Source: Prorocentrum cordatum
Lineage: Eukaryota; Sar; Dinophyceae; Prorocentrales; Prorocentraceae
DNA: 64,000 nucleotides
Assembly: GCA_963575745.1 (NCBI GenBank)
Contig: CAUYUJ010019868.1
Location: 30,001-94,000, forward strand
Direction: 5' to 3'
Within the stretch, counting starts at the first letter, position 1; every line of letters starts with the position of its first letter. The notes beneath the pieces were generated by a model, which did no database searches, was not told where the DNA came from, and saw nothing but the letters and a program-made list of their open reading frames with translations. This document shows positions 1-64,000 of the stretch, piece by piece. The position numbers and the translations under genes are program-made.

Positions 1-65
1 GATGTACCCTGTGACATCAGCAGCTATGATTCACGGGCGCAGCCCGTAATTTGATGCTCGCGAAG

Positions 66-1490
66 TCAACTGAACAGAATTGAACAGAAGCCGTTAGATG
101 GCAGTTTTATTTCTGGGGGTGAGGATATTTCGCTGGCAGCTGTAAGACAGGGGGTTGAGGATGTCTCGCTGGCAGTTGTAAGACAGGGGTGAGGATATTT
201 CGCTGGCAACTTTAGGCGACGGGTGAGAGGATATTTCGCTGGCATTTTTTTGGGCCAGTGGTGAGGGTATTTCGCTGGAAGTGGTGAGTTAAGGGGGTGA
301 TTATATTTGGCTGGCAGTTGTAAGTCAGGAGGGTGAGAATATCTCGCTGGCAGTTTTAGCCCAGGGGGTGAGGATATTTCGCTGGCAGTTTTAGGCCAGG
401 GGCGGTGATAATATTTCGCTGGCAGTTTCAAACGAGGGGTGTCAGGATATTTCGCTGGCAGTTTTAGGCCAGTGGCGGTGAGTATATTTCGCTGGCAGTG
501 TTAAACAAGGGGTGTGAGGGTATTTCGCTGGCAGCTTTAAGTCAGGGGGTTGAGGGTATTTCGCTGGCAGTTTTAAGCAAGTGGTGTGTGAATACTTAGC
601 TGGCAGTTTGAAGTCAGGGACGGTGGAGGACATTTTGCTGGCAGTTTCAAGCGATGTGGTGCGAGGATATGTCGCTGGCAGTTTCAAGTTAAGGGTTAAG
701 GGTGTAAGGGTATTCTGCCGTCAGTTTTAGGCCAGGGTCCGTGAGGATATTTCGCTGGCAGTTTCAAGCGAGGGGTGCGAGAACATTTTGCTGGCAGTTT
801 TGGGCCAGGGGGTGAGGATATTTCGCTGGCAGTTCTAGGCCAAGGGCGGTGAGGATATTTCGCTGGCAGTTTCAAGCCAGGGGTGTGAGGATATTTCGCT
901 GGCAGTTTTGAGTCAGGGGCGTGAGGATATTTCGCTGGCAGTTCCAAGCCAGGAAGTGGGAATATTTCGCTGGCAGTTTTAAGCGACGGGTGTGAGGATA
1001 TTTCGCTGGTAGTTTCAAGGGTGGGGGTGGAGGATATTTCGCCGGCAGTTTCAAGCGAGGGGTGTGAGGATATTTCGCTGGCAGCTATAAAGGCCCCGGG
1101 TGTGAGGATACTTTGCTGGCAATTTAAGTCAGGGAGTGTGAGGATATTTTGCTGGCAGTTTCAAGCGAGGGGTGTGAGGGTATTTTGCTGGCAGCTTCAG
1201 GCCATGGGGTTGAGATGGCAATATTAAGCGATGGCGGAGAGGATATTTCTCTAGCAGTTTTACGGGACGGGTGTGAGGATATTTCGCACGTCAGGGGGTT
1301 GAGGGTATTTCACTGGCAGTTTTAGGCATGGCGGTTGAGGATATCTCGCTGGCCGTGTCAAGTCTAGGGGTGTAGGATATTTTCCTGGCAGTCTTAGGCC
1401 AGGTGCGGTGAGGGTATTTCGTCGGCAGTTGCAGGCGAGGGGTGTGAGGATATTTCGATGGGGGTCGTAAGCGAGAGGTGTAAGGATATG
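66..1490. repeat. Minisatellite, ~37-bp unit
   Basis: About 35-38 imperfect head-to-tail copies of a ~36-37 bp unit with the core GATATTTCGCTGGCAGTTT followed by a variable AAGC(G/C)AGGGGTGTGAG. Copies degrade toward ~1250-1490. Because many units are exactly 36 bp, the minus strand stays open over several units (recurring LPAKYPH), which produces misleading open frames. No coding function is inferred. Confidence 0.9.
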
Positions 1491-2677
1491 TCGAGGGAGG
1501 ACAGAGGACGAGGACGAAGAGGAGGTGGCGAAAATGGGGGGGTCGGAGGTAGGGACTGAGAGGAGTCGTGGTCGGTGCGGGCATCATCGCGCCACGCGAG
1601 GCAGCGTTGGAACTTGCCCTGCCCGGCCCAGCTGGAGGCTGCGCATGCAGCGCGGTGCTGCGCCCGCATATCTGTTCGCCCCTTGGCCTGGGGCTGGCGG
1701 GGGGGCCAAGGGGCGAGCTGTCTGGTGTTTGTGCAGCTTGCTCGTCGCCCAGAGGGTCGTGGGTCAGTTTCGGTGGGCTCAGAAGCAAACGAAACGTCGG
1801 CGAGGGTCGTACCGACCTCGTCCGTCGGCCGCGCTTTCCTCGCCGTCCCCCCCCCGCCCTCGGCAGGCCGACGCGATCCCGCTGGCGCTCAGCGGCCGCG
1901 ACGTCATGACGGTGGCGCAGACAGGCCGGGCCCGCGCGTCGGCCACGCCGGGCTGGAAGTGGGGCGGGAGTGCACGGAGGGCAAAGGAAAGGGAGGGCTG
2001 GGGAAGGAGGAGGAGGAGGAGGAGGAGGAGGAGGAGGAGGAGGCGCACGGAGGGGAGCGAGGAGGAGGGCGAGGGCCCACGTGGGCCCTAGAGGCACCGA
2101 CGCTGCTGCAGCACGCCCTCCCGTGCCGGGGGGCCCCTCCGCGGAAGCCCCTGCGAGTCTCGCCTTCCGCGGCGCGGGGCCCCGCCCGCCCCCTCGGAGT
2201 GGGCCTGCCGTGCGGGCAAGGAGCCCGTGTCTGGATGTGCGTGCGTGCGGGATCGGCCTGCCACTTTTTCCAGCCGGCAGAGGTGCAACGAGAGGGCCAT
2301 GAGGAGGGGAAGGAGGAGGAGGAGGAGGAGGAGGAGGACTAGGAGGAGAAGGAGGAAAGGGAGGAGGAGGAGGAGGAGGAGGTGGAGGAGGAGGAGGTCC
2401 AGGGAGCGTCCAAGCTACATTTCGGATCTTGAATCTCGGGCCGAACGAAAGAGGGGGATAGGGAAAGGGGGGGGTGACGAAGTCTGCTGCGTGCAGCTGG
2501 TTTCGGCCCCGCCGCCAGGCCCAGTCCTCGATACGTGGGCGCCGCCCAGCGCCGGGAGGAGCCAGGAAAATCAGCTACGTGAGCTGATTCTCCAACCCCC
2601 CCTTTGCTACCCCGCTCTTTGGCCCGGCCCGAGAATCGGATGTAGCCCCAATCCGTGCAAGCCTTGCGTGCGTTCAG
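1491..2677. other. GC-rich non-coding stretch with (GGA)n tracts
   Basis: No recognisable gene. It holds GGA/GGC-rich tracts at about 2005-2045 and 2310-2400 that give poly-Glu, Gly or Arg frames on one strand and poly-Leu or Pro on the other. It could be intergenic or a long intron upstream of the candidate exon at 2678. Confidence 0.6.
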
Positions 2678-2786
2678 GGTCCTTGTCATGGAAGGCGAGG
2701 GTGACTTCAAGGGAGAGCCCGATGTCGAAACGGAGCTGCCGCCATCCGTGGAGCTGCTGCACCGTTCAGAATTTCGGGCGATCGCA
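2678..2786 (+). CDS. Candidate internal exon, unknown protein
   Basis: A short stretch with protein-like composition follows a possible acceptor (TTCAG|G at 2673-2678). It reads VLVMEGEGDFKGEPDVET, then a segment containing ELPPSVELLHRSEFRAIA. A GTGAGG donor-like hexamer follows near 2787, and the same frame stops shortly afterwards at a TAA. Flanking DNA is low-complexity, so this stands out. I do not recognise the family. It could be a chance open frame; no neighbouring exon of the same gene was found. Confidence 0.3.
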
Positions 2787-3969
2787 TGTGAGGACGCCTA
2801 AACAATTCCTGGGGCGCTTTATGACGAGAGTGCGCGGCGACAAGGCGACAACCCCAGTTTGCAACCCACCCGTGCTCTATCCGCGTAATTGTTGGACACG
2901 TCAGGGCTCGAGAGCAATAGTTGGGAGGCAGTCGCAGGCGAGGCGCCCAACGCGCCCTAACGACACGCCTGGTGGTGCGATAAGGAGCAGTTATCTAGAA
3001 GGAAGGGGGATGGAGGAGGAGCATGATTGGCGTGGAGCATGAAGGGGAGATTGATGAGGAAAATGATGGAGGAGCAGGGCGAAGAGAGGACGATATTGGT
3101 AAGGAGCAGCATGAGGAGGAAAAGGGGAGGCTGACGAGGAAGGCTTGACGAGAAGGAGAGCAAGGAGGAGCCAGAGGTGGACCTGGAGGAGGAGGAGGAG
3201 GAGGAGGAGGAGGAGGAGGATCAGGAGGAGGAGGAGGAAGAGGAAGAGGAGGAGAAGAAGCTACAGCGGGTCGAGGAAGGGGCGGAGGAGGAGGAGGAGG
3301 AGGGCGGATTAAGGAAGGAGGCGAGAGGACGGCCCAAGTCCCTATCGGTAGGCCCCTACGCCGCTTTCCATCCCCAGGAGGCAACCATCCCCGAGATCGA
3401 GCCGCTATCGGCGCCCGCCCTCCGCGTGCTCTAGATGGCTCGGGAACCGACCAGGGAGGAAGTGGGGGCGTTCGGGATGAATCCTGATCTGAATTTTGGA
3501 GGGGAGCTGTGCGGGGAAACTGGCTGCTGTCTGCTGGTTCAAGGATGAGGAGGAGGAGGAGGAGGAGGGAGGGGAGGAGGATGAGGAGGGAGGAGGAAGG
3601 GAGAAGAAGAAGTGAGTGAGAGGGAGGAAGGGAGGAGGAGATGAGGAGGGTGGATGAGGAGGAGGAGGAAGAGGGGAGGAGGAGGAGTAGGAGGAGGAGG
3701 AGGATGAGGAGTAGGAGGAGGAGGAGGAGGGTGATTATATAGGAAGTGTAGGGGGGAGCCAGGGTCAGGGGCGCCCGATGAGAGTCACGAGCGCATCAAC
3801 GGAAGGGTGAGGGGCAAACGCACGGAGGCTCGGACATGTGCGTTTTTTTTACGGCGAGGATCATCGAGGAGCCTGTTGGGTCTTCTTGCTAATTAAATTA
3901 ATGTACGAAGCCGGCAAATGGACGGGGAATGGACGTCCGAGCGATGGTGAGATTGGAGGAGGGAAAGGG
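2787..3969. other. Purine-rich non-coding stretch
   Basis: No gene seen. Long GGA/GAG tracts lie at ~3177-3310 and ~3545-3733. The frames here are poly-Glu, Arg, Pro or Ser shadows. Confidence 0.6.
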
Positions 3970-4361
3970 CTCAGTGGACCTTGGAAACGACAGGGCCGTT
4001 TTTCACAGGTTCCTTGTTGCCGTTTTTGTTGCCGGTTCCGTCGCCGTTTTTTTGTTGCCGGTTCCGTCGCCTGTTCTTTTCCCAGTCCCGGCCCGAAGCC
4101 GTTTTTTACCGTGTCTATTCTCAAGACATGTTTTCGAAAACCGTGGGAAAATTGCTCTACCGCTTGCGTGGCCCATTAGAGTCAACCCGCATAGAAAGGA
4201 TGGGCAATTTTCCAAAGGATACCCTTGAATCTCTGCCTCTTCGGTGCATCCTTGGCCACTTTCGTTGGCCGCGCCCCGCTTGAAAATCTCCAAAAAGCTT
4301 CAAGAGACACTTTGTCGAAAAAGGTGAGAAAACGGCCCTGCCGTTCCCAGGGCCCACTTGA
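3970..4361. mobile_element. TIR (foldback) element, ~390 bp
   Basis: Imperfect terminal inverted repeats of ~40 bp face each other. The left end runs CTCAGTGGACCTTGGAAACG... and contains CAGGGCCGTTTTTCAC. The right end contains GTGAGAAAACGGCCCTG and finishes CCCAGGGCCCACTTGA. Nearly identical purine stretches flank it (GGGAAAGGG left, GGGAAGGGG right), compatible with a ~8-9 bp target duplication, although the area is purine-rich. Inside is a 33-bp direct repeat of TTGTTGCCGGTTCCGTCGCC. No coding capacity is visible. Non-autonomous DNA transposon or introner-like insertion are both possible. Confidence 0.5.
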
Positions 4362-4615
4362 GGGAAGGGGCAGGAGGGGGAGGAGGGCGGCGGCGGCGGC
4401 CGCGGCGGTCGTCTCGGATACGACGAGGGCGGGCCCGCCTCCTGGGGCGAAGGCGAGGTTTGGCGGCGTGAGCGCGGGCCTATCATCGCCTCCCTGGGGC
4501 ACTGCGCCCGATCGTCGTCGTCGTCGTCGTCCTCGTTGCTGTCGTCGTCGTCGTCGCTGTTGTCGTCGTGGTCATAGTCGTTGTCATTTCCGTCGTCGTC
4601 GTCCTCGTCGTTGCA

Positions 4616-4649
<34 letters not shown>

Positions 4650-5628
4650 ACCACATCGCCGTCGTCGGTGCTGTCGTAGTTGTCGTCGTAGTCGTTGCTG
4701 TTGTCGCCTTCGGCGTCGTCGTCGTCGGAATAGGAGGAGGAGGCGGAGGAGGTGGAGGCGGAGGAGGAGGAGGACGGCGATGACGAGAACCAGGGGCAGA
4801 GGGGTGAGGAGGGGGATCTGGAAAGGGGGACGCTGTAGGTAGCAAAGAAGGAGGGGGAAGGACGACGACGACGCGACGACGAGGGGAAGGGGGTAGGAAA
4901 AGGTGGAGGCAGGAAGCGGGGAGGCAAGAGAGAAGGAGAAATGGATGGAGGGGCTGAGGGGAGGAGGAGGAGCGAGAAGAGGGAAGGGGGGGGGTTTCGA
5001 AGAGGAGGATGGGAGGAAGAGGTTGGAGGAGGAGGGGGGAGGAGGAGGCGGAGGAGGAGAGAGAGGGACAAAGGGCGAGTGGAGGAAGGATCGACGGAGG
5101 TTGACGTGGAGTGGTGCGAGGAGGAGAGGGACGAGGGAGGGAGGATGAAGGAGGAGAGGCATGAGGGATAGGGCGACAGCAGGAGAGCGAGGGAGTGGGC
5201 AGGAGGGACAGGGTGGGGAGGAGGGAGGAGTAGATGCGGTTGTACGAAGGTGGGGGTGGAGGAGGAGGAGGAGGAAGGAGGAGGAGGAGGAGAAGGAGGA
5301 GGAGGAAGGAGGAGGAGGAGGAGGAGGAGGAGGAGGAGGAGGGGGGCCGGAGGGAGGGGGCCCAGGCCTGGCGTTCTAGAGCTCCAGAGGCGGCCGTGCG
5401 GTGGCCGCCTCGAGCCACTGCAAAAACACACGCCCTCGAGGGCTTCCCATCACGATGCGACGCTGCAGCCCCCCGATAATCAAACACCGGAGGAGGGATG
5501 CACGGAGGGAGCCCGAGCAGCGGCGACAGCTGCAGAACCAGTGGGGCGGGGGGTGACGGCGGCGGCGACAGCGGCGACTGCGACGACTGCGACGACGCCC
5601 CGTCGACGGCGTCCCCTGCGGCCGGCAG
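4362..5628. repeat. (CGT)n, (GGA)n and related low-complexity DNA
   Basis: Interrupted CGT/CGTCGT repeats span ~4508-4730. GGA-rich DNA continues to ~5345. A GCGACGACTGCGACGAC-type tract lies just before the helicase exon. Large frames here are shadows of these repeats. Confidence 0.8.
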
Positions 5629-5674
5629 GGTCGGGCAAGACGCTGGTGTTCTTGCTGCCCATCCTGCAGCGCCT
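5629..5674 (+). CDS. DEAD-box RNA helicase exon (Walker A), orphan
   Basis: After an acceptor-like GCCGGCAG the sequence encodes (G)SGKTLVFLLPILQRL, matching motif I and its following helix in DEAD-box ATP-dependent RNA helicases (consensus TGSGKTLAFLLPIL). Lys and Thr of GKT bind the nucleotide phosphates. The exon may end at a GTGCGAGG donor near 5675, giving only 46 nt, or run on a few codons. The Q motif, DEAD, SAT and HRxGR motifs were not found in flanking DNA, so this is either one small exon of a gene with very long introns or an isolated fragment. The downstream 0.7 kb contains two foldback elements, as might sit in an intron. Confidence 0.5.
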
Positions 5675-5769
5675 GTGCGAGGATCACCACCCACCAAGCC
5701 ACCCCAACCCAACCCGAAGGCCCCAATGTGCCCTCCCTTCCTGGTGGGGGTGGCGTCGGGGAGCGCTGA

Positions 5770-5940
5770 AAAACCACACATGTGGAACCCGAAATTGGGC
5801 ACGGATTTGATGGGTCGGCGCTGGGGCCCACCTGGCGGCGCCTCCGGCTCTACCCCTGGCGCGCCTTGCGCGCAGGGAGGGATGGTGCAGCGCGGATCCA
5901 AGAAATCCGCGAGGAACTCAAAAAGTTTATGGTTATGCAG
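5770..5940. mobile_element. Foldback element, CCGCGCGG/GGATCC family, copy 1
   Basis: Inverted arms meet around a GC-rich loop. The left arm contains TGGGTCGGCGCTGGGGCCC and the right arm contains CAGCGCGGATCCAAGAAATC, followed by an AT-rich shoulder (AAAGTTTATGGTTATGC). Homologous to copies at 6210, 49225 and 55620. No coding capacity. Confidence 0.5.
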
Positions 5941-6209
5941 TTTTCTGCCCCTCCTTCTATAAGAGGATGAAGCTCCTACTGGCCGCTCGCTGCCATACAG
6001 AGCCAATACTTACCACGCGCCTCATCGGCAAGCAGCCTAACCGTTGCGGGCCACCCCAACGGGTAGCTTGGTATCGTTTGGCTCACGTTTGGGAGCGAAG
6101 GCGGCCAAGCACGAGGTATAGCTTCGCTTGCCCTTTCGAATGCGACAGCGTGGCATCCGCATCAGCTTTCGGAGCTCTGCGCGGAGCTCCGACAGTTGAT
6201 GATTCTTTC

Positions 6210-6412
6210 TCGATAAAGACAAAACGCCATAAACATAAACGTTTGACACTCCGCGCGGGTTTCTTGGATCCGCGCTGGGCCCCCCGGCGGCGCCTCTTGC
6301 GCCGCCCCCGGCGCGCTCCGCACGCCAGCGAGGGGCTTCCAGCGCAGATCCAGGAAGTCCGCGCGGGGCGCCACCAAAAGTGTATGTTTGTTTGTGTTGT
6401 TTTGTCTTATTC
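6210..6412. mobile_element. Foldback element, CCGCGCGG/GGATCC family, copy 2
   Basis: The best-preserved copy. The left arm starts AAAGACAAAAC...CATAAACATAAAC and runs into CCGCGCGGGTTTCTTGGATC. The right arm contains GATCCAGGAAGTCCGCGCGG and ends ...TGTATGTTTGTTTGTG...GTTTTGTCTT. The arms are ~65-70 bp with mismatches. The loop is GGCGGCGCC-rich. Confidence 0.6.
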
Positions 6413-6420
6413 CAATTCTG

Positions 6421-6505
6421 TTAAGTCGGGCCTGTCTCTCTACAAGAGGAAGATTTACAAGTAGTAACAGATAGTATGGGGACGATTATTATAGCATTTG
6501 TTTGG
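6421..6505 (+). mobile_element. Truncated copy of the TTAAGTCGGGC TIR element
   Basis: Begins TTAAGTCGGGCCTGTC and aligns by eye for ~80 bp with the left half of the complete element at 18022-18163 (shared GGGGACGAT and CATTT blocks). The right terminal repeat is missing, so this is a 3'-truncated or diverged copy. It directly abuts the foldback element at 6210-6412. Confidence 0.6.
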
Positions 6506-7145
6506 ATGGGCGCTCTGGGCAGCATTTGAGCGCGGGGAGAAGTCGCGCGAGCGTCGTGGCCCCTATTGGCTATCTTCTTGCTTGTCTCTAATGCTGCGGG
6601 ACGGCTATTCACGGCTGAGGCGGATCCCCACCCTGCGCGCCCGCGAGCGCGTTCTCGTCGCAGGTGAATGGGATTTGTCTCACGCGTGGCCGTCCCGCTG
6701 GCGGGATGCGTTTTTTCGCGCGCGTGTTTTTCGCGCGCGTTCGGTTGGCGCACGTCCGCCTCTATTCTCCGTGCAGGGTTCCCCCCCCACTCCCGCGCGC
6801 GCGTGCTTGACCGTCCGCCGCCTCTCCTCTCCCGTGCAGGTTTGTGCCCCCCCCCCCCCCCCCCCCTCCTTCGCGCGCGCGTGCGTTTTGGCCGCTCCCC
6901 CGCTCTCTCTCCCGTGCAGCTTCCTCCCTCCCCCCCCCCCGTCCCCCCCCCTGCCTCCTACTCCTGCTCCACCTCTTTTCTCGCTGCGCGCGTTCGCTTG
7001 GCCGCTCCGCCGCCTCTCTCTCCGGTTGCAGGTTCCTCCCCTCCCCTCCTCCCCCACAGGTCCGCGCGTCTACTTCGCGGAGAGCACCTACGTCCCTCGT
7101 CGGTTTTGCGGCTCGAAGGTCAGGACACACATGAGTACGGGTCAT
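6506..7145. other. C-rich/pyrimidine-rich non-coding stretch
   Basis: Contains homopolymeric C runs (around 6781, 6847-6868 and 6931-6950) and GCGCGC blocks. I see no coding signal. It lies upstream of the retroelement and its tandem repeat. Confidence 0.5.
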
Positions 7146-7149
7146 CCTG

Positions 7150-7700
7150 GGCCGAATGCCGACCCAGTGCGCAGTATGCCTGCGGATGCCGTATGCCGGC
7201 CACTTGTCCCCTGCGCTGTACTGCAAGTGCGCGCCGTATGCTGGTCCCTTGTGCGCAGTATGCCTGCGGATGCCGTACGCCGGCAATCATACCTCTGTGC
7301 AGTATGCCTGCAGTGTGTGCCGTATGCCGGCCATTGTGCGCAGTATGCCTGCGAATGCCGAATGCCGGCCCTGTACGCAGTATGCCAGCGATTGCCGCCT
7401 GTCAGCCCCTCTCCGCAGTATGCCTGCGCGTGCGGCTGTATGCCTGCAAGTGGGCGCCGTATGCCGGCCATTAAGCGCAGTATGCCTGCGAGTGCCGTAT
7501 GCCGGCCCCCCCCCATAGCGCAGTATGCCTGCGTGCGTTGCAGTATGCCTGCAAGTGTGTGCCGTATGCCGGCCGTTGTACGCAGTACGCCTGCGGTTGC
7601 CGTGTGCCGGCCCAGTGCGCAGTATGCCTGCGGATGCTGCCTGTCAGCCCCGGTGCGCAGTATGCCTGCGACGTGCGTTTGCCTGCCCTCTTGCACTGGA
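7150..7700. repeat. Tandem repeat with palindromic CGCAGTATGCCTGCG core
   Basis: At least ten imperfect units of ~40-60 bp built from CGCAGTATGCCTGCG followed by GATGCCGTATGCCGGCC. GCAGTATGCCTGC and CCGTATGCCGG are near-palindromic. The array ends ~100 bp before the first ATG of the gag-like gene, so it may be part of the element's 5' region or a separate satellite. Open frames through it on both strands are repeat artefacts. Confidence 0.8.
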
Positions 7701-7794
7701 TGCCTGCGGGTTATGTCATGTGCAACCGCCAGCGCGCGATAAGGGCGCCGAGGGGGATACGTGCACGGCGCTTTCCGACGCGCGCGCAGCATCC

Positions 7795-9583
7795 ATGGCG
7801 CTGGCTCGCTCAGACATCGTTGAGTTGCTTGGCGATCTGCCTGCTGGCGCATTCGGCACCGACAAAAATGCCATCAGGGCGCGCGCGCGTCTCCGTGCGT
7901 CTACCGCGGGCATGAGCCCACTCGCAGCGGCGCGCAAGGCCGATTGGGTCCTCTTCGTCGCAGCGGCCAACGCGGCGGAGGGGGGCGCATCGCCAGCTCC
8001 CGAGCTGGTGCTGTGCACCACGGTCGCGCGCCTGATGGCCGAAGCGATCGGGGCGGTCCGCCCAATTGATTACTCGGATGCGGCCATGCGCGATATGTTG
8101 ATTGCGGCCCTGAAGCCAGGCGCGAAGCCGTTTGCGGGCGATTCTTCCGCGGAGTGGCGCGATTTCGCGATTAAGCCGTGCCACATCAATATGGCGCTGC
8201 GGACACAGTCGCGAGCGATGGAAGCCTTCGGGCGGAAGGCCCCCGCCCCGTTGGTGCGCGAGGACGCGGGCCGCCGCACGGCGTGCCGCCAGGAGGGTCA
8301 GCAATCGGCCCCGGCGGAGGCGGCCGCCAAGCCCGCGGAGGAGACGACGCGGATGGCGGCGGCAATGGAAGAATACGTGAAGGCCAGCAAGGAATTGCTC
8401 GAAGAAAAGCGGGAGAAGCCGCTGGCGTTTGCCATGGAGGCGCGCCGCGTTTTCGCATGCGCGGGCGGCATTGTTCGGGGATACGCGCCTCGGCAGGACC
8501 GTGTGCGCGAGGTCTGGCTCGGCAAGTCCCCCCGTGAGGGATTGCCGACCGAGGAGTCGATGCGCAAATTCGCGGCCGCGGGCCGGACGGCCAGTCCCAT
8601 GGCCGCTCATACATTGGGAGCGCCGAGGGCGAGAGCCTGCAGGCTCCCTGCTCGGCGGCACGCGCAATGACAAGCTTCCGTTTCGCCGATTGCTCCGCGC
8701 GCAGGACCACTGCAAGCCCCAATGGGCGCGAATGCCGAAGCTGGACTCGGCACCAGCGGGGGCGGGCTCGTGGCGCGATCGCGCGTCGGCCGTCACCGCG
8801 GCGAACCGCGCGGGTGCGGCCCTGGACCGAATGGATTTTCTCGGTTATGCGCACTTCCAGGTCGCGCGCGACGCAGCGCAGCGCGCGCGCCCGCGCGCGC
8901 CCCGTGGCGCGAGGCCCACGTAATGGAGTGGGGGCTTCGCTGCATCCTGTCCAAAGTGTTTGATCCCGTCGTGCTATTGGGATACATGTACCAGCTCGCG
9001 CGCGTGAGCGAGGAGCGCGGGGGCGTCAAGGCGCGTCCGCGGAGCGGCGGGCCCGATGCCAGGGAGCCGCGCGCGGGAGCCCGCGCCGCGTCCAGGTTTC
9101 CTACACGTACGATTTGCTTCTCCGCCAGAAAGTGGCGAAAGACCTGGGACACGGCGACGAGGATGCGACGGCCTCGTTCACTGCGTTGTCGTGGGACATT
9201 CTGCGCGCCGCCAAGGAGCGCAGCGCTTTTGAGTGGCCGCCGCCCTGGCATCGTGCATCGCGCTGCGCGCTGTAGGAGAGAGTCCAGCAGTCGGACCGCC
9301 AGGCGGCGTTCGCCACGGGCGGGGGCAAGAAAGGCGGCAACGACCGGCGCGACCAGGCGCGAGCCCGCGCGCGCGCGCCCCGCGAGCGCGAGCACGCGTC
9401 GCGGCGCGCGAGGCGGCGAAGCCACGGACCCCGGTGAGCCCTGTCCTCCGCCAGCGCTCGCGCAGCCCCCGCCGCGATACCTTCAGCAAGAAGGGGAGCG
9501 GAAAGGCCGGCAAGGGCGGGGCTCCCAAGGACGCGGGGAGCTCGCGGCACAAGCCTGAGCGAAAGGAGTCCTGGCGGTGGTGA
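7795..9583 (+). CDS. Gag-like protein of DIRS-like element
   Basis: The first exon starts at ATG 7795 (MALARSDIVELLGDLPAGAF) and is open to a TGA at 8670. It is Ala/Glu/Arg-rich with no enzyme motif, as expected of a structural gag-like protein. The chain resumes in another frame from about 8643 (SLLGGTRNDKLPFRRLL; exact join unresolved, ~8610-8645, at a hairpin). Inferred introns: 8861-8913 (53 nt, GT-AG; HFQ|AHVMEWG), 9031-9095 (65 nt, GC-AG; GVK|VSYTYD), 9357-9412 (56 nt, GC-AG; RRDQ|AAKPRTP). One in-frame TAG lies at about 9273-9275. The C-terminus is basic and RS-rich (RQRSRSPRRDTFSKKGSG), suggesting nucleic-acid binding, and ends at TGA 9581-9583. An alternative is that this stop lies in an intron 9580-9686, which would fuse it to the RT. 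Confidence 0.6.
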
Positions 9584-9681
9584 AGCCAGGGCGCCGGCGC
9601 TGTGCATGCTAATTATTCGCCCGCCCGAGGCGGGCTCCGCGCGCGCGCGCGCGCGCCCCCCCCCGCGGGGGCGCCGCACCA

Positions 9682-12662
9682 GCCAGTGATGCAGACGACG
9701 GGGCCTCCCCATTGCACCCTGCCGACAGCGGTGAGGGCGCAGTGTGGCGCGGGCCGTCGCCCGAGGGGCAGGAGGCGCCGCCAGTGCGCCGCGCGCGAGA
9801 CCGCCCCGCCCGCGGCGAGCGCAGCGCAGGACGCGGATGTTGATTCCGACGACGGCGCCGAAGGCGGGGGCGGCGACTTTTGCCCCCAGCAAATCCACGA
9901 TGCCGGCCGGCTGCGCATTTGAAGAGGACCTTGCCCGCCACTCTACGGGGGCGGAGCCGCGAAGCGCGCGCGCAGATCAAAGCCGCCGTGGATGCGTTGC
10001 TCGACGATGAAGACAAGAGGGCGGGCATGAGCCCTCTTTGCCACGCCGCCCGGGCGGCGCACTTGCCGCGAGTCCGCGAGATAGCGCCGCTTGCGGGACC
10101 TGAGCGCGATGCGGCGGTGGCGGCGAGCCAGACGAGCGACGCACTCTTGCAAGAGAGGCGCGAGGCGGCGTTGCAATTTTGGCGAGAGCGCAAACGTGTG
10201 ACGGCTTCAGAATGGAAGGCGCCGCCGGGCACGCCGCTACCGCGAAGCACCGGCGGAGAGCGCGGTTGGGCGAGGCACGCTATGCGAAGTTACCATGGCA
10301 TGTGCGCTCCGTCCTTGGGCCTGACAAGAACTTGTTGCTTTTGGCCGAAATGATGCAAGCTGCAGGGGTGACCAGCGACGCAGCGCGCGCGCGCGACAGC
10401 GGGGCGCGGCTCCGTGCTTGAGGCGTCCGACGAGAATTCGACGCGTGACTTGGAGCGGGGCTTCCCGCTAGTGGGGGTCCTGCCGCGCTCGGGCATGAAC
10501 GCGCCCGTGACCCCCAAGGGAGCCGAATGCCCATCCGAGTTGCGCAGCCGAGCGGACACTTTGAACGCCGCCACCCTCGAGCGCGTGTCTCGGGATCTGG
10601 GGGCCGACGCGGAAGTCGCCCAGATTTTGCATGATAAAGCATACGAAGAGGCGCGCGCCGCGCAAGCCAGCGGGGACAGTCACCCATGCTGCGACGTCCG
10701 CGAGCGTGCAGGTGGCCGCGGGCCAGGCAGCGTGGGTCCGGTTGTCCGACCTGCCACGCGGGGCGGTGTTAAACCCGCGATTCCCTGTAGACGAGGGATG
10801 GCGCTGGAAGTTGGAAAAATGGATGCGCAAGGAATGGCGCATTCGCCGCGGCATGCACCGTCCCCTCCCCTGGGCGCCGCGCCGGGAGCCAACGCGTCCA
10901 GGTACGCGCGATCGACGATTTCACTGCCACGGGCGTTAATGACTGCGCCGCCGCAGCCGAGAGGTGCAGGCGGGCCCTTTCCCTCCCCCCCCCGCCCCTC
11001 GCGCGCGCTGTCCGCTCTCCCGTGTCGCCGCGACCGCGCGTAGGGTGGATTCTCTCGATGCTCTGGTCGAGCTGGCGCGGATCGCGGCCGCGGCCGGCAC
11101 GCCGGTGCTGAGCAAAGAAGATTTCATCGGTGCTTACAAAACGTTGCCCGTGCGAGGCGCCGACCTCCCGTTGGCCCATTCGGTATGGGCCAAGGGAGCC
11201 CGCGAGGGCTACTGTCTGCAACTTTTGAGCTGCCCCTTCGGCGCCGTGGGCAGCGGATACGCTTGGGACCGCGTTGGGGCGGCGCTCCAGGCGCGAGGCG
11301 CGAGCGCCGCGGCGGCACGGCGAGCGCCCCGCGAGCGCGGCAGGCCATCCTTGCCAAGCTGTTCTCGCTCGCTTCGGGCCGATTCGTGACGATCTGTTCC
11401 GGGCCGACGCGGACAGGGGGCCCGGCACGGGCGGCCCCCGCGATGCCGCAGAGGTCCTGAGGGCGGTCGTCGAAGACCTTTTGGGCTGGCGCCTGGACGC
11501 CGGCAAACGCGTTGTTGCCGAGCCGAGGGCCACTGTGCTCGGCGTCGACGCGGAAGTGCGCGGATCGGGCGATGAGCTCTCGTTAGTATTCGCGATCGGT
11601 GGCGACAAGCGCCACAAATGGATCCAAGAGATCGAGTGGGTGCTGGAGGCAGGGAGAATGTCGCGGGCAGCGGCATCAAAACTTGCCGGCAGACTCGGAT
11701 GGGGCTCCTCTGCGGTGTTCGGCAGAGGCACGCCCAAGCTCCCGCGCGCGAGCGACGCGCGCGCGCGAGAGCGACGGCAGGTGCCCGGGTATACCTCGCC
11801 CCGCTGTTCTGGCACGCGCAGCAGCGGGGATGGAGGTTGAAGTCGCGGCTCCGCAGGGCATTGGAATGGTGGCTGCGCTTCCTCCGGAGCGCGCCGGAAC
11901 GAGCGGCGCCCCTGCGGGTGGCCCCGGAGCGGCCACGCTACCTCGTCTATTCCGACGCGACGGGCGGCGGCAGGCGACATACGCGCGCGCCTGTTGGAAC
12001 GGCGCCCGCATTGCCCGGCCCGCCCCGCCTCCGCAGGCTCGCGTGGGTCATCATTGGGCCCAGCGGTAAGCGCTATGCAGCGGCTGATGTGCCTTCGTCG
12101 ATCAAGTGGTGGACGAAGCACCGCAAGACGCAGGCGGGGGCGCCCCGGCCACGCGTAGCCTGGCGGACAGCCCGCCGTGTTGCGAAAGGTCGCGGCATGG
12201 GAACTCGTCGCGGCCGTTTGCGCCTTGCATCATTTGCTCGCGACGCTGCGCGATGCGAAAATCGTGTTGTTTGTCGATTCGAAGGCGCGGCCGGGCGCGG
12301 GTCGCCGAGCTGCCCGTGCGATGCTCCGCTGACCGCGCCAGGCCGCGCTCGGGGTGCTCCTACGCGGGACCTCGCGCCAGGCAGATTATAACGCGCTCGT
12401 GGCAGATATTTGGTTCGCAGCAGCGACCGCGCGGTGCCTCCTGAGCGCGTGGTATGTGCCATCCGCGCTCAACGTGGCAGACGCCCCTACGCGGCCCGCC
12501 ACGAAGGCGGCCGCGATTGCGGCCATGCACCGCGAGGGCTTCACCCGAGTGGCGCGGCCATGGCCCCGCGCGGCGCCCCGGCATTCATTCGCGCGGGCAT
12601 GCATAGCAAGTAGCACAGGGCAATTTGTAGGGGGCGCAAAGGCTTGCGCGGCGAGCGCGTGA
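9682..12662 (+). CDS. Reverse transcriptase-RNase H of DIRS-like element
   Basis: Copies element RNA into DNA. Visible RT signatures: RAIDDF (~10905), the first catalytic Asp in SKEDFIGAYKTLPV (GAT 11120-11122), CPFGAVGS, and a VDDLF box at ~11382-11399 in which one G is missing (GTGACGAT instead of GTGGACGAT). RNase H signatures: SDATGGG (Asp ~11954), WELVAA (Glu ~12201), VDSKA (Asp ~12276), YVPSALNVADAPTR (Asp ~12480). Inferred introns: 9784-9829 (46), 10219-10274 (56), 10368-10422 (55), 10651-10711 (61), 10832-10901 (70, GA-AG), 10964-11043 (80), 11291-11343 (53), 11728-11780 (53), 11974-12036 (63), 12134-12188 (55), 12285-12341 (57). An extra T in TTTT near 9847 also shifts frame, and 9900-9975 is unresolved. 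No clear ATG; it may be read as a continuation of gag. Confidence 0.7.
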
Positions 12663-12669
12663 CGACCAG

Positions 12670-14757
12670 GCCCGCCGCGAGAGGGGGCCCGCGGGCGCCA
12701 TGCTTGCGTGCTTGTCACACGCGTCGCGGTGGACGCCCGAAAATGATTCGCATCCGGTAGGCGCGGAAGCTCTGCAGTGTCTGACATCCATGCTCGCAGC
12801 CGAAGGAGCGGCGTATCCCCCCGACCTGTCCGGATTCACGGCGAAGGTGGCGAGGGAAGTGTTCCCGTGCCTCCGGGAGTGGTCAGAGTGCTTCACCGTG
12901 ACGCTTATTACTCACGCGCGTAAGCTGACCCACGAAAAGGCAAAGCGGCCCCGGGAGGACGATGCAGCGGCATCGCTCTCCCAGGTCGAGCGCGCGCGCA
13001 ACGCCGCCCCATCCGGCGGAGCAAGCAAGGCCGGCCGCCGCCCGCTGACCCGCGGGCGCGAAGGCGGCGGAAACGTTACTCGAGAAAGCGGCCAAGTGCC
13101 CGGCACCGGCACCGGGCTTGCGCGCGAAACGCCGGCCCGGCGGGGGTTTGACGCGTCAAGAAGCCCTCGCGTTGCTCTCAGCGGCAAGGCAGGCACGGCA
13201 GGCACCACCGCGCGGCGCCACCGTCCTCGTGCACCGCGCGCGGCGCGGAGGTACCAGCGCCGCCGATGCTGGCAGAGGCAATCCGCCAGCTGACGAAATC
13301 CAGGCTCCGCCCGCGATATTCATAAGCGAAGGCGGCATTCCGCGGGAGGTGCGCGCGAGGCAGGACATCGGCGCGCGGCGGGTGCCAGGAACACCTCGTC
13401 GGCGCGCCGAGGAATTGCGGGTGTCAGGAGCAGGACTGGAGTGCATGCGCCGCATCCAGATGGCCGCGCTGTGGCGAGAATTCCACGCGTGGTAGCTCTC
13501 GGCATACCCGTATGCCTCGGCGGTGGAGTTGTACGGCCAGGCGTGCGATGCGGCAGGCGTCCCGCCCTGGCCGCCGTGCGCCATAGCGCGGGACATGATG
13601 GTGGCGCTCTGTCGCCGCCCGGGGACCCTGTCGAACTATTTGCAGGGCATTCGCTCAGTCCTGCATCTGCTCCGCGCAGACACAGGGTCTTTGGCGGACA
13701 CGCGGACCCTGGTATTCGGTGCCCGAAAGGTACGGCCGCCGCGCGCGTCGGCCGCGAGCCCATGATATCGGCGGCAGGCGGAGACGCCTGGTGCGCAAAG
13801 ATTTCGCGCGCGCGCCACGGCCGAAAACGTGCGCGCGATGTCGGATTGGCTGCGCGAGGCGCGGCCGCGCGCTCTTCGAACTAAGCGGCCTGCCGTGCGT
13901 GCCGGCCCGCGGGCCTGGCGTTTGGCAGATCGGACGCGGCGATATGGCCGACGCTTTCGTCATATGCTGGCAGATCTGCTTGCGCTTCGGCTCCGAAGTA
14001 GTGGGGCTGAATGCGCCTGGGCATAGTGCCGTCTCGCTCCACGTAGACGAAGGAAAGCACCAGGTGCAGGTGCAATTCCGCCAGCGGAAGGGGAGAGTGG
14101 CTCCCGACCCGGCGGGCCGAGCGCGCGCGCGCGGCGGGGCGCGCCCCGGGCTCCCCGCATCGCGAGGTCTGGAGGGTAAGCGTATGCCAGCTCCAGGGCA
14201 AACGATTGTGTGCGGTCTGCATCATTCGGCATTCGCTCCGGCCCGGCGAGCAGCTCCTGCCGGGCGTCTCTTACGTGGACGGGCTGGCTTGCGTCGAGCT
14301 CGCCGCTGCCCACCTCGGGCTCCATAGGGCATTGGAGTGGGGGACGCATTGCTTCAGGCGCGGCCGGGCCGACCAGGCATGGGCTCCCCTTGCCGCCCCC
14401 TGCCTACCCAGGGCCCGCGCGCGGTTCGCGTCTCTCGCACGCAGGCACTCCGCACCGGGGGGCCAGCAGCGCTGTTCTTCGAAGGGGGTTGGAGATCTTT
14501 GGCCGCGCTCGGGCACTCCATTCCGACAGGGGGCACGGCCGCGCTGCCTGGGTCGCGAGGGCGCGGCGCTTGGCGGCGCGCAGGTACCCGGCCGCAAAGA
14601 CGCGAGCCATGGTGCTGGCGGCAGAAGCCGAGATCGCGCACTCCGATTCCGACGAGGCGCCGCCCTGCAGGCATCAGGGTCGGGGCTCCGCGGCGGCGCG
14701 TGGCGCGCAGGACGCGCCGATCGCCGCGGAAGCGGTGCAGGGGCCGCCCAGGCCGTG
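12670..14757 (+). CDS. Tyrosine recombinase of DIRS-like element
   Basis: Integrase of the element, rejoining circular cDNA to the genome by the tyrosine mechanism. A possible start is ATG 12700 (MLACLSHASRWTPENDS); intron 12627-12669 would instead fuse it to the RNase H. Visible: an N-terminal SAM-like segment (PGTLSNYLQGIRSVLHLL), box I LRFGSEVVGLN (Arg 13983-13985) and box II THCFRRGRADQA (His 14347, Arg 14356). The nucleophilic Tyr is not certain; the usual position after GGWRSLAALG reads His. Inferred introns: 12985-13063 (79), 13193-13250 (58), 13730-13777 (48), 13859-13928 (70), 14091-14166 (76, GG-AG), 14377-14444 (68). Each join reads through cleanly, for example LRE|IGRGDMAD and QRK|VWRVSVC. 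The segment 13290-13500 (in-frame TAG at 13493-13495) and the end after ~14530 are unresolved. Confidence 0.65.
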
Positions 14758-14920
14758 AGTCAAGCAGACCAGGCATCTGCGGTCTGCTTAGAGCGCGCTT
14801 GGGCGTCGTTCCGCCGAGCATGCATCGGGAGGCGTCGGCGAGGTTGCTCGGCTCCGCGACGCCGACTCGCGCTCACCCCACCGCCTGGCCTGGGCCTGCG
14901 CCAGTCGACGGTTGTGCCCT

Positions 14921-15020
14921 NNNNNNNNNNNNNNNNNNNNNNNNNNNNNNNNNNNNNNNNNNNNNNNNNNNNNNNNNNNNNNNNNNNNNNNNNNNNNNNN
15001 NNNNNNNNNNNNNNNNNNNN
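14921..15020. other. Assembly gap (100 N)
   Basis: Run of exactly 100 N at the end of the DIRS-like element; any 3' terminal repeat may be lost here. Confidence 0.99.
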
Positions 15021-15044
15021 GAGGGAGAGAAAATGAGAGAGTGA

Positions 15045-15124
<80 letters not shown>
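15021..15124. repeat. (GA)n microsatellite
   Basis: Almost pure GA dinucleotide run immediately after the N gap, the likely cause of the gap. Confidence 0.95.
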
Positions 15125-15129
<5 letters not shown>

Positions 15130-16975
15130 GATCAATGACTGGATGGCAGGGACCTCGCAGCGCGCGGTGAGCGCGTGAGCTTCTCCTTCGCTCTTCTCCC
15201 TCTCCCTCGCTCTCCTTCTCTCTCCTTCCCTCTCCCTCCCCCTCCTTTCCCCTCCCTCTCTCCTTCCCGTTCCCTCCTCTCTCGCTCTCTCCCACCTTCC
15301 CTCCCCCTCTCCCGACGGCGACGGCGATGCCGACGGCGAAGGCGAAGGCGGCGGCGACCGACGGCGGCGACGACAACTACGACAAATGGCGATGACGACG
15401 GCGAACATGACGACGACGACGAGCGATTTTTCCCAGCGACGTCAAGGATTCACCTCATCGTTCGAAACGTTTGGAAACAAGCGATTCGCCAGAATTAGTG
15501 AAGGCAGTGACTTTTAACAGGGCATGCACGGCGTAACATTTCTGCAGCGTGTCGTTCCTCCACCATCCTGCGGCACTTGTGCGAGGATCGGGTTCGGACG
15601 AGGTGGGTGGGGGCTGAATGGCGGGGGGGGTGCGGCGAAGCCCGCTCCGTGCAGCCGGTTCCGGCCCGCCGCCGGACGCGCATGTTCTTACACGTGGCCG
15701 CCTCTGGCGCTCTTGGGAGGCCCTGGGGAAGCCAGTCATGTGCGGCCGCTTCGTCGCTATGGAGGAGGAGGTGTCCCGACTGCGGGGATGGGCGCGCGGC
15801 TGTCCCGACTACGTTGATGGGCGCGCAGTGCCGTAGCGCTCACAATGGGAGGTCGAGGAAGCCATCTTCAAGCACCGACCACTGCTCAGAAGAGAAAGGC
15901 AACGTAAACCAATTGACATTGCCATGTCTCGCGTCATACCCTTGTGCTTGTAGATAGGCGCAAGTCTCGTCAGTTCACCTCCTGCGCGGTCGATTTGGGG
16001 AAGCCTGCCTTTTGCTCGCCTGCCCCTGCTGGCGTCCCACACAGTGGCGCGCGATGGCCACTCCCCGAACGCTAGCTCCGCACCAGATAACTTCAGGTAA
16101 TTAGGAGGGAAAGAAACACACAGACACAATTAATCGTCGACTCCCAGGAAAATATAGGAAAGTATGGGGCGTGGGGGGAGACAAAAAACCAGAACATATA
16201 TGAAATTATGGGGAATAATCTTATTTGTGTATATTTATTTGTGCGTCCTGGGGCCCCTTCAATAACTTCAGGTAAGTCTAGAAAGGCTGGCGCGCATCAA
16301 AAGGTGTCCAGAAGCATCTGGAACTCCAGCTCGAGCCGAGGGACAGCAGGCGCCCCTCTGCGCTGGGCCACCTGCGCCGCCCCCCCGCCCCCCACCCCGC
16401 CCCGCCCTCGCCCGCGCCCGGAGGAGGCGGCCGCGGCGGCCGCCGAGGTGCCCGCGGGTGCAGGCGGGCGGCCGCGACTCCTCCTGCCTCCTGCCTCCTG
16501 CCGCCTCCTCCTCCTCCTGCCTCCTCCTCCTCCTCCTCCTCCGCCTCCTCCTCCTGCCTCCTGCCTCCTCCTGGCTCCTCCTCCTCCTGCCTCCTCCTCC
16601 TCCTGCCTCCTCCTCCTCCTCCTTCCTCCTCCTTCCTCCTCTCCTGCCTCCTCCTTCTCCTCCTCCTCCCCTGCCTCCTCCCCCTCCTCCCCCCCTCCTC
16701 ACCCTCCCTCTCCTCCCTCCTCCTCCTCTTCGGCCTCCTCCTGGCTCTCCTCCCTCCTGCCTCCTCCTCCTCTTCCTTCCTGCCCCCTCCTCCTCCTCCT
16801 CCCCTTCCTCCTCCATCCCCTCCCTCCTCCTATCCTTCCTCCTCCTCCTCCTCCTCCTCCTCCTTTTCCTCTTTCCTTGCTCTCCTCCTCTCCTCCTGCC
16901 TCCTCCTCCTCTCCTCCTCCCCTTCCTCCTCTCCTCCTCTTCCTCCTCCTCCTCCTCCTCCTCCTGGCCTCTCTC
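15125..16975. other. Non-coding stretch with pyrimidine and (CTC)n tracts
   Basis: No recognisable gene. CT-rich DNA spans ~15180-15310, GGCGAC repeats ~15315-15430, and a long interrupted CTC/CCT array ~16490-16970 ends just before the RNase H fragment. Large Ser/Pro/Leu and Glu/Arg/Gly frames here are shadows of the array. Confidence 0.65.
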
Positions 16976-16979
16976 CCGC

Positions 16980-17365
16980 AGACGCCCCAGGCGGGAGAGT
17001 TTGGGGCCCTGGCCATGGTTGCCCAAAACCTTGGAGGCCCCTCGGAAGGTTTCGCAGACTGTGCGAATGTGGTGAACACGTTCGCGCTCCCTCCCATGGC
17101 CACGTTCTCGTATAAGAAAGTGTACGCGGGCACGATGCTCATTGCACACTCTCGTGATCTGAATTCGGTTAGGAAAGTAAAAAAAGCTCACGCTGCCGAC
17201 AGTCCTGATCTAACCCAGCAGCAGCGCTGGGAGCAATTCGGCAATGCTGCAGCTAATCGTGCGGCCCGCCAGGGGTTGCAAGCGCATCCTTCAGGGCCAT
17301 TTGCCGACTGGCCGCCCGTCTGCTGCCCCGGTGGCCCGCGCCTGACCTCCAGGGCTGCCAATTGA
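16980..17365 (+). pseudogene. Retroelement RNase H domain fragment
   Basis: Follows the CTC array directly and shows the order of RNase H motifs: a Glu in GEFGALAMVAQNLGG, an Asp in GFADCANVVNTF, then VKKAHAADSPDLTQQQRWEQF and GNAAANRAARQG. In active enzymes the last motif is usually GNxxAD; here Asp is replaced by Asn, so catalysis is doubtful. The N-terminal beta-strand Asp and any RT are missing upstream. The frame stops at TGA 17363-17365. Probably the 3' part of a LINE-type element, with further fragments downstream. Confidence 0.5.
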
Positions 17366-17594
17366 CCCGTCGGGAGCCTTCGCCCCAGGAGCCAGGGGCC
17401 CCTTCGGTCCAACGCGAATGGGAGTGGTACCGCGCTTTCCGGAGGTGCGGCATGTGTTTGAAAGTTGGCAGGCTAGCAGCTGGCCGCCAGCTGACATTGT
17501 TTTCGGGCAGAGTGCGAAGCCGCCTACACAGGGCTGCTTGGGTTTGCCGCCAGGGATGCTGCAGCAAGTTGCAGCCAAAGGACACATAACTATT

Positions 17595-17967
17595 CCTGAG
17601 CTTCGATTGCAGCGACGACTCGGCTCTCTATGTGTGCGTGCGGTGCAAAGCTGTCTCAACGCTCGGCTCTCTGGCCTTGCTGGCTCGTGTGTGTGTGTGT
17701 GTGTGTCAGTCTCTGGCGCGCAATCATCTCGAGGGACGGAAGTATCGCATGCCAAGAGGCCGACAACCCAAGCTCGACAGCGTGGTGATAGAGGTGTCGC
17801 CTGACATTGTTGAGGCTCCAGAGGACGAGCCAAGCGAGGTGGCTCCCCCCGCTCCCAATGAGGAATTTAGGCGAGGAGCCCGAGGCGAGGCAGCGGCTGC
17901 GAGAGGTGCGAGAGGCACTTCTGGCGCGAGGAGGCCGAGAGCCCGTTGGTCCATGCTGCCCGCGTGA
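17595..17967 (+). pseudogene. Probable C-terminal fragment of the same retroelement
   Basis: A second protein-like stretch includes SDDSALYVCVRCKAVSTLG (a CxxC pair) and, after a TG-dinucleotide tract at 17692-17707, ARNHLEGRKYRMPRGRQPKL and an acidic/basic tail ending at a stop at 17967. The combination of a CxxC-containing segment after an RNase H resembles the C-terminal ends of dinoflagellate LINE proteins, but the assignment is tentative. It lies just before the TIR element at 18022. Confidence 0.3.
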
Positions 17968-18013
17968 GCCTCGCTGAGTCTGGTGACTCCCATTGAGTTC
18001 CTGGCCTCCTGGG

Positions 18014-18021
18014 TGCTTGCG
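18014..18021. repeat. Target-site duplication, left
   Basis: TGCTTGCG, repeated exactly at 18164-18171. Confidence 0.9.
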
Positions 18022-18163
18022 TTAAGTCGGGCCTGTCCCTGTACAGGAGGAATATTCAAAAATAGGCAACAATAGTTCGGGGACGATGTTTGACCATGCA
18101 TTTTTTTAGCTATGTTTTATTTGTCGTCCAAAATTCCCCTGTAGGGGGACAGGCCCGACTTAA
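18022..18163. mobile_element. Complete 142-bp TIR element with 8-bp TSD
   Basis: The terminal inverted repeats begin TTAAGTCGGGCCTGTCCC and extend about 30 bp with few mismatches on both ends. The directly repeated octamer TGCTTGCG flanks the element at 18014-18021 and 18164-18171, a clear target-site duplication. The interior is AT-rich and non-coding. Small size, TIRs and an 8-bp duplication are what is expected of a MITE (hAT elements make 8-bp duplications) or an introner. It lies within the 3' end of the hAT-like gene on the minus strand. Relatives at 35089-35250 (complete) and 6421-6505 (partial). Confidence 0.9.
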
Positions 18164-18171
18164 TGCTTGCG
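18164..18171. repeat. Target-site duplication, right
   Basis: TGCTTGCG, the partner of 18014-18021. Confidence 0.9.
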
Positions 18172-21100
18172 TTATCCGCGTTAGCCACAGCCAGAGGTCA
18201 ATAGTTTTCACCGGCGAAGCAGGCGGCACGCCAGTAGATGCCGTGCTAAAAAAACCTTCCTCTTGGCTCCCCTTCCCCTTCCCCTTGGCCGCATGGCGGG
18301 CAAGGTAGTCCAGGAAGTCCGCCGGGTCGTGGAACGCCTTGAAACGCAAGCGCTGCGCCTTGTTGCGAGCACCCATATCTACCATGCGAGCCAGCATGGG
18401 CCCAGCGGGGCGCGGGGGGGGCAGCAAGTAAGCGTCGCGGCCCGCAGCTGGCCTGGCACTGCGCAGGACTTTCTTCTCTCGCGTACTCCTGGCCTTGGCG
18501 GCGGCCTTCGCCCCTCCAAGATTGCGCTCTCGGATCTTGGCCTCCCGCTTGGCGACGGCGGCGACGACTTTTGCAGCGGGCCCGACTGGATCTGCGCCGC
18601 TCGCCTGGGCCGCCTCCTGAGCCAGCGCAGCGAGATCGGGGGCGCCCTCCGCGAGAAGGCGGGCGCGCTTGCTCGGGGAAGCGGCCGCCGTGGCGTCGGC
18701 GGCAGCTGCTCGCCTGCGCCCGAAGCCTACCTCTGTCCGACGTGCTGCCCCAGGCTCCCGCGTGCTTCCCTTGTCGCGCCTCTCGGCCCTCCTCAGCGGC
18801 ACGATCTTCCCCTGCGCGACCTCATGTTGCTTGAACACATGCCTGCACCAACGACTGGCGGCAGAGCTCTCGTTGTCGTCCAGCCACGCGCGCAGCAACC
18901 TGCTGGAGGGCGCCTGGTCCACGAGCGTGCACTCCTCGACGGACACATCGAGGAGCCGCGCCCTCTCGGGGCAATGCACCTCCGAGAAACGGCGGAATCG
19001 TCTCTCCACGTTGCCCGTGCTCGTTTTCCATACAAGGAAGAGCTCCACGAGGCGGCGGCCGCTGGGGAGCTCGGGCCACTCCACCGCAGCGCGGCCCCAA
19101 GCCTGCCGCGCGGTGCCCCCGTCTCGATGATGCACCTCGGCACGCGGCAACATTTGCCGCAGCTGGGAGATTGCCTCCTGCTCGGGGAGGTCTGCCGCCT
19201 GGCAGATGCGCTGCAAACAGGCCTCGGCTTCTGTTGCATGCTCTGTTGCAGACAGGGACAGGGGGAAGGCAAGCGAAAGGCTGTCAAGGAGTGCAACCAA
19301 TAATGCTCTGGCCGATATAGCTTCGTGGTCTCCTTCACATTGGCCGCGATCCCCTGCGCTCGTCGAAGAGCCGCGTGGGCGGCTTCGCGGGCTCGGGGCT
19401 CCGTTCCCCAATCGCCGATACCAACGGTCTGGACGCCAGTGCCGCACGCGAACCGCTTCGTGGCCGTCAGAAACGTGAGGGTGACGCCAGTACACGTGTT
19501 GGGGATGCCCGGAATATTCCCATGGACGAACAATGTATCCAGCTTGGAGAGGAGAGCGGCGGCCCTGGATTGAACGCTGGCAGCGTCGGGGTTGCCCCTG
19601 TCTCCGGCGGCGACCCAGGAGTAGTGCTCCGCGCTCAAGTCGGCCAGCTACCCCCCCAGGAGCAGGCGCGAACTGTTTTCGCCCCCGAGCCCTTCCAGAA
19701 TCTGTCGGGCGAGAACGCGCCGATCTTTGTCCTTCCCCTGAGGCTCCACTCCGAGCGCCTGGAAAATGACTTCCCAACGCCGGCTTTGCCGTGCTGAGGG
19801 CCTCGCCCGACTGTTGAAACGCCGGGGGGCCCAGCCGCAGTTTTTGACGAACGCAGCGCCGTCTTCCACCAGCTGCTGCTCCCCGGGTGCATTGCGGAAC
19901 ACGGTGGAGGTAGTCAGGAACTTGGCCAGACTTGGCGGCTTCTTACCCGTTACCAGCAGCTTGTCCGTGCTCGTTATTTCGCTGTCTCCTTTCATCGAAT
20001 TCGCCAGAACCTTATGGGGCGAGTGAGACTCGCCCCACGCGTGACACGCCAGCCCAGGGAACGTAGCTGTTGCAGCCAGGGGTGCACTTAGATCCGCCCC
20101 ATCGCTGCACCATGCCCGAGTCTCCTGTCGCACATGCCCGCGCAAGTCCCCGTCCAGCTCCCCGCCTGCCGCCTGGCACGCGCGACGGACGCACTCCTCC
20201 AGCGTGGAAGCCTTGCCGTCGCAGTCCATGCCCCGCGGGAACTCCCGCATCCCGATCGCCCGATCCACGATCCAGGGCCCTCTGGGGCCCAGCTGTTCCA
20301 GCCAGCCTGCCTTGAGACCGTAGCTTGGGAGGAAGTCCAAAGCCTTCGAGATCGACCACAGCTCGGTGCCAATTTCGACCTGGTACGCGCGGTCGAGGCC
20401 GTCCGCAGCCAAACGAAAAACAGCACCATGTTTGAGGATCCTCTGCTTGATGATCTTCTCGTGCTGAGCCATGGTGGTCACCGGCCTTCGGCGCTGCGGA
20501 CTAGACTCCAAAACTTGGCGGTCGCCCCCAACGAACGCATCCCGCCACACGTCGAAACTACTGAAGGAACTGGACGATGCAGCCGTTGTGGGGTGCTTGG
20601 TGCTCCTCGCGCTGCGCATGGCGCACGAGGTTTTCCTTGCGTTGGAAACTCCCGGATCCCTGGCCTAGGGTGGATATGCAACGAGCGCCCTTGAACGCCG
20701 AGCAGAACAAGCAGACTGCAAATCTACCACCTACGCAGCCTATCCAAGTTTCACTCTTCAGTGTTACTGGATTCGTCGCAGACATCGAGGCGCTCCACTT
20801 CTCCTTGTTCTTCCAAAATTTGCAAGCGCCGCAGGTGGAGACGTGCTTTGGGTAGTCGTGGCTGGCGACGTGCTCCTCCAGGGTCATGGACAACGAAGGC
20901 TGGAACTCCTCGACTACTTTGCTCGGGGCGGCCTTCGCCTTCGCTCTTGCAGCCGCGGCTGCCTCGCTGCTGGAGCCGCTGTCCTCGTCGGAGCCGCTGT
21001 CGGAGCCGCTGTTGGAGCCGCTGTCCTCTTCGGAGCCCGCTGCGTCGGCAACTCCGTCGGCGCCGTCGGCGTCGGACCCTACGTCAGCATCGGCGTCCGA

Positions 21101-21379
21101 GCTGTTGCAGCTGCCACGGCTTGGCGAAGCTGCCCTCGACGAGGCCGCCGAGGCCGCGCGGCTCGACGGGGACGCTCTCGACGAGGCCGCACGGCTCGAG
21201 GATGCCGCTCTCGAAGAAACCGCCGCGGCCGCTGTCGAAGAAGCCGCCGAGGGCGCTCTCGAAGAAGCAGGGCTCGGGGAAACCAAAGGAGAGGACGAGG
21301 CCGCAGGGTTCGGGGAGGCCGCGGGGCTCGGGGAAACCGAAGGAGGGCTCGGGGAAACCGCAGGAGCGGACGACGACAT
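18172..21379 (-). pseudogene. hAT-like transposase gene, broken
   Basis: Reading on the minus strand from ATG 21379: a Ser/Ala-rich, then acidic, N-terminus. Next comes a BED-like zinc finger (WIGCVGGRFAVCLFC...LVRHAQREEH, ~20840-20600). A central domain follows with RAWCSDGADLSAPL, WGESHSPHKVLANSMKGD, LLVTGKKPPSLAKFL and CGWAPRRFNSRARP (20580-19700), then LYRPEHYWLHSLTAFRLP (~19300), and last a C-terminal part with VWKTSTGNVERRFRRF and a Lys-rich end. Three lesions: a frame change near 20600, an in-frame TAG at 19648-19650 (LLLGG*LADLSAEHY) and a frame change in the CCCCC tract near 19261-19265. The last open frame runs into the TIR element and stops at 18110. Family assignment rests on the BED finger and overall layout; I recognise similar proteins in dinoflagellates but cannot place catalytic residues. 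Confidence 0.55.
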
Positions 21380-21399
21380 TACCTTGAACCAAGTCCTAC

Positions 21400-21660
21400 G
21401 GACCACAATGGTGACGATGGTGATGGTGATGGCGATGCTGATGGTATGGATGGTGATGATGATGATGATGATGATGATGGGGATGGTGGTGATGGTATGG
21501 TGAGGGCGGTTGTGATGGTGATGATGGTGATGGTGACGACGGTGATTCTGGATGTGATGAGCACCACCATCATCACCATCACCATCGCCACCACCATCAG
21601 CACTACGATTTGAGAACCACCATCATTACAATCGTCGTCGGCATCAAAACAAAAAAACAC
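21400..21660. repeat. (ATGGTG/GAT)n array with strand switch
   Basis: GATGGTGATG-type repeats up to ~21560, then the complementary type (CACCACCATCATCACC) to ~21600, so the two halves could pair. Immediately upstream of the hAT-like ATG (minus strand). Confidence 0.85.
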
Positions 21661-21674
21661 TCAACCAACTCAAC

Positions 21675-22562
21675 CTAAACCCACCCTAAAGACAGCCAGT
21701 GGAAGACCTTCTGCCAAGAGGTCGACATATCCATTGTCACGTTCGCCAAATAGTCGGCCCGCTGGTTAAACTCCCGCTTCTTCCACAAGATGAGGTCCAA
21801 GTGAGACCGGCATGGCAAAATGTCTAATGAAATGAGCTTCGCCAGCCGACTTGAGATCCGGCTGAAAACTGGGACGTGTTGCTCCACCGTCGGCAACGGC
21901 ACGTCGTGACCCATTAAGATATCTACGACTGGCTTGCAATCACATACGATAACAAATCTTCGTCGCGCCGTGTCCCAGTCGAAGGGTTTGTCCGTGAATC
22001 CCGGCATGGCGTGCTCGGCCGGCATGTCCTCCAGCACGTATGTTTTTACTCTGAGCCGTTTGACCGGAGGCGCAAAAGAATCTCCAGCGTCCGCCCGACG
22101 GATGATCCCCAACACAGGTAAATCCCACGCTACGCATACACTCTCGCAGAAATCCGGGACCATGCCCATCCATTCCTGCTCAGTCGACTGCGAGTCCCTC
22201 TTGACCCTCCATTCCGGGCCCCAGAAATCGCAGAATATATCTTCCCACAGAGCGAACTTTCCCGCTGATGCATGAAGGAGGCCTTCCCGGCGACGTCTCT
22301 TGTAGTCGTTCTTGCAAGGTTCCCACCAAAGTCTACTCCTATAAGAACGGGCTTTCTCTAAGTATCGTACCCCTCTGTGTGGCGGCATGTGGGTCTCTCT
22401 CCAAGCACTCTTGAATACTGCCTTAAGCACCTTGATAAACAAAGGCTGCACACCGAACCTGGAAAACCATGTTTTGATCAAAGCCGAAGTGCGCTCGTTG
22501 TACAAGAATTGGTGCTCCTCGGATTTGCGGCGCATCCGGCACGCCTTCCCGAGAAAGTGCCT
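21675..22562 (-). pseudogene. LINE-type retroelement 3' fragment (post-RT region and RNase H)
   Basis: One uninterrupted minus-strand frame of about 295 residues after a (GAG)n tract. The first part (FKSAWRETHMPPHRGVRYLE, ARSYRSRLWWEPCKNDYKRR, GKFALWEDIFCDFWGPEW) resembles the region after the RT in dinoflagellate non-LTR elements. The second part is RNase H-like: FVIVCDCKPVVDILMGHDVP and the terminal WKKREFNQRADYLANVTMD, which matches the WxxREYNxxADxLAN signature with the final Asp present. No RT or endonuclease upstream, so a 5'-truncated copy. The open frame upstream of 22562 is microsatellite. Confidence 0.55.
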
Positions 22563-22611
22563 TCCTCCTCCTCCTCCTCCTCCTCCTCCTCCTCCTCCTC
22601 CTCCTCCCCCC
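22563..22611. repeat. (CTC)n microsatellite
   Basis: About 16 perfect CTC triplets at the 5' edge of the LINE fragment. Confidence 0.95.
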
Positions 22612-23330
22612 TCCGAGCAGGCAGGCGGCGCAGGCCGCCGAGGCACTGGCACGCTGGGCCATGATTCAGTGCTAACCTCGGCGCCCCCCCCCCCCCAAGA
22701 TCGCTCTCGGCATCTCCGCCGCCCCGGCACACAACAATGTCACTGTCAATGCCTCGCCCGCCCCGGCACGCCACAACATCTCTCCCAGCCCAGCGACAAC
22801 CTCGATACTGTCAATGCCTCGCTCCCTGAGGCGTTGCTGCGCTCCTGCTCGTTAACATTTGTCACGTGTGCGGAGCTACACTGTCAATGCCGCACTTCCA
22901 TGTGGCTCTGCTGTGTTCCTGCTCGCAACGCACACCGCCAGAGGCGGGGGAGAGCTTGAGAAATCCACCCACAAAGCACGGAGCTCAGCACGGAGATCGG
23001 AAGCCCAAGAGAGCCCACAATCGAATCCATATCTATATATATATACATATACATATACTAGATCACGATCTAGTCTAAAACAAATCGGGAATCAGCCTAA
23101 CATAGCGAAAGAACAAACTGGGGTCGCAGCCTTTCAATAGAAGGCTACGCAAAGGGGGGGTTAGCGAATCAAGACGGTCCAAGAGGGCCCCGAATCGCCG
23201 AACAATCAGTCCAAGACGCCAAAGATGGCCTCCTGACAACCCAAGCGGCTTCCAAAACGCTCGAAGGGGCCTCCAAGAGCACACCAAGAGAGCCCCAACA
23301 GGCAACATTCAATCATTTTCTCTGGGATTG
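22612..23330. other. Non-coding stretch
   Basis: No gene seen. CACTGTCAATGCC recurs three times (22739, 22809, 22878 region) and an AT/TA-rich microsatellite (ATATATAC) lies at ~23025-23065. Confidence 0.5.
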
Positions 23331-23339
23331 TGAAAAGAG

Positions 23340-23720
23340 TCTGGCGTTCTCGCCTTTTCGGCTTCCTGGCGCCTCAAGACGGCCCAAGATGCCACCAAGA
23401 TCGGCACAAAAGGCCTCAACGAGGTCTCCAAGACGACCCCAAAACGACCCAAGAGGGCCCCAGGACAGCCCGAGAGGCCTCCCAGACGGCCTCAGAAGCC
23501 ACCAAAACGGCTCCAAGAGGGTGCCCAGACAGGAGCCCGAACGAACAGTTCAAGCCCTCGGCCCCGAGAAGCTCCCAGGAGGCCCCAAGTGGCCCCCAAG
23601 AGGCCCCCGGGAAGCCCGAAGGGACCCCTAAGAGGCTCCAAGAGGCCCCCAAGAAGCTCTCAAGAGGCCCCAAGACTGCCCCCCAGAGGCCTATGAGCGC
23701 GCCCCGAAGAGGCCCCACGA
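23340..23720 (+). repeat. CCAAGAGGCCCC periodic repeat block
   Basis: A degenerate repeat of CCCAAGAGGCCC / CCAAGACGGCCC at ~12-30 bp spacing with little else. Related blocks at ~30590-30890, ~31570-31890, ~48150-48560 and ~58480-59110 (same orientation) and ~32460-33540 and ~48770-49230 (opposite). Likely intronic or repeat-derived; not coding. Confidence 0.7.
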
Positions 23721-24476
23721 AGCATCGTCGCCGCCGCCGACGCCGCCGTGGTCGCCGTCCGGGTCGGCGGCACCAGCCGTAAGGCCTTCCCCCGACCTGG
23801 ACGGCGACCCGGACGGCCCGGACGGCGAGCGGCGGGACGAACGTCGCGTATCATCTCATCCCTCTCCCAAAATCACTTCAGCAGAGGGCGGGGAACTCGC
23901 CTCATGTGGTGCCCAGCTATCCTCGCCCGTTCGACGGGTGGCCCCGATTGGCATATCTGCCACCGGAAACACGGAGGGTTGCACTCCCCCCGAGTGCTCA
24001 TCTGACAAGGGACACAGATTGTCAAATGGGTCATTGGCGACAACATTGACAGGACATCTCTGAACCCAGAAAAGGATGATCTCGGGCGAAATTGGTTAAA
24101 CCACCTCAGGTCTGGTTTGAACTCCGATCTGCTGCTCTGCTGCAATCCGAGTGGGCGCAACCCCTTTTGCTCCGACCAGCGCGCCGGCAGGCTCACCAGT
24201 CTCGGGCGCGGGCCGCCCGAGAGGCAGTAAAACCTGGGGCCCCAGGCTTGGGCCCACAGCGGTTGCGGGAGCACGGGAGAGGGGCAGAGGGAGAGCAAAG
24301 AGGAAAGGGATAGGCGGGTTGAGGCGAGCCTGGAAATCTTCACACGCCCTCAAAAGGAGACGCCGAAAACCGCCTGGCTGTCACCTCAATCTGCGATGTC
24401 CCGCATCTCATTCGCTCTCACGAGTTTGTCCTGCTGCCTCTTCTCAGTCTTCCTAGTGTCGATGGCGGTCTTGCGG
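23721..24476. other. Downstream flank of copia element; no gene
   Basis: No convincing gene. This region should contain the 3' LTR of the copia element if one exists. I could not find a sequence repeated upstream of 30461, so LTRs are unconfirmed. A purine-rich stretch (GGGAGAGGGGCAGAGGGAGAG-like) lies at ~24270-24310. Confidence 0.5.
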
Positions 24477-27400
24477 CTAGCACGTACTCTTCTTCATCTT
24501 GATCGCCGCCGCCGCCGGGCCCTGCACCAGGCTCCATTTGGCCTCCCGCAGCACCTTGTAGAGGTAGACCTTGTCCACCCCAAGCTTCGTCAGCACATCT
24601 GCGATGTTCTGCGAGCCGTCAATCCACCTGAGGTGGGTGTTCTCGCAGCGCAGCACCTCTCTGAGCAAGGCGCCCTCGATCGCCATCCTCTTGTCCTTGC
24701 TCTTAGCCGAGCCCTCCTTCGTGAGGTGGTCGTAGACGGACTTTGCGTCTGTTGCCCAAAAGCGGGGAAGCCGCTGCACCTCCCCCTGCCAGTTGAGCAA
24801 ATCCACCGAGACATTCGTAGCCTCTCTGAACAGCACTGCCGCCCAGTCGACGGCCTCCACTGCGTCTGCCAGGTGACTGGCCTCCGCCGCCAAGGTTGAG
24901 CGGCACACACGCTGCGTCATGCCGCTCTTCCAGTCCAGAACTGCCACCGGTGCTTGGTGTCCGGCCAGGATGCCGTCGGTCGTGCGGAGCACCACGTGGC
25001 CACCGCAGCTCTTGTAGCGCTCGATGTCGTCGTGCTCCGGGCCGTTCGCGTGACCCGCGTCCACGGCCGCGCCGATCACAGCGCTGGACAGCCTCAAGTT
25101 GGCCGGGTAAACCAGCGCGACCTCAGCGCCCTTCTTGGCCTCAGACACCGCCAGGTTCGCCTTCGCCAGGCCCGCCACACACGGGGCCGCTCGGGCCCTC
25201 TGCAGCTCGCCCGAGAGGAAGGCCAGGTCGAGTCGGCACTGTCGACCTAGCCAGCCGATCTCACCAGATACCCTCAGCAGTTCCTTCGCCTCATCCTCGT
25301 TCAAGTCCTCCTGCAACTGCTTCCTTCGTCCTGCTGGGATCTTGATCGGCTTGAGGGAAGTTGCGTAGTTCACCATCTTAACCAGAAAACCTCTCGGATC
25401 ACTTGAAAGCTCACGGCCGCGGAAGGTGAAGGGCAGCTCGCTCCACTTCCACTGGAACGCACCCAGGACCTTCGGCAAGAGGTCCGACAGCTGCGTGTCC
25501 TTCATCCTCGCCACCAGCACGTCGTCAACGTGCGAGACCGCGATGCCCTTCAGCTGCCCGTCCACGCGCTTGTAGAAGAGCGCCGGCTCCAGGCGCGACT
25601 GAAGCCAGCCGTCGGACAGCAAGGCGTCACGCAGCGCTAGCCATAATAGCCTTGCTGCCTCCGCGAAGCCGTCGATGGCCTTGCGGGCCCTCAGCAACTG
25701 GCCTGGGGCAAGGCCAGGCAGGCCTCCTCGAGGCTGCTCCAGGTAGACCTCGCGCTGCAGGTTCTGCACATTGAAGTAGGCGTTCTTGACGTCGCCCAGG
25801 GAGAGGATCATGCCCATGGCCGCCGCCAGCGTCAGGAGCAGCGCCCCCGCCAGCCGTGAGGCAGTGGGAGCGTCCCGCCTGAACATACCCAGCAAGCGGT
25901 CGCGAAAGCCCACCACGACCAGGCGGCCCTTCGCGAGCAGCGGAAGAGGGGCTCCGGCCTCATCATACTTCCCGTCGTTCTTGTCGGTATCCACCCAGCG
26001 CATCGGGATGATGATGTTGGCCTTGTCCGCGCGGAGCGCCTCGCTCTCATCCGGCGGGATCGGCTCAGCCGCGTCAAAGTCCTGCCAGGATCGCCACTCT
26101 GCATCACGGCTGCCACCTCGATCCATGAACATCCGGCGTTGCCCCTCAGGCAAGCTGCCGAGCTTGATCTCCTTCCTCCCAGGCTTCTTCGTCAGGAAAG
26201 CGTGCTCGAACTCATTCCGCATCAGCCCGAAGATGAACTCCTCCTTGCCAATGCCCTCCTGGACGAAGAAAGCCTCACCCTGCTGGTACGTCTCCAAGCC
26301 GGCCTCCATGAACTCATCCAGGTCATTGTCCAGCACGAACTTCGCCGAGTCGACAGGCGCCGAGAGGCTGGATCCTGCAGTCCCCTGTCGGATCGAGACA
26401 GGGACATCGTCCAGCAGGCGCCGTCGCTTGGCCTCCCGCTCGCGGCGCTCCTCAGTCTCCTCTTCCTCCAGGAGACTCCCAGGACGCCGATGCCGAGAGG
26501 CCCCCGGCTCGGGCTCCGCGTGCACCCCGTGGGAGTCGGGGTGCCAGTCATCGTCGCCGTCGTCCCTCATGATCTCCTGCATCGCCGCGTCGAACTCCAT
26601 CGCGTCGAAGTCCAGGTCGGGCGGCACGGGCACGTCCTCAGCCCCCACAGCTGGGGCTGGCGCCGCGGGCGGCTCGGGCGCGGCTGGAGCCGCGCGGGGA
26701 GCCTCCGCCTCAGGCGGGGCCGGAGGCGCCTCCGGCTCAGGCGGAGCCGAGGCGGGCTGCGGCTCCTCCGGCACCTCCGCCCGCGGCCCGACGTCCATGC
26801 CGCTCTGGTCGCCCTGCTCAGCGGGCTCCTGCCCCGCCGCGGCGGGGGGCTTGGGCCGGCCTCGCAGGTCCACGAAGCCGCTGCCGCCGCTGACGGGCGT
26901 GTCGTGCACCAACTCCTGCTCCTGCGCAATCGATCTCCAGGCGTGGATCTCGTGGCCAGTCGCTGCAGCCAGGTGCTCCGGGCTCGCGAGCACGGTGAGG
27001 CCACGGGAAGCAAGCCACACTCCATGCCGTCCCTCATGTCCGATCACGCGCGCCAGCCCTCGCCAGTTGTCTGGATGCTCAGGTCGATGCTTGGCTGGCT
27101 GCGCTTGGTCGTAGAAAAGCACCCACTGGCCAACCACGAACGGCCCTCTCGTCGGTCGTATCTGTCGAAGCTCCGCTCGTAGAAGTCGATCCTCCGGGTC
27201 GGTCTGGATGAAAGCCATCCGGCACCGGGTCCTGATCTCCACCTCGCGGGCAAAACGCGAGCCCGGCGTAGCAGCTGCCACCTGCTCGCCCACACGCTCC
27301 ACCTCGGCGTCGTCCGCGAGGCTCGCCGGGAGGCGAACATCTCGTCCGAGGACCCAGAGGTAGGGACTGAAACCAGCCCGCCGGGCCAACGTGTTCTTGG

Positions 27401-28109
27401 CCCTGTTGCACTCCGTCACTGCCGTTCTCATCTCCTCAAGGCCCGCCACCTGCTTGTCGTGCACCACCCTCGTGAGCATCGAGTTCCAGATGCCGTCGTG
27501 GCGCTCCATCTTGCCGATGTGCCACGGCGAGGCCAGAGCGGCCGAGTCCAAGCGCACGCCCTCCTGCTCCAGGTAATCCGCGAACTCGCCCAGGAAGGAC
27601 CGCGCGCGGTCCACCATGATCGCCTCCTCCGGCTGGCCAGCCCAGGAGACCCAGCAGAGCTCGTAGAACTTCCTGACCTCCGAGGCCTTGGGGTTCTTGT
27701 GAGTGTCCTCCAGCAGGCAGACCACGTGGAAGTTCGCCCCCATACACATGATGCCAAGGAAGTCCCAGTTGTTGCCGGCGCTGTCGACATTCTCGAAGCA
27801 GTCCATCGCGAGCAGCACGTTAAACTCGTCGACCCTCGGGAGCTGACTCGGACGTGGGATGCTGGGTCGCTGCGCTCGCCGGCAGCTCTCACAAACAAAC
27901 AGCCTCGCTGCCTTCAGCGCCAGCGCCGTTGCCTTGCCCAGGCGCAACGCCCTGAGCAGCGCTGGCCGCGAGGGGTGCCCGAGGTTCACGTGCACCCTCT
28001 CGATCGCCCTCTTGGCGGCTCTCGGCAACAGCTCCCAACGTCGCTTCCTCTCCCGTGAGGCGTCCCGCTGCTGTGCTGCAGCCGGCCCCTCGGGCAGGTC
28101 GCCCCGCTC
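24477..28109 (-). CDS. pol: Copia Pol: integrase, reverse transcriptase, RNase H
   Basis: About 1210 residues; the frame opens directly after TAG 28110-28112, so the first usable codon (TTG 28028) need not be a real start. Numbered from 28028: zinc-binding HHCC (His13, His18, Cys46, Cys49); integrase DDE Asp76 (LAMDCF), Asp140 (IMVDRARSF), Glu175 (GKMERHDG); RAGFSPYLWVLGRDVRLP; RGPFVVGQWVLFYD at 294-307; a Pro/Ala/Glu-rich linker at 395-535; RT with Asp746 (GDVKNAYF) and VSHVDDVLVA (Asp835, Asp836; His replaces the usual Tyr of YVDD); GEIGWLGRQCRLDLAF; RNase H with Asp990, Glu1049 (CRSTLAAEA), Asp1094 (TDAKSVYDHL) and WIDGSQNIADVLTK. Ends MKKSTC at TAG 24477-24479. No frameshift seen. Confidence 0.93.
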   Translation of the reverse strand, partial: ERGDLPEGPAAAQQRDASRERKRRWELLPRAAKRAIERVHVNLGHPSRPALLRALRLGKATALALKAARLFVCESCRRAQRPSIPRPSQLPRVDEFNVLLAMDCFENVDSAGNNWDFLGIMCMGANFHVVCLLEDTHKNPKASEVRKFYELCWVSWAGQPEEAIMVDRARSFLGEFADYLEQEGVRLDSAALASPWHIGKMERHDGIWNSMLTRVVHDKQVAGLEEMRTAVTECNRAKNTLARRAGFSPYLWVLGRDVRLPASLADDAEVERVGEQVAAATPGSRFAREVEIRTRCRMAFIQTDPEDRLLRAELRQIRPTRGPFVVGQWVLFYDQAQPAKHRPEHPDNWRGLARVIGHEGRHGVWLASRGLTVLASPEHLAAATGHEIHAWRSIAQEQELVHDTPVSGGSGFVDLRGRPKPPAAAGQEPAEQGDQSGMDVGPRAEVPEEPQPASAPPEPEAPPAPPEAEAPRAAPAAPEPPAAPAPAVGAEDVPVPPDLDFDAMEFDAAMQEIMRDDGDDDWHPDSHGVHAEPEPGASRHRRPGSLLEEEETEERREREAKRRRLLDDVPVSIRQGTAGSSLSAPVDSAKFVLDNDLDEFMEAGLETYQQGEAFFVQEGIGKEEFIFGLMRNEFEHAFLTKKPGRKEIKLGSLPEGQRRMFMDRGGSRDAEWRSWQDFDAAEPIPPDESEALRADKANIIIPMRWVDTDKNDGKYDEAGAPLPLLAKGRLVVVGFRDRLLGMFRRDAPTASRLAGALLLTLAAAMGMILSLGDVKNAYFNVQNLQREVYLEQPRGGLPGLAPGQLLRARKAIDGFAEAARLLWLALRDALLSDGWLQSRLEPALFYKRVDGQLKGIAVSHVDDVLVARMKDTQLSDLLPKVLGAFQWKWSELPFTFRGRELSSDPRGFLVKMVNYATSLKPIKIPAGRRKQLQEDLNEDEAKELLRVSGEIGWLGRQCRLDLAFLSGELQRARAAPCVAGLAKANLAVSEAKKGAEVALVYPANLRLSSAVIGAAVDAGHANGPEHDDIERYKSCGGHVVLRTTDGILAGHQAPVAVLDWKSGMTQRVCRSTLAAEASHLADAVEAVDWAAVLFREATNVSVDLLNWQGEVQRLPRFWATDAKSVYDHLTKEGSAKSKDKRMAIEGALLREVLRCENTHLRWIDGSQNIADVLTKLGVDKVYLYKVLREAKWSLVQGPAAAAIKMKKSTC

Positions 28110-30302
28110 CTAGCCCGCGAAGTAGAAGACCACCACGTCGTTCTCGAGTAGATGTCGTGGCAACCAGCGCCGTCGTGCTTGCAGTGACTGTTGCGACCAG
28201 TCCTCGAAGTCTAGCCTGAAGAGCTGGTCGCCCTTGAGCGTAGTGACCATCCTGAGCGGGGCGTCCGCGGCGTGCAGCTGCGGCTGCGCTGTCTGGAGCC
28301 GCTGACCCCCGCGTCTAGCCTTCACCATCTTCAGCGGCTCGCTGATGACTCCTCCCAGCTCCTCCAGGAAGAGGTCCGAGCCCCAGATGATCGTCTCGAT
28401 ATCCTCGCCCATCTTCTCCAGTAACCTCCTATGCCAACTCCGGAACGTGTCCAGCTCAGCGCACAGCTCCACCGTCAGCAGCTCGAACTCGCCGTACTGC
28501 GTACGCCGTCCCCGGCGGAAGCCCAGCGGGCGTCCGCCAGGAGGCACGCCGCGCTCGCGGCGAGCAGGCGCTCGGCCGCGCCTGGGCCTCACGGGCACCT
28601 CGGCCGGTGCCTCTGCGGCCTCCGCCGCCGCCTCGGCAGGCGGCGCGTCCTCTCCGAGAGGCGGGCCCTCCTGGTGCGCCTCCTCTGGCACAGGCTCTCC
28701 CCGCGGCGGGCTCCGCGATCGCGGACGCTCGTGAGGGCAAGCATCCTCCACCGGGAAGGCCGCATCCATGACCAGCGAGCTGCGGTAGTCGATCTGCATC
28801 TGCTGGAGCACGCCGCGACAGAAGGCCTTCGCGAGGCCCACGGGGTAGGCTGCCGCCTGCTGCGCCCGATAGCCGCCCGAGTTCCTCCCGAGCAGCTGCT
28901 GGTGGGCGCCGGGCGGACAGGCACAGCGCTTGCTCAGTTGGTTCGCCACCGCTGCGCTGTTCGCGAGCCACCCCGTCGGCTTCTTGATCGGCTTGCCCGT
29001 GTCCCTGTCGCAGGCTCCGTAGGCACATTGATCTCCGCGCACAAACACAACACCTTCCAAATCCCACAAACGTATCAGGATGCCATCATACTCCCAAGAA
29101 AGTGCTGTCAAAGGCTGCTCTATCAAGAAATGCCGTCCTCTCGCATGCACACATCGAGATGCCCGTCGAACGAGCAAAAGATAACGACGAGCACTCCTGC
29201 GGACCTCATCCCAGTCGATGAGCTTGTTCATGTTGGTCATCAAAGACCACGGATGACATGGAAAAGCCAACACTGTGATGTAAGGCCAGTGCAGGTCGAG
29301 GATCCGGTAGAGTAAGGCCCGTCCAGGGCCCTTGAGCAGGTCATAGTCGGGAGAGTGGTCCACGTCCAGCGGCTGAGACTGCATCCAACCGTACTCCTTT
29401 GCACCGTAGCGCGTCAGGATGTGCTCTCCACCGAACGGCTCGAACACCACCGTGGTCTGGAAGTCGGCGGTCACGAAACGCTCCGCCTCGAACCTCGGTC
29501 GAAGTAGCTCCTCCCGTAGTCGACGATCCTCTCCACGAAGCTCACGCCAGGTGGACTCGAGCTTCTTCCGAGTCGTCTTGGAGAGGATCCCTGTCGCGTC
29601 GGTGGCCAGCACACCGCGATCCTTCGACAGGAATGCGTGGCCAACCTCCTCCTCGACTCGGATCTCCTCGCCGTCGGACTCCTCGAAGACCGACTCCTTC
29701 TGCGCCTGCGCGTAGAAGAACTCCGAGTCCCTATTATTCGAGATCGCCGTCGCTGATCTTGAACTCGAAGCTGCTGCCGATCGGTGACCGTCATCGTCTC
29801 CCCAGTCATCAAGTCGCACTGCCAAGTGACCGCCCACCTTGAGCAGCTGCACGTCCACGGCGAGCGTCTGCAGCTCCATCCGCATCTCCTTCAAGTGGAG
29901 CACGGCACCCAGCGCCTCCTGCGACGCCAGGCTGACCAGGAGCGGGGTGTCGCAGTCCTCCATCTCCGCGCTGAAGATCACCCCGCGGCGGCCGCCAAGG
30001 GCGACCGGGATCTCGACCGCGCGCCCCTCCTGCCTCTTGCCAAAGGCCGAGGAGAAACTCCTCACGCGGTCCGTCACCTTGATCTCGAGGCCGCGGGGAT
30101 GCAGGCACCTCTTCTCGAACAGCTCCCGCCAGTGTTTGCCGTGCATACATCTTGTGCAACCGGTATCGATGAGCGCCACTGGTACGTCAGACGTGTCACT
30201 GTCTGCACTCACCATAAGCACCATCTCCAAACATCCTTCCCCGGGTACTGGGCGCACGTGGCGCCCGCGAGGGGCCCCTCTGGGCCCCGGTGTGGAGTGT
30301 GC
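28110..30302 (-). CDS. Copia protease plus methyltransferase-like domain
   Basis: Open from the codon after TGA 30303-30305; the first GTG is at 30257 and the first ATG at 30224. Numbered from 30257 (715 residues): aspartic protease with VALIDTGCTRCMHG (catalytic Asp31-Thr-Gly) and DTPLLVSLASQ at 103-113. A middle region has coiled, charged segments. Residues ~295-480 look like a degenerate SAM-dependent C5-methyltransferase: DYDLLKGPGRALLY, VLAFPCHPWSLMTNMN (Pro-Cys at 333-334, motif IV-like), FLIEQPLTALSW (378-388, motif VI-like), then RGDQCAYG and KPTGWLANS...LSKRCACPPGAH. A Pro/Arg-rich linker (510-585) and an acidic C-terminal module end at TAG 28110-28112. The methyltransferase assignment is inference from motif order. 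Confidence 0.8.
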   Translation of the reverse strand, partial: AHSTPGPRGAPRGRHVRPVPGEGCLEMVLMVSADSDTSDVPVALIDTGCTRCMHGKHWRELFEKRCLHPRGLEIKVTDRVRSFSSAFGKRQEGRAVEIPVALGGRRGVIFSAEMEDCDTPLLVSLASQEALGAVLHLKEMRMELQTLAVDVQLLKVGGHLAVRLDDWGDDDGHRSAAASSSRSATAISNNRDSEFFYAQAQKESVFEESDGEEIRVEEEVGHAFLSKDRGVLATDATGILSKTTRKKLESTWRELRGEDRRLREELLRPRFEAERFVTADFQTTVVFEPFGGEHILTRYGAKEYGWMQSQPLDVDHSPDYDLLKGPGRALLYRILDLHWPYITVLAFPCHPWSLMTNMNKLIDWDEVRRSARRYLLLVRRASRCVHARGRHFLIEQPLTALSWEYDGILIRLWDLEGVVFVRGDQCAYGACDRDTGKPIKKPTGWLANSAAVANQLSKRCACPPGAHQQLLGRNSGGYRAQQAAAYPVGLAKAFCRGVLQQMQIDYRSSLVMDAAFPVEDACPHERPRSRSPPRGEPVPEEAHQEGPPLGEDAPPAEAAAEAAEAPAEVPVRPRRGRAPARRERGVPPGGRPLGFRRGRRTQYGEFELLTVELCAELDTFRSWHRRLLEKMGEDIETIIWGSDLFLEELGGVISEPLKMVKARRGGQRLQTAQPQLHAADAPLRMVTTLKGDQLFRLDFEDWSQQSLQARRRWLPRHLLENDVVVFYFAG

Positions 30303-30461
30303 TCAGGCCGAAGACGGCGGTGGCCGCGCCTCGCGCAGCCTCTGCTCGCCCTCGTTGTAGTTCAGCGTGCCCTTGCAGTCCGGAAACTGACTGCATCCGA
30401 AGAACCAGCCGCCTGTCCGATGATTCTGGCGAGCCACCAGAGCCTTGGAGCACTTCGGGCA
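30303..30461 (-). CDS. Topoisomerase-type zinc ribbon (N-terminal piece of copia polyprotein)
   Basis: Fifty-two residues from 30461: CPKCSKALVARQNHRTGGWF, then FGCSQFPDCKGTLNY, then a charged tail. The CxxC...GC-x4-FPxC layout is the zinc ribbon seen at the C-terminus of bacterial topoisomerase I and, in dinoflagellates, near the protease of copia polyproteins. It is in the same frame as the protease, separated by one TGA (30303-30305) and 16 codons. Immediately upstream is TAG at 30462-30464. That TAG could instead be the end of an intron (GGCTTAG|TGCC), which would explain the missing start and gag. Confidence 0.75.
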   Translation of the reverse strand, partial: CPKCSKALVARQNHRTGGWFFGCSQFPDCKGTLNYNEGEQRLREARPPPSSA

Positions 30462-30479
30462 CTAAGCCACGCGGCGTCC

Positions 30480-30905
30480 GGGATATTTTGGCCACGCGGC
30501 TCGGCGTCCGACGCCGCGCAGAGGTCGACAGTATTCGGCGGCACGTTTGTGGCGATTTGTGCGTTCTTATTTGTGTGGCTTCCGACGGCCCAGAAAGGCC
30601 CAGAAGGCACCAAGATGGCCCCAAGACAGCCCGAGAGGCTCCCAAGAAGGCCCCAGGACTGCCCAAGGGGGCCCCAAGATTGCTGAAGAAGCCTCCAAGA
30701 AGGTTCCTAGAGGGTTCCCAGACGGCCCAATAGACATCCACGATTGCCCTGAACCGCCCCAAAAAGGCCCCAAGGCGGCCCAGAGAGGACTGAAAGACGG
30801 CCTCCGCAGGCGCCAGACGACAGAAGACGGCCCAAGAGGCCCCGAGAAGCTCCCAAGAGGCCCCCAAGAGGCCCTCAGGAGGCCCCCAAGAGGCCTACTG
30901 CCTCC
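30480..30905. repeat. Duplicated ~420-bp repeat, copy A
   Basis: Begins GGATATTTTGGCCACGCGGC, contains the palindrome CGGCGTCCGACGCCG, GTCGACAGTATTCGGCGGCA, and a CCAAGAGGCCC block, and ends at a (CTC)n run. Copy B is at 31484-31905 with high similarity throughout. It lies directly upstream of the copia zinc-ribbon codons. Confidence 0.8.
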
Positions 30906-31079
30906 TCCTCCTCCTCCTCCTCCTCCTCCTTCTCCTCCTTTTCCCTTTGCTCCCTCTTCTCATCCTCTCCCTCTTCGGCACCCGACGCTGGGGTTAGTTG
31001 GCCAAACACAGCCCTGGAGGACCTCCAGGGCTCTCCGAAACCGCCCCACAGAAGCCCAAGGCAACCCCAGAAACAGGCC

Positions 31080-31440
31080 GATGACGACGGGGAGTGGTTT
31101 GTCCAGAAGAGAAGACGCTCGGTACCACACGCAACGCATCCAGCGCATCCTGCATCTCGGGCTAAGCACGCGGCAGCCCCATCCAAACCCCGCACAAGCG
31201 TAGGTGGGCCCCTAGACAATCCAGGCAGTGTTCATGAGAGCCGGGAGAAACGTGATAACAAGAGGTGTCGAATTTGACGACTCAGAAGGGCTAGTCCACA
31301 AGGGAAGACGAAAGCTGTCACGTGTGACCCATCCTGCGCATCCTACGCCTAGACGGCCGCGTAGAGCCTCCAGGTGCCCTCGAACTACCCCACATGAGCG
31401 TAGGTTAAGCCCAATTGAACCTAAGCAAGGCGCAAGAGAA
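31080..31440 (+). other. Two related coding-like segments, unknown
   Basis: 31080-31220 reads DDDGEWFVQKRRRSVPHATH and 31270-31440 reads DDSEGLVHKGRRKLSRVTHP; both are followed by AHP(A/T)-type text, so they are diverged tandem copies. Acidic DDGEW followed by basic residues resembles linker regions of LINE gag-like proteins. No domain is recognisable; low confidence that they are translated. Confidence 0.25.
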
Positions 31441-31483
31441 GGGCGAGCGCCATCAAAGATATTTTAGCCAAACGGCTTCCGGA

Positions 31484-31905
31484 ATATTTTGGCCAAGCGG
31501 CTCGGCGTCCGACGCCGCGCAGAGGTCGACAATATGCGGCGGCACGTTTGAAGCGATTTTAGCGTTCTCATTTGTTTGGCTTCCGACGGCCCAGAAAGGT
31601 CCAAAAGGCCCCCAAGGTGGCCCCAAAACAGCCCAAGAGGCGCCCAAAAAGGCCCCAAGACTGCCCAAGAGGGCCCCAAGATTGCCTAAGAGGCCTCCAA
31701 GAAGGTCCCTAGAGGGTTCCAAGACGGCCCAATAGACATTCAAGACTGCCCTGGACCGCCCCAAGAAGGCCCCAAGGCGGCCCAGAGAGGCCTCAAAGAC
31801 GGCCTCCGCAGGCGTCAGACGACAGAAGACGGCCCAAGAGGCCCCGAGAAGCTCCCAAGAGGCCCCCAAGAGGCCCTCAGGAGGCCCCCGAGAGGCCTAC
31901 TCCTC
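31484..31905. repeat. Duplicated ~420-bp repeat, copy B
   Basis: Direct copy of 30480-30905 (GGAATATTTTGGCCAAGCGGC, the same CGGCGTCCGACGCCG palindrome and the same order of CCAAGAGGCCC units). It is likewise followed by a (CTC)n run at 31903-31975. Confidence 0.8.
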
Positions 31906-32145
31906 CTCCTCCTCCTCCTCCTCCTCCTCCTCCCTCCTCCTCCTCCTCCTCCTCCTCCTCCTCCTCCTCCTCCACCTTTTGCTCCTGCGTCTAATCCTCT
32001 CCCTCTTCCTCCCCCAAGTGTTCCCCAGGGGTTTCCACAACGGCTGTGGGAACACATAGCCCAATACCTTGGACAAACTTTGGCCCAACGTTTGGCCACA
32101 TAAACGTTTCCAATAAGGCAAGGGGGCGGTGGTGATTCGCATTAG

Positions 32146-32480
32146 GCGTCTTCAATAGAGACAAGAGGTGTCACAAGAGCTGCGCTGGCACGGTGGCGGG
32201 GCATGCCGCAGACAGCTGAATATAAAAACGGTGTTCGTACCTTCTCTGATATCACGAGAGTCCTGAGCCAAATCCAGTAGGTGGGCCTCAGGGGCGCACT
32301 TGGGCTGTTTTGGGGCGTCTTCAATAGAGACAAGAGGTGTCACAAGAGCTGCGCTGGCACGGTGGCGGGGCATGCCGCAGACAGCTGAATATAAAAACGG
32401 TGTTCGTACCTTCTCTGATATCACGAGGGTCATGAGCCAAATCCAATAGGTGGGCCTCAGGGGCGCACTTGGGCTGTTTT
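32146..32480 (+). repeat. Tandem duplication, 169-bp unit x2
   Basis: GCGTCTTCAATAGAGACAAG starts at 32146 and again at 32315. The two units are nearly identical, including GCACGGTGGCGGGGCATGCC and TATCACGAG(A/G)GTC(C/A)TGAGCC. Confidence 0.9.
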
Positions 32481-33545
32481 GGGCGCGTCTTGGGCCGCCT
32501 TGGGGCTCTCTTGGGCCGTCTTGGGGCCCTCTGGGGCGCCTCCCCGGCTGCCTTGGGGTAGTATTGGGGGCTTTCGATGTCGTCAAGAAGTGTACGACAG
32601 CGAAAACAATTGATATGGCACAAATATACGTTATACGAAGGGAATGGGGCTATTTTTGCAATTTGGAGATCTCTTCGAGCGCGTCTTGGAGGCCTTTTGG
32701 GGCGTCTTGGGGGCTTCTGAAGCCGTCTGGAGGCAATGTTGGGCGTCTTGGGTGACCTTTGGGCGTATTAAATGCTTTCTGGTAGCTTTTTGTAAGCCTC
32801 AGGGGCGCACTTGGGTTGTTTTAGGCGCCTCATCGGCCGTCTTGGGGCTCTCTTGGGCTGTCTTGGGGCCCTCTGGGGCGCCACTTAGGTTGTCTTGGGG
32901 CGGTCTCGGGAGCCTCTGATGTGGTCAAGAACTATACGACAGCGAAAACAATTGAGGTAGTAAAAATATACGTTTTGCGAAGGGAATGGGGCTATTTTGC
33001 CCTTTTGGAAATCTCTTCGGGCGCGTCTTGGAGGCCTTTTGGGGCGTCTTGGCGGCTTCTGAAGCCGTCTAGGGCGATGTTGGGCGTCTTGGTGCGACCA
33101 TTGGGCGTCTCGGGTCGCGTTTGGAACGTCCCGAGTCCTTTCTGGTAGCCTTTTGTGGGCCTCAGGGCCGCACTTGGGCTGTTCTGGGCGCCTCTTGGGC
33201 CGTCTTGAGGCTCTCTTGGGCTGTCTTGGGGCCCTCTGGGGCGCCTCTTGGGCTGGCTTGGGGCTGTCTTGGGGGCCTCCGGCGTCGTCATGAACTGTAC
33301 GGCAGCGACAACTATTGATGTAGTAAAAATATACGTTTTACGAAGGGAGCGGGGCTGTTTTTGCCTTTTGGAGATCTCTTCGGGCGCGGCTTGGACGCCT
33401 TTTGGGGCGTCTTGGGGGCTTCTGAAGCCGTCCGGAGGCAATGCTGGGCGTCTCAGAGCGACCTTTGGGTGTCTCGGGTCTCTCTTGGAGCGTCTTGGGG
33501 CTCTCCTGGCGTTTTCTAATGGCATTCTGTGGGCCTCCGGCGCCT
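32481..33545 (+). repeat. Three tandem copies of a ~350-bp TTGGGGCC-rich unit
   Basis: The landmark TACG(A/G)CAGCGA(A/C)AAC(A/T)ATTGA recurs near 32592, 32936 and 33298. Each is followed by ATATACGTT(A/T)T(A/G)CGAAGGGA and by GATCTCTTCG(A/G)GCGCG. Between landmarks lies the CCAAGAGGCCCC-type repeat on the opposite strand to the 30.6 kb and 31.6 kb blocks. Confidence 0.8.
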
Positions 33546-35080
33546 CCAGAGCCCCCAGTCCCCACATTTGCGGTCGTGGTCCCGGCCCCGGGCCCCCGGA
33601 CCCGGTGCGCCGTTATATGTATAAGTCGAATCGGCGATCGGAATGAATCGGATCGGCTGAAATCGGCAGCCAAGTCGGGAGGAGTCGAATCGATTGAAAT
33701 CGGCAGGGAAGTAAGGCCTCAGTGAGACATCGGGGTCCGCATCGGAGTCTGAAGCCGAACAGAATCGGAATCGGAAGCCATCAAAGTCGATTCGAATCGA
33801 ATCGGAGGGATCGAAACGAGCCCTGGCAACCTGGGTCTGGCGCCATACGATTGCCAGAGCGCGGTAGAAGGCCACATGCAAACCCCACCCCCACCCGCCC
33901 ACGACTTCTGCGGGGGGGAGGGTGGGGCTCGCTTCGCTCGGGAGCTCTTGAGCGAAGTGAGGCCCACCCTCCCTGCCAGACATCCTGGGGGGGGGGAGGG
34001 GCAGGTCTCGCACGTGGCCCCCCTACGAGCGCGGGCCCACACGTGCCGAGCCAACACGCGGCGCGCTGCCAGCGACGCCTGGAACGGGGCACGCGCCGCG
34101 TCGCCAAACGAGCGCATCGGGCCCAGACCCCCGACGTCGTCATGTCTGTGCATGGCGTCGACCCCCCAAGAGAGGTCCGGACCCACTCCCCGGGACCGGC
34201 TTTTCATCCCCAGTCGTTTTGTTGACGGTCCCGAGGGCCAGTCAGGGCCCCCAGAGGCCGAAGATTCGGAAAGACCTCCCGTCGTCATCTGTTCAGCACC
34301 CGAGGGGGCCTGTGGGGCAGCGGAGGTCGTCAGCAACTCCTCGGGAAGTCGGATCGGACAGGACCGCGCGTTGGGTCGGGCCGCATCGGCACGGCGTCCC
34401 GAGATCGCACCGGAACGGCCGCGCCCGGCTGCCCCGCGGCGACTCGGGGCCGCGGAGCCGCTTCGAGGGAGCGCCGCGGAGCCGCGTCGGCTCGGGCCAG
34501 CCGCACCGGACCGGTCGGAGCACCGCAGGGACCGCTCGGGCCGACCACATCGGACAGATCGGACGGGATCCCGCCATCCGCCGGTCGGGGGATCGCAAGT
34601 ATGGATTAGCGATCCATGGATTTGGCGCGCGGTCGCCAAATCCATGGATCGGGGGAGGTGCCCTCCCCAAGATGCGGCCGACGGCGCCTCGCTCGGCGGC
34701 GGAGATGTGCGATGTCCCATGGAAGCGGGACCCGTCTCTAACCCACGCCGCCGTGATGCATGCTTGCGATCGCCTAAATTGAGGTCACCCCATTTAGGGG
34801 GGGCCCTCTGGGCACCCCATGCAGGCCACCCCCTATTGCCAACCGCCCGACCGAGAACCTCAGGAGAAAGAGCCCGGAAAACCCCCATGACCGACCCTGA
34901 TGCCTCCCCATTCGGGCCACCCCATCTAGATCACCCATCTCTATGCCACCCCCTTTAGGGGGGCCCTCTAGGGGACCCTCCTCCATCTGTGCGAGATCGC
35001 CTGAGATCGGGCCGCCCACATCGGACAGCTCGGATGGGACCCCGCCATCCGCCGGGAAGGCCGCACACCGCACCGCACCC
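33546..35080. other. Non-coding stretch with short direct and inverted repeats
   Basis: CGAATCGG-type oligomers at 33620-33805; an imperfect palindrome (GCTCGCTTCGCTC ... GAGCGAAGTGAGGC) around 33925-33965; a perfect 17-bp hairpin at 34611-34650; a direct repeat of a CACATCGGACAG...CCGCCATCCGCCGG block at ~34550-34590 and ~35015-35058. No gene recognised. Confidence 0.5.
34611..34650. repeat. Perfect 17-bp inverted repeat, 6-nt loop
   Basis: Arms GATCCATGGATTTGGCG (34611-34627) and its exact reverse complement (34634-34650) around CGCGGT. No poly-T follows, so there is no reason to call it a terminator. Confidence 0.9.
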
Positions 35081-35088
35081 GCCTCCGC

Positions 35089-35250
35089 TCAGGTCGGGCA
35101 TGTCCCCCTGCAGGCGGATCGGGGACTTGTTAACTGATTTGTTTACCAAAAACTCAAGCATCGCCAAAAAAGGCTAGACAAATGGTCCCCAGACTACTTT
35201 CTGGGACTGTCTTTGGATGTTCCTGCTGTAGAGGGACACGCCCGACGTAA
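35089..35250. mobile_element. Complete 162-bp TIR element with ~8-bp TSD (same family as 18022)
   Basis: The left end TCAGGTCGGGCATGTCCCCC and the right end (reverse complement TTACGTCGGGCGTGTCCC) match the TTAAGTCGGGCCTGTCCC termini of the 18022 element. The flanks are GCCTCCGC (35081-35088) and GCCTCCGA (35251-35258), a 7/8 matching target duplication. AT-rich interior, non-coding. Confidence 0.8.
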
Positions 35251-35389
35251 GCCTCCGACCGCGACCCCCATCGGCACACTCCTTGCCCGATCTCGCTCCA
35301 CGGGCGCGCCGGCCGGCAGGAACCCAAGGAGGGAGGGGGGCTGAGCGTGTGGCCGCGCACCTTCTCACCGGCGACTCGACTGCCACCAC

Positions 35390-35585
35390 CTCGCCTCCTC
35401 CTCCTCCTCCTCCTCCTCCTCCTCCGCCTCCTCCGCATCCTCCTCCGCCTCATCCTTCCCCCTCCTCCTCCTCCTCCTCCTCCTCCTCCTCCTCCTCCGC
35501 CTCCTCCTCCTTCCCCCTCCTCTTCCTGTTCCTTCCCCCTCCTCCTCCTCCTCCTCCTCCTCCTCCTCCTCCTCCTCATCCTGCA
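35390..35585. repeat. (CTC)n/(CCT)n array
   Basis: Interrupted CTC triplets; the Ser/Pro/Leu and Glu/Arg/Gly frames here are its shadows. Confidence 0.95.
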
Positions 35586-35739
35586 TGAGGCCTGAAGCTA
35601 AAGGCGGGTCGATTCGAAATTGGTACCGTCGGTTAGCTCTCGTCCCCAGCCGTCGCGGTGGAGGGAAAGAGAGCAAAGACGAGCAAAGAGAAAACTAATG
35701 AACGACCGAACGAGGACGGGAAGAATCTATTGACACACC

Positions 35740-36295
35740 GTGCTATTGATACGTTCCGGAAATTCCGGGATTTCTAACAGCCTTCGCGCGGGGTGCACCT
35801 TGCGTCGAGTATTGTCTACTCTGGCTGGCTGGCGCCGCTGGTCAGTCACCCATTCGCAATCGAGTGGTCGCCCGTAAGGGGTTATTTGGCAGTTGCTGAC
35901 CCCCCTTCTCGTTGCCGAGCGCGGGGGGGACGGTGGCGCACCGTCGTATTGCCCGCCGCCGCGCGCCGCGCGCCTCGGCGGATTTCCAAAGACCTGGCAA
36001 GGCAAAGCATCCTCGACCCTGGAAATTTCTCCGGGGGTAAAGTTGAACAAATCTGGGGGCATTTTCGAACATGTCCGGCCTACATTTTGAAACGTACCAG
36101 ATACGTTTTTGAAAACTTCCGGGATCGATTTTGAAAAATTCCGGAATCCATTTTGAAAAATTCCGGATTTCAGAAAGCTTCAGATGTCCTGCGCGGCGGG
36201 CGCATTCCACCCCTCAAAACTGTTTTTTGGAGAAATTTCCGGGCTCCTTTTTGAAAAATTCCGGAACCGCTTGCGCGGGAAAAAGCGGAAGCGTC
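35740..36295. repeat. TTTTGAAAAATTCCGG short dispersed/tandem repeat
   Basis: TTTTGAAAAATTCCGG occurs in tandem near 36130, 36153 and 36250, with related AATTCCGGGATTT and AACTTCCGGGATCG pieces from 35755. Contains a GCGCGCCGCGCG-rich insert around 35960. No gene recognised. Confidence 0.6.
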
Positions 36296-37440
36296 TTCTG
36301 ACGCATTTTACAATCCAGAAATCATGTCCGGGCGGTCCGACGGGCGCGGCCGGCTGGTTCACGCGCCGCGCCGCGCGCGATTGTGCGCAGCGCGCGCCGC
36401 GCGCTGCGCCCGCGAACAGCACTCGAAGGGGCTACCTCGAAAACAGCGCCACGGCAACTGCGACTCGCGGACCCCCCAAGAGTAACACAGCATGCAGCTT
36501 GGAATCTTCGAGGGCGCTCCGATGCGCGAAAAACGCACTGCGAACATCACGCAAAGAACCTGCGCGACGGAATGCGCTCGACCATTCGTCCCTGGAGCCA
36601 GCGCGGAAGAACAGGAAAACCTGGAAATCTGGAAAACTATCAATATCAATACTTCATGCTCCTCTGACGAACAGAGCATAGGGATGGGGAGGAAAAGCAG
36701 AAGGAAAGGGAGAATGGGTCGCCCGAGCACCGACAGCTCCCCGAAAGCTCCCCCGAGGAGAAGGCGAAGGTAGAAAGGAAATGATAAGTGAGGAAGAAGG
36801 ATGGAAAGAGGGAAGGGAAGGAGGGGAGGAGGGGAAGGAAGGGAGGGGAGGAGGGGAAGGAAGAAAGGAAGGGGAGGGGGAGGGGGAGGAAGGAGGGGAA
36901 TGAAGGAAGGGAGGAAGGAGGGGGAGGAAGGAGGGGAAGGAAGGAAGGAGGGGCGGCGGGGAGGGGGAGGGGAAGGAAGGAAGGAATGAGGGGAGGAGAG
37001 AGGAGGGAAGGAAAAGGAAAGAGGAAAGAGGGACCCAAACATCAGACGTCGTGTTCCTTCTCTCTCCCAAAGGGGACCGGCGGTTCATCCTGAGTCGGTT
37101 CCTGGACGGCCTCGGGGACCCGTGAGGGCTCCCGAATGCCGCCAGCGGGAGGGAGGAAAGACCCGCCGTCGCGATGTTCCACGACGCGAGGCTCTCAGGG
37201 CTCTTCCGTCCTCTGGGCAGTCTTCGGGCCGTAGCACGGGCCTCCAGCGGACGTTCGGGACGATCCAGGCACTCCCAGAACACTCTCGGCACGGCGCGGC
37301 TGATGAGAGGCATCCCCAGGCTGCAAGCGCCACGCGGAAATCACGAAATCGCCCGATGACCTCAAGCCATAGACCCTCCAAGGAGGTAAGGCTCCTCCTC
37401 GGTCCTCGATCCTCGCCCTCTCTGCGCCCCAGCGCCGGGC
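36296..37440. other. Non-coding stretch with GGA-rich array
   Basis: GC-rich DNA, then a GGAAGGA/GAGGGGAAGGAAG array at ~36780-37030. No gene recognised. Confidence 0.55.
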
Positions 37441-37692
37441 GTGAGCGCGGGCGGAACGTTCAGGCCTCTTCCTTCTCCTCCTCATCCTCTTCCGTCTCCT
37501 CCTCCTTCTGCTCCTCCTCCTCCTCCTGCTACTCCCTCCTCCTCCTCCTCCTCCTCCTGCTCCTGCTCCTCGTCCTCCTCCGGCTCCTCCTCCTCCTCCT
37601 GCTCCTACTCCTGCCCCGGCTCCTGCTCCTGCTCCTGCTCCTGCTCCTCCTCCTCCTCCTCGTCTTCCTCCTCCTCCTCCTCCTCCTCCTCC
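37441..37692. repeat. (CTC)n array up to assembly gap
   Basis: CTCCTC/CTGCTC triplets running into the second N gap. Confidence 0.9.
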
Positions 37693-37792
37693 NNNNNNNN
37701 NNNNNNNNNNNNNNNNNNNNNNNNNNNNNNNNNNNNNNNNNNNNNNNNNNNNNNNNNNNNNNNNNNNNNNNNNNNNNNNNNNNNNNNNNNNN
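37693..37792. other. Assembly gap (100 N)
   Basis: Exactly 100 N inside a triplet-repeat array. Confidence 0.99.
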
Positions 37793-37891
37793 CTCCTCCT
37801 CCTCATCATCATCAGCAGCAGCAACAACAGCATCATCAGCAGCCGCATCAGCATCAGCATCATCATAAGCAGCATAATCATCAGCGGCGGT

Positions 37892-37940
<49 letters not shown>

Positions 37941-38265
37941 GCATCATCATCATCAGCATCATCATCATCATCATCAGCAGCAGCATCATCAACAGCATCA
38001 GCAGCAGCATCACAGTCAGCATCAGCAGCAGCAACATCATCAGCATCATAATCATCATCATGCGTATCAGCAGCAGCATCGTCATCATCATCATGAGCAT
38101 CATCCTCATCATCGTCATCGTCATCATCATCAGCATTATCGGCAGCAGCATCATCATCAGGATCGTGCGAGTCGTCATCATCATGATCAGCAGTAGCATC
38201 CTCAGTATCACCATCATCATCGTCATCAGCATCATCATCGTCATCCTCATCCTCATCAGCATCAG

Positions 38266-38317
<52 letters not shown>

Positions 38318-38800
38318 GTCAGCAGCATCATCCGCAGCATTATCAGCATCATCATCAGTATCCTCAGTATCAGCATCATCCTCATCAGCCACATCCTCAT
38401 CATAATCATCAGCAGCAACATCAGCAGCAGCAGCGCCCTCATCAGCATCACCAGCATCAACATCAGCATCGTCATCATCAGCATCATCAGCAAAATCAGC
38501 ATCATCATCAGCGACAGCATCATCATCATCAGCAGCAGCACCATCATCATCAGCATCATCAGCGTCATGATCATCATCATCATCATGCTCATCATCATCA
38601 TCAGCATCATCATCAGCAGCATCAGCATCATCATGATCAGCAGCATCATCAACATCAGCATCATAACCATCCTCATCAGCATCACCACCGTCAGCATCAT
38701 CACCGTCAGTATCATCATCAGTCTGAACAAAACCAGCAGCAGCATCATCAACATCATCAGCATTATCAGCAGCAGAATCATCGTCATTCGCAGTTTCCTT
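37793..38800. repeat. (CAT/CAG)n array
   Basis: About 1 kb of CATCAT interrupted by CAG and CAA triplets. All long frames (poly-His/Gln, Ile/Ser, Asp/Ala) are repeat shadows. Confidence 0.95.
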
Positions 38801-38842
38801 CTCGTCCTCCTCCCCCGCCTCCTCGTCCTCCTCCTCCTCCTC

Positions 38843-38910
<68 letters not shown>

Positions 38911-39300
38911 GCTCCTCCTCATGCTCCTCCTCCTCCTCTTCCTCCTCCTGCTCCTCCTCCTCATCCTGCTCCTCGTCCTCCTCCTCCTCCACATTCTCCT
39001 TCTCCTCCTCCTCCTCCTCCTCCTGGTCCTACTGGTCCTCATGGTCCTCCTGGTTCTCCTGGTCCTCCTTCTCCTCTTCCTCCTCCTCCTCCTCCTCCGC
39101 CGTCTCCTCCTCCTCCATCGCCTCCTCCTCCTCCTACTCCTCCTCCGGTTCCTCCTCCTCCCCTTCTCTCCTCCTCCTCCTTCTCCTCCTCCTCCTCTTC
39201 CTCCTCCATCGCCTCCTCCTCCGCCTACTCCTCCTCCTCCTCCTCCGGTTCCTCCTCCTCCTCCTCCTCCTCCTGCTCCTCCTCCTCCCACCTCCTCGGT
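38801..39300. repeat. (CTC)n with internal (CAT)n array
   Basis: CTC/CCT triplets with a CAT run at ~38845-38910; continuous with the preceding array. Confidence 0.95.
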
Positions 39301-39479
39301 CCTCGATCCTCCCCCTTCTCCGAGGGACGGGTCTGCTCCTGCTCCTCCCGATGGCTGGAGAGCCGCTGGCACGCGCTCGGCGGCGGGCCCCCTTCTGAGG
39401 CGCGGGCGGATACGGAGATAGGTATTGATGGACCGTAGACGGAGCCCCGCGAGGGATGGCGCGCGGACTCTCGTCGCTG

Positions 39480-39660
39480 AGATCAGCACTGCGGGAGGAG
39501 CAGCAGGAGGAGGAGGAGGAGGACGAGGAGGATGAGAAGGTTGAGGAGCGTCGAGGATCGAGGAGGAGGAGGAAGAGGAGGAGGAGGAGGAGGCTCGAGG
39601 AGCATGGCGGGGCTCGAGGAGGAGGTTCGAGGAGGACAGAGGATGGGGAGGAGCAGGAGG
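39480..39660. repeat. (GGA)n array
   Basis: GAGGAGGA triplets, the opposite strand sense to the CTC array just upstream. Confidence 0.9.
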
Positions 39661-39744
39661 ACCAGTGTAAACCCAAGAGTCATCGACGATGTTGGAATAA
39701 ACCCCCGCCCCCCCGAACTCCCTCTTCATAGGCCCCTACAACGG

Positions 39745-40340
39745 TTCATGTCCATTGAAGGAACTGCCTCTTTGGAAGTTCAACCGTTTGAAGTCCCTGA
39801 AACATGCCAAAACCGCGTTCTCGGGATTCCAACGCCACGGATCACCATGACTGTTGCGCCTTGGCAATCCTGAATCGTGCCAGAACACCATTCCTGGGAC
39901 TCCAATGCAGCGAATCAACTGAACTGTTGCACACGCACAATCCTGAACCCTTTCGAAACACCATCCTTGATACGTTAATGATGGGAACCGTGACACTCTT
40001 GCAAATGTTTAAAGCGAGTGTGCGCCGCTCTCAGGCGAGACCCACATTTTGACGAAGAACCGCCCTCAACCCGTGAAGCTCTTGCAATGTGTTAAAACGA
40101 ATGTGCGCCGCGGTAAGGCGAGAACCCCATTTTGAAAACAACCCGCCCACAATCCATGCAACTCTTCCAAATGTTTAAAGCGAATGCGCGCCGCGCTCAG
40201 GCAAGAGCCAAATTTTGAAAACGAACTGCCCTCAATCCTTGAAGTGTTGCCATTTGTTTAATCGAGTGTGCGTGGCGCTGGGGCGAGAGCCACATGTTGA
40301 AAACGACTCGCCCTCAACCCGTGCAGCTGTTGCAAATTAA
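39745..40340 (+). repeat. Tandem repeat, ~80-83 bp units
   Basis: Two related families in series. Three units of ~80 bp with CCAATG/CCAACG...GACTGTTGC come first, then five units marked by CAAATGTTTAAAGCGA near 40003, 40085, 40169, 40251 and 40331. Each of the later units contains TGCGCCGCG-TCAGGCGAGA and ATTTTGAAAAC. The second family reappears at ~57015-57165. Confidence 0.75.
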
Positions 40341-40439
40341 TCTTCATATACATCAATGGTGAAACGATCTCAGGCGCAACGCCCAGCCCGCCCAAAAACT
40401 GGCCTCGGGATGCGACACGGAGAAGTTCTGCAGAAGGAA

Positions 40440-40790
40440 AAAGTATGGAGGAGGAGGAGGAGGCTCGAGGAGGATGGAGGATCAACGAGGGGCATCGAGG
40501 ATCAAGGGGGCAGAGGTGGATCGAGGACCGCGAAGGAGCATCGAGGATGAAGGAAGGAGGAGGATCGAGAGGCTGCATCGGGGATTGAAGAGGAGGGGGG
40601 AGAGGAATATCGATAATCAAAGGAGGGGGGAAGGGGGAGGAGGGGGGAGGATGATGAGGAGGAGCATCGACGACCGAGGAGGAGGATCGAGAATCAAGGA
40701 GGGGGGAGCACCGGGGAGCAGGAGGATAATCGAGGATCGAGGATCGAGGAGGAGGAGGGAAGTTGGGAGGCGTGGGAGGGCGCAGGAGGG
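40440..40790. repeat. GGAGGATCGAGGA-rich array
   Basis: Degenerate GGA/ATCGAGGAT repeats; no coding signal. Confidence 0.8.
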
Positions 40791-40904
40791 ATGAAGCACG
40801 GGGGCGCAGGAATTGAGAGACTGAGAGAGCCAGGGAGATGGCGAAAGACAAGATGAAAAGATAATGAGGGAGGGTGATCATGTAGTTATAGTTGTTATGA
40901 AAAT

Positions 40905-41420
<516 letters not shown>

Positions 41421-41986
41421 TGGAGTAGCGGTCGTAGTATAAGTAGTAGTAGCAATAGCATCAGTAGAAGCAGTCGCAGCAGTAAAAATAGCGGAAGTAG
41501 CAATAGGTTGTAGTAGTAGCAGCAGTGGTAGTAGTAATAGTAGACGTGGTAATTGTAGTAGAACTGGAAAAAATAAGAATTACTCCGACGGAAGAACCCC
41601 ACATAAGAATCCTCTGGGCGAATCTGGAAAAAACCATCACCGTCGTCCTCGTGGTTGGTGAGGCGTCCTGGCTGTCTCTTCTGCGTATATTTCCTCTCGC
41701 CTTGGCGCGGGCCCCCCTTCCACTCCTTACGTTGTCCCCATCCTCGCCCCCCTGTTTGTTCCGCGCCCCGCCACCTCCTCCCCTTCCTGTTGCATGAGCG
41801 CGCATGTCGATGTTCCTCGGCGCCGTCGCCGCCACGGCCAGCACAGGCGCGTTCTCTACTGGTCACGTCGCGCAGCCGTTGGGACAACCCGCGGGCCAGG
41901 CTGTCGGGGCAACCCCGCGAGCCGTTGGCGCGCAAGACCAAGCCGTTGGGACAACCCCGCGGGCTTCGAGCGAGGCGCAGCCGCGC

Positions 41987-42425
41987 TCAGGCGGAAGGCA
42001 GCACGAAGCCCAGCTCTGCCGCGAGCTGCTTCGCCTCCGCCCTGGACAAAACCGTTCTCTTGTCGAACTCCAGGAGCGCCTTCCGCAGGGACGCCGGCGG
42101 CCCGCACTCCAGGAACTCTCGCGGCGGCGGCCGCAGGATCAGCATGTTCCGCATGCACGTGGCGCGGGAGAACATGACGTAGAGGTGCAGCCACCACTGC
42201 TCGTCCGACATGCCCGTGCGGCCAGCGTCCTCGTCTCTCGCGCAGTCGATGGTGACGCCCTTGCGCAGCGTCTGGCCCTGCGACAGCGTGGAGGTCAGGT
42301 AGGACGCGTGCGTCAGGGTGAACCCCGAGCGGCGCACGCTGTGCGCCCCCGAGCTCTGCCATGTGAACTCCCTTTCGCTGGGCCTGAACATCAGCAAGCT
42401 CCGCGCCCGCGCCTCGATCTCCCGC
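41987..42425 (-). CDS. SF1-type (PIF1/RecD-like) helicase, terminal exon
   Basis: About 145 residues on the minus strand ending at the stop at 41987. Contains SGFTLTHASYLTSTLSQGQTL, which fits helicase motif V (AxTxHKSQGxT), and WWLHLYVMFSRATCMRNMLI, which fits motif VI (YVALSR) with the arginine finger. The end is a charged, Leu-rich tail. The exon begins at GTCTCAG|GCGGGAG (42426/42425), a plausible acceptor. Upstream is a 158-bp tandem repeat rather than the helicase N-terminus, so Walker A and B are not in view. It could be a host helicase or one carried by a Helitron-type element; nothing here separates these. Confidence 0.55.
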
Positions 42426-43238
42426 CTGAGACTTCCTCCCAGTTCACTCACAGACGAGGCTCCCGCCTGAGACTTCCTCCATATTCAGGCTTGAGGAGCC
42501 CAAAAGTGACGACAGTTACAGGGTTCCGATGACCCGCTCGGATTACCAACATGATCTGCGGGCCCCATAGGGAGGGAGCTCCCGCCTGAGACTTCCTCAC
42601 AATTCACTCAGAGACGAGGCTCCCGCCCGAGACTTCCTCCAAATTCAGGCTTGACAGCCCAAAAGTGACGACAGTTACAGGTTCCAATGACCCGCTCGGA
42701 TTACCAACATGATCTGCGGGCCCCATAGGGAGGGGGCTCCCGCCTGAGCCTTCCTCAATTCACTCACAGACGAGGCTCCCGCCTGAGACTTCCTCCAAAT
42801 TCAGCTTGAGGAGCCCAAAAGTGACGACAGTTACAGGGTTCCGATGACCCGCTCGGATTACCAACATGATCTGCGGGCCCCATAGGGAGGGAGCTCCCGC
42901 CTGAGACTTCCTCACAATTCACTCACAGACGAGGCTCCCGCCTGAGACTTCCTCCAAATTCAGCTTGACGAGCCCAAAAGTGACGACAGTTACAGGTTCC
43001 GATGACCCGCTCGGATTACCAACATGATCTGCGGGCCCCATAGGGAGGGGGCTCCCGCCTGAGACTTCCTCCCAATTCACTCACAGACGAGGCTCCCGCC
43101 TGAGACTTCCTCCATTTTCAGGCCTGGGGAGCTCAAAAGTGACGACAGTTACAGGGTTCCGATGACCCGCTCGGATTACCAACATGATCTGCGGGCCCCA
43201 TAGGGAGGGGGCTCCCGCCTGAGACTTCTTCACAATTG
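42424..43238. repeat. Tandem repeat, 156-159 bp unit x5
   Basis: GACGACAGTTACAG recurs at 42508, 42667, 42823, 42982 and 43141. Each unit also carries ACCAACATGATCTGCGGGCC, CCCATAGGGAGGG and two copies of GGCTCCCGCCTGAGACTTCC. On the minus strand that last motif is GTCTCAG|GCGGGAG, the same as the helicase exon border. The array therefore abuts and repeats the acceptor region of the helicase exon. Confidence 0.9.
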
Positions 43239-43530
43239 ACTCAACGATGATGAGGATGAGGATGATGAGTGGTGGTGAAGATGAGTGGTGAAGAGGATGA
43301 TGATTGATTGCGAGTGGTGATGGCGATGATGATGTTTGAATGATGATGATGCCGATGCCGATGATGATGATGATGATGATGATGATGTTCGTGAGCGTGT
43401 GAGAGAGTGCGAGTGATGATGATGATGAGTATGTGAGTGACTAAGCATGTGAGAGAGCATCATCGATGATGCTGATGAGGTTGATGATGAGAGAGTGTGA
43501 GTGAGTGTGAGTGGGTGTGTGTGTGTGTGT
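43239..43530. repeat. (GAT)n/(GTGA)n/(TG)n microsatellites
   Basis: GATGATG triplets, GTGAGTGA tetramers and a TG run at ~43513-43531. Confidence 0.9.
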
Positions 43531-43599
43531 GTTCCTGTTCCTGCGCGGGGTGTCCAGAGAAAACAAGAACCCCACTTTGGATGCGGGGAATAACAATAG

Positions 43600-43738
43600 T
43601 CGTAGTTGTAGCAGTCGTGGAAGCAGTAGTAATAAAAGTAGTAGTCGTAGTCGTAGTAGTAGTGGTAGTAGTAGTAGTAGTAGTAGTAGTAGCAGTAGTG
43701 GTAGTAGTGCTAGTAGTGGTAGTAGTGGTAGTGGTAGC
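43600..43738. repeat. (GTA)n array
   Basis: GTAGTA triplets that switch to the complementary (TAC)n immediately afterwards. Confidence 0.9.
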
Positions 43739-43741
43739 AGG

Positions 43742-44960
<1,219 letters not shown>

Positions 44961-45537
44961 CATTCGTGAACGAACATGTACCAACTGGTATTAGCAATGC
45001 AATGTGTAGTAGTGATCAAACAATCGCATCAGCAACGGGATGAATAGGCGTACGCATTATCCTTTCCTACAAAAATATGATCAGAACAGTTTACCCCCAC
45101 CCTTCGGGGGTTCACCGGCCATCTTTGTTTCGCATTGCGATTTACATACCAGTCTGCCACATTATCCCCCGTAAATTTGAACACATCGCATCACAAAGAG
45201 ACCCGTATCGCCCCCCCGTCATCCTCTGCAACAGATCGTATGCGCGCAAAATCGATTATCCGAAAACACAAGGAATTCAAATATCCCTTTGATAACAACG
45301 GACGAAATGCACACGCACGCTCGTCGCGCACGCCTGCCGAAATCCTCCGCAATCCCGAATTTCGTAAGGATTCCAAGTCGGGTAACGAACATACAAAGCC
45401 ATATCTTTGCGCAACAATGCGTACAGCCTGCGCCCGCGCTGTTGCGAATTGCTCTGGCAGCCAGAGGTGTTTCATAACATGCTAACAAGCGGGCCTCTCG
45501 CAAGCGCGTGTCGACATGGTTTGAACGCCCTTTTGAG

Positions 45538-45579
<42 letters not shown>

Positions 45580-46245
45580 ATGCTGTCGCAAGAACTGGGA
45601 CGAAGTGCAACAACTGGGACGAAGTGCGTACGCGAGAGTCGTCGGGCGAGCATGCCGAAATCTCTTAAAAACCTTCGGCTTCGTATATTCTTGAAAAACG
45701 AGTGCCCCGAAAACATATCAACACACATGGTCTTGCAACATCGGCCCTCGCAGAAAGATCTGCGTTCGCGGCCGTGCGGATTCTCGAAAAAACCACCGGT
45801 GACCCAACACGTTCACAAAATTCTGCAACACGGGTCTCTCGCGCCGCATGCCAAACTCATTCGAAGGTCCTTTGTGCGCGGGTTGGGGGGGCAAGATCCG
45901 TGCCAAATTATATTACGCGAGCCACTCGCGCGCATCGGCCGCGCGCGCATGTCGAACTCCATCAAAAACCTGCATAACCGACGCGAGGGCGCCGTCATCG
46001 TCGCTGGCGTGATCAGCATCGGCACCGTCGCTGGCCCTCCCGCCGTCGTTACGATCATCGTCACCAGCACCGTTGCTAGCATGGGCGTGGAGATGCACCA
46101 GCCGACACCAAGCACTCACCGCAATCGCTGCCGCATGGGTTGTGCAAACCAAGTTGCGGTTCGTTGGGCGGGAGGTTTGCCAGAGCCAGAAATCTGGCAA
46201 CCACTGTGTAAGTTCGCTACAACCCGATAGCACTTGTAATACGAA
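44961..46245. other. Non-coding stretch with degenerate repeats and poly(A)
   Basis: A ~39-nt A run lies at 45539-45578. The motif GCATGCCGAAATC and relatives (CGCATGTCGAACTCCATC) recur at about 45330, 45650, 45845 and 45945, suggesting an old tandem repeat of ~100 bp steps. No gene recognised. Confidence 0.5.
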
Positions 46246-46249
46246 TACG

Positions 46250-47430
<1,181 letters not shown>

Positions 47431-48140
47431 AACATAGTGATAATCAGAATAGTAGCTATCAGGGTAGCAGCAGCAGCAGCAACAGGAGTAATAGCATTCG
47501 TCGTGATAGCCGTCGAAATATAAGCCCAAAACGGTGTGAAAGCATGAACGCCAGCACCTCCACCTCTCATGGTAGCGCAGGTGCGCTTACAGCTAAAGAC
47601 TCGCGCCTGACAAGATTAGCGCGGGCCCCCTGCACCTAAACGTGCGTGACCCGCCGCAGAGCGAAAAGCGCAAGGGACCGAGGCGACCACCGCCAGACGA
47701 TGGGGCCGACCGAGGGGACCGAGCGGCAAGCCGAGCGAGGTGCCAACGACGAAGAGGACAAGCAGCAGCGGCAGCAGGAGGGGGGGACGAGCAAGAGGAG
47801 GAGAGAGGAGGGAGGGAGACGAAGAGGAGCAGGACGAAGACGAGGACGAGGACGAGAACGAGCACGAGGACGACGCCCGCAACGAGGACGGGGAGAACGG
47901 GGAGTAGGAGGAGGAGGATCAGAGAGGGCACACCTCGTCGGGGACGGCAAGGAACCTCACACCCTCGAACCCCATAAAACAAAAACGCCGCCGTGCCCTG
48001 AGGCACGAGTTGCGAGTTCCCTGCGTTACATATTGTACATGTTTTGTAAGGGCCCACAGCCTGGAGTTCCAGGCGCTCCCGGCGCTTCTGGGGGGTCCCC
48101 GTGTGACTTTCCCAGAAGCTAAGAGCACATTGCTCTGGAC
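47431..48140. other. Non-coding stretch
   Basis: GC-rich DNA with a GACGAGGACGAG tract near 47820-47880. I see no gene. Confidence 0.5.
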
Positions 48141-48560
48141 AGGCATGTCCAACATGGCCCAGGATGGCCCCGAAGACGGTCCTGGAGCCCTCTTGAACGC
48201 CACCTGGGCCGTTTTGAAAGCCCTGGAGGGCGGCCCAAGCGGCCAAAACCGTCAACATCCATTCGTTGCATGGTTGTATCACTACGGTCTCTTTGGTCTT
48301 CAAAGCGTCCAAGACGGCCCAAGAGGCTCCTCTGATCCCCCAAAAACTCCCAGGAGCCTCCACATAGCGGCCCAAGAGTCCCCCAAGACAGGTTCAAGAG
48401 CGGTCCGAGAGAGGGAGCACGAAGTGACACTTTGAGCCCTCCGCCCCAAGGCCCAGAGGTCCCGAGGTGCCCCCAAGATGTCTCAAGAGGCCCCTAAGTG
48501 GCCCCGAGAGGCCCAAATCAAGCCCCCAAGAAGCCCCCAAGAGGCCCATGTTACGTCCCA
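48141..48560 (+). repeat. CCAAGAGGCCCC block
   Basis: Same degenerate repeat as 23340-23720, same orientation. Confidence 0.6.
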
Positions 48561-48769
48561 ATAGAGCTCAAGTCTTTTTCAAAACCACATAACGCGCGCT
48601 ATGTGGCTGGGTGGGCGGGTGGGTTCGCTGGCACATAGCATAACTCAGTCGTGCCCGGCCGCTCGAATGTTTTGCCTGAAAGCGCTGTCCCTGATGGTAC
48701 CTTGCTACCGACGTACCGAAAAGGCCTTGCAGCTGCGAAACGCCTTCTGAGAGGCAGTGTTGAAAGCCT

Positions 48770-49224
48770 CCTGGGGGCTGTTTGGGGGGGGGCACCGTTT
48801 GGGTCTCTTGGGGGCCTTGTGGGGCCTCTAGGGGGCCTCTTGGGCTCCATCAGCCTCTGGGGGCGGAAGGCTCGAATTGTCGGTCTGTGTGCCCCCTCTT
48901 GGGCCCCTGTTGGGGCCGTCTTGGGGCCCTCTTGGGGCCCTCTCGGGCGATGCCGGGCGCTTCTTAAGCCGCGTTGAGGCCCTCTTGGGCCTTGGACCGC
49001 CTTGGGGCCCTCTTGGGGGCCTCGTGGGCCGCCTTGGGGCGGCGTGGGGGGCCTCTGGGGCCATCTTGGCGCGTCGGAAGCCCACAACGCGAGAACGCGA
49101 AGAGACCCTGAAAACACACAAGGGAAATTACTGATGCGTGCCTCTTTGGGCCCTCTTGGGGGTCCTCTTGCGAGCGCTCTTGGGCTTCTCTGGGGCCTGG
49201 TGGGCCGTCTCGGGGCCATCTCGG
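48770..49224 (-). repeat. GGGGCCTCTTGG block (opposite orientation)
   Basis: The same repeat on the other strand (TTGGGGCCCTCTTGGGG units). It ends at the foldback element. Confidence 0.6.
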
Positions 49225-49390
49225 GCCTTGGAACGCTATTCCGCGCGGACTTCTCGGATCGGCGCTGGTGTCCCCCCGGCGGCGCCTCTGGCCCCGCCTC
49301 ACTGGCGGCGCCTCTGGCGCGCCAGGGACAGGCGAGGGTCCAGCGCCGATCCAAGAGATCCGCGCAGACCTCCGAGTTCCCATGCTTCCG
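49225..49390. mobile_element. Foldback element, CCGCGCGG/GGATCC family, copy 3
   Basis: Left arm CCGCGCGGACTTCTCGGATC, right arm GATCCAAGAGATCCGCGCAG, loop rich in GGCGGCGCCTCTGG. Confidence 0.6.
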
Positions 49391-49494
49391 TCATTGTCTG
49401 TGCCCCGACCCCCCGCGTGATGCTGCCGATCGGTTGAGCTTCGCGAGGCTCCGTGGCCCCACCAGAAACCGTTTTTTAGATACGTTTTATTCCC

Positions 49495-52035
49495 AATCAT
49501 CCTGTGGTGTTGGGTCCTCCTTTTGAAGAGACGGTGCCCCGCGTTCCTCTCCTCTCCTCTCCTCTCCTCTCCTCTCCTCTCCTCTCCTCTCCTCTCCTCT
49601 CCTCTCCTCCTCCCCTCCCCTCCTCTCCTCCTCTCCTCTTCACCCACCCAGTACACCGTTTCGTGGCTCCATAGGGAGCTCCACCGAAGGCCCCAGTGCC
49701 CGCGCCCGCATGCGTCACCCACACCCATTTCGGCACACCCCTCACACGTTTCGTGGCTCCATAGGGAGCTCCACCGAAGGCCCCAGTGCCCGCGCCCGCA
49801 TGCGTCACCCACACCCATTTCGGCACACCCCTCACACGTTTCGTGGCTCCATAGGGAGCTCCGCCGAAGGCCCCAGTGCCCGCGCCCGCATGCGTCACCC
49901 ACACCCATTTCGGCACACCCCTCACACGTTTCGTGGCTCCATAGGGAGCTCCACCGAAGGCCCCAGTGCCCGCGCCCGCATGCGTCACCCACACCCATTT
50001 CGGCACACCCCTCACACGTTTCGTGGCTCCATAGGGAGCTCCACCGAAGGCCCCAGTGCCCGCGCCCGCATGCGTCACCCACACCCATTCGGCACACCCC
50101 TCACACGCTTCGTGGCTCCATAGGGAGCTCCAGCCGAAGGCCCCAGGCTGCGCCATATGCGTCACCACACCCATTTCGGCCACACCCTCACGCGTTCGGG
50201 CTCCATAGGGAGCTCCGCCAAAGGCCCCAGTGCCCGCGCCCGCATGCGTCACCCACACCCATTTCGGCACACCCCTCACACGCTTCGTGGCTCCATAGGG
50301 AGCTCCACCGAAGGCCCCAGTGCCCGCGCCCGCATGCGTCACCCACACCCATTTCGGCACACCCCTCACACGTTTCGTGGCTCCATAGGGAGCTCCACCG
50401 AAGGCCCCAGTGCCCGCGCCCGCATGCGTCACCCACACCCATTTCGGCACACCCCTCACACGTTCGTGGCTCCATAGGGAGCTCCACCGAAGGCCCCAGT
50501 GCCCGCCCGCATGCTTCACCCACACCCATTTTCGGCACACCCTCACACGTTTCGTGCTCCAAATAGGGAGCTTCCACCGAATGCACGGGTGCCCCGCAGC
50601 CCGCATGCGTCCCCCACACCCCAGTTCGCACACACCCTCACACGTTTCGTGGCTCTAGGGAGCTCCTCCTCCTACCGGAGGCCCCAGTGCGGCCCGCCGC
50701 CCATGCGTCACCCTGCGTCACCAACATCCAAATCGGCACACGTAAAGATGCCCCTCACACGTTTCTGGCCCCATAGGAGCTCCGCCGAAGGCCCAGTGCT
50801 GCCTGCTTCATGCGTCACCCAACAACAATTCGGCGGCACACCCCCAACTACGGTTCCGGGGCCCCATAGTAGAAGCCCCGGCCGAAGGCCCCAGTTGCTG
50901 GCCCGCCCGCAATGCTCACCCCTACTCAATTCGCACACCCCTCCACGTTTCGTGGCCCCGAGGGAGCCCCACCGAAGGCCCCCAGGCTGCCCCCGCCCGC
51001 ATGCTCCCCGCACACCCAATTCGGCACACCCCCTCACACGTTTTCGTGCCCCATAGGAGCCCCACAGAAGGCGCCATTGTTTGCCGTCCGCATGCGTCCC
51101 GCACACCCATTTCGGCACCCCCTCACACGTTTCGTGGCCCCACAGGGAGCTCCACCGAAGGCCCCAGTGCTGCTGTCCGCATGCGTCCCGCACACCCATT
51201 TCGGCACACCCCTCACACGTTTCGTGGCCCCATAGGGAGCTCCACCGAAGGCCCCAGTGGCGGCGCTCACATGCGCATGCGTCCCGCACACCCATTTCGG
51301 CACATCCCTGACAGGTGTCGTGGCCCCATCATCCACCGGAGGCCCCAGTGGCGGCGCTCACATGCGTCACCCACACCCACCCAATTCGGCACACCCCTCA
51401 CACGTTTCGTGGCCCCATAGGGAGCTCCACCGAAGGCCCCTGCGGCCGCGCTCACATGCGTCCCCGCCACCCATCCCGGCACGCCCCTCACAACAACAGG
51501 TTTCGTGGCCCCATAGGGAGCTCCACCGAAGGCCCCAGTGGCACCGCCCGCATGCGTCACCACGCGCACCCAATTCGGCACACCCCTCACACGTCTCGTG
51601 GCCCCATAGAGAGCTGCACCGAAGGCCCCAGTGGCGGCGCTCACATGCGCCCCCGCCACACATCCCAGTACACCCCTCACGCGCTTCGTGGCCCCATAGG
51701 GAGCTCCACCGAAGGCCCCAGTAGCGGCGCTTACATGCGTCTCCGCCACCCATCCCGGCCCCCCCCCCCGCAGCAGCATCATGTTTCGGGGACCCATAGG
51801 GAGCTCCACTGGAGGCCCCAGTGGCGGCCCGCACATGCGTTTCCGCCACCCATGTCGGCACGCCCCGCGCGTGTTTCATGTCCCCATAGGGAGCTTCGCC
51901 GAATGCCCCAGTGGCACCCATCTCGGCACACCCCTCACACGTTCCGCAGTCCTATGGGGAGTTCCATTGAAGGTGAAACCCGCAGCTGCGGTACTGACAA
52001 CTGCATATGGTTGGGTTCTTCGCCAGGCTAATTTT
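49495..52035 (+). repeat. Composite repeat element with 90-bp satellite, copy 1
   Basis: The left flank ATCCTGTGGTGTTGGGTCC and GAAGAGACGGTGCCCCGCG lead into a (TCCTC)n run. Then ~25 units of a 90-bp satellite start GTTTCGTGGCTCCATAGGG; the first units begin at 49658, 49748, 49838, 49928 and 50018, exactly 90 apart. Units are near-identical at first, degraded from ~50120 onward. The right flank is GCATATGGTTGGGTTCTTCG. A 90-bp period is 30 codons, so both strands stay open in several frames; none is taken as coding. Confidence 0.9.
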
Positions 52036-53015
52036 GTTTGGCTTCTAGCCCCACTAGAAGCCGTCTTGGGTGGTCTTGGGGCCTCCCGAACGCACGTGTG
52101 GAGCTACGTTGACCATATTGGAACAAGTGTGTACTATGTTGACTTCGGCACGGTCGGGGGAGGGGCACCCGAAGGCTCGCGCGCTTCGGGCTTTCCCCGT
52201 GCCAAAAGGCGGGACGCTACATCGCGGCCTGCTCTCGTTCCGCTGTCGTTCCTCCCCCATCGCTATCCCCCTGCCCTTCCATTCCTACACCCCCGCCACC
52301 CACCCCCTCCTTCTCCCTTTAGAAGTTGTGGAAAGGACGTCACCAGACGACGGCTCAAACCTTCTGGCGTAGCACCATCCTGTAGCGCGGCCAGGCCGTG
52401 CGTAGGAGCAACAATAAAAATCACAATAACAATAAACACATAAAAACAAAAACAACTAAAAACACCCAACAAAACAAAAAAAGTTCAAGCGCCCCGCCCG
52501 CTCGGGGCCGCTGTGCGAAGGGCCCACGGCGCGAGCAGGCAAAACCCAAGCATCATCCCATCCTCCCTCCTCCTCCCTCCTCCTCCTCTTCCTCCACCTC
52601 CTCCTCCTCCTACTCCACCTCCACCTCCTCCTCCACATCCTCATCCCCTTTCCCCTCCCCCTCCCCCTCCCTTCTCCCCCCTCACCGCCTCCCTTCTCCC
52701 TCATCCCTCCTACCCTCCCCCACATCCCTCCTTCCCTCCTCCTCCGTCCGCCCTCCTCCTCCTCCCTCCTCCTCCTCCTCCTCCTCCTCCTCCTCCTCCT
52801 CCTCCTCCTCCTCCCCCTCCCTCCGAAACCAATCCTCCCTCCTCCCTCCGCTCCCGCTCCCTCCCGCCTCTAGGGGGAACCCGGGCCCACACGCGGGGGG
52901 CGCGCGAGGCCAACCCAAAATTCCAGAATCCGCCGTTCCTGGGGAGCACAGGAAAATTGAAGGGGCCCTGGGACACACACAAATCAACACACACAAATAA
53001 AAGGATTACCCGTTT
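52036..53015. other. Non-coding stretch with A-rich and CTC tracts
   Basis: An A-rich stretch of AAAAACAACTAAAAACACCC type lies around 52410-52480 and a CTC/CCT array at ~52560-52835. No gene recognised. Confidence 0.55.
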
Positions 53016-54990
53016 TTCCAAACCATCCTGTGGTGTTGGGTCCCCGTTTTGAAGAGACGGTGCCCCGCGTTCCTCTCCTCTCCTCTCCTCTTCTCTCCTC
53101 TCCTCTCCTCCTCCTCCTCCTCCTCCTCCTCCTCCTCCTCCTCCTTCCCTCTTTCCCCTCTTCCCACCTGCTTTCACCCACCCAGTACACAGCGTTTCGT
53201 AGCCCCAAGAGGCTCCATGAAGCCCCAATGCCCGCCGCCCGCCATCCCAACCACACACCCAATTCGCACATAAAATACCCCGCACCACTTTGTGGCTCCA
53301 TAGGGAGCTCCACCGAAGGCCCCAGTGCCCGCGCCCGCATGCGTCACCCACACCCATTTCGGCACACCCCTCACACGTTTCGTGGCTCCATAGGGAGCTC
53401 CACCGAAAGCCCCAGTGCCCGCGCCCGCATGCGTCACCCACACCCATTTCGGCACACCCCTCACACGTTTCGTGGCCCCATAGGGAGCTCCACCGAAGGC
53501 CCCATGCCCCGCCCGCATCGTCAGCCACACCCATTTGCGGCACATCACCCCTCACAACGCTTCGTGGCTCCATAGGGTCTCCACCGAAGGCCCCAGTGCC
53601 CCGCGCCCGCATGCGTCAGCACGCCCATTTCGCACACCCCATCATACGTTTTTCGTGCTCCCATAGGAGCTCCGCCGAAGGCCCCAGTGCCCGCGCCCGC
53701 ATGCGTCAGCCACGCCCATTTCGGCACAACTCTCACACGCTTCGTGGTTCCATAGGGAGCTCCACCGAAGGCCCCAGTGCCCGCGCCCGCATGCGTCAGC
53801 CACACCCATTTCGGCACACACCTCACACGCTTCGTGGCTCCATAGGGAGCTCCACCGAAGGCCCCAGTGCCCGCGCCCGCATGCGTCACCCACACCCCTT
53901 TCGGCACACCCCTCACACGTTTCGTGGCTCCATAGGGAGCTCCACCGAAGGCCCCAGTGCCCGCGCCCGCATGCGTCAGCCACACCCATTTCGGCACACC
54001 CCTCACACGCTTCGTGGCTCCATAGGGAGCTCCACCGAAGGCCCCAGTGCCCACGCCCCGCAAGTGTCCAGCCCACAACCATGTTTCGGCACACCCCTCA
54101 CACACGCCTTCTGGCTCCATAGGGAGCTCCACGAAGGCCCAGTGCCCACGCCCACATGCGTCAGCCGACGCCCCTGTCGGCACAAATACGTGATAGACCA
54201 TCACACTTTTTTCGTGGCTCCATAGGGAGCTCCACCGAAGGCCCCAGTGCCCGCGCCCGCATGCGTCACCCACACCCATTTCGGCACACCCCTCACACGT
54301 TTCGTGGCTCCATAGGGAGCTCCACCGAAGTCCCCAGTGCCCGCGGCCGCATGCGTCACCCACACCCATTTCGGCACACCCCTCACACGTTTCGAGGCTC
54401 CATAGGGAGCTCCACCGAAGGCCCCAGGCCCTCGCCCGCATGGGGCGTCAGCCACACCCATTTCGGCACACCCCTCACACGCTTCGTGGCCCCATAGGGA
54501 GCTCCGCCGAAGGCCCCAGTGCCCGCGCCCGCATGCGTCAGCCACACCCAGTTCGGCACACCCCTCACACGTTCCGTGGCCCCATAGGGAGCTCCGCCGA
54601 AGGTCCCAGTGGGTGTGCCCGCATGCGTCCCGCACACCCATTTCGGCACACCCCTCGGCCCCAGTGCCCGCGCCCGCATGCGTCAACCACACCCATTTCG
54701 GCACACCCCTCAAACGTTTCGTGGTCCCATGGGGAGCTCCACCGAAGGCCCCAATGCCCGCGCCCGCATGCGTCAACCACACCCATTTCGTCAACTCCCT
54801 CACACGTTTCGTGGCCGCATAGGGAGCTCCACCGAAGGCCCTAGTGGGTGTGCCCGCATGCGTCCCGCACACCCATTTCGGCACACCCCTCGTACGTTTC
54901 GTGGCCCCGTAGGGGGCTCCACCGAGAAGATATTCACAATTGCAGCATTCACGATTGCATATGGTTGGGTCCTTCGCCAGGATAATTTTC
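53016..54990 (+). repeat. Composite repeat element with 90-bp satellite, copy 2
   Basis: Same order as copy 1: ATCCTGTGGTGTTGGGTCC, GAAGAGACGGTGCCCCGCG, TCCTC/CTC run, ~20 units of the 90-bp satellite, then GCATATGGTTGGGTCCTTCG at the right end. Shared flanks show that the whole module, not just the satellite, is repeated. Confidence 0.9.
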
Positions 54991-55104
54991 CCATACTTTC
55001 TGGCTTTTCGTTTTCCCCCTCATTTCCAATATTTGTCCATATTTTCCTAGGGCATCGACGATTAATTGTGTCTGTGTGTGTTTCCCTCCCCTGAAAAATA
55101 CTGA

Positions 55105-55205
55105 TGCGGCTGGTCGGTGCCAAGCTCTCTCGTCTCGGGTGGACCCTGACCAGCACTTCGAAGCCAGTCCAGCCGCGGTGACGAGGGGTGCCAACGATAC
55201 GAAAA
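55105..55205. repeat. Dispersed ~100-bp repeat, copy 1
   Basis: CTGACCAGCACTTCGAAGCC...GGTGACGAGGGTGCC resembles CTGACCAGAATTTCAAGGCG...GGTGGCGACGAGGGCC at ~62330-62400. Function unknown. Confidence 0.4.
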
Positions 55206-55231
55206 CGAGGCAAGGGCAGACGGTACCGGTA

Positions 55232-55410
55232 CTCGAGTAGGGGATCGACTACAGGATTGGTGTACCCCAGAATCCATGTTCCCGTCGAATCTACGGAAGC
55301 ATGCTAAGACTCCTCCGTAGATTTATCAACGTTCTACGCATTCGTCGTAGACTCGATTGGGAACATCGATTCGGGGGTAGATCAAAACTGTAGTCGATCC
55401 TCTACTCGAG
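55232..55410. mobile_element. 179-bp foldback element with ~65-bp arms
   Basis: The left arm starts CTCGAGTAGGGGATCGACTA and includes GAATCCATGTTCCC and TCGAATCTACG. The right arm is its inverted counterpart (CGTAGACTCGATTGGGAACA ... TAGTCGATCCTCTACTCGAG). No clear target duplication seen; no coding capacity. Confidence 0.8.
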
Positions 55411-55619
55411 GTCCTTTTCTCCTCCTCTGAGCTTCCCTCCATCTGAGCGCAAGTCTCCTGCTGGCGACGCGCACAGAGCGATAGCGCGAAGGGGGCGGCC
55501 ATCTCAGCGGGGGGCTTTTCAGAAGACAGGGAGAATATTTTCAGAAAGGCCAGGGGTGCTTCCAAGACGTTGTTTATAGAGGCCGTGCGGGTTGCCCTAA
55601 GCAGCCCCATGCCTTCTTC

Positions 55620-55842
55620 AGAAGAAGGAGAAGAAAAAATCGCATAGCCATAAACTATCGACGGTCCGTGCGGAGTTCTTGGATCTGCGATGGACCCCCC
55701 ATCCCGGCGCGCGGAGCGCGCCAGGGGGGGCGCCAGAGGCGCCGCCAGAGGGCCCCAAGCGCCGACCCAAGAAGTCCGCGCGGAGCGCCGAAAGTGTCTG
55801 TTTATGTCGGTTTCTCTTATTCGATTCTTAGAAGCTCCCCTG
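55620..55842. mobile_element. Foldback element, CCGCGCGG/GGATCC family, copy 4
   Basis: Left arm ...CATAAACTATCGACGG...GTGCGGAGTTCTTGGATC; right arm GACCCAAGAAGTCCGCGCGG...GTCTGTTTATGTCGG...ATTCTTAGAAG. GC-rich loop with GGCGCCAGAGGCGCC. Confidence 0.65.
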
Positions 55843-55936
55843 GAGGCGCCCCTCGCGCTGGGCCCTTTGCGCGCGCGGGCAATCATGCCGCCAAATGCCC
55901 GGGCTGCCCCACCCCTCTTTGCAAATTAAGACGAAG

Positions 55937-56093
55937 CCAGGACGAGGATAACATCGGGTGAGGAACAATCGAGGATCTTTGAGATTCGGCGGCTCTGGAG
56001 GATGTCTCAGGCGCCGCGGCCTTCTCAGAGCGTTCTGGAACACTCTGAGAGCGTTCCAGAACGCTCTGGAACAGATTTATCCTCGTCCTAGCC
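55937..56093. mobile_element. Foldback element, CAGAGCGTT family, copy 1
   Basis: Ends AGGACGAGGATAA and TTATCCTCGTCCT are inverted. The core TCAGAGCGTTCTGGAACACT...CGTTCCAGAACGCTCTG is itself palindromic. Copies 2 and 3 lie at ~63430-63590 and ~63780-63940. Confidence 0.7.
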
Positions 56094-57010
56094 CCGTCCG
56101 GCACATCCTTGGGCGCGGGGCGGCGGCACTGCGCCGGACGAAGAAAGTGCCACACCCAACGTTGACCCACGCGCCGCACGACAAAGACAAGACTTTGGAC
56201 GCCCGGAATGGGTACGGAAAAAACGGGGTACAATGCCGAACAACAAGTGTGGTCCAACTCCGACGGCCGCTGCGGTTGGGCAGGCGGCCCGCGGCGGCGC
56301 GGACAACGAGTCCTGGCCAAAATGAACCAGACATGCTGCTGGGCATTGTACTCCAGATTTTGGAATAAAGGGAGGGGCGTCTCATTTCGGGGGGGGTCTC
56401 TTCCAGGCTATCTCGGAGGGCCTGGGGGATCTGGGGACGATGTTTTGGAGGGTTCTCCCACGGGGGAGGTCTGAAATGGCTTGTCTTGGAGGGTCCAGAC
56501 CCCCTCCCTTTTATTACGAGATCTGGAGTACCCATCTTTTCGGTACCAGTTCGATCGTCCCGGGAGACAACCGGCGCGCCGCCAGTCCTGTTTGTCACCG
56601 TCTGGGAGCGCCGAGCGCTCCGCGGGGCACTGCTGCTCCCGGGCGCGTCACGGGCGGGTCGGTGCGCGGGGCTGGCAGTGCCGGGGGGGGCGCCTGCGCA
56701 CCGCCCTCGCACTGGACAACGGGGGGCTAGAGAGAGGAGAAGAAGCGAGAGAGTTGCTCGACTCAGCAAGGTGCCCATGATTGCCACGGGGAGAGAAGAG
56801 GACTGGTACCAGCTTAAGTGGGTCAGGCCGCACTTGTAAGACGCTGAAACATGTTTACCCCAGACTGGTGAGGGTTAGTCGGAGCCTCCTGCAGAACATC
56901 GAGGTCTGAGATCGTCATCCGCCGCCTTCTCCTCCTCCTCCCGCCGCAGCGCAGAGCGCACAGACTGGAGAGAGGCGGGAGGGACGAGGGAGGCGTGGAA
57001 CTGTTGGGCA
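56094..57010. other. Non-coding stretch; one weak exon-like segment
   Basis: No recognised gene. A short segment at ~56774-56839 reads VPMIATGREEDWYQLKWVRP before a stop and is the only protein-like text. Too short to call. Confidence 0.35.
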
Positions 57011-57014
57011 TGTT

Positions 57015-57165
57015 GGCGATGAACGCGCGCGGCGACCACGCGAGAACCCCATACTGACAACGAGACGCCCCCCATCCGCGTGACCGTCCCGATTTACGCT
57101 GGAGACGAGCGTGCGCGGCGCCAGGGCGATAGCCCCATACTGAGAACGAGCCGCTGCCCCTGAGA
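57015..57165 (+). repeat. Two units of the ~82-bp repeat seen at 40.0-40.3 kb
   Basis: Shares GATGAACGCGCGCGGCGACC..GCGAGAACCCCATACTGA and GACGAGCGTGCGCGGCG..GCGATAGCCCCATACTGAGA with the 39990-40340 array. Confidence 0.5.
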
Positions 57166-58470
57166 AGCCCGCTGCTCTGGCACCAGCCCCTCCCGCCTTC
57201 TACTCCGATGGAAGCCTCGCCCGCAGCAGCCCCGACCCTGGACACTCGGCAGGGCGCGGCTGGGCCGGCCCCCGAGGCTGGAGCTGCGCATGCTGCGCGC
57301 ACTTCGCAGCGCTGGCGGACGCGCGCGCGACGGCCGAGCCGCAGGGCCGCGCCAGACACCGGGCGCACTGGAACGGGTGGAAGAGGGCAAAACGGCCGGG
57401 GAGGAGGAGGAGGAGGAGGAGGAGGAGGAGGAGGAGGAGGAGGAGGGCGCAGACTGCGCACACTGGACACAGCGCAGCATTACATCACCCTGCTCACGGG
57501 GCGCCCCGAGGGGGCCTTTCATCGTGCCCCACAGCTTGTGCGTCCTAGCACGCGCGAGGAGGGGCGATCTCTCGAAGCCCGCTCCAGCTCTTGAGCGCGT
57601 TGCGCCCACGCTCCGAGGCCATACGAGCCCTGGTTGCTGTCAGAGCCACGCAGGCACTGCACGCATCTCCTGCGCCCGTCGGCGCCCTTGTGGAGGTCAG
57701 GAGGAGGGAGGAGCGGGGGAGGAGAGCTCGGGGATGCGAGTCAGATTCGTCCTCTGGCCTTAGCCACCCCGATACCCAACATGCAACAGTAGCCTATTAA
57801 CACGGAGCTCAACACGTAGACTGAAAGCGCAGGCCTGGCGCGAGAAGTTCCCAAGAAACGTGCACCAACACGTGCCGAGCCAAGACGCAGAGTGTTAACG
57901 CAAACTTTTTGAACACGGTACGTGTTGCGTTTCAACACGCGCGTACCAGGGCAGCTACACAAGCCCCCGAGCACGCAGTGGAAAGGACTGGAGTGGAGGT
58001 GGGCGCGGCTCATTCGCGCAAGAGCTCGAGAATAAGCTCGGAACCACCTGGCCGCCGCAGTCCACGCGGCCTGGGCTACCGACCGCCGCGCACAACTCAG
58101 GGAAACGCACGGCGCCAGGCACTCTCGCGCCGAATCCTGCTTCAGGCAGCCTCAACTACGGAGGCTGCTGGGCCATGGCAACCTGGAAACGGGAGGCGTG
58201 TGGGACGTCTTGCGCAGCGCAACGTGCCGAGAGCTGGAACAGGGCGGGAAGGACAGGGAGGAGAGACAGGCGGAGGGAGGCCGAGCCCCACTTGCCGGGG
58301 GTGAGAAGGCGTGTGCGATGATGGGCGGCTGTCCCCCTCCCCCTGGTTGCTCCTCCCCCAGGTTCCAAACATCCCCGTCAAGGGGGGGGGCACAAGGGAG
58401 GGGTATCTGGGCTCCTCGGCGCGACCACGATACTCTGGAGCTTCCAGATCTGCCTTCCGTGGCCTCAGCA
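57166..58470. other. Non-coding stretch
   Basis: Contains a (GGA)n run at ~57400-57446. A ~120-bp segment at ~58190-58310 (GTGGGACGTCTTGCGCAGCG...AGAGCTGGAACAGGGCGGGA) is repeated at ~59205-59310. No gene recognised. Confidence 0.5.
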
Positions 58471-59115
58471 AGTGTTCCAAGACGGCCCCGAATCGCGGCA
58501 CAGCGGGCCCAGGACGCATACGATGGCCAAGACGTCCAAAGACGCCTTCGAAAAGTCCCAAGAGCCTTCCCAAGCGGGCCCCGAAAATACAAAAATCAAT
58601 GGTTGTTCGTATGTGTGTTTTGTTATTGTTGGCCACACCCACACACACAAGCCTCCGACGCTCCAAGACGGCCCCAGAGGTCCCCAAGGTAATCGCCTTC
58701 TCGAGTTTCCGACGCTCCAAGACGGCCCCAGCGGTCCCGTAGACCGCCCCTGAACTGCCCAAGAGGCCCATACGAGGGCCCCAGGACGGCCCAAGAAGGC
58801 TCCAAGACGGCCCAAGGAGGGGCCCAAGCCGGCCAAAGATCGCCCAAAGAGGGCCCCGAGAGAGGCGAAGAGGGAGAACACGAACCGGAAATCCTATCTT
58901 TCCGCCCCAAGAGGCCCCCCAAAGGCCCCAAGAAGCCCCCAAGCGGACCAAAAGAGGCCCCCAATAAGCCCAAGAGGCCCCCAAGAGGCCCCCAAGAGGC
59001 CCCCAAGAGGCCCAAAAAAGAGGCCCTAAGGCGACCCCCAACACACGTCAAAACTGCCTCCACGAGGTGCCGCCAGGCCCCCGAAAAGCTTCCAAGACGC
59101 CCACGCGAATCCCCC
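58471..59115 (+). repeat. CCAAGAGGCCCC block
   Basis: Same degenerate repeat as 23340-23720; pure CCCCCAAGAGGC repeats near 58970-59015. Confidence 0.7.
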
Positions 59116-59394
59116 ATAGTGCCCAAGAAACCCACGAACCTCAAGTGTGGACTCCACGCCTCTTCGGGGGGTCGGCTGAACGGAACAAGCCTCTTGAATA
59201 GGAGGCGTCTGGGACGTCTTGCGTAGCACCACGCGCAGAGAGCTGGAACAGGGCGGGAGAGGGAGGGAGGGCAGACAGGTGGAGGAAGCAAATTCCCCGA
59301 GGGCCTAACGACCCGCCAGTGGCAACGCTGTTGCGACCAGCCTCGGCGCCACACGGGGCCACCCAATCTAATCGCGGCGTCTTGGAAATAGGCG

Positions 59395-59560
59395 AGAGGA
59401 GAAGGAGGAGGAGGAGGAGGAGGAGGAGGAGGAGGAGGAGAAGGAGGGAGGAGGTAGGGAGGAGGGAGGAGGATATATGAGAACGAACACAGGAGGAGGA
59501 GGGAGGAGGAGGAGGAGGAGGAGGAGGAGGAGGAGGAGGAGGAGAGAAGGGGTGAGGAGG
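59395..59560. repeat. (GGA)n array
   Basis: GGAGGA triplets with few interruptions. Confidence 0.9.
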
Positions 59561-59744
59561 GAAGGAGGAGAGGAGGGCCGGAAAGAGAAAGGAGGGGGGG
59601 AAGGCCGAACCACAGGAGGGGGGGGGGGAACGACAGGAAACGGCCTACCGACCAGCGCGAGCGGGCATCACGCCGCGGGCTCGCCGCGGCAGGACCCCCT
59701 CGCCCACTCCTGGGCGTCGCGCGTGGGGTCGGAGAGATCTCCTG

Positions 59745-60224
59745 CTGCCCCTCCTCCTCCTCCTCCTCCCCCCCCTCCTCCTCCTCCCCTCCGCCCCCTC
59801 ACTCGTCCCGTCCTCCAACTCCTCCTCCTCCTCCTGTTCCTCCCCCTCCTCCCCCTCCTCCACCTCTTCCACCATCATCATCACCAGCATGATCATGATC
59901 ATCATCAACCGCACCGTCATCCTCATCACCACCAGCATCATCACCAAATCCCCATCATCACCATCATGATCATAACCATCGTCATCATCATCATACTAAT
60001 CACCATCATCATCATCATCATCATCATCACCCGCATCGGTTTCAACATCAACATCAGCACACTCATGATTACCATATCATCCTCATCATCCTCAGCATCA
60101 TCAGCATCGGTAGCATCTTCAACATCATCGTCATCAGCATCATCAACATCATCAACAGCATCAACATCATCAACATCGTCACCGTCATCATCATGGTCAT
60201 CATCACCACCATCATGGTCATCAG

Positions 60225-60287
<63 letters not shown>

Positions 60288-61930
60288 ACTCAGCATCGTC
60301 ACCATCCGTGGAATCATCGTCCGAATCATCATCTCGATCGTCATCAGCAGCAGCATCATCATTATGACTACCTGCAGTTGCGTCATCATGCTCGGAATCA
60401 CCATCCCTGCTCCTCGTCGACCCTCATCCTGGTCGCACCTCCTCGTCATCATCGGAATCATCGTTCTTCCTCCTCCTCCTCCTACTCCACCTCATCAGCA
60501 TCACCAACATCAGCAACAACAGCGATTATCATGACATAAACCAGCATCAGCATCATCATCACTGGCAGCAGCATCATCATCAGCATCAGCATCATCAACA
60601 GCGACAGCGACAGCGACAGCAACAACATCATCACAAAGACAATCAATAAGATCACCGTGAACTGTAACCGAAAAACCAGCATCACCACCACCACGACCCG
60701 CATCATCAGCAACATAATAGCATTAGCCTCGGCGTCGTCATCTACCAACCACCTGCCCCTCATCGTCAATACCATCATTATTAACAGCATACACAGCAAC
60801 ATCGCCATCAACGTGACCAGCCTCGTCAGCGTAAAGGTTAACAGTATCAACATGATCATAATCGTCACCATAACTATAAATCTCAGCAGCATGCTCAGCA
60901 GTAGCCTCGCCATCGTCATTGCCTACCTCCGTCCTACTCCTCCCCCTCCTCCTCCGTCTCCTCCTCCTTCTCCCCCTCCTCGCCCTCATCATTATCATAA
61001 TAAGCATCGTCGCCATCAACATTACCATCAACATCATCAGCATCACCATGGCCATGAACAAAACCGTCAGCATCATGATCAACATCAACATCACCGTCAT
61101 CAATCACCGGCATCATCATGATCATCATAACCGTCATAATCATCACCCGCATCGTCTTCATCGTCAACATCAGCGCATGTATCATCATCAGCATCGTCAT
61201 CATCAGCATCATCGTCATCAGCATCGTCATCAGAATCGTCAACATCACCATCAACAGATCGTCAACATCATCACCATCGTATTCATCATCATACACAGCT
61301 TCGTCACCATAGGTAGCATCATCATTAGCAGCATCATCTCCATTATCATTGTTATCTGCAGCAGCGTCATCATACTCAGAATCACCATCCTTGCTCCTCG
61401 TCGACCCCCTCCTGGTCCCACCTCATCGTCATCATCGTAATCATAGGTATTCCTCCTCCTCCTCCTCCTCCACCTCATCAGCATCATCAACATCAGCAAC
61501 AACAACACGATCATCACGATATAAAGCATCATCAACACTATCATGATCATCATCATCATCATGACCATCATCATCAGCATCACAAAGAACAACAACAGCG
61601 ACAGCGGCAACGACAACAACATCATCAACAGCACAACCAAGCTTATCACTGTAAACCGTAACAGTAAAACCTTGACATAGGCATGATCGTCACCATCACA
61701 ACCAGCATCATCAGCAACATAATCAGCATTACCCTCGGCGTCGTCATCTACCAACATCCTGCTTCTCATCGTCATCACCATCATTATTACCATTAATCAC
61801 AGTAGCATCGCCATCATCTACAACATGACCCTCCTCATCAGCATGAAGAATAACCGTATCATCATGCGCATGATCGTCACGATCGCCAGCATCATCAGCA
61901 GCATGCTCAGCAGTATCATCGGCCTCTTCA
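59745..61930. repeat. (CTC)n then (CAT)n array
   Basis: CTC triplets to ~59870, then ~2 kb of interrupted CATCAT/CATCAG. Two internal blocks (~60385-60500 and ~61370-61480) are duplicates of each other (both contain CTCGTCGACCC and CTCCTCCTCC), so the array includes a ~1-kb higher-order duplication. Confidence 0.9.
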
Positions 61931-62070
61931 TTGTCTACCTCCCTCCTCCTCCTCCTCCTCCCCCTCCTCCCCCTCCTCATCCTCCTCCTCCTCCACCTCT
62001 TCCTCTTCCTTCTCCTTCTCCTCCTCCTTCTCTTCCTCCTCCTCCTCCTCCTCCCTCCTCCTCTCCTCCC
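61931..62070. repeat. (CTC)n array
   Basis: CTC/CTT triplets. Confidence 0.9.
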
Positions 62071-62775
62071 TTCCTCATCCCACCCTCTCCCGCGGCCTCT
62101 CGCGGTGGAGGGGGGGGGGGAGGCGCACCGCACACAGCTGCAGCCCGTCACAGGACGAGCGCACCAGCTTCTGGAGCAGCGCGACGGAGCCTGGCGGCCA
62201 GGACGCAGGAAGGACGAGCAGAGAGCAGAAGACGAAGGCCTTCCGCGGAAGAGGAGGAATCGGAAAGGATAAGGATCGGGTCTGGGGGAACCAAAAAGGT
62301 ACGGATACCCCTGCTCCCGGGCCAGGACCTCTACTGGGGTGTGTTCTGACCAGAATTTCAAGGCGAATCCAACGGTGGCGACGAGGGCCTCCGAGGAGGC
62401 CCAAACCGGGGAAAACGGGCGAAGGGCAGCGGTATGGGTACCTCGTCCTCCTCTGAGGGTCGGATGAATGGGGGGGGTGCGAAAGGACGTTCGCAAATCA
62501 GCTAACGCATACAGTAGGAGCTCGACCACAAGAAACCTTCCTCCAGAATCCCAGCCCTGAAGCCCCAGGACGTCCATGGGTTCTCGGTGTGGGAACGTCA
62601 CACCTCCCATCGCAGAACCATCGAAACCCAAGAAACCCAAGAAACCCTGGAGGCAAACATAATCCTTCTTGGCATGGGTCTCCACTGTATCAGCATCGAA
62701 TCAGCTCAGGCTGTCCAACATCACATCGATCGGATCAACATAGACCCTGGTTTGGATGTTTCTTGGCATGGGCTT
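62071..62775. other. Non-coding stretch
   Basis: Contains copy 2 of the ~100-bp dispersed repeat (~62330-62400) and AACCCAAGAAACCC direct repeats (~62625-62650). No gene recognised. Confidence 0.45.
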
Positions 62776-62880
62776 CTACTGGAGGAGGAGGAGGAGGAGG
62801 AGGAGAAGGAGGAGGGGGGGGGGAGGAGGAGGGGGAGAAGGAGGAGAGGGAGGAGGAGGACGAGGAGGAGGAGGAGGACG
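62776..62880. repeat. (GGA)n array
   Basis: GGAGGA triplets with G runs. Confidence 0.9.
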
Positions 62881-62999
62881 AACTGGCTTTCCCCGTGGCG
62901 CCCCCCAGCGACCCGCGGGCACCGAGGGCAATCACCGAGGACAATGCCCCGCGGCGGGGCCGAGACCGGCTGCAGGCAGCAGACGTTCCACTCCGCCCC

Positions 63000-63418
63000 T
63001 ATCCCCTCTCCCTCTCCCTCTCCCTTGCCCTCTCCCCTGTCCCTCCCCATTTCCCTTCCATGTCCCTGTCCCTGTCCCTTTCCCTTTCCCTCCCCCTTCC
63101 CCTTCCTTTTCCCTTTCCCGTTCCCCTTTACCTCTCCCTTTCACTCCCTTTCCCTTTCCCTTTCCCTCCCCCTCTCCCTCTCCTTCTCCGTCTCCCTCTC
63201 CCTCTCCCTCTCGCTCTCGCTTTCCCTCCCCTCTCCCTTTTCCCCTTCCCCTTCCCTTTCACTTCCCCTTTCTCGCTCCCTCCCCCCCCCCCATTTCCCT
63301 CTCCATTTCCCCTTGCCCTTTCCCCTTCCCTTTCGACCACCCTCTCCCCTTGCCTTTTCCCCTTCCCTGTCCCTTTCTCTTTCCCTCCCTTTCCCACTCC
63401 CTTTCCCTTCCCTCCCCC
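63000..63418. repeat. (TTCCC)n/(CTCCCT)n pyrimidine array
   Basis: Over 400 bp of almost pure pyrimidine on the + strand (CCCTTTCCCTTTCCC). Confidence 0.9.
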
Positions 63419-63428
63419 TAAGACGGAG

Positions 63429-63590
63429 CCACGGCGAGGACAAACAATCGGGTGAAGATAAACCGAGAATCTCTGAGATCTGGCGTCTCTGGAGGATGTA
63501 TCGGGAGCCGCGTCCTTCTCAGAGCGTTCCGGAACGCTCTGAGAGCGTCCCGGAAAACGCTATGGAACGGATTGATCCCCGTCCTAGGCC
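63429..63590. mobile_element. Foldback element, CAGAGCGTT family, copy 2
   Basis: GGCGAGGAC...TCAGAGCGTTCCGGAACGCT...GTCCCGGAAAACGCTATGG...CCCCGTCCTAGG; same layout as 55937-56093. Confidence 0.65.
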
Positions 63591-63779
63591 GGTGCGAACC
63601 CCCCCCCCTCCCTTTCGTCCAACCAGAGATGAGGAGGCACAGGACGACGAGCCAGTCCGAGGACAAGAGCACGAGCGTCGTATGCGCCCCCCGGCACGGC
63701 CTCGGCCCAGAATGTGGGCGTATGGCCAGTGGCGGCGTGTGTCGGTACGGGCCCCGCCGCCCGATGTGCGGAGCGAAGG

Positions 63780-63940
63780 CAGGACGAGGGCGCAAATCTG
63801 AACGAAGGCACCTCGGCAATCTCTGAGAGCTGGCGGGCGTGCAGGGTGCGTCGGGGCCCGCGGCCGTTCCACAGCGTTCCGACACGCCATCTGAGCGATC
63901 TGGAACGCCGTGGAGCGATCTATCATCGTCCTAGGCCTGC
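63780..63940. mobile_element. Foldback element, CAGAGCGTT family, copy 3 (diverged)
   Basis: AGGACGAGGGCGC...CACAGCGTTCCGACACGCC...GGAACGCCGTGG...ATCATCGTCCTAGGCC. Adjacent to copy 2 and in the same orientation. Confidence 0.55.
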
Positions 63941-64000
63941 CTGAGAGTAGCAGCACGAATGGAGGAGGGGTCTCACCCAAGGGCAGGATCCATCGGCCTC

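Follow-up and report, generated by a model that had tools for sequence, protein, structure and literature searches.

Probable retention of spliceosomal-type introns in a DIRS-order tyrosine-recombinase retrotransposon lineage of a dinoflagellate

Retrotransposons that copy mRNA should shed their introns in one cycle. Ngaro elements carry gag, RT-RNase H and recombinase, in that order, without a methyltransferase. DIRS1-like elements, in the excerpted published description, have the order gag, recombinase, pol, plus a methyltransferase; a text search of a published overview of them (PMC3266345) did not return the word "intron". Penelope-like elements do keep spliceosomal introns, which excerpts of a 2013 paper (PMC3846280), with Arkhipova 2003 as a cited source, explain by an antisense or unspliced template; their RT is related to telomerase and is accompanied by a GIY-YIG endonuclease. 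The DIRS elements of Symbiodinium are, according to parts of de Mendoza 2018 (PMC5890265), dinoflagellate tyrosine-recombinase retrotransposons whose divergent RT aligns poorly with Pfam.

Here we describe an element in a 64-kb window (the whole stretch of DNA that was analysed) that shares these last features with the Symbiodinium elements and the keeping of introns with Penelope-like elements. It differs from the former as excerpted, where more than 90% of DNMTs are in intronless genes, the expanded ones lie inside retrotransposons, and annotation was in intronless mode. It differs from the latter in having RT-RNase H and a tyrosine recombinase.

Gene order and condition of the element

The interval 7795-14757 encodes a gag-like protein, then RT-RNase H, then a tyrosine recombinase, all on one strand.

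7795..9583, + strand: ORF1, gag-like, ATG to TGA, exons plus predicted introns (open frame, model reading)
9985..12580, + strand: RT-RNase H coding region, ends approximate (homologs, tblastn, fold of uninterrupted homolog P0002)
11374..11391, + strand: frame break in the YxDD active-site box, a defect of this copy and not an intron (box intact in P0001, P0019, P0025 and P0054)
12700..14758, + strand: coding region of the tyrosine recombinase with its introns, approximate start (homologs P0043, P0044, P0046)
13493..13495, + strand: in-frame TAG stop in the recombinase, a defect of this copy (sense codon there in P0041, P0042 and P0050)

ORF1 had no Pfam match over the scanned part, 7798-8670. 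For RT-RNase H, 21 of 40 homologs were 43–49% identical over 96–100% of the query. The uninterrupted homolog P0002 gave a predicted fold (pLDDT 87.5) whose best PDB match was a caulimovirus RT (E 2.6e-12), followed by the RTs of HIV-1 and murine leukaemia virus, all with low TM-scores over the whole model (0.25–0.35). The RT-RNase H expected in a DIRS-order element was found through this fold and the alignment of the window to its relatives. For the recombinase, P0044 and P0046 were 42% identical to the joined exons over 95–99%, and both matched the PHROG integrase phrog_1 (E 8.5e-5 and 1.7e-4), by which we recognize the recombinase of the DIRS order; P0043 matched weakly (E 0.22). An HxxR and a late Tyr, which we take to be the tyrosine-recombinase motif, align between the window and its relatives. 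Neither the window recombinase nor its relatives matched Pfam, and the fold model (pLDDT 38.9) was too poor for structure search.

The gene order fits that of the Ngaro superfamily, a candidate placement; no terminal repeats of the element are visible. Membership among DIRS1-like elements was rejected on the order gag, RT-RNase H, recombinase and on the lack of a methyltransferase match in the scanned pieces (12560-13049 lay outside the scan). Penelope-like membership was likewise rejected: an RT-RNase H fold and a recombinase were found instead, and the scanned pieces had no GIY-YIG match. We found no terminal repeats, inverted or split direct, and no target duplication; the right end of the element falls in an assembly gap (14921-15020, N). 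What sets the element apart from the known DIRS order is its roughly 20 introns.

This copy is dead. Breaks in two essential domains speak against domestication of this copy, one of the explanations offered by a first-pass annotation of the sequence. These two interruptions, near 11380 and at 13493-13495, are not inserts. Elsewhere the frames do shift at GC-rich inserts, as the annotation said.

Inserts and their borders

Once the short GC-rich inserts are removed, the joined exons give proteins that can be aligned to uninterrupted relatives over their full length, as the annotation's claim of a seamless protein had it. Its estimate of about 20 introns is also reasonable, made up of 15 tested by homology and five in gag placed by model only.

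8582..8642, + strand: predicted gag intron, composition model only
8861..8913, + strand: predicted gag intron HFQ|AHV, GT..AG|G, model and borders, no homolog
9031..9095, + strand: predicted gag intron GVK|VSY, GC..AG|G, model and borders, no homolog
9216..9275, + strand: predicted gag intron, composition model only
9357..9412, + strand: predicted gag intron, composition model only
10219..10274, + strand: intron SEWK|ARY, top motif-blind join
10368..10422, + strand: intron AAG|ASDE, top motif-blind join
10651..10711, + strand: intron YEE|VAAG, top motif-blind join
10832..10901, + strand: intron MRK|VRAI, GA donor, top join; insert in P0001
10970..11043, + strand: intron ERCR|VDSL, second-best join; P0001 as if intron-free; P0019 and P0025 read out of the insert
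11291..11343, + strand: intron ALQ|AILA, top join; insert in P0001, P0019, P0025 and, in another frame, P0054
11728..11780, + strand: intron GRG|ARVY, top join; insert in P0001
11974..12036, + strand: intron GGR|LAWV, top join; insert at the same profile column in P0035; alignments of P0001, P0040 and P0062 end there
12134..12188, + strand: intron KTQ|VAAW, top join; same position in P0035; P0039 alignment ends there
12285..12341, + strand: intron DSK|AALG, third of 409 joins, 0.2 below the top; same position in P0038
13730..13777, + strand: intron ARK|AETP, rank 26 of 415; same position in P0042; P0041 reads into the insert
13859..13928, + strand: intron LRE|IGRG, AG|A acceptor, cut uncertain, rank 23 of 584; insert read in P0041, P0049 and P0051
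14112..14166, + strand: intron PDP|VWRV, tied top join; same position in P0042, P0047 and P0052
14377..14444, + strand: intron ADQ|ALRT, top join; same position in P0047
14513..14583, + strand: intron LG|Y, which falls within the codon of the presumed catalytic tyrosine, top join

The 17 inserts with final cuts were 48–74 nt long, with a mean GC of 0.81 against 0.65 in 12 exon stretches. Only three had lengths divisible by 3; the other 14 break the frame. Donors, with the cut at 10970 used, were GC in 13, GT in three and GA in one; all 17 acceptors were AG, followed by G in 16. These are the borders of dinoflagellate spliceosomal introns (GT, GC or GA donor, AG|G acceptor). For Prorocentrum cordatum, the excerpted report gives donors of GT 24.7%, GC 51.4% and GA 23.8%, and an AGG acceptor at 79.7% (PMC10666404).

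Cuts were also ranked blind to motif, by scoring 409–584 alternative joins at each of 15 junctions on homology alone. At 11 of the 15, the best-scoring joins included a G[TCA]..AG|G cut (PDP|VWR being a tie of several joins, and the test frame at YEE, PDP and LG|Y being taken from the proposed junction), while a random cut pair fits that motif in 1.6% of cases. ERCR|VDSL ranked second and DSK|AALG third, no more than 2.5 score units behind the best join; the test missed ARK|AETP and LRE|IGRG. An earlier cut at 10964 (ER|VDSL) ranked 12th and was replaced by 10970 after comparison with P0001 and a retest. A QRK|VWR junction was relocated to PDP|VWR by comparison with P0042, P0047 and P0052 and with the uninterrupted P0043, P0044 and P0046. 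The ten junctions named in the first-pass annotation thus fared unevenly: SEWK, MRK, ALQ, GRG, GGR and KTQ ranked top and DSK was a near-tie, whereas QRK|VWR was misplaced, LRE is unclear and HFQ, in gag, has no homolog.

A codon-only gene model lacking the AG|G rule was unable to place introns. The composition model took the same 17 inserts, together with supported exons, as its training set. Of the 15 table cuts it recovered eight, as well as the cut at 10970 in its revised form, and none of the five in the recombinase; because it recovers so few, the five gag introns are tentative.

Taken with the homology, the borders support reading the inserts as spliceosomal-type introns in a tyrosine-recombinase retroelement. 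Dinoflagellate introners are, in the parts of the reports consulted (PMC7789003, PMC10666404, PMC11453091), likewise introns of dinoflagellates whose borders carry short direct repeats. They differ in carrying inverted repeats of 8–20 nt near both ends and forming repeated families. In the window, two of the 17 introns had 8-nt inverted repeats (shuffle p values 0.39 and 0.10), as did two of 60 exon pieces, and mean fold z-scores were -0.30 in introns and -0.41 in exon pieces. With an excess of neither inverted repeats nor hairpins, introner identity was rejected. The element's introns had no blastn match elsewhere in the window, and their positions, in another difference from introners, are common to distant relatives. 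A single intron, GRG, folds strongly (z -3.2).

Inserts in relatives

At the protein level, the window shares inserts with its close relatives P0001, P0019, P0025, P0054, P0041, P0051 and P0053. Relatives only 40–49% identical have at least one of the positions GGR, KTQ, DSK, ARK, PDP and ADQ in common with it, and over all relatives with inserts at the same positions identity ranges from 40% to 97%. These relatives may be copies scattered through a single genome, or they may represent the same locus in different samples or species. Their inserts were read from translated database ORFs, and the database favours copies with in-frame inserts; scans of viral contigs and genome contigs found no locus for their DNA. 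Uninterrupted RT-RNase H relatives had no insert of at least six residues at the window's junctions.

A pattern scan of relatives' inserts gave 28 rows, of which 15 were false hits in uninterrupted proteins, two had split codons and 11 were counted. All 11 of these unsplit-codon inserts start with V, A, D or E, finish with Q, K or E and are followed by a codon beginning with G (the left edge of P0035 was read by eye).

Between the window and P0001, identity was 295/318 (93%) for exon residues and 29/57 (51%) for insert residues, over three inserts in the best window frame. The better conservation of exons implies that RT-RNase H was kept as protein, and so was used while the introns stayed. 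The protein of P0001 also reads ERCRVDSL, exactly the predicted join, as if the intron were absent. This apparent presence/absence difference suggests that single introns may still be gained or lost within the lineage.

We placed the inserts on a tree of 54 RT-RNase H rows, excluding rows with under 70 filled columns. Labels were assigned by hand from alignments: the window, P0001, P0019, P0025, P0054, P0035, P0037, P0038, P0039, P0040, P0055 and P0062 as insert-bearing; P0026, whose frame ends at KTQ, unlabelled; and the other 41 as having none, several of these being fragments that span part of the junctions. The label of P0037, a gene model annotated in Prorocentrum cordatum, comes from jumps in the alignment of this protein and from its closeness to P0040. 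Under the mixture model the 12 insert rows fell on one branch (support 95/91), and the insert state needed one change against 11.1 in shuffles, with the caveat that two long branches, P0039 and P0026, meet in this tree. Under the simpler model only 11 of the labelled rows shared a branch (support 54), P0039 falling outside.

Template and competing explanations

So many introns at the same places in relatives means that the family seems to spread without intron loss, against the usual expectation; a lineage that keeps about twenty introns implies a template that escapes splicing. On balance we think it probable, from sequence comparison, that this DIRS-order lineage, whose dinoflagellate host is probably a Prorocentrum, retains spliceosomal introns across subfamily divergence, with unspliced RNA the likely template. 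The introns would be spliced out to produce the proteins, and the unspliced transcript would serve for reverse transcription, so that new copies inherit introns, as proposed for Penelope-like elements; gain and loss of single introns would continue. We infer these steps from sequence and from that analogy. The first-pass annotation had offered movement as unspliced RNA or DNA among its explanations, and this is the one we favour.

At about even chances we hold the wider view that a dinoflagellate tyrosine-recombinase retrotransposon clade has propagated with its introns through subfamily-scale divergence. Spliced message and unspliced genomic RNA must then be kept apart. The clade would be a second, independent solution beside that of Penelope-like elements, and a mobile element that both carries and records the gain of introns. 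With many related copies of a single gene, intron gain and loss could be counted, in eukaryotes known for intron gain. If true, even the presumed catalytic tyrosine codon is split by an intron in a propagating clade. No intron-bearing DIRS element was announced in the titles and abstract openings searched, a coverage mostly outside subscription journals that does not prove priority.

A small but real chance goes to a domesticated family, in which a captured element became a host gene, acquired introns as other host genes do, and had its copies spread by DNA duplication. Dinoflagellate genes are often duplicated, the introns are host-like, and exons are better conserved than inserts. Such a family would, however, have to include several divergent subfamilies that keep the RT-RNase H reading, and relatives whose recombinases are also kept; a copy lacking the RT active-site frame and bearing a recombinase stop is odd for a used host gene. 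The annotation's domesticated gene is thus unlikely for the window copy and survives as this rival for the family.

Slimmer is the chance that the element moves as DNA, a double-stranded circle cut out and put back by the recombinase, in which case its introns would never meet the splicing machinery. Circular DNA is a substrate of tyrosine recombinases, and complete intron retention would be explained. RT-RNase H should then decay, yet its exons are better conserved than the inserts, as given above, and all four of the close relatives examined have an intact YxDD box.

Slimmer still is the chance that introns arose independently, copy by copy or subfamily by subfamily, through insertion at preferred AGG sites. 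The excerpted reports (PMC7789003, PMC10666404, PMC11453091) document introner-driven gain of introns in dinoflagellates, P0001 apparently lacks one window intron, and some relatives carry an insert near profile columns 402-418 where the window has none. Against this, within the stretches tested, six of the seven positions seen in distant relatives fall on window introns. The coincidence test is rough, AGG sites being counted in the window and not in the relatives, and gives P = 0.002 with all 27 AGG sites open, 0.22 with half open, 0.006 if columns 402-418 are two positions, and 0.0004–0.001 counting AGG-sited introns only. At the shared PDP|VWR site the window does not have AGG, and the window introns lack the introner excess of repeats and hairpins; parallel insertion at AGG sites is unlikely.

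It is very improbable that translated loops of low complexity, or assembly errors, account for the inserts. Inserts translated as conserved protein in paralogues, named by the annotation as evidence against introns, were found in appearance only: some database ORFs do read through, yet the insert residues are poorly conserved, most lengths break the frame, the borders obey splice rules and uninterrupted relatives lack them. Gain in the window copy after its insertion, the annotation's first-named proposal, is hardly credible even though dead copies are open to free interruption, because relatives near and distant carry inserts at the same positions.

Layout of the element and its proteins

The first-pass annotation had claimed frames interrupted by GC-rich inserts, and three coding regions at 7795–14758 are indeed so cut:

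7795–9583, + strand, gag-like ORF, cut by short GC-rich inserts in the raw sequence
about 9985–12580, + strand, RT-RNase H region, cut by such inserts
about 12700–14758, + strand, tyrosine recombinase region, cut by such inserts

When exons were joined domain by domain, the RT-RNase H came to 473 residues and the recombinase to 276. The former had 40 database relatives (proteins with P handles), 21 of them at 43–49% identity over 96–100% of the query; the latter had 13, three uninterrupted (P0043, P0044 and P0046; coverage 95–99%). A trace of RVT_1 (E 0.33) was Pfam's sole match in the RT-RNase H. The predicted fold of an uninterrupted RT-RNase H homolog, P0002, had a pLDDT of 87.5 (15 sequences) and matched viral reverse transcriptases with a best E of 2.6e-12 and TM-scores of 0.25–0.35. 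No recombinase domain was matched in the Pfam scan; recombinase relatives P0044 (E 8.5e-5) and P0046 (E 1.7e-4) match a phage integrase family and keep HxxR and a late tyrosine, which we take to be the tyrosine-recombinase motif. Residues 16–45 of P0044, at the start of this uninterrupted relative, gave a weak sigma-70 region 4/helix-turn-helix match under the curated cut-off.

The gene order, gag, RT-RNase H, recombinase, is that of Ngaro. It differs from the order gag, recombinase, pol of DIRS1-like elements, as given in an overview (PMC3266345), in whose text the word "intron" does not occur. The faint Pfam signal resembles that of Symbiodinium DIRS elements, whose RT is likewise scarcely seen by Pfam (PMC5890265). 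No intron-bearing DIRS-order element was announced in the titles or abstract openings searched, a coverage that leaves outside most subscription journals.

Borders of the inserts

At 15 junctions, named for the residues flanking the join, alternative joins ≤24 nt from each border (409–584 per junction) were scored against profiles of uninterrupted relatives, ignoring splice motifs. The G[TCA]..AG|G cut was within the top-scoring set at 11 of the 15, PDP|VWR among these by a tie. It came second at ERCR|VDSL and third at DSK|AALG, both ≤2.5 units off the top, and ranked 26 at ARK|AETP and 23 at LRE|IGRG; the chance fit of a random cut pair to the motif is 1.6%. Donors across 17 inserts, including two gag inserts without homologs, were GC (13), GT (3) and GA (1); all 17 end in AG, followed by G in 16. 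These borders are similar to those of Prorocentrum cordatum introns, for which PMC10666404 gives donors of GT 24.7, GC 51.4 and GA 23.8%, and AGG acceptors at 79.7%. The inserts are 48–74 nt, versus a mean intron of 4709 bp in that genome (same source), and their GC is 0.81, versus 0.65 in exon stretches. From sequence, they look like dinoflagellate-type introns. Introner identity was rejected because the hallmark is missing: no inverted-repeat or hairpin excess was found in the inserts as a set.

Descent of the inserts

Translated relatives read through, or stop within, inserts at the window's positions. Among close relatives, P0001, P0019, P0025 and P0054 have the ALQ insert, P0001 also those at MRK, GRG and GGR, and P0041 those at ARK and LRE; P0051 (196/202 residues) and P0053 (186/191) match the window at 97% identity in exons and inserts alike. 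Among distant relatives (40–49% identical to whichever query found them), inserts occur in P0035 (GGR, KTQ), P0038 (DSK), P0042 (ARK, PDP), P0047 (PDP, ADQ) and P0052 (PDP), while P0040 and P0062 end at GGR and P0039 at KTQ. Because close and distant relatives have them at the same places, the inserts are judged old, contrary to an earlier suggestion of gain after this copy inserted. All 11 unsplit-codon inserts in relatives have the residues required by GT/GC/GA..AG|G borders. The P0001 protein reads like the product of the predicted ERCR|VDSL splice; in P0019 and P0025 the reading emerges from this insert. Identity between window and P0001 is 295/318 for exon residues versus 29/57 for insert residues (three inserts; Fisher P 3e-13). 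P0037, labelled Prorocentrum cordatum, has 56% identity over 27% of the RT-RNase H query; together with GC content and splice borders, it gives a lead to Prorocentrum as the host. P0055, P0040, P0062 and P0039 have an insert near RT profile columns 402–418, where the window has none, possibly a lineage-specific intron gain or loss.

Phylogeny was inferred for 54 relatives from 194 columns outside the inserts under a C20 mixture model. We labelled 12 rows as insert-bearing; some uninterrupted rows are fragments. The 12 required one change (support 95/91), versus a mean of 11.1 for shuffled labels (0/500 as low), and unlabelled P0026 fell inside their branch. Branches of 0.54–0.63 changes per column divide three subfamilies, and treekit flagged P0039 and P0026 as long branches joined to each other; with both left out, 11 insert rows formed a branch at 93/86. 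GC-rich host composition could have helped this grouping; no odd composition among rows was flagged in the C20 run. The insert-bearing rows appear to be a single lineage, with the long branches as one counterpoint and as another the simpler LG+G4 tree, where the same 11 rows share a branch at support 54 and P0039 lies elsewhere.

By sequence comparison, the inserts have host-type intron borders and are common through the lineage, and the RT-RNase H is conserved as protein. In the likeliest reading, proteins would be made from spliced RNA, and the unspliced transcript would be copied, new copies inheriting the introns; the precedent is Penelope-like elements, for which an unspliced template has been proposed. 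Less probably, the family is domesticated, the element moves as DNA, or the introns were gained in parallel. For parallel insertion at AGG sites, P is 0.002 if every one of the 27 sites is available and 0.22 if half are, 0.006 if there are two positions in columns 402–418, and 0.0004–0.001 when only AGG-sited introns are counted.

State of this copy and its flanks

The window copy is dead, because of a frame break in the YxDD box near 11380 and an in-frame TAG within the recombinase (13493–13495), unless these are assembly errors; the relatives inspected are intact at both places. No terminal repeats were found, the right end being hidden in an N gap (14921–15020). Just 3' of the recombinase stop, 14762–14789 holds a perfect 9-bp inverted repeat, a potential hairpin (fold of 14752–14800: z −2.1, 7/200 shuffles as good) that possibly belongs to the element's 3' end. 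At 7151–7708, directly 5' of the gag start, degenerate tandem repeats share a GCAGTATGCCTGCG core and may belong to the element. A ~68-bp repeat flanks the element (6420–6486 and 18021–18087, 82% identity). A short open stretch at about 5629–5690 reads GSGKTLVFLLPILQRLCED, presumably similar to a helicase motif I exon; 27 bp of it have an 89% match across the element, at 15563–15589.
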